From a virus, in the IMG/VR virus record IMGVR_UViG_3300031774_001564, positions 1 to 20,726 of that record: a stretch of DNA of 20,726 nucleotides. The stretch is one strand, 5' to 3'. Made by a program: the position numbers and the translations under genes. Position 1 is the first letter of the stretch. Every line of letters starts with the position of its first letter. The notes under the pieces are model-generated. The model had not been told where the DNA came from, ran no database searches, and saw nothing but the letters and a program-made list of their open reading frames with translations. Below, piece after piece: positions 1-20,726 of the stretch.

Positions 1-1
1 T

Positions 2-340
2 ATCGTAGTACACATAGATAAAGACCTTGATTGTATCGTAGGACAGCACTATAACCCTCGTAGATCAGAGTTCTATGAGATCGATGAAAACACTGCTGAC
101 CTTAAGTACTGGCTTCAGATGCTTAAGGGTGATCCTACTGATAACCTTCCGGGGCTACCTAAGATTGGCCCCAAGAAGGCAGAGAAAATGCTTAATGGTG
201 TTCCTATGGAACGTAGAAAGAACCGAGTCATTGCAGCTTATAGAGCTAAATATGGCATAGTCAATTGGAAGGAGAAGTTATTAGAAACTGCTAACGGTAT
301 TCATATACTACGCAGTGCTGACGACTTCTTTAAGGTGTAA
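2..340 (+). CDS. 5'-3' exonuclease, FEN / T7 gp6 type (partial, C-terminal part)
   Basis: This is the C-terminal 112 residues of a gene that begins before the window; the frame is open to the left edge. Near the left edge it reads DKDLDCIVG, the end of the metal-binding nuclease core. About 30 residues later comes GDPTDNLPGLPKIGPKKA, the helix-3-turn-helix DNA-binding motif of FEN-1, the Pol I 5' nuclease and T7 gp6. In T7-like phages this enzyme removes RNA primers, degrades host DNA to supply nucleotides and acts in recombination. The stop (338-340) is one base from the next ATG, and the AAGG of the next ribosome binding site lies inside this gene, so translation is probably coupled. The family call is firm. 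Completeness and the exact subfamily cannot be judged here. Confidence 0.9.
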   Translation: MVVHIDKDLDCIVGQHYNPRRSEFYEIDENTADLKYWLQMLKGDPTDNLPGLPKIGPKKAEKMLNGVPMERRKNRVIAAYRAKYGIVNWKEKLLETANGIHILRSADDFFKV

Positions 341-341
341 T

Positions 342-1007
342 ATGCAAGACCATCAACGTTATGAAGATGTAATAATCACTGCTGTCTCTACTGCAGACAA
401 CGGTGGTTGGGTTGGTATCACTACCGAAGAGCATGGTGAAATCAGATGTAAGTCTAACTTACGTACTAAACTTAAGTTAAAGAAAGGATGGGAAGGTGAC
501 CTGACTGTATGGGTTAACCCTAACGGTGGCACTGTGTGTGTTGCTTTTGATCAGAAAGCTTGGAAGCATACGGGTGCTATGGCACAACCACATGGTCAAT
601 GGGAATTGACTGCTGGTCTAACTGAACTACACCCTTATGAGAAGGAGGGGTTCGTCTATCGAATCACTGAAATCTCTACTGGTAAGATGTATATCGGTAA
701 GAAGTCTTACTGGAACTACAGCAAAGGTAAACGTGTACGACAATCTAATTGGAAAATATACGGCTCTTCAGGTGTAGATACTGCTGAGAAAGTCTCAGAC
801 AATCCTGAAGCCTTTGAATACGAAATACTTTGTGAAGCGCCTGACAAATCTGGTTTGAACTATATGGAAGTGTATTACCAAATAAAGTTCGAAGCATTGA
901 CATCAGTTGACGAGCAAGGTGAAAAGCTTTATTACAACAAAACACTTGGTAGTGAGAAATGGATGCTCACCCAATCATTTATTGAGGAGTACAATGAAAC
1001 AGCGTAA
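342..1007 (+). CDS. GIY-YIG family endonuclease with an unassigned N-terminal domain
   Basis: A 221-residue protein. I chose the ATG at 342 because AAGG (332-335) sits six bases upstream and the preceding gene stops at 340; an in-frame ATG at 315 lies inside that gene. Residues 103-200 form a GIY-YIG nuclease: GFVYRI (103-108), KMYIGKK (115-121), WKIYGSS (137-143), a candidate catalytic Glu in YMEVYYQ (E176) and a closing YYNKTLG. The family cuts DNA by a single metal-dependent active site; phage members are homing-type or host-DNA-degrading nucleases. Residues 1-75 look beta-rich (for example GGWVGITTEEHGEI and LTVWVNPNGGTVCVAF), and I do not recognise this part. It sits where a T7-like phage could use a junction or degradative endonuclease, but that role is inference. 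The gene overlaps the next one by 14 bases. Confidence 0.78.
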   Translation: MQDHQRYEDVIITAVSTADNGGWVGITTEEHGEIRCKSNLRTKLKLKKGWEGDLTVWVNPNGGTVCVAFDQKAWKHTGAMAQPHGQWELTAGLTELHPYEKEGFVYRITEISTGKMYIGKKSYWNYSKGKRVRQSNWKIYGSSGVDTAEKVSDNPEAFEYEILCEAPDKSGLNYMEVYYQIKFEALTSVDEQGEKLYYNKTLGSEKWMLTQSFIEEYNETA

Positions 1008-1209
1008 TCCATATTACAATTCTGTTCCAACACAACAGGTAATCAACGGAAAGAAAGCAGAGCCTGACATCACTGACTATGATGAGTTCATTGTTGATTA
1101 TCTTGTTGATAAAGAGGATAGAAGGAAGAATGTAACTAAACAAAGTAAAACAAGGCAACGGAAGAGGAACAATCGTTATGCCAAAGAAGAACGACTATAC
1201 GGAAAGTAA
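994..1209 (+). CDS. small basic protein, function unknown
   Basis: A 71-residue protein. The start at 994 is supported by GAGGAG at 984-989, four bases upstream, inside the end of the GIY-YIG gene. A longer reading of the same frame would run through that gene without a better site. The middle is acidic (PDITDYDEFIVDYLVDKED) and residues 42-64 are dominated by Lys and Arg, which suggests nucleic-acid contact or a tail that binds another protein. I do not recognise the family. It lies between two DNA-metabolism genes and overlaps the primase-helicase start by 32 bases, so a replication role is a guess from position. Confidence 0.65.
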   Translation: MKQRNPYYNSVPTQQVINGKKAEPDITDYDEFIVDYLVDKEDRRKNVTKQSKTRQRKRNNRYAKEERLYGK

Positions 1210-2842
1210 AGAGATAGGTAAAACAAAATGTCCTGCTTGTCCTAGCAGCGATGGCTTTACCTTATATGATGATGGACACGGTTACTGCTTTGTATGTAAC
1301 CATTATGAAAAAGAAATAGGAAAGGAAGAGGAAATGCCTCTAGACACTAACAATACTAGCCTTGAGCTATTTGAAAGTAATCTTGGCGACTGCCGAGGTG
1401 TAGAAGACCGTAGGATAACAAAGACTATTGCCGAACATTACGGTGTTCGTGTTAATTACGATGGCGATAGAAACATTATCGCTTATAACTACCCTTATCA
1501 CGCAGATACACATCACCCTATAGCGTATAAGATTAGAACATTACCTAAACAATTCAAAACAGTAGGAGACTTTAAAGATGTTTGGCCTTTCGGCGTTCAC
1601 GCTTTTCATGCAGGAGGAAAGAGACTTGTCATCACGGAGGGCGAGTTCGATGCAATGGCGGTCGCGCAAGCATCGCTTGATCACTATAATAAAATATATC
1701 CCGTTATATCAGTTGCAAGCTCTTCAAACCTTAAAAGCCTTCTTCACGCTAGGACATGGATCAGATCATTTGAAGAAGTAGTATTATTCTTTGATAATGA
1801 TACTGCTGGTAAGAAAGCCATTAAAGAAGCTGCTAATATTATCGGTATAGACAAAATAAAAATAGCTTCGTTAGGTAATATAGCTAAAGATCCTTGCGAA
1901 CTATATGTAGCTGCAGGTAAAGATGGTGTTATGCGTGCTGTATGGGATGCACAACCTTATAGCCCTGCTGGTATACTAGTAGGCCATGAGCCTGTATGGG
2001 AGCATTACCTAGCACGTAGAGAAACAGAGTCTGTGCTGTACCCACCTTGTCTTGAAGGTATCAATGATAAGACTAACGGTATGCGCTTTGGTGAGATAAC
2101 TTTATTCACTAGCGGTACTGGCAGCGGTAAATCTACTGTTATTAAAGAAATAGTGTTAGACTTATTAGAAAAGTCTAAAGATAAAATAGGTATGATATCA
2201 CTTGAAGAAAGTATTGGTGATACTGCTGAGAAGTTTATTCAAATGAAACTCGAACGTAACCTACAAGAGTATGATGTACCTCTTGAAGAACAGGAGGTGG
2301 CTAGTCGTGCTGTGTTTGGTTCAGAAAAGCTTGTTTTACTTGATCATCAAGGTTCTGTTGGTGATGAATCTCTTATTGATAAGATCGAGTATATGGCTCT
2401 TATGGGATGTAAATATCTTATCCTCGACCACATTACCATTGCCGTATCGGAGGGTGCTGAAGGGTATACTGGTAACGAAGCCATTGATAAAGTTATGTCT
2501 GACTTGCTCAAGCTTACTAAGAAGCATAACATCTGGCTCGGAGTTATTAGTCATCTTCGGAAAGTTCAGGGCGGTGGAACTACCTTTGAGCAAGGCAAGC
2601 TGCCTAGCATGGATGATATCAAAGGATCAGGATCTATTAAACAAATCTCTTTCGATATCATTGGATTTGCCAGAGACTTGGCGAATGAAGATGATGCCAC
2701 ACGAAACACTATCAACTTTGTGGTCCTTAAGAGCCGATTTACGGGTAAGACAGGGCCAGCTAAGCAAGCTAGATACAGCCATGATACAACTCGATTAACC
2801 TATCATGACAATGATCAAATAGACTTTGAGGTAGTGGCATGA
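1178..2842 (+). CDS. T7 gp4-like bifunctional DNA primase-helicase
   Basis: A 554-residue protein, close to the 566 of T7 gp4A. It unwinds DNA 5'-3' as a hexamer and makes primers at the fork. Zinc-binding cysteines C18, C21, C37 and C40 lie in the primase finger (KCPACPSSDG, YCFVCNHY). The TOPRIM primase core shows EGEFDA (154-159) and FFDNDTAG (204-211). The RecA-like helicase has Walker A SGTGSGKST (312-320), SLEES (341-345), Walker B YLILDH (413-418), GVISHLRK (455-462), DIKGSGSIKQIS (480-491) and an arginine-finger-like KSRFTG (518-523). The start at 1178 places the finger near the N-terminus, as in T7. An in-frame ATG at 1334 (Met53), just after the finger, has its own purine-rich site and may give a helicase-only form. 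The TGA overlaps the next ATG. Confidence 0.95.
   Translation: MPKKNDYTESKEIGKTKCPACPSSDGFTLYDDGHGYCFVCNHYEKEIGKEEEMPLDTNNTSLELFESNLGDCRGVEDRRITKTIAEHYGVRVNYDGDRNIIAYNYPYHADTHHPIAYKIRTLPKQFKTVGDFKDVWPFGVHAFHAGGKRLVITEGEFDAMAVAQASLDHYNKIYPVISVASSSNLKSLLHARTWIRSFEEVVLFFDNDTAGKKAIKEAANIIGIDKIKIASLGNIAKDPCELYVAAGKDGVMRAVWDAQPYSPAGILVGHEPVWEHYLARRETESVLYPPCLEGINDKTNGMRFGEITLFTSGTGSGKSTVIKEIVLDLLEKSKDKIGMISLEESIGDTAEKFIQMKLERNLQEYDVPLEEQEVASRAVFGSEKLVLLDHQGSVGDESLIDKIEYMALMGCKYLILDHITIAVSEGAEGYTGNEAIDKVMSDLLKLTKKHNIWLGVISHLRKVQGGGTTFEQGKLPSMDDIKGSGSIKQISFDIIGFARDLANEDDATRNTINFVVLKSRFTGKTGPAKQARYSHDTTRLTYHDNDQIDFEVVA
1320..1336 (+). promoter_or_regulatory. probable internal ribosome binding site and start of a short helicase form
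   Basis: A run reading GAAAGGAAGAGGAAATG holds AGGAAGAGG followed by an ATG (1334-1336) in frame with the primase-helicase at residue 53, just downstream of the zinc finger. T7 gene 4 is known to make a full-length 4A and a finger-less 4B from an internal start at Met64, and this layout matches that. The run also encodes Lys/Glu residues, which are purine-rich anyway, so chance is not excluded. Confidence 0.55.
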
Positions 2843-3024
2843 GCGAAACAGCTTTATATCATCAAATAGGTTTGCTGCAACAAGAGTTAAGCTGGTGTAA
2901 GCAAGCCTTAGAGCATACCACTAAAGAGAAAAATAAATACAGGAGTCAAGCCCTAATGAGGGCAAACAAAATTGAGGTACTTCAAGATGAACTACAAGAA
3001 ATCTATAAGAAGAAAAGCAATTAA
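2839..3024 (+). CDS. small putative coiled-coil protein
   Basis: A 61-residue protein whose ATG overlaps the TGA of the primase-helicase (ATGA), a classic coupled start. The sequence is rich in Leu, Gln, Lys and Glu with heptad-like spacing (IGLLQQELSWCKQAL, then ANKIEVLQDELQEIY) and no Gly or Pro, so it is probably a single long alpha-helix or coiled coil. No family is recognised. Its position suggests it accompanies the replication genes, perhaps as an adaptor; this is inference. Its last 38 bases overlap a short gene in another frame. Confidence 0.65.
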   Translation: MSETALYHQIGLLQQELSWCKQALEHTTKEKNKYRSQALMRANKIEVLQDELQEIYKKKSN

Positions 3025-3130
3025 GATTCAGAATTCAGATTCAAGAGGCGGTGGAAAGATACGACCTATGGTTGAAGCAATTGCCGCTGTGGAGAAACCT
3101 AATGACACTGAAAGAAGCAAGATACGATGA
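2987..3130 (+). CDS. very small basic protein overlapping two genes
   Basis: An ORF of 47 residues beginning MNYKKSIRRKAIKI and ending DTERSKIR. It starts at ATG 2987, with GAGGT at 2974-2978 placed eight bases upstream, and stops at 3130. It overlaps the end of the coiled-coil gene by 38 bases and the start of the dCMP deaminase by 29. It fills what would otherwise be a 77-base gap in a region where all other genes touch or overlap. The N-terminus is strongly basic. Function is unknown. It could be a spurious ORF, but its ribosome binding site and gap-filling position favour a real gene. Confidence 0.45.
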   Translation: MNYKKSIRRKAIKIQNSDSRGGGKIRPMVEAIAAVEKPNDTERSKIR

Positions 3131-3536
3131 CTTATATATGGACATTGCTAAACGTGTGTCGGAAATGTCTTACGACAGCGATACACAAGTTGGAGCCGTT
3201 ATCGTCAAGAACGGTAACATTATATCAATGGGTTGGAACGGGACTCCTGCAGGCTTCCCTAACGAGTGTAAGTCTGCTAGTAACGGTAGCACTCTTCCCT
3301 ATGTTATTCACGCTGAAGCTAATGCTATCTGCAAGTTATCTCGTGATGGCGGCAACGGATTGGATGCCACCCTCTACACTACGCTCGCGCCTTGTATGGA
3401 GTGTACTAAGCTTATCCTTCAGTCTGGCATCAAAGAAGTTGTGGTTGCTAAGGCAGAAGAAAAATATATGGATTCATTTAAGATCCTTAATGAGAAAGGT
3501 ATGATTAGACAATGCAAATCTATTACGGACAAATAG
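3102..3536 (+). CDS. dCMP deaminase
   Basis: A 144-residue zinc enzyme that converts dCMP to dUMP and so feeds dTMP synthesis for phage replication. Counting from the chosen start, the zinc and catalytic residues are HAE (70-72) and PCMEC (97-101). The stretch QVGAVIVKNG followed by GWNGTPAGFPNEC is the signature of the dCMP-deaminase branch of the cytidine deaminase-like fold. I chose ATG 3102 because GGAG at 3091-3094 lies seven bases upstream and the family usually begins shortly before the DDLYMDIA-type helix. A GTG at 3051, also preceded by a purine-rich site, would add 17 residues that look unlike the family. The next gene starts 25 bases before this stop. Confidence 0.92.
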   Translation: MTLKEARYDDLYMDIAKRVSEMSYDSDTQVGAVIVKNGNIISMGWNGTPAGFPNECKSASNGSTLPYVIHAEANAICKLSRDGGNGLDATLYTTLAPCMECTKLILQSGIKEVVVAKAEEKYMDSFKILNEKGMIRQCKSITDK

Positions 3537-3778
3537 AAGAAGAACCTAACTATGTAGCTTGGGTTCAATGCGATCGGGAAGATCTCGACGAGGTACGCGA
3601 GATGTTTCCTACTGAGGAATATGAATTAACTGTAGGTGTTAAGTCTAACTACGACCCTAGTACTTGCAGTGTAGAAACATTAAACAATCCACCAGCTCCA
3701 ACTTGGGGCGTAGACGTTTGGAAGCGAGAACTAAATGGAAGATGTGAAGGACTATCTCCTAACAAAGATTCGCGGTGA
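3512..3778 (+). CDS. small acidic protein, function unknown
   Basis: An 88-residue protein starting at ATG 3512 inside the end of the dCMP deaminase gene, with AAAGGT at 3495-3500 as a somewhat distant ribosome binding site. The N-terminal half is acidic (DREDLDEVREMFPTEEYEL). The C-terminal end overlaps the first 44 bases of the RNAP gene. No domain is recognised. Such small acidic early proteins of lytic phages sometimes inhibit host enzymes, but nothing here shows that. Confidence 0.6.
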   Translation: MQIYYGQIEEEPNYVAWVQCDREDLDEVREMFPTEEYELTVGVKSNYDPSTCSVETLNNPPAPTWGVDVWKRELNGRCEGLSPNKDSR

Positions 3779-5852
3779 AGACTTAGGTGTCAAGCCAAGG
3801 CGTAACCTACAATTAATGCGTATGATAGACACTGATGGTGTTGATATGCTTGACTTCTTAATTGAAGACATGATCACATACGCAAGAAAGACTATACAAC
3901 GCTGCTTTAAGCGTAGTAAAACAGAAGGAGAGACAGCCATTACTCAAGCTTCAATGGCGATTGGTAAACACATCATTGAGAACTGGGATAGCGATAACGT
4001 TAACTTCAGAGATCATGTTCGTGTTGGCGATCTTGTTATTGAGGGGCTAGTCATGTGCGGTTATCTCACTATTTCTGTTGGACATATGAAAAGTCGTAAG
4101 CCAGTAACTATCCATGCCACCGATAAATGGGGCGAAATGGAAGCAGTTGCTGGCAAAACTACTTGTATGACTGCAGATATCATTAGGCCAATCACTACTT
4201 TAATACAGGCCAATGATAAAAGCGTTATTAAAACGTGGGACAAGTCTAAAGAAAAGAAGTTTACTAATTATCTTAACCAACCATTTGTTAAGGCAATTGA
4301 TAAGCTACAAGCCACTAGATGGCTGGTCAACCCTGATGTGCATGAAGCTATCCTGCAGCAATGGGATTCCTTCATCAACAACGATGAGTATACAGGGGAG
4401 GACAAGAAAGAGAATGAAAAGCTTTATCAACGACAAGCATCTAAAAACCGAGAGGTTAAAGAGGTTATGGCTATCGCAGCTAAGTGGCTGCATACTGAGT
4501 TTAGCTTCTATCTTGATGCTGATTACCGTGGTAGGCTGTACTATTCCGAACCTTTCTTTAACTTTCAGGGTTCCGATATCGCTAGAGGGCAATTAATGTT
4601 TGCCAGAGGGCGTTTGTTTGACAGCAATGCTAGCTTCTGGTTAGGCGTGCATACTGCGTGCGCTTATAATCAGTCTTACGGTATCGATGAGATACCTGAC
4701 TGGGTGACTACTGACTATCGTAGTGCTTTAGAAGACGAAGAGCTAGACACCATCTCAGTAGACAAAATGACCCTAGAAGACAGAGCTATGTGGACACAGC
4801 AAAACATAGACAGCATAGTAGAGTTTGGTGGGCGTAAAGTGTTTATGCACGAAGCAGAGAAGCCTATCTCATTTTTGGCTTGCTGTATCGAGTGGTATAA
4901 GTATTCTCAGTGTGAAGGGGACTTCTATACTCGCTTACCTATTCCTATTGATGGGGCTAATAACGGCTGGCAACACCTAGGAGCTATGTCTAGGGACACG
5001 CTGACAGGCCGTCTGGTAGGCTTGATACCCACCCCTATCCAAAACGACTTCTATGTACAGGTGGCCAAGAGACTGTGCCAGAGGATGCCTGACTGGTTTG
5101 AAGAAAGACAAATGCCTATGAAGCATATCCGTAAAGGTATAGCTAAACGTGGAGCTATGACACGAGCTTATAGCTGTGGACAAAAGAAAATGTCTGAGTC
5201 TATGTACAGTGATTGTTATCAGTTCGGCTATACCGAGGAGTACAATATAAGCACTTGGGATTGCGATGAGCTTAGTAATCAAGTTATCCGGGCTATTCAA
5301 GAGGTTTGTCCGGGTCCACTAGATACTATGCGTTATCTCCAGCGACTAGCTGACCAAGAAATAACTAACTGGATGAGTACTTACGGCACTGACAGAGGAA
5401 AAGGAATTGAATGGACAACCCCTTCAGGCTTCCCTGTGATATACGAGTGCTATCGTACACGCCCCGTTAAAGTAGACTGCTACGGGTTTAACACACCCAC
5501 AGGTGAGATACGCTTTAAGCACGTTATCAGAGAGAAAACAGATATCCCTGACAGGCGTGGCTTTATGTGCGGTATCAGCCCTAACTTTGTGCATAGTATG
5601 GATGCCAGTCATATGGCATTAGTAGTTGCCAGTTGGGATCATGCCTTCGGCGCAGTCCATGACTCCTTCAGCACCCACGCTTGTGACGTTGAAGAGCTTA
5701 TGGTATCGACAAGAGAAAAGTTTGTAGAGATATACGACAAAGAAAACTTTTATAACGGTATACCATTTGGCTATGGCTATATGGGTGATGTACCTAGTAT
5801 TGGTGCATTAGATATTGATAAAGTAAAGGAGTCTGATTATTTCTTCTGTTAA
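3735..5852 (+). CDS. T7-type single-subunit DNA-dependent RNA polymerase
   Basis: A 705-residue RNAP, much shorter than the 883 of T7. An in-frame TAA (3732-3734) directly before the ATG fixes the start at 3735 or later. Conserved elements: DYRGR (263-267); motif A PIDGANNGWQH with catalytic D406; motif B KRGAMTRAY with K471 and Y479; PNFVHSMDASH (616-626); motif C VHDSFSTH with catalytic D643; and a C-terminal ESDYFFC like the ESDFAFA foot of T7 RNAP. DxxGR lies at 263 instead of 421, so the N-terminal promoter-binding domain is strongly reduced, and the segment between motifs A and B is about 29 residues shorter. The region of the specificity loop is kept. The position equivalent to T7 R627 is Lys (467). 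It should transcribe phage promoters. It is the last gene of its strand, directly followed by a terminator. Confidence 0.95.
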   Translation: MEDVKDYLLTKIRGEDLGVKPRRNLQLMRMIDTDGVDMLDFLIEDMITYARKTIQRCFKRSKTEGETAITQASMAIGKHIIENWDSDNVNFRDHVRVGDLVIEGLVMCGYLTISVGHMKSRKPVTIHATDKWGEMEAVAGKTTCMTADIIRPITTLIQANDKSVIKTWDKSKEKKFTNYLNQPFVKAIDKLQATRWLVNPDVHEAILQQWDSFINNDEYTGEDKKENEKLYQRQASKNREVKEVMAIAAKWLHTEFSFYLDADYRGRLYYSEPFFNFQGSDIARGQLMFARGRLFDSNASFWLGVHTACAYNQSYGIDEIPDWVTTDYRSALEDEELDTISVDKMTLEDRAMWTQQNIDSIVEFGGRKVFMHEAEKPISFLACCIEWYKYSQCEGDFYTRLPIPIDGANNGWQHLGAMSRDTLTGRLVGLIPTPIQNDFYVQVAKRLCQRMPDWFEERQMPMKHIRKGIAKRGAMTRAYSCGQKKMSESMYSDCYQFGYTEEYNISTWDCDELSNQVIRAIQEVCPGPLDTMRYLQRLADQEITNWMSTYGTDRGKGIEWTTPSGFPVIYECYRTRPVKVDCYGFNTPTGEIRFKHVIREKTDIPDRRGFMCGISPNFVHSMDASHMALVVASWDHAFGAVHDSFSTHACDVEELMVSTREKFVEIYDKENFYNGIPFGYGYMGDVPSIGALDIDKVKESDYFFC

Positions 5853-5904
5853 AAAAAATACCCCACAAGGTTTCCATATAGGATTCCCTGTGGGGTATTT
5901 TTAT
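5851..5904. terminator. bidirectional intrinsic terminator between converging gene blocks
   Basis: A perfect 14-bp stem (5854-5867 with 5889-5902, core ATACCCCACA / TGTGGGGTAT) is flanked by eight A on the left and five T on the right. Transcripts of either strand therefore end in a hairpin plus U tract. The 21-base loop has further short pairings (GG/CC and TCC/GGA). It starts right at the RNAP stop (5850-5852) and ends two bases from the stop of the opposite-strand 77-aa gene (5905-5907), so it serves both blocks. Confidence 0.93.
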
Positions 5905-6138
5905 TTAGCCTCTAGCTGCTTTTCTCATTCGACCAGCCTTTGCTCTTGCTTTATTCTCTGGCATCCCTTGTTTCATTAAGCCTTTGACATTGATTTCAAA
6001 TGCTCTTTGATACGCCGCATCATTAATCTTTGGGGTTCCAGCTAACTCTGGATCAAGCCTTAATGTATTGACAATATCAATATCGGTTACGCCTGTTCTA
6101 CTAAGTATATTATGATTTTTAAAGTTTTGTTTTTCCAT
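5905..6138 (-). CDS. small protein at the end of the virion operon, function unknown
   Basis: A 77-residue protein, last gene of the - strand block, with GAGGA seven bases before its ATG. That site overlaps the stop region of the upstream RNAP-like gene, so translation is probably coupled. It has a basic C-terminal third (MPENKARAKAGRMRKAARG) and no Cys. Residues 17-40 (VTDIDIVNTLRLDPELAGTPK) may form a short helical domain. No family is recognised. Being in the virion operon it may be a small structural or accessory protein; this is inference only. Confidence 0.7.
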   Translation of the reverse strand: MEKQNFKNHNILSRTGVTDIDIVNTLRLDPELAGTPKINDAAYQRAFEINVKGLMKQGMPENKARAKAGRMRKAARG

Positions 6139-6149
6139 ATGATTATCCT

Positions 6150-9100
6150 CTATCCATATTGTGCTGGTTCAGGAGCTAGCTCTTTAAATGCGTTTTGTCT
6201 AGCGCCTTCTGAATCCTTATATAATTCCATAAGTTTTGATTGAATGCGTTCTCGTTTAAATATAGCATTTATAAGCTGCTTTATTTTTTCGCCACTAAGA
6301 CTACCAGTTCCGTCAGCATTCCAATAGCCTCCTGCACCTGTTGTTGCTATCTTAAGTATTGCTTCATTAATATCACTCAAAGATGCTTTCCGTTCAGCTA
6401 TTACTCCGTCCATGTCTACTACTTTCTCTACGCCTTCTCTTTTTCTTGTATCTAGCATAACTAGCTCTTCATGCACTGCTCGATAAACAGATTCATAATC
6501 CATTGTATATTGTTCAGAATCATTAATCCTTTTAAATGCAAAGTTTTTAGTATCCATTAAACCTTTAGCAACAGCGCTAGCTAAGGAATATCGTTTATTT
6601 ACTTTAGTAAAATTCCTATTCATAGCTTCGTAGTATTTATTTACTGAAGATGCATCTGTAATAATAGCATCATGGATTGGTATTACAAAAGCCGGGGGCT
6701 TCATATCATACCCAGATGTGCTGCCATAACCTACATCGCTGTTTACTTCATTGATAGACTCAATCATAACCGCTGCATCTATCTGTTGTATTGGTAACAC
6801 GGGAAGTTGGTTAGCTACTTCTTGTCCAAACCTGCTGGCTTTTTCTATAACCCACTTGCCCTCCTTCATACGCAAACCTCTGCTTTGCATTGGAGCGCTA
6901 CCTGTTACTCTAGGTTTAAACACATCTAAACTAAGTACCTCAACACCTGTATCTACATCTAATGTTTGTCCTGTTCTATACATTTCAGTAGAACCCATAT
7001 AAATCATATTACCTGCTGGTCCTTGGATACCTAATGTAGTTCCTAGCATTGCAGAAAGTAATCCTGCTTTTTTAAACAATGCTTGATGTTTAAAATTTAA
7101 GGTTGATTGTACTGTTCCTGCAATAATCAAGTTTAAATCTTTAATCATCTCCTCTTCAGAGTATCTACTGCCTTGATAACCTTCAGTAGACAGTAAGTTT
7201 CCTGTTAACTCTGTATCACCTATAAATTCAGTTGCAGTTTCTTCATTGAATAAAAAATAACGACCATATGAGATTTCCATAAGCGGTTGTTTACTTAGTA
7301 ACTTAAGTATTTCTCTTTGTTGCGCTGGACTCATATTAGCAAACTTAGAATCTGATCCAACAAAAATACTATTCCAAAACATTAACTTGTCGTCCGTCAT
7401 TCCACCAGATTTAACAGCGTATTTAATCCCTTCGTTTAACTTTTGACCAAACAAACTACGGACATCACCCCACGGTAATACATTTTCTGGGTTGTCAAAT
7501 ATCATACCTACTCGATTTAAGATATCTAAGTTTCCCATTTGCATTGCTTGTATTGCAATACCGTTTTGTTTACCATCATGTTGTGTTTGCGCTTTTGCTT
7601 TAAACGATTTATTTTCTTTTAATGCTATATCATAGTTAGCTACATCAATATACGATTGATACTTGTAACCCCATTCGCCTTTCGTTTTAAACTCGCTAAG
7701 AAGCTCTGCAAGCTCTGGATCATTAACAGTAAATCCATCTAGATTTGATCGAGGGTCTAATGCTATTGCAGCTAACATTTTCTTAAGCATATTTCCTTTC
7801 TTAACCCAGTCATCATAGCGTGGACCATTAAAGGCTTGCCTGCTAGCCTCCATAATAGCTGACCATCCCATGTCTTCTGCTTCTCTTCCCCTTAAATCTC
7901 TATCAGGATCTAATAAGTTTCTTCCTGTTATGTATATAAAGTTTTTAAAAATCTGAGACTCACGATCTCTATTAGGATTAATGACAACATCAACTGCATT
8001 GCCTACAAACATACGAGCTAAGCTTTTACTGTCCTGTGTGTTTAATACAGTATTCCTGAAGAACAAACGACCCACAGTATCAGCATCAAATATTTTATTA
8101 TAAAAAGCTTTACCTGATTTTTGAATACCGTGTTGAGTTATCTTTAACAGTTTCCTAGCTTCTTGACGCATTACCATATTTGCTTGGTCAACAGCTGCTG
8201 ATTCACTCATAGTTTTTATTGCATTATCATACGCTTTGCGCCATTTCTTTTTATCTAAACCTAACGTGCCTGCAAACTCCCTAGTCGAATACTCTAGTAC
8301 TCTTCCATCGGCGCTAGTGTCTGTTGCTCCTAGTATCCTTATTGCTCTTCCATCAAAAGAAATAAGCGAATCAACCATCATTTTTGCCATTACAAAACGT
8401 TCTTGTACTACTTTATGCGGCAAAGCGCCTAATAAACTTTTAGCCCGGTCTTGTTTAGCAGTGTTTTTATCCATATAAGTTTTTCTGGATCTATCACCTA
8501 CTTTTTTAAAGCCTTTTTCTCTTCCTCGTCCGGGTAACGAAGAACCACCCATTGTTGGCGAAGATGAAGTATCTACCTCACCTAAGAAACCCATATCAAT
8601 TAATAAATTCTGATTACCTCTTGCCCAAAGTACGCCAGTATCACTGAGTGCCGGGATTAACTCTCCCGTTTCTTGAACAGGTACGTCTACATAATGCCCA
8701 TCCGCATTAATTGCTTGAGTAAATATAGCAGACAAAGCAGCTACCGCATCTGAATCAGCGGCTGCACCTGCACCCCCATAATTAACGGACACTTCATCGC
8801 TAAGCCTATTAACGTTCTCACCAATAATATCTAATACTTTTATACCTAACTGATTACGAACTATATCAGCACCAATGGGTACGTCTTCTGTAGATTCCGC
8901 AGCATCATAGTTACCGCCTAACTTTTTTCTTTGTACCTTAAGCTCATTTTCTTTATTTAATAAATCATTACCAATTAAAGCTTGCGCTAACATAACTGCA
9001 CGCCCTACCTTAGGGCTCAGCGCTCCTGTATCTGGATCATACGCAGCAGTCTCTGACAGAACTCGCCTAACTTTATCTCCTGTCTCGGTGTCCTCTGTCA

Positions 9101-9767
9101 ATATGCCTAACATCATTGGGGTCAACTGATCATTCATCAGATCCCCTCGGTTAACTAACGTTTCAATATCATTCTGAACGTCTAAAGCGTCTCTGTCTCT
9201 GTTTAGCTCAGAGGGTTTGTAATCAAACCGTTGTGCATACTGATCCGAATCAGTAATTGGTTCTAATTCTTCTTTTGCAATAACCTCTTCTGCTGTCCCA
9301 ACTAACGTTTCAGGCTCTAGCCTAATATTCTGTTGCTTTTGAGCCTCAAGTTCAGCAGCTATACCTGCTTCTTGGGCATCTAATTCATTTGTAAACTCAA
9401 ACTCAGTATCGGGGATCTCATCTCCAACTATTCCCTCTTCAACCGGAAGATCCATGTTTCCCGTTGCAGGGTTAAATCTTTTTGATGAGCCAGCTTTTAC
9501 AACTGGACCCATACGCTTATCTACTACGGGTTGCAAACTACCTGTCTCAGCAATCGCAGCATCTATTTGTCTTGAAGGGTCAGACTCAATTTGAGGCATC
9601 ATAGGTATTGCTTGCGTTTCTAACTTTGGTACTCCAGAAAAATCTCCTGGAAGCCTTGGGCCACGCGCTTGTCCAGCTTGTAGTCGCCCTATTGCATCCA
9701 TTGTATTTTGTCGTGCTTCTGCTTGTCTTTGTTTTTTACTTTTAATTGGGCCAAGATCTCTTGCCAT
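6150..9767 (-). CDS. probable virion-associated RNA polymerase (N4 vRNAP-like, single-subunit family)
   Basis: A 1205-residue protein encoded in the virion operon. Residues 540-1060 carry the motifs of single-subunit RNAPs: DTVGR (563-567, the DxxGR motif) followed by LFFRN; motif A QHDGKQNGIAIQAM with D731; motif B KQPLMEISYGRY with K826, Y834 and G835; a QQIDAA segment (994-999) where T7 has HSQDGS; and motif C IPIHDAII with D1033. The spacings (164, 95 and 207 residues) are close to those of T7 and N4 RNAPs. The first 450 residues are acidic, Gln/Asp-rich and unrecognised, and may serve packaging or ejection. I infer a polymerase carried in the particle and injected to transcribe the first genes, as in phage N4. 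AGGAG lies eight bases before the ATG. A structural protein without activity is possible, but all catalytic residues are present. Confidence 0.83.
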   Translation of the reverse strand: MARDLGPIKSKKQRQAEARQNTMDAIGRLQAGQARGPRLPGDFSGVPKLETQAIPMMPQIESDPSRQIDAAIAETGSLQPVVDKRMGPVVKAGSSKRFNPATGNMDLPVEEGIVGDEIPDTEFEFTNELDAQEAGIAAELEAQKQQNIRLEPETLVGTAEEVIAKEELEPITDSDQYAQRFDYKPSELNRDRDALDVQNDIETLVNRGDLMNDQLTPMMLGILTEDTETGDKVRRVLSETAAYDPDTGALSPKVGRAVMLAQALIGNDLLNKENELKVQRKKLGGNYDAAESTEDVPIGADIVRNQLGIKVLDIIGENVNRLSDEVSVNYGGAGAAADSDAVAALSAIFTQAINADGHYVDVPVQETGELIPALSDTGVLWARGNQNLLIDMGFLGEVDTSSSPTMGGSSLPGRGREKGFKKVGDRSRKTYMDKNTAKQDRAKSLLGALPHKVVQERFVMAKMMVDSLISFDGRAIRILGATDTSADGRVLEYSTREFAGTLGLDKKKWRKAYDNAIKTMSESAAVDQANMVMRQEARKLLKITQHGIQKSGKAFYNKIFDADTVGRLFFRNTVLNTQDSKSLARMFVGNAVDVVINPNRDRESQIFKNFIYITGRNLLDPDRDLRGREAEDMGWSAIMEASRQAFNGPRYDDWVKKGNMLKKMLAAIALDPRSNLDGFTVNDPELAELLSEFKTKGEWGYKYQSYIDVANYDIALKENKSFKAKAQTQHDGKQNGIAIQAMQMGNLDILNRVGMIFDNPENVLPWGDVRSLFGQKLNEGIKYAVKSGGMTDDKLMFWNSIFVGSDSKFANMSPAQQREILKLLSKQPLMEISYGRYFLFNEETATEFIGDTELTGNLLSTEGYQGSRYSEEEMIKDLNLIIAGTVQSTLNFKHQALFKKAGLLSAMLGTTLGIQGPAGNMIYMGSTEMYRTGQTLDVDTGVEVLSLDVFKPRVTGSAPMQSRGLRMKEGKWVIEKASRFGQEVANQLPVLPIQQIDAAVMIESINEVNSDVGYGSTSGYDMKPPAFVIPIHDAIITDASSVNKYYEAMNRNFTKVNKRYSLASAVAKGLMDTKNFAFKRINDSEQYTMDYESVYRAVHEELVMLDTRKREGVEKVVDMDGVIAERKASLSDINEAILKIATTGAGGYWNADGTGSLSGEKIKQLINAIFKRERIQSKLMELYKDSEGARQNAFKELAPEPAQYG

Positions 9768-9783
9768 TTTAAATCTCCTAGAT

Positions 9784-9808
9784 AGGCGACACCTTGAGAG
9801 TGCCGCCT
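9784..9808 (-). promoter_or_regulatory. intercistronic RNA hairpin before the virion RNAP gene
   Basis: In the 49-base gap between the 1721-aa and 1205-aa genes, the - strand transcript reads AGGCGGCAC, a 7-base loop, then GTGTCGCCT. It forms a 9-bp stem that is fully paired only in the - strand RNA, where the single odd pair is a G-U wobble. No U tract follows, so it is not a standard terminator. It sits about 17 bases upstream of the AGGAG of the RNAP-like gene. It could be an RNase processing site, an mRNA-stability element or a translation control. Confidence 0.55.
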
Positions 9809-9816
9809 GTAGTTAA

Positions 9817-12800
9817 TTAATAAGATCCCAAAAAGAAATCTTTTATTTCATTGTCAGTGGGTGGACTCATACCTTTATAAGGGTTAGTCCCGGTAAGTGC
9901 TTGCGCTGCATGGCTTCTTGGACGTGTAAATGGTCCTATGAATGGTGTTGCCTTTAGAATATTTCTAACTCCGCGTTCACCTTCCCCTTGCAGAAGATCG
10001 CCAACACCTCCTGCCACATTCTGTACATTCCTAACAGTCGGTCCTGACTCACCTAATACTGCATTCATAAGCCAATCAACGCCTTCATCTCTTTGTGGGT
10101 AAAGTGGATGTACTATATCCGCAACCCTTTCGAATTGACCCATAACGCCTGAAGCATACACTGCTCTTTGAATATAACCTGATGTGTCTAGATAAGGACT
10201 AGGCGCACCAAACTTAGCTAAGTCTTTAATATACTGAGACGCTGCACCTAAGACAAGAAGAATCATAATTAAAGCAAATGTTTCATATTTAACTTTTATG
10301 TTCCCTCGTCTTAACGCTCGATCATATAGCTTGGGAATTATATTAGCTGTAAAAGCACTTATAAAACCATTAAACTGTGTGATAAGCTGAAAGTGAGGAT
10401 CTTGAAAGAACAATGGACGATTACCATGTCCCGGCATTTGAATACGCTCATGAACATAACGTTGAATCGCGTTAGACAACTCATCAGTAATATATTCTGC
10501 AGTTTCTGTTATTTCGTCTGCATAATCTTCATTCATTGCTTGATCATTAGAAACAAATTCACCCTCTTGCATAAGGCTTTTGACTCTATTTTTTACTATC
10601 TTACGAATAGCAGCCTCACGCTGTGTAGGTGGTCTAATCACCTCTACCTCTTGATCATCTCCTTGCTTAACAGTTTCTTTTCTTAAGTGAGAGCTGACCC
10701 CATCAGTAATAGTCAACGCCGCATTCCTAGACATAGAGTCTAAGTCTTCCATTAGAATCATTATGCGGTCTACGTTAATACCTAACGAAGTAAGCTGATT
10801 ATAAGCTCCCATTTCTGCTTCAGTAAACTTATCAAAATCAAAATTATAAATTGATCTTTCTTCTGCAGCAATCTCTTGCTCATCATTAATTACTACGTTT
10901 TCCTTTGCCTTAGGCTTCTCCTTGCCTCTAATATAAAGCTTAGTCGGCGCAGTTTCTAACACCGCAAACGCTGTTTTAATCGCGTCTAAAGCAACAACTG
11001 CAACAATACGTCTTTGTAGCTGAGTAATAGTCTGAATACCTGTACCCTTAAAGAATACTTCATGTACTCTTGCAAAGGCTACATCTCGCTCACCCGTTGC
11101 TAAACGATCTGCAATGTTATTAATACTGCTGTCTAACCCTACACTATCCGCTAACTTTCGTCCACGATTAGCTTCTGAGTCTAATGCTTTAGAAAAGCTA
11201 GTAGTTACTTGTCTAACCATTTGATCAGTTGCTTGCTTAAACATTTGATCATCTTTAATATCAAAGTAAACCATTCCAAATTCAGGCAATGAAGCTGGCA
11301 TTGATAGAGGTAATCCTGCTAACACTGACCAACTTGTAGCAAAGGAATTTAAGGCTGCTGCCTTTGGATTCTCAATTCGATTGTAATTGCCATTCATTGC
11401 ATTGATCATCGATCGAATATAAAAAGCAAATTGAATTAGCTCATCCCGAGTAAGATCTCCTTCACGCTCTAAACGCCTAAACAAACGATGTAACTTCCAA
11501 CCGCCTTGCCCAAAGTATTTTGCATTTGCAGTATACCTAGCCGCATCTAATTGAACTTTATTTAATGTAGCAAATATATTCATGCTAAAGAAACTTTTTT
11601 CTTCTTTAGATAAATCTGCTTTTGCTTGTTTTCTAGTTACACCTTCTTTTCGTTTACCTTTACCCTCCAGATTTGGCTCGTTAGTCTTAGGATCAATTTT
11701 AAGCTCATAAGGATAAATCCATTTGCTAGCTGGAAGAACCTCCCTAACTACGTCCATTAACTTTCTAGCATCTTTTGAAAAAGCAAAGGGTACGCCTGTA
11801 GTATTGGGATCTACTAAAGAATATTCTACTCTCGTATTAGAACCCACTCCTACCTCGGCAGGATTAATTGTTTGTTCTCCACGCCTAGAGATGCTTTCAT
11901 ATATACGTTGTGCATCTGTTGCGGAATAGTCTAGTTTTTCTACCAACATTTTTTTAAATCCAACAGGATTCTTTCTTGCTGCTTTCCAATTAAATCCTTG
12001 GAACAACCACCACATATCAATGTCGTAAGATAATTCTTCTTCTTTATTTTCTTTTTTATATTCTTCATTTGCACGAGAGAATACATAATCATAAGAACGT
12101 TTAATCCTTTCTGCTGATAGGAAATTACGTTCTAGCTCTGCAAGCATAGCCTGACTCATTTCTTCAGGTTTAATATCACCCTCTAAAAATTGAGCTAATG
12201 TTTCAAGCTTAATTAAGCTATCTGCATCCGCATACTCAGCAACTGCTTTTTGATAAGCTGCTAACTCTCTCGAAAAGATAATTGGATCTTTTGAAAAACC
12301 TATAAGCGTTAATCGCTCGACAATTAAATCATACGCTATCTGAGTATCGGCTCGGTCAGCTTCCGTTAATGTATTTGAAAGTATTTGATTCCTTAAATCA
12401 ATAGCTTCTTGAATTACCTTATTTAAGTTTGGCTGTTTTGATTGCAACTGATAAACATTATAAGCCCAGTAGCCTCCTGAACGCCCAAACTCTATTAAAG
12501 TTCGCGAGATGTTTAAAGCATCCTTCCATCTCATTGCAGTTCTTCCAAATGCCTTTGCAATTGTTAATTCATCAAGTAATATTTTTGCTTTAGTAATAAT
12601 CTCTTGCTGAAATTCTTTTGCATTCTGTCCTGAGTGAACTACATCTCCTAGCGTTCCTCCAATTCTTGAAAGGATATCCAGTATAATGGGGTTCGCAATT
12701 GCTCTAGCCGCTTTAATTGCTGATCGTTCTGCGCCTCTGACTAAACGCCCTGTGCCAACCGCTAATGCATCAACCAAGTCGCTAACATTTTCAATGTTTC

Positions 12801-14982
12801 TAATTACATTTCGCATGCCTTTACGTTTAGATATATACTCATTAGCCAGTGAGCCTGTCTTATTAAACTCAGCGGCTGGAGTATATGATACGATTCCATC
12901 TGCTTTTAACTGTTGTAGTCTAGATAGCTCTGTTTGGCTATTAGCGCCAGCATCTACTGCTGCATCTGCCTCTTCAAAAGATAACTGTCTTCGGGTTCCG
13001 TTTCTACGACCTTCAATCTCTTGTCTTACTCTAGCTTCAAAATTTCTTGCACGTTCAACATCTGCTTTAGCCGAATTTATTGCTTTAATATACTCTGGAT
13101 CATTTTTATTATTTGGAGCTGTGTCTTCAAGTATTTCTAAAGTTTGTTCAGCTGATTCTAATGGTGTCTGTATTGTTCTATTTGGATCTTTCTTAGATGA
13201 AACTGGCTTCCCTTCTAAAGCTTCAGTAAGCTCTTTATCTGACATTGTAGCAGTGCGATCACGCTCTAGCTGTAATTTTCTAGCCGCTTCAATTCTGGCT
13301 ATGGCTTCATCTACAGTCGTAACACCTGATAAATCAAGATCAGGTAGTGTAGGGTCTTCCCCTTTTAGTGCCGCATTATCTCGATCAAGGTTTTGCTGGA
13401 TAGTAGCTACACCCTCTCCGGATTGCATTCTGCCTATCTTATATAGCTCAAATAAACTAAGCCGTTCTAAATCCCTTCTGTTCCTAGATGCTTTCTCTAG
13501 TCGATTACGCCCTTGCATATATGTATTAGCACCAGCTCCGATGCCTCCACCTAATGCACCACCAGCAAGCGCAGCATTTGTTAGCCTGTGCTTAACTTCA
13601 TCGGCCTCGTAAGTTGTATCAGAAAATCCAGCAGCTGTTCCCATTGCTAAACTTTCCTGCCCAACCTCAGTCAACGACTCTCTAGCCATGCCTGCCATTG
13701 TTGCTTTGCCCAAAGAACTTTTTGAAAAACCAGCAATGTCATCTGCTTTAAGACTGACTAGTCCTGTAAAGAATTCACGTTGTGCTTTCCCCACTTTGCT
13801 CGCGAACAACCTAGTTGCTTGCTCGTGGTCTAAACCTCGTGCCATCAATGCCTCAACAATTTTCTTTTTGCCTGCAGCACTAAACACTTGTACTGGTACA
13901 ACCAATCCCCTCAAGCCAAGTAATTCTAAGGATGCTTGCCCTACACCTGACATTGATGCAGCGACAAATTGAGAGATACCTTTCTCCCCTTCCATCTCAT
14001 TCCAAGTTTGACCTGCATATACGACAGAAGTTGGAAGCAATGCTAACGCACCTGTAGTGACTGCACCACCACCCACTAACGCTGAAGCGGGTATTGCAGC
14101 CGCTAAAGCTGCAAAAGTAGTTATCATGTATGGCGCAGACATTGCTGCATTATTCATAACCCACTGGAATCCAGTAGATAGATTCTCTACTTGATCATAA
14201 TTTAAAAGCAACTCAGGAGTGTTTGCTATTTGAGACCTTGCTCTCATTGCTCCCTGTGCGCCGAGATTTTCTAGCATCTCAACGTCAGACATCTCTCCAA
14301 TCGCTTCGAGATAACCAAAAGCACCTTCTTTAATGCTATCCCAACCTGTACCAAAAGAATATGCTGCACCCGATAGTAAACCTTTAGGCTTATTATCAAT
14401 AGTGCGGTCATGGTCCCGGAACTGAACGCCCGAATGAAAGTTAGGATCAAAGGTTGATTCATCTAGAGCTAATGATTTAAACAACAGGCCTTGCGAGTCT
14501 CGTTTAGCATCAAGCTCTTTCCGTTGCTTTGCAAATAAACTATTGCGATCCCCAAAGAGAGCGCGATACATTTCACCTTCTCTTTTAAGTGTTACATTTT
14601 TTTCTGATGAAAAACGATCTAGCTTAGCCAATCCTTCTTTGTACAAGACATCTGAAATCATCTCTCCGTTATCATTCATTAAAGGAGCTAAGCTTCGATC
14701 ATATTTATCTTCCTTGCCTGTATTAATAATATTTGTAAAGCCACCTTGATCAATGACATCGGCAACGACTTGAGTATTTAAGTCGCCGCCTAATTCACCT
14801 CGCCTAAACTCGAATGATCCGTCACTGTTCTGAATTAGCTTATCTGTTTCTAATCCGTCAAATCCTGTGACTCTTGTTCGTTCGCCTGTGCGTTTATTAA
14901 GGAGAGTATCACTATCAATGAGTACTTGGGTATCTCCATTTTGATCTTTGAACGAACGTATTCTATTTAGACTGTTATCCAT
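9817..14982 (-). CDS. giant internal virion (ejection-type) protein with N-terminal SNase-like nuclease domain
   Basis: A 1721-residue protein. Residues 17-123 match the staphylococcal nuclease fold: LIDSDTLL (D25), TRVTGFDGLE (R37, D42, E45), DKYDRSLA (R96) and ISDVLYKEGLA. These correspond to D21, R35, D40, E43 and R87 of staphylococcal nuclease, so every catalytic residue is present. Hydrophobic Ala/Gly-rich stretches at about 284-323 and 465-487, and a likely membrane helix at about 1569-1585, suggest a protein that enters or crosses membranes during DNA ejection. The middle (about 500-1550) is mostly charged and helical. A QDP..QLITQFNGF segment before the last helix is typical of very large podovirus virion proteins. 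AGGAG lies nine bases before the ATG, overlapping the stop of the lysozyme gene. The virion role is inferred from size, operon and hydrophobic profile. Confidence 0.85.
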   Translation of the reverse strand: MDNSLNRIRSFKDQNGDTQVLIDSDTLLNKRTGERTRVTGFDGLETDKLIQNSDGSFEFRRGELGGDLNTQVVADVIDQGGFTNIINTGKEDKYDRSLAPLMNDNGEMISDVLYKEGLAKLDRFSSEKNVTLKREGEMYRALFGDRNSLFAKQRKELDAKRDSQGLLFKSLALDESTFDPNFHSGVQFRDHDRTIDNKPKGLLSGAAYSFGTGWDSIKEGAFGYLEAIGEMSDVEMLENLGAQGAMRARSQIANTPELLLNYDQVENLSTGFQWVMNNAAMSAPYMITTFAALAAAIPASALVGGGAVTTGALALLPTSVVYAGQTWNEMEGEKGISQFVAASMSGVGQASLELLGLRGLVVPVQVFSAAGKKKIVEALMARGLDHEQATRLFASKVGKAQREFFTGLVSLKADDIAGFSKSSLGKATMAGMARESLTEVGQESLAMGTAAGFSDTTYEADEVKHRLTNAALAGGALGGGIGAGANTYMQGRNRLEKASRNRRDLERLSLFELYKIGRMQSGEGVATIQQNLDRDNAALKGEDPTLPDLDLSGVTTVDEAIARIEAARKLQLERDRTATMSDKELTEALEGKPVSSKKDPNRTIQTPLESAEQTLEILEDTAPNNKNDPEYIKAINSAKADVERARNFEARVRQEIEGRRNGTRRQLSFEEADAAVDAGANSQTELSRLQQLKADGIVSYTPAAEFNKTGSLANEYISKRKGMRNVIRNIENVSDLVDALAVGTGRLVRGAERSAIKAARAIANPIILDILSRIGGTLGDVVHSGQNAKEFQQEIITKAKILLDELTIAKAFGRTAMRWKDALNISRTLIEFGRSGGYWAYNVYQLQSKQPNLNKVIQEAIDLRNQILSNTLTEADRADTQIAYDLIVERLTLIGFSKDPIIFSRELAAYQKAVAEYADADSLIKLETLAQFLEGDIKPEEMSQAMLAELERNFLSAERIKRSYDYVFSRANEEYKKENKEEELSYDIDMWWLFQGFNWKAARKNPVGFKKMLVEKLDYSATDAQRIYESISRRGEQTINPAEVGVGSNTRVEYSLVDPNTTGVPFAFSKDARKLMDVVREVLPASKWIYPYELKIDPKTNEPNLEGKGKRKEGVTRKQAKADLSKEEKSFFSMNIFATLNKVQLDAARYTANAKYFGQGGWKLHRLFRRLEREGDLTRDELIQFAFYIRSMINAMNGNYNRIENPKAAALNSFATSWSVLAGLPLSMPASLPEFGMVYFDIKDDQMFKQATDQMVRQVTTSFSKALDSEANRGRKLADSVGLDSSINNIADRLATGERDVAFARVHEVFFKGTGIQTITQLQRRIVAVVALDAIKTAFAVLETAPTKLYIRGKEKPKAKENVVINDEQEIAAEERSIYNFDFDKFTEAEMGAYNQLTSLGINVDRIMILMEDLDSMSRNAALTITDGVSSHLRKETVKQGDDQEVEVIRPPTQREAAIRKIVKNRVKSLMQEGEFVSNDQAMNEDYADEITETAEYITDELSNAIQRYVHERIQMPGHGNRPLFFQDPHFQLITQFNGFISAFTANIIPKLYDRALRRGNIKVKYETFALIMILLVLGAASQYIKDLAKFGAPSPYLDTSGYIQRAVYASGVMGQFERVADIVHPLYPQRDEGVDWLMNAVLGESGPTVRNVQNVAGGVGDLLQGEGERGVRNILKATPFIGPFTRPRSHAAQALTGTNPYKGMSPPTDNEIKDFFLGSY

Positions 14983-14994
14983 TGTGGAATACTC

Positions 14995-17900
14995 CTACTG
15001 TTTAATATCTTGGAATACTTTAAGGGCTTTCTTATGGGAAGGTGAATTCTTATTTAAACACTCACGAACCCAATTCATAAACGGATTTACGCCTGTACCA
15101 CCTGCTTTTAACCATAATTTAGGTGCTTTACCAGCGTTTGCTAATGCCGTATACTTAGTCCAAGTTGTTTTATAAGTTGCCCAAATTCTTTTGTATTCCT
15201 TTGCGGCAAGATCTGCCCTTGTTTTATCGTCTAATCCGGCGAAAGCTTTGCTTTGAATTTGATTATCGATTTTACCAAATACTTTTGCTTCAGTACCTTC
15301 AACATCAGAACTCGAAACAATGCCACCTGTTTCATTAGCTATCTTTCTCTTTTGGTAGTAAACCTCTAATGACTTAGGTTCAAGACCATCTTCCCTGCCG
15401 TCTCTGATCCATCTTGCATAGTCTCTATAATATTCGTCTTGTGCAAGATTAAGGTTTCTTATTACATCCTCACGCAATGGTGCGCTCAATCCGCCAAATC
15501 TTTTCTTCTCTTTATTATAGAGCGAAGCGGCTTCATCAGAAATTGTAAGATTTAAACGGTCAGGAACTTGATCTACTTCTTTCTCAATTGGCTGGTTTAC
15601 ACCATCTAAATAAGTTTTTCCAGTAGTCCTAAACTCTTTCCTTATCTCTGTAAGATCATGAAGTGACGCTTGATAATCTTCAAGATACGGAACAATTTGA
15701 GGATCATCTAATCTATAAGGCGTACCGTTAACATTTACATACTCTCGCTTATCTCCTGCTATATAAGTTGGTAATACACCTAACTTTCTGTGGTATACTT
15801 TACCTCCTCGCTTTACAAAACCTGATTGTCCTTGCGAATCTAGTTCATCTAAATAATCTTTAGCTGCATAACGAGCAGAGTCTAAGTGTTCATAGCCTAA
15901 GATACGGCTACCTAAATATAATGTTGCCATTCGAGCAAGAAGCTTTTTATCAAACATATGACCGAAATTACTTTTAACCCAACCATATGCTGCTTCCCAA
16001 CCTGCAGGATCGTCTGTTTTACCTTTATCACCTTCTTTTTCTACCTGCTCTTCAGATACCCCATCGGTATCTTGTTTAGTCTTACTAACTCCCGGAAGAG
16101 GTACTAATTTATCTTCAGGTTTAAGTTTAGGTGGTACTGCTGTTCTACCAGCTGGCTCATTAAATATAATTTCATCTTCTGAACCATCCCAAGAACTTAA
16201 ACCTAAACGTTTTCCATTTGGCCCCATCATAGCTACAAATTTACCATCTGGAGTTTTATAAACTGGATAACCGTCTGGTCTTTCACCAACTAGTATTTCG
16301 CCTTCTTTTGGTCCGTAATTAGGGTTTGAAGTTGGCGCTGTAAAATAATCACCAATGTTTCTACCTGCATCACCTAAAAACTCACCGAATCCGCGTGTAT
16401 ACTCTCGGTCTTCTGCGTCTACATACTCCTCTTTTTCTTCATTCCAAACATAAGGAACGCCATTGCGAACAATAGTATCATGAACACCGTATTCACCTTG
16501 GTCTTCTCCGACAGGCTTTGGTGGTGTCTGAACAACGGGAGGCACTGCTTGATTATTCGAAGCAATGACAGGCATATTATGAGCTTGTGAATGACCTGCT
16601 GCAGGCGCAGACACTACTGGATTTGTTGAAGTAGAAGGCTGACTGCTTCCAAACCAAGACCGAGGATCCCACCAAGAGCCACTACCACTAGCATAATACT
16701 GAGGTACTTGACCTCCGCTTGAGTAGTAGCTAGGTATCTTTCCACCACCTGATCTATATTTATAATTTTCCATTACTTGATCTGCAAACACATTACGTTT
16801 TCCATACGCTGTAGCTCCTGCTCTTTCAAATATATCTTGAAATATTTGAGAAGCTAGTTGCGGAGTATCTGCTCCTTTCCATTTTTTATTCTTTGTTAAT
16901 TCTGCCCATTCAGGCTCTTGCATCATGAACTCAAGTTGTATTAAAGGATCACGCCATTCACGATCTTGACTTTCTGCAAATTCTTTTAAGTTAGCAAAAC
17001 GATCGTAGACGTAAGCACCTTTATTGTCCACATTAGCTTTTGGATCCCAACGAAATTTAATTCCATTAACTATTTTCGTTGGACCTTCTTTAGGATGTTC
17101 GGCTCTTGACAAAGTCACTGAAGCACCGCCCCATTGAGCCGCACCTCTTCCCGGGCCACCCTTTTGAAATGTACCAAAGTCAATAGTATCTTTTATTGTA
17201 TTCCCAGAGAAGGTTTTATTAGGTACATACGATCCTGTTTCGTGCGCAAAATTACCAACAATTCCAGCTGCTTGCTCGGGAGATAATCCTTTGCTTACAA
17301 GATACCCCATTAGATCATTTGTTTTCATTTCATAAGAGGGATGAGATAAATATCTTGGGATTTCGTTTGCACGATCTGTATTTGCATATGCGCTTAAAGG
17401 TACTGGTAATGCCATACTGCTATCAGACCTATCATCCATAACTACAGGTGGCTCTAACAAATCATAAACTGAAGAATCCTTTTCACCTGTAGGTATTCTT
17501 ACATCTCCTTCAGGTAAAAGAGGTGGCATCTCAGGCGGTCTACGTACAGGCATAGGCTCCTCAATGACTCTAGAAGGACTGATAGGAGGTATTAGGGACT
17601 CCTCACTACCATCATGAATAGTTGTTGCAGGAACATTCTCCTGAACTGACCATGATGTTGGTGTTTCCGTTTTATGAACCGTCAGATTTACTTCGGGTCG
17701 TGGAGCTGCTTTAATCTTAGGAATTCTATACCCGTCTGAATGATAAGAAGGAACTTTAGCTCCTCCTGAATTCCAAGGAGTCCAATCTACATTTGAAAGA
17801 TATTCAGGTATACCACCCACCGCATCTGTAGCTCCACCAGCCGCTTGCTTTAACGCTTCCCAAGAGAACATATCAGGCGATCTTTTTCGCATACCATGTG

Positions 17901-18552
17901 GTCGGTATGTACGTCCATCCCACCAAAAATCTTTTCCTTCTTGAGGTCGGCTACCGCCAGCTGCATATGTAGGAACAGGTCCACCACTAAACCGTTCAAG
18001 CGGCCTTATTGACTTACTATGTTCTATAGAATTTTCAATAGCTTCAGGAAGAGAATTAAAAATACCTGTAGGTTCTAATGAACCATCACGAATACCTTTT
18101 CTTAAATAATCTTCATTACGTTCAACTCCATTCTGAATAGAAGGTATATTATAAATTTGACCTAAACCTATTGGCATATCCATTATAGGAATTGATCTAC
18201 CTCTTTCAGATACATATTTACCTTCGTCAGTGCGGAAAATAGGTCTCCCATATTGTGTATAATTACCAGTGTTTTTTCCAACCTGTTCATTATTTGATGC
18301 ATATGTAGGGATAGGGCCACCTTGAGCTTCTTGCATCATGCGTCCTTCTTCATTCATGGCATCGATAACTGGCTGATACTTGCGCGAAGCTTCTGCATTG
18401 ACTACATTCTCTCCCGGAGTAAGCCATGCTGGATGAGTGTCTGTACCACGAGGTTCCCCCGGATGATCCATCTGAGGTACTTCTGGAGTATCAAATTCGA
18501 TCGAGAACATACCACCGTGGCGATCCTTTCTCGTCATCTTTTTAATATTCAT
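14995..18552 (-). CDS. large virion protein with phage tail lysozyme domain
   Basis: A 1185-residue protein. Residues 405-598 match the phage tail lysozyme family: LSPEQAAGIVGNFAHETGSY with the probable catalytic E438, and GRGAAQWGG (469-477). This domain opens peptidoglycan during genome entry. Residues 36-52 read GTDTHPAWLTPGENVVN, a motif common in phage tail and tape-measure proteins. Six GG-x-x-P-x-Y type repeats are scattered along it (near 78, 190, 263, 603, 613 and 916-931), between linkers rich in Pro, Ser and Gly (300-400, 630-690). The C-terminal 350 residues are charged and unrecognised. The ATG overlaps the TAA of the upstream gene (TAATG) behind a strong AGGAGGT. It is probably part of the ejection apparatus or tail tip. 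Confidence 0.88.
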   Translation of the reverse strand: MNIKKMTRKDRHGGMFSIEFDTPEVPQMDHPGEPRGTDTHPAWLTPGENVVNAEASRKYQPVIDAMNEEGRMMQEAQGGPIPTYASNNEQVGKNTGNYTQYGRPIFRTDEGKYVSERGRSIPIMDMPIGLGQIYNIPSIQNGVERNEDYLRKGIRDGSLEPTGIFNSLPEAIENSIEHSKSIRPLERFSGGPVPTYAAGGSRPQEGKDFWWDGRTYRPHGMRKRSPDMFSWEALKQAAGGATDAVGGIPEYLSNVDWTPWNSGGAKVPSYHSDGYRIPKIKAAPRPEVNLTVHKTETPTSWSVQENVPATTIHDGSEESLIPPISPSRVIEEPMPVRRPPEMPPLLPEGDVRIPTGEKDSSVYDLLEPPVVMDDRSDSSMALPVPLSAYANTDRANEIPRYLSHPSYEMKTNDLMGYLVSKGLSPEQAAGIVGNFAHETGSYVPNKTFSGNTIKDTIDFGTFQKGGPGRGAAQWGGASVTLSRAEHPKEGPTKIVNGIKFRWDPKANVDNKGAYVYDRFANLKEFAESQDREWRDPLIQLEFMMQEPEWAELTKNKKWKGADTPQLASQIFQDIFERAGATAYGKRNVFADQVMENYKYRSGGGKIPSYYSSGGQVPQYYASGSGSWWDPRSWFGSSQPSTSTNPVVSAPAAGHSQAHNMPVIASNNQAVPPVVQTPPKPVGEDQGEYGVHDTIVRNGVPYVWNEEKEEYVDAEDREYTRGFGEFLGDAGRNIGDYFTAPTSNPNYGPKEGEILVGERPDGYPVYKTPDGKFVAMMGPNGKRLGLSSWDGSEDEIIFNEPAGRTAVPPKLKPEDKLVPLPGVSKTKQDTDGVSEEQVEKEGDKGKTDDPAGWEAAYGWVKSNFGHMFDKKLLARMATLYLGSRILGYEHLDSARYAAKDYLDELDSQGQSGFVKRGGKVYHRKLGVLPTYIAGDKREYVNVNGTPYRLDDPQIVPYLEDYQASLHDLTEIRKEFRTTGKTYLDGVNQPIEKEVDQVPDRLNLTISDEAASLYNKEKKRFGGLSAPLREDVIRNLNLAQDEYYRDYARWIRDGREDGLEPKSLEVYYQKRKIANETGGIVSSSDVEGTEAKVFGKIDNQIQSKAFAGLDDKTRADLAAKEYKRIWATYKTTWTKYTALANAGKAPKLWLKAGGTGVNPFMNWVRECLNKNSPSHKKALKVFQDIKQ

Positions 18553-20180
18553 TACTTACCTCCTGCTTGTATACTAGGTATCCTGCCGCCTTTTGAATGC
18601 ATAGTTCCCCAATCTCCCCAATCGCCACCATGAACAGCAGCGTGATCGCTGGAACTACTACTAGTTGATTCGTCAGCAGCAGGGTCATCATTTACCGAGG
18701 CGCTAGTGCTAGTACTAGGTGTATGGTCTTGTCCAGTGTCATCCCAATGATTAGACCAACTATCAGTTGAACTACTACTAGGTGATTCGGTAGGCGGTGA
18801 ACTCCAATTATCAACATACTCGTCCCCAGTGGCTACCTCTCTTGGTACATAATCATTTCCGTACGGATTATCAGTTCCTATTACTGAACCGGGGTCATAT
18901 GGATTTGTTTGACCACCCATCACTACATTACCTTTACTATCAACAGTAAACCCAGGATCATAATCAACAGTAAAACCATCTTGAGTCTTAACCCCTTCTG
19001 GAGTGACCTGAAAATCTTGGAAGTAATCAGTTGATGGCATAATGCTATGTGTTGCATGAGCTAGGTTTATGTTAGAACCCTTTGATGTGACCCCTTTAGA
19101 AGGATCGTCAGGATCTACACGATTAAATAAATTTGTTTTTTCTTGAGTAACAGGATTTGTCCAACTAAATTTAGTTCCATCACTGCCTACTACAGAACCA
19201 TCTTTAGCTATTATATATGGACGATCATTATTAGGATCAATGAATGCATCTCCGGGAGTATAACCTAATACCCCTGTCGGTTTATCAGTGAGTCCACCAA
19301 TTGAATTTTTATTTATTCCAAGATGATCATAGGTTAACCTAGGGCTTGTTTCTACTAGATTGCCCGAGCCATCCATATGAGTTCCAAACATTCTTCCTAT
19401 ATCTTGAGTTCGTTGATCTGGTCTTGCCGCGCCCGGAGTACCATAACCGTATGTATTGTTATAGAGGGCTGCATATGTATTTCTAAGACCATAATTTTCT
19501 GTAGCTGGATTTATACCCTCCATTCTTTCAAGTCGAGGTACACCACCAATCTCAGTATACACTGAAGCTTCAGGCGATCCAAGTAGTCTATCAAGAAAAG
19601 GAAGTTGTTCAAATTCCTCAGTATCCTTATTATACCTCTGAACCTTATTCATCTTACTCCAGTTATTAGTTTCTGGATTAAGGAAAGTATCGTACACTGT
19701 TCCCAAGTCTTTAAAGCCTTTCGGAGCGCCTGTTATTGGATCATAAGATCTTTCATTTGTTGCAAAAATATTTCCATCAGGACCATACGTTCCCGGAAGT
19801 CCATACTTAGGATCTTCCATTTTAAACGGGGTTGGGTTAAGTGCATTTAGCATAGAAATCATTACATTGGGATCTTGCTGTTGATACCCAAAACTACCTG
19901 CAACATTTCGTTGTTGTCTGTCTGTTGTTCCGTAAGGGCCATACTGACTAGTGTTTTTATCATCACCGTCTGGAATAGCCATTGGAGGAACTTCTTCTAC
20001 AGCTGGAGATTCATATCTATAGGGTGCATAGGTATAAGAACCTTGCTGAGCAAAAGGTAAATAAGATACAGCATTTCCTCTGAAGCCAGCACCAGAACGC
20101 ATATACCTTTTATTTCCACTTAAAGGGTCGGATACAAAAGCTGTGTTCGTATCCATATTAAGTCTTATAGGGTTTACCAT
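18552..20180 (-). CDS. putative virion protein with Ser/Thr-rich tail, function unknown
   Basis: A 542-residue protein with no recognised enzyme domain. It is rich in Gly, Tyr, Pro, Asn and Asp, with many short turn-forming units (DPNNDRPY, KDGSVVGSDG, VDSKGNVVMGG), which suggests an extended or beta-rich structure. Residues 458-515 are low-complexity Ser, Thr and Asp. The last 12 residues, GGRIPSIQAGGK, are a copy of the GG-x-x-P motif repeated in the two neighbouring genes. No signal peptide or membrane helix is visible. AGGAG lies about seven bases before the ATG, nine bases after the upstream stop. The operon and the shared motif make it a likely structural protein; a more exact role is unknown. 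Confidence 0.75.
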   Translation of the reverse strand: MVNPIRLNMDTNTAFVSDPLSGNKRYMRSGAGFRGNAVSYLPFAQQGSYTYAPYRYESPAVEEVPPMAIPDGDDKNTSQYGPYGTTDRQQRNVAGSFGYQQQDPNVMISMLNALNPTPFKMEDPKYGLPGTYGPDGNIFATNERSYDPITGAPKGFKDLGTVYDTFLNPETNNWSKMNKVQRYNKDTEEFEQLPFLDRLLGSPEASVYTEIGGVPRLERMEGINPATENYGLRNTYAALYNNTYGYGTPGAARPDQRTQDIGRMFGTHMDGSGNLVETSPRLTYDHLGINKNSIGGLTDKPTGVLGYTPGDAFIDPNNDRPYIIAKDGSVVGSDGTKFSWTNPVTQEKTNLFNRVDPDDPSKGVTSKGSNINLAHATHSIMPSTDYFQDFQVTPEGVKTQDGFTVDYDPGFTVDSKGNVVMGGQTNPYDPGSVIGTDNPYGNDYVPREVATGDEYVDNWSSPPTESPSSSSTDSWSNHWDDTGQDHTPSTSTSASVNDDPAADESTSSSSSDHAAVHGGDWGDWGTMHSKGGRIPSIQAGGK

Positions 20181-20189
20181 AATACTCTC

Positions 20190-20726
20190 CTACCTACCAT
20201 AAGTAGTTTCTTTTACATTACCTTCGGCATCTTGTAATTTTAATTTTGAAATTGGACCTGCAAAAGAATTATCAGGACTGCTTCCTTGCATCATTTGTTG
20301 TCCTACAGGAGCCTTAGTTCCACCAGCGTATTTGTATCTGCTTTGTTCAATTTCATCTTTAATTTTGTCTTGCTCTTCTATATACTTATCCATAAAATAA
20401 GGCATTAATTGATCTTCTATTGATTCACCTTCAACTGCTTTACGGCCTCTTGAAGCATACAGTGGACCGACATGACCACCACTACTATACAATCCAAACA
20501 ATTTTCCAGCTGCCATAGCTGCTAAAGCATATGGACCTGCTGCGCCCATAGCAGCGCCAAGACCTTGTCCTGCGGTTGCGCCTGATCCTAACCCTACAGT
20601 AAACGCTTCATCAATGCCTTTATTCAATGCAGTATCTACCACCATATTCCCGGCTTTTTTCTCCAAACTCTCTGGCGGTTTTACTGGCTCGGGTGCTGCA
20701 AGCGGAGCCATTGGTTGCATCATGTG
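20190..20726 (-). CDS. glycine/alanine-rich virion protein (may be partial at window edge)
   Basis: At least 177 residues. The frame stays open to the right edge: a His codon precedes the paired ATGs at 20723 and 20720, so the true start may be one of these or lie outside the window. Residues 44-78 are a Gly/Ala-rich hydrophobic stretch (GLGSGATAGQGLG through AAMAAGKLFGLY), followed by SSGGHVGPLYASRG (80-93), a copy of the motif repeated downstream, and a charged helical segment (104-130). This layout, a hydrophobic glycine-rich part followed by GG and YASRG, resembles internal or tail virion proteins of marine podoviruses as I recall them. The role is inferred, not shown. Confidence 0.7.
   Translation of the reverse strand, partial: HMMQPMAPLAAPEPVKPPESLEKKAGNMVVDTALNKGIDEAFTVGLGSGATAGQGLGAAMGAAGPYALAAMAAGKLFGLYSSGGHVGPLYASRGRKAVEGESIEDQLMPYFMDKYIEEQDKIKDEIEQSRYKYAGGTKAPVGQQMMQGSSPDNSFAGPISKLKLQDAEGNVKETTYGR

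Follow-up and report, generated by a model that had tools for sequence, protein, structure and literature searches.

The minus strand of the phage sequence analysed here, which stems from environmental DNA, very probably encodes a compact single-subunit RNA polymerase (RNAP) of the phage N4 virion RNAP (vRNAP) kind, an assignment that rests on homology, fold and conservation, activity being inferred in the absence of activity data. The window, i.e. the whole stretch of DNA analysed, is a complete IMG/VR record of 20,726 bases and hence a fragment of a phage genome. The open reading frame (ORF) concerned runs from ATG to stop (6150..9767, minus strand) and codes for 1,205 amino acids (aa), none of which is cysteine. 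The product shows RNAP homology and fold, a conserved catalytic site, closest kinship to the N4 vRNAP and single-domain size, and its gene lies at the end of the late operon. It is likely that a lineage of small RNAPs has been overlooked, the probable location of these enzymes in the particle being inferred.

Gene, neighbours and catalytic site

The window comprises two convergent modules, separated by a bidirectional terminator-like hairpin that was read from the sequence (~5851..5905). The plus strand carries replication genes and the other RNAP of the phage, a T7-type enzyme of 705 aa with 17 cysteines (3735..5852, plus strand; Pfam RNA_pol, 7.5e-60; PHROG RNA polymerase, 2.6e-104). The minus strand carries the late operon, which ends with the 1,205-aa polymerase gene and, directly downstream of it, a small conserved cysteine-free ORF of 77 aa (5905..6138, minus strand), with relatives of 83 and 86 aa at the same position. 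The adjoining genes code for a putative ejection protein of 1,721 aa without cysteine that matches a virion structural family (9817..14982, minus strand) and for a putative ejection or tail protein of 1,185 aa with one cysteine and a phage tail lysozyme domain (14995..18552, minus strand). The N-terminal part of the 1,721-aa protein (residues 87-129) shows a partial SNase-like match, which is unusual for such a protein. Elsewhere, a 230-aa protein (315-1007, plus strand) bears the PHROG 447 label 'NAD synthetase', a name also given to gp22 of Roseobacter phage CRP-7, yet homing-endonuclease families match it too; the label is likely to be mistaken.

The polymerase contains a D/TxxGR motif (DTVGR; residues 563-567; 8067..8081, minus strand), of which R567 corresponds to R424 of N4 and R425 of T7. 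This is followed by motif A (DGKQNG; residues 731-736; 7560..7577, minus strand), with D731 equivalent to N4 D559 and T7 D537, motif B (KQPLMEISYG; residues 826-835; 7263..7292, minus strand), with K826 equivalent to N4 K670 and T7 K631 and Y834 to Y678 and Y639, respectively, and motif C (HDA; residues 1032-1034; 6666..6674, minus strand), with D1033 equivalent to N4 D951 and T7 D812. The spacings between R567, D731, K826 and D1033 are 164, 95 and 207, compared with 112, 94 and 181 in T7 (R425/D537/K631/D812) and 135, 111 and 281 in N4 (R424/D559/K670/D951), the latter values being taken from the retrieved sequences. Conservation was assessed in an alignment of 38 homologues, consisting of metagenomic relatives and phage CRP-7, with identities down to ~16%. 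R567, D731 and D1033 were invariant (38/38), Y834 was a tyrosine in 37 of the 38, and the K826 column contained lysine in 30 and arginine in eight. D563 was not conserved, being mostly S, N or T among the homologues, and N4 itself has TxxGR; the H1032 column contained tyrosine in 16 of the 38 sequences, and CRP-7 gp33 has a relaxed motif A (DARQSN). The homologues in which arginine naturally replaces the motif B lysine include those of loci L043, L048, L028, L062, L006 and L030, and CRP-7 gp33. This lysine has been proposed to act as the general acid in RNAPs.

An unguided joint alignment of the polymerase family with 13 N4-like vRNAPs and 11 T7-type RNAPs placed the five catalytic residues (R, D, K, Y and D) of all three groups in common columns. 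Similarly, K581 and R585 (8013..8027, minus strand) aligned with N4 K437 and R440, which grip the initiating nucleotide (PMC4496689). The K437 column held lysine in 38/40 family members and in 13/13 N4-like vRNAPs, versus aspartate in 11/11 T7-type RNAPs. Furthermore, an AlphaFold2 model of residues 151-1205, based on an alignment of 36 sequences (mean pLDDT 78.1, pTM 0.80), predicted a right-hand palm/fingers/thumb single-subunit RNAP fold, the catalytic residues not having been superposed in three dimensions; residues 1 to ~190 of the protein are largely disordered or of low confidence. Foldseek matched the model in the PDB to mitochondrial RNAP, T7 RNAP and the N4 mini-vRNAP (E 4e-14 to 2e-10), with moderate TM-scores (0.4-0.57), as expected at ~10% identity, and the best viral matches in BFVD were phage RNAPs and vRNAPs.

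The original prediction, made from the sequence alone, had claimed a second single-subunit RNAP among the structural genes of a phage that also encodes a T7-type RNAP. The 1,205-aa ORF and its surroundings held, the strand, which had been left unstated, being the minus strand; so did the T7-type RNAP (3735-5852), the motif positions (DxxGR 563-567, D731, K826/Y834/G835 and D1033) and, when recomputed from the sequences, the spacings together with the T7 and N4 comparison values. The DxxGR motif held in part, R567 being invariant and D563 not conserved. The claim would have been refuted by a predicted structure without a polymerase fold or by unconserved catalytic residues. Both points were checked: a single-subunit RNAP fold was found, and D731, Y834 and D1033 were conserved, K826 occurring as K or R. 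The identification as a second single-subunit RNAP held on homology, fold and conservation.

Kinship and distribution of the family

In the PHROG collection, phrog_2206 ('virion RNA polymerase') matched residues 562-760 (E=6.7e-8), and this family as well as phrog_414 (RNA polymerase) was each matched by 8/36 aligned family members. In addition, an hhalign comparison of the family profile with an N4-like mini-vRNAP profile gave a probability of 99.2 (E=3.4e-19), against E=1.2e-5 for the T7-type RNAP and E-values of 0.06-0.97 for reversed or shuffled control profiles, the controls quoted for the N4-like match spanning 0.06-0.85. The likeness in motifs is far beyond chance, because R567, D731 and D1033 are invariant at ~16% identity and the scrambled controls scored weakly. 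With a small database, an N4-like HMM found the window protein at E=1.5e-9 and its relatives at values down to 3e-15, whereas a T7 HMM reached only 0.26 for the window protein. Neither Pfam nor a phmmer search of PDB sequences returned anything useful for the 1,205-aa protein, both being too insensitive at such divergence. A phylogenetic tree, displayed with the T7 type as root and containing some long-branched rows, among which CRP-7 gp33, resolved three groups, namely the family (94/79; grouped in 98% of the bootstraps), the N4-like vRNAPs (100/98) and, apart from the other two, the T7-type RNAPs (100/100). The family formed its own clade beside the Schitoviridae vRNAPs and apart from the T7-type RNAP encoded by the same phages. 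To judge from profile comparison, HMM and tree grouping, the protein seems to belong to a sister lineage of the Schitoviridae vRNAPs instead of being a truncated member, and it is nearer to the N4 vRNAP than to T7 RNAP.

N4 gp50 and the other Schitoviridae vRNAPs, in particular the mini-vRNAP (residues 998-2103), share with the family the single-subunit fold, the catalytic residues, the K/R pair for the initiating nucleotide, the lack of cysteine in the stretches examined, the place as last gene of the late operon and the presence of a second, T7-like RNAP in the phage. However, Schitoviridae vRNAPs measure ~2,850-3,820 aa (PMC10654107), whereas the members of the new family measure 1,160-1,370 aa. 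A canonical N4-type vRNAP is a giant protein of ~3,500 aa with three domains (an N-terminal domain, the RNAP and a C-terminal domain), which the 1,205-aa window protein does not match. In N4 gp50, the N-terminal domain inserts in membranes and the C-terminal domain autoinhibits the RNAP (PMC12633501); neither is present in the window polymerase, which consists of the catalytic core only. The possibility that the 1,721- and 1,185-aa neighbours represent split-off gp50 domains or homologues of gp51-53 found no support, as their families showed no profile similarity to gp50, gp51, gp52 or gp53, although distant kinship could escape a comparison in which gp51-53 were single sequences. The window protein is not a canonical schitovirus vRNAP, and an N4-vRNAP-like way of working is inferred by analogy.

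Shortened vRNAPs of ~2,083 aa are already known from the Alteromonas phages R22Y and PT11-V19, which also have a second RNAP and the vRNAP gene in the same place (PMC11705849), but these N4-type enzymes are still ~900 aa longer than the window protein, and that study classes V19 as a schitovirus; a V19-type vRNAP was not found by the HMM of the new family in a small database. CRP-7 gp33 occupies the same place, is cysteine-free and keeps the catalytic R, D, Y and D, with K as R, but is very divergent (~16% identity). T7 RNAP (gp1) and the Autographiviridae RNAPs belong to the same superfamily and possess the same catalytic residues, but are cysteine-rich and carry D where N4 has K437. T7 RNAP is not known to be a virion protein. 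Finally, internal proteins of Zobellviridae and StenR_269, likewise large, cysteine-free and encoded among late genes, have been suggested as vRNAPs based on size, helical content and absence of cysteine (PMC10747016); the large proteins of ICP2 gave no match to RNAP profiles in a small database.

A tblastn search of 50,697 phage records returned weak matches only, all of them to vRNAPs of Vibrio phages, which were schitoviruses wherever taxonomy was examined, and querying viral contigs directly with the 1,205-aa protein alone gave no match. With the T7-type RNAP of the window as query, 79 related IMG/VR loci were recovered, and in nearly every locus with a contig extending well past that RNAP, a polymerase homologue was located immediately downstream of it on the opposite strand. 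Two loci missed by the profile carried a divergent homologue, BLAST-related to CRP-7 gp33. No relative was found in a bacterial genome collection. Among cultured phages, the podovirus CRP-7 encodes the homologue as gp33 (1,235 aa), annotated as 'hypothetical protein'; the CRP-7 paper names ORF30 alone as RNAP and places the phage among the non-N4-like podoviruses (PMC6918029). The longest relatives measure 54-58 kb and are similar to CRP-7. The genome that carries the polymerase may not be that of a schitovirus, with the reservation that the seven Schitoviridae hallmark genes of PMC10654107 were not searched individually. In one relative (G003, the 54,067-base record behind L138), the T7-type RNAP gene is split over both contig ends, and this record may represent a circularly permuted near-complete genome. 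No description of the polymerase family was found in the open-access literature searched, most subscription journals being outside the search. The family is easy to miss, because a published IMG/VR search with N4-vRNAP models dropped everything below 2,500 aa, for the most part as T7-like RNAPs (PMC10654107), and would thus leave out this family.

Inferred location in the particle and rival explanations

The original prediction had further described the enzyme as particle-borne, and as unusual beside a T7-type RNAP. The former is supported only indirectly, by gene position, neighbours and absence of cysteine, without virion proteomics; on these grounds, packaging in the virion and ejection are inferred to be likely. 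The latter held in part, as a T7-like second enzyme, RNAPII, is present in N4 as well (PMC4496689); what is unusual is the small size together with the apparently non-schitovirus genome. The late operon terminates in the polymerase gene, which has the position of the vRNAP genes of N4 and Alteromonas phage V19, and the adjoining lysozyme-bearing 1,185-aa and virion-type 1,721-aa proteins possibly are ejection proteins, as inferred from their sequences. Cysteine was absent from 38/40 family members (~1,200 residues each) and from 13/13 N4-like vRNAP stretches, versus 9-17 cysteines in the T7-type RNAPs of the same phages. The neighbouring protein families are nearly cysteine-free too. However, the late genes of three genomes were cysteine-poor as a whole (~3 per 1,000 residues, versus 14-20 on the early strand), so that the absence of cysteine is supporting evidence and not proof.

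The likely explanation is that of a compact virion RNAP, which would be made late and packed in the capsid with its large neighbouring ejection proteins, and which would be ejected into the cell together with the DNA. There it would transcribe the early genes before any phage gene expression, probably from small hairpin promoters, as the N4 vRNAP does, after which early products and the T7-type RNAP would take over middle and late transcription. Packaging, ejection, early transcription and hairpin promoters are all inferred. The replacement of K826 by R in 8/38 homologues, the moderate TM-scores and the lack of proteomics and activity data speak against this explanation.

An active second RNAP that is made late but not packaged, serving for instance a late gene class or replication priming, seems unlikely. 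RNAP homology is equally compatible with such a role, no proteomics exists, and late expression is expected for a late-operon gene. However, the protein is cysteine-free like the ejected N4 vRNAPs and unlike the T7-type RNAP in the same genomes, it adjoins large, nearly cysteine-free virion-type proteins, and its nearest kin are all virion enzymes. There is even less reason to assume a virion or ejection protein that retained the RNAP fold and lost polymerase activity. This could be argued from the arginine substitutions at K826 and the relaxed motif A of CRP-7 gp33, but R567, D731 and D1033 are invariant and Y834 is nearly so at ~16% overall identity, and the NTP-binding K581 and R585 are retained. 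Equally improbable is a divergent duplicate of the T7-type RNAP, unrelated to the N4 vRNAP, that acquired similar motifs. The phrog_414 matches and the T7 profile match (E=1.2e-5) are in its favour, but the N4 profile match is much stronger (E=3.4e-19), and both the tree and the K437 signature place the family with N4.

Candidate hairpin promoters and significance

The early region lies outside the window, so that evidence for promoters comes from relatives and not from this phage itself. In relatives with an early region, early genes are repeatedly preceded by a two-hairpin element, located immediately before the ribosome-binding site and start codon. Its first stem is variable in sequence (nine pairs, eight of which with changes on both sides, and several G-U), and its second hairpin is a conserved 6-bp AGGAYA-N4-TRTCCT, three pairs of which show changes on both sides. 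Pairing across both stems was found in 96.4% of the cells, versus 29-49% for slid partners, and for the second hairpin alone in 100%, versus 26-50%. The early regions of G001 and G002 each contain three copies, with a chance expectation of 0.2-0.5 per genome. Copies of the element were noted at L140:185-200, L140:672-687 and L140:2955-2970, as well as at L145:9239-9254 and 9746-9761 (G002 49239 and 49746), and also in L219, L235 and L197. In L219 and G009, an intrinsic terminator with a T run takes the place of the first stem, so that hardly any space is left for a promoter apart from the hairpin. The definition of the motif was made only once it had been seen. No Rfam match was obtained in the four early-region loci searched, CRP-7 has no clear copy, and total hairpin counts per genome were not raised in most relatives, the specific early element alone standing out. 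A looser hairpin motif, scanned genome-wide, was rejected as mostly chance; 10/80 loci examined from the collection scan shared many genes with the phage group. Sites resembling those of host sigma-70, a point against early transcription by an ejected polymerase, are present in the early regions of the relatives, but no more often than by chance. The element resembles the extruded hairpin promoters of N4, but with loops of four bases instead of three. It is a lead only, and may be a vRNAP promoter or a terminator plus promoter.

According to a bolder reading, for which doubt slightly outweighs confidence, a lineage of podoviruses from marine and other aquatic habitats, lying outside the Schitoviridae, would inject a free-standing minimal RNAP via its own ejection machinery. 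Infection would start from a new type of hairpin promoter with a 6-bp stem and a 4-nt loop (AGGAYA-N4-TRTCCT), and would depend neither on host RNAP nor on the N4 domains to which roles in membrane passage and autoinhibition are ascribed. N4-like phages are seen as marked out by virion RNAPs of the single-subunit type, and the giant multi-domain architecture of these enzymes is believed to be important for ejection. With a family reduced to the core, it becomes possible to test which parts are required for packing, passage through the tail and refolding; the enzyme is small enough to be expressed whole, and CRP-7 offers a cultured relative. If the explanation as a virion polymerase is true, early transcription in a widespread group of aquatic phages may not need the host RNAP.
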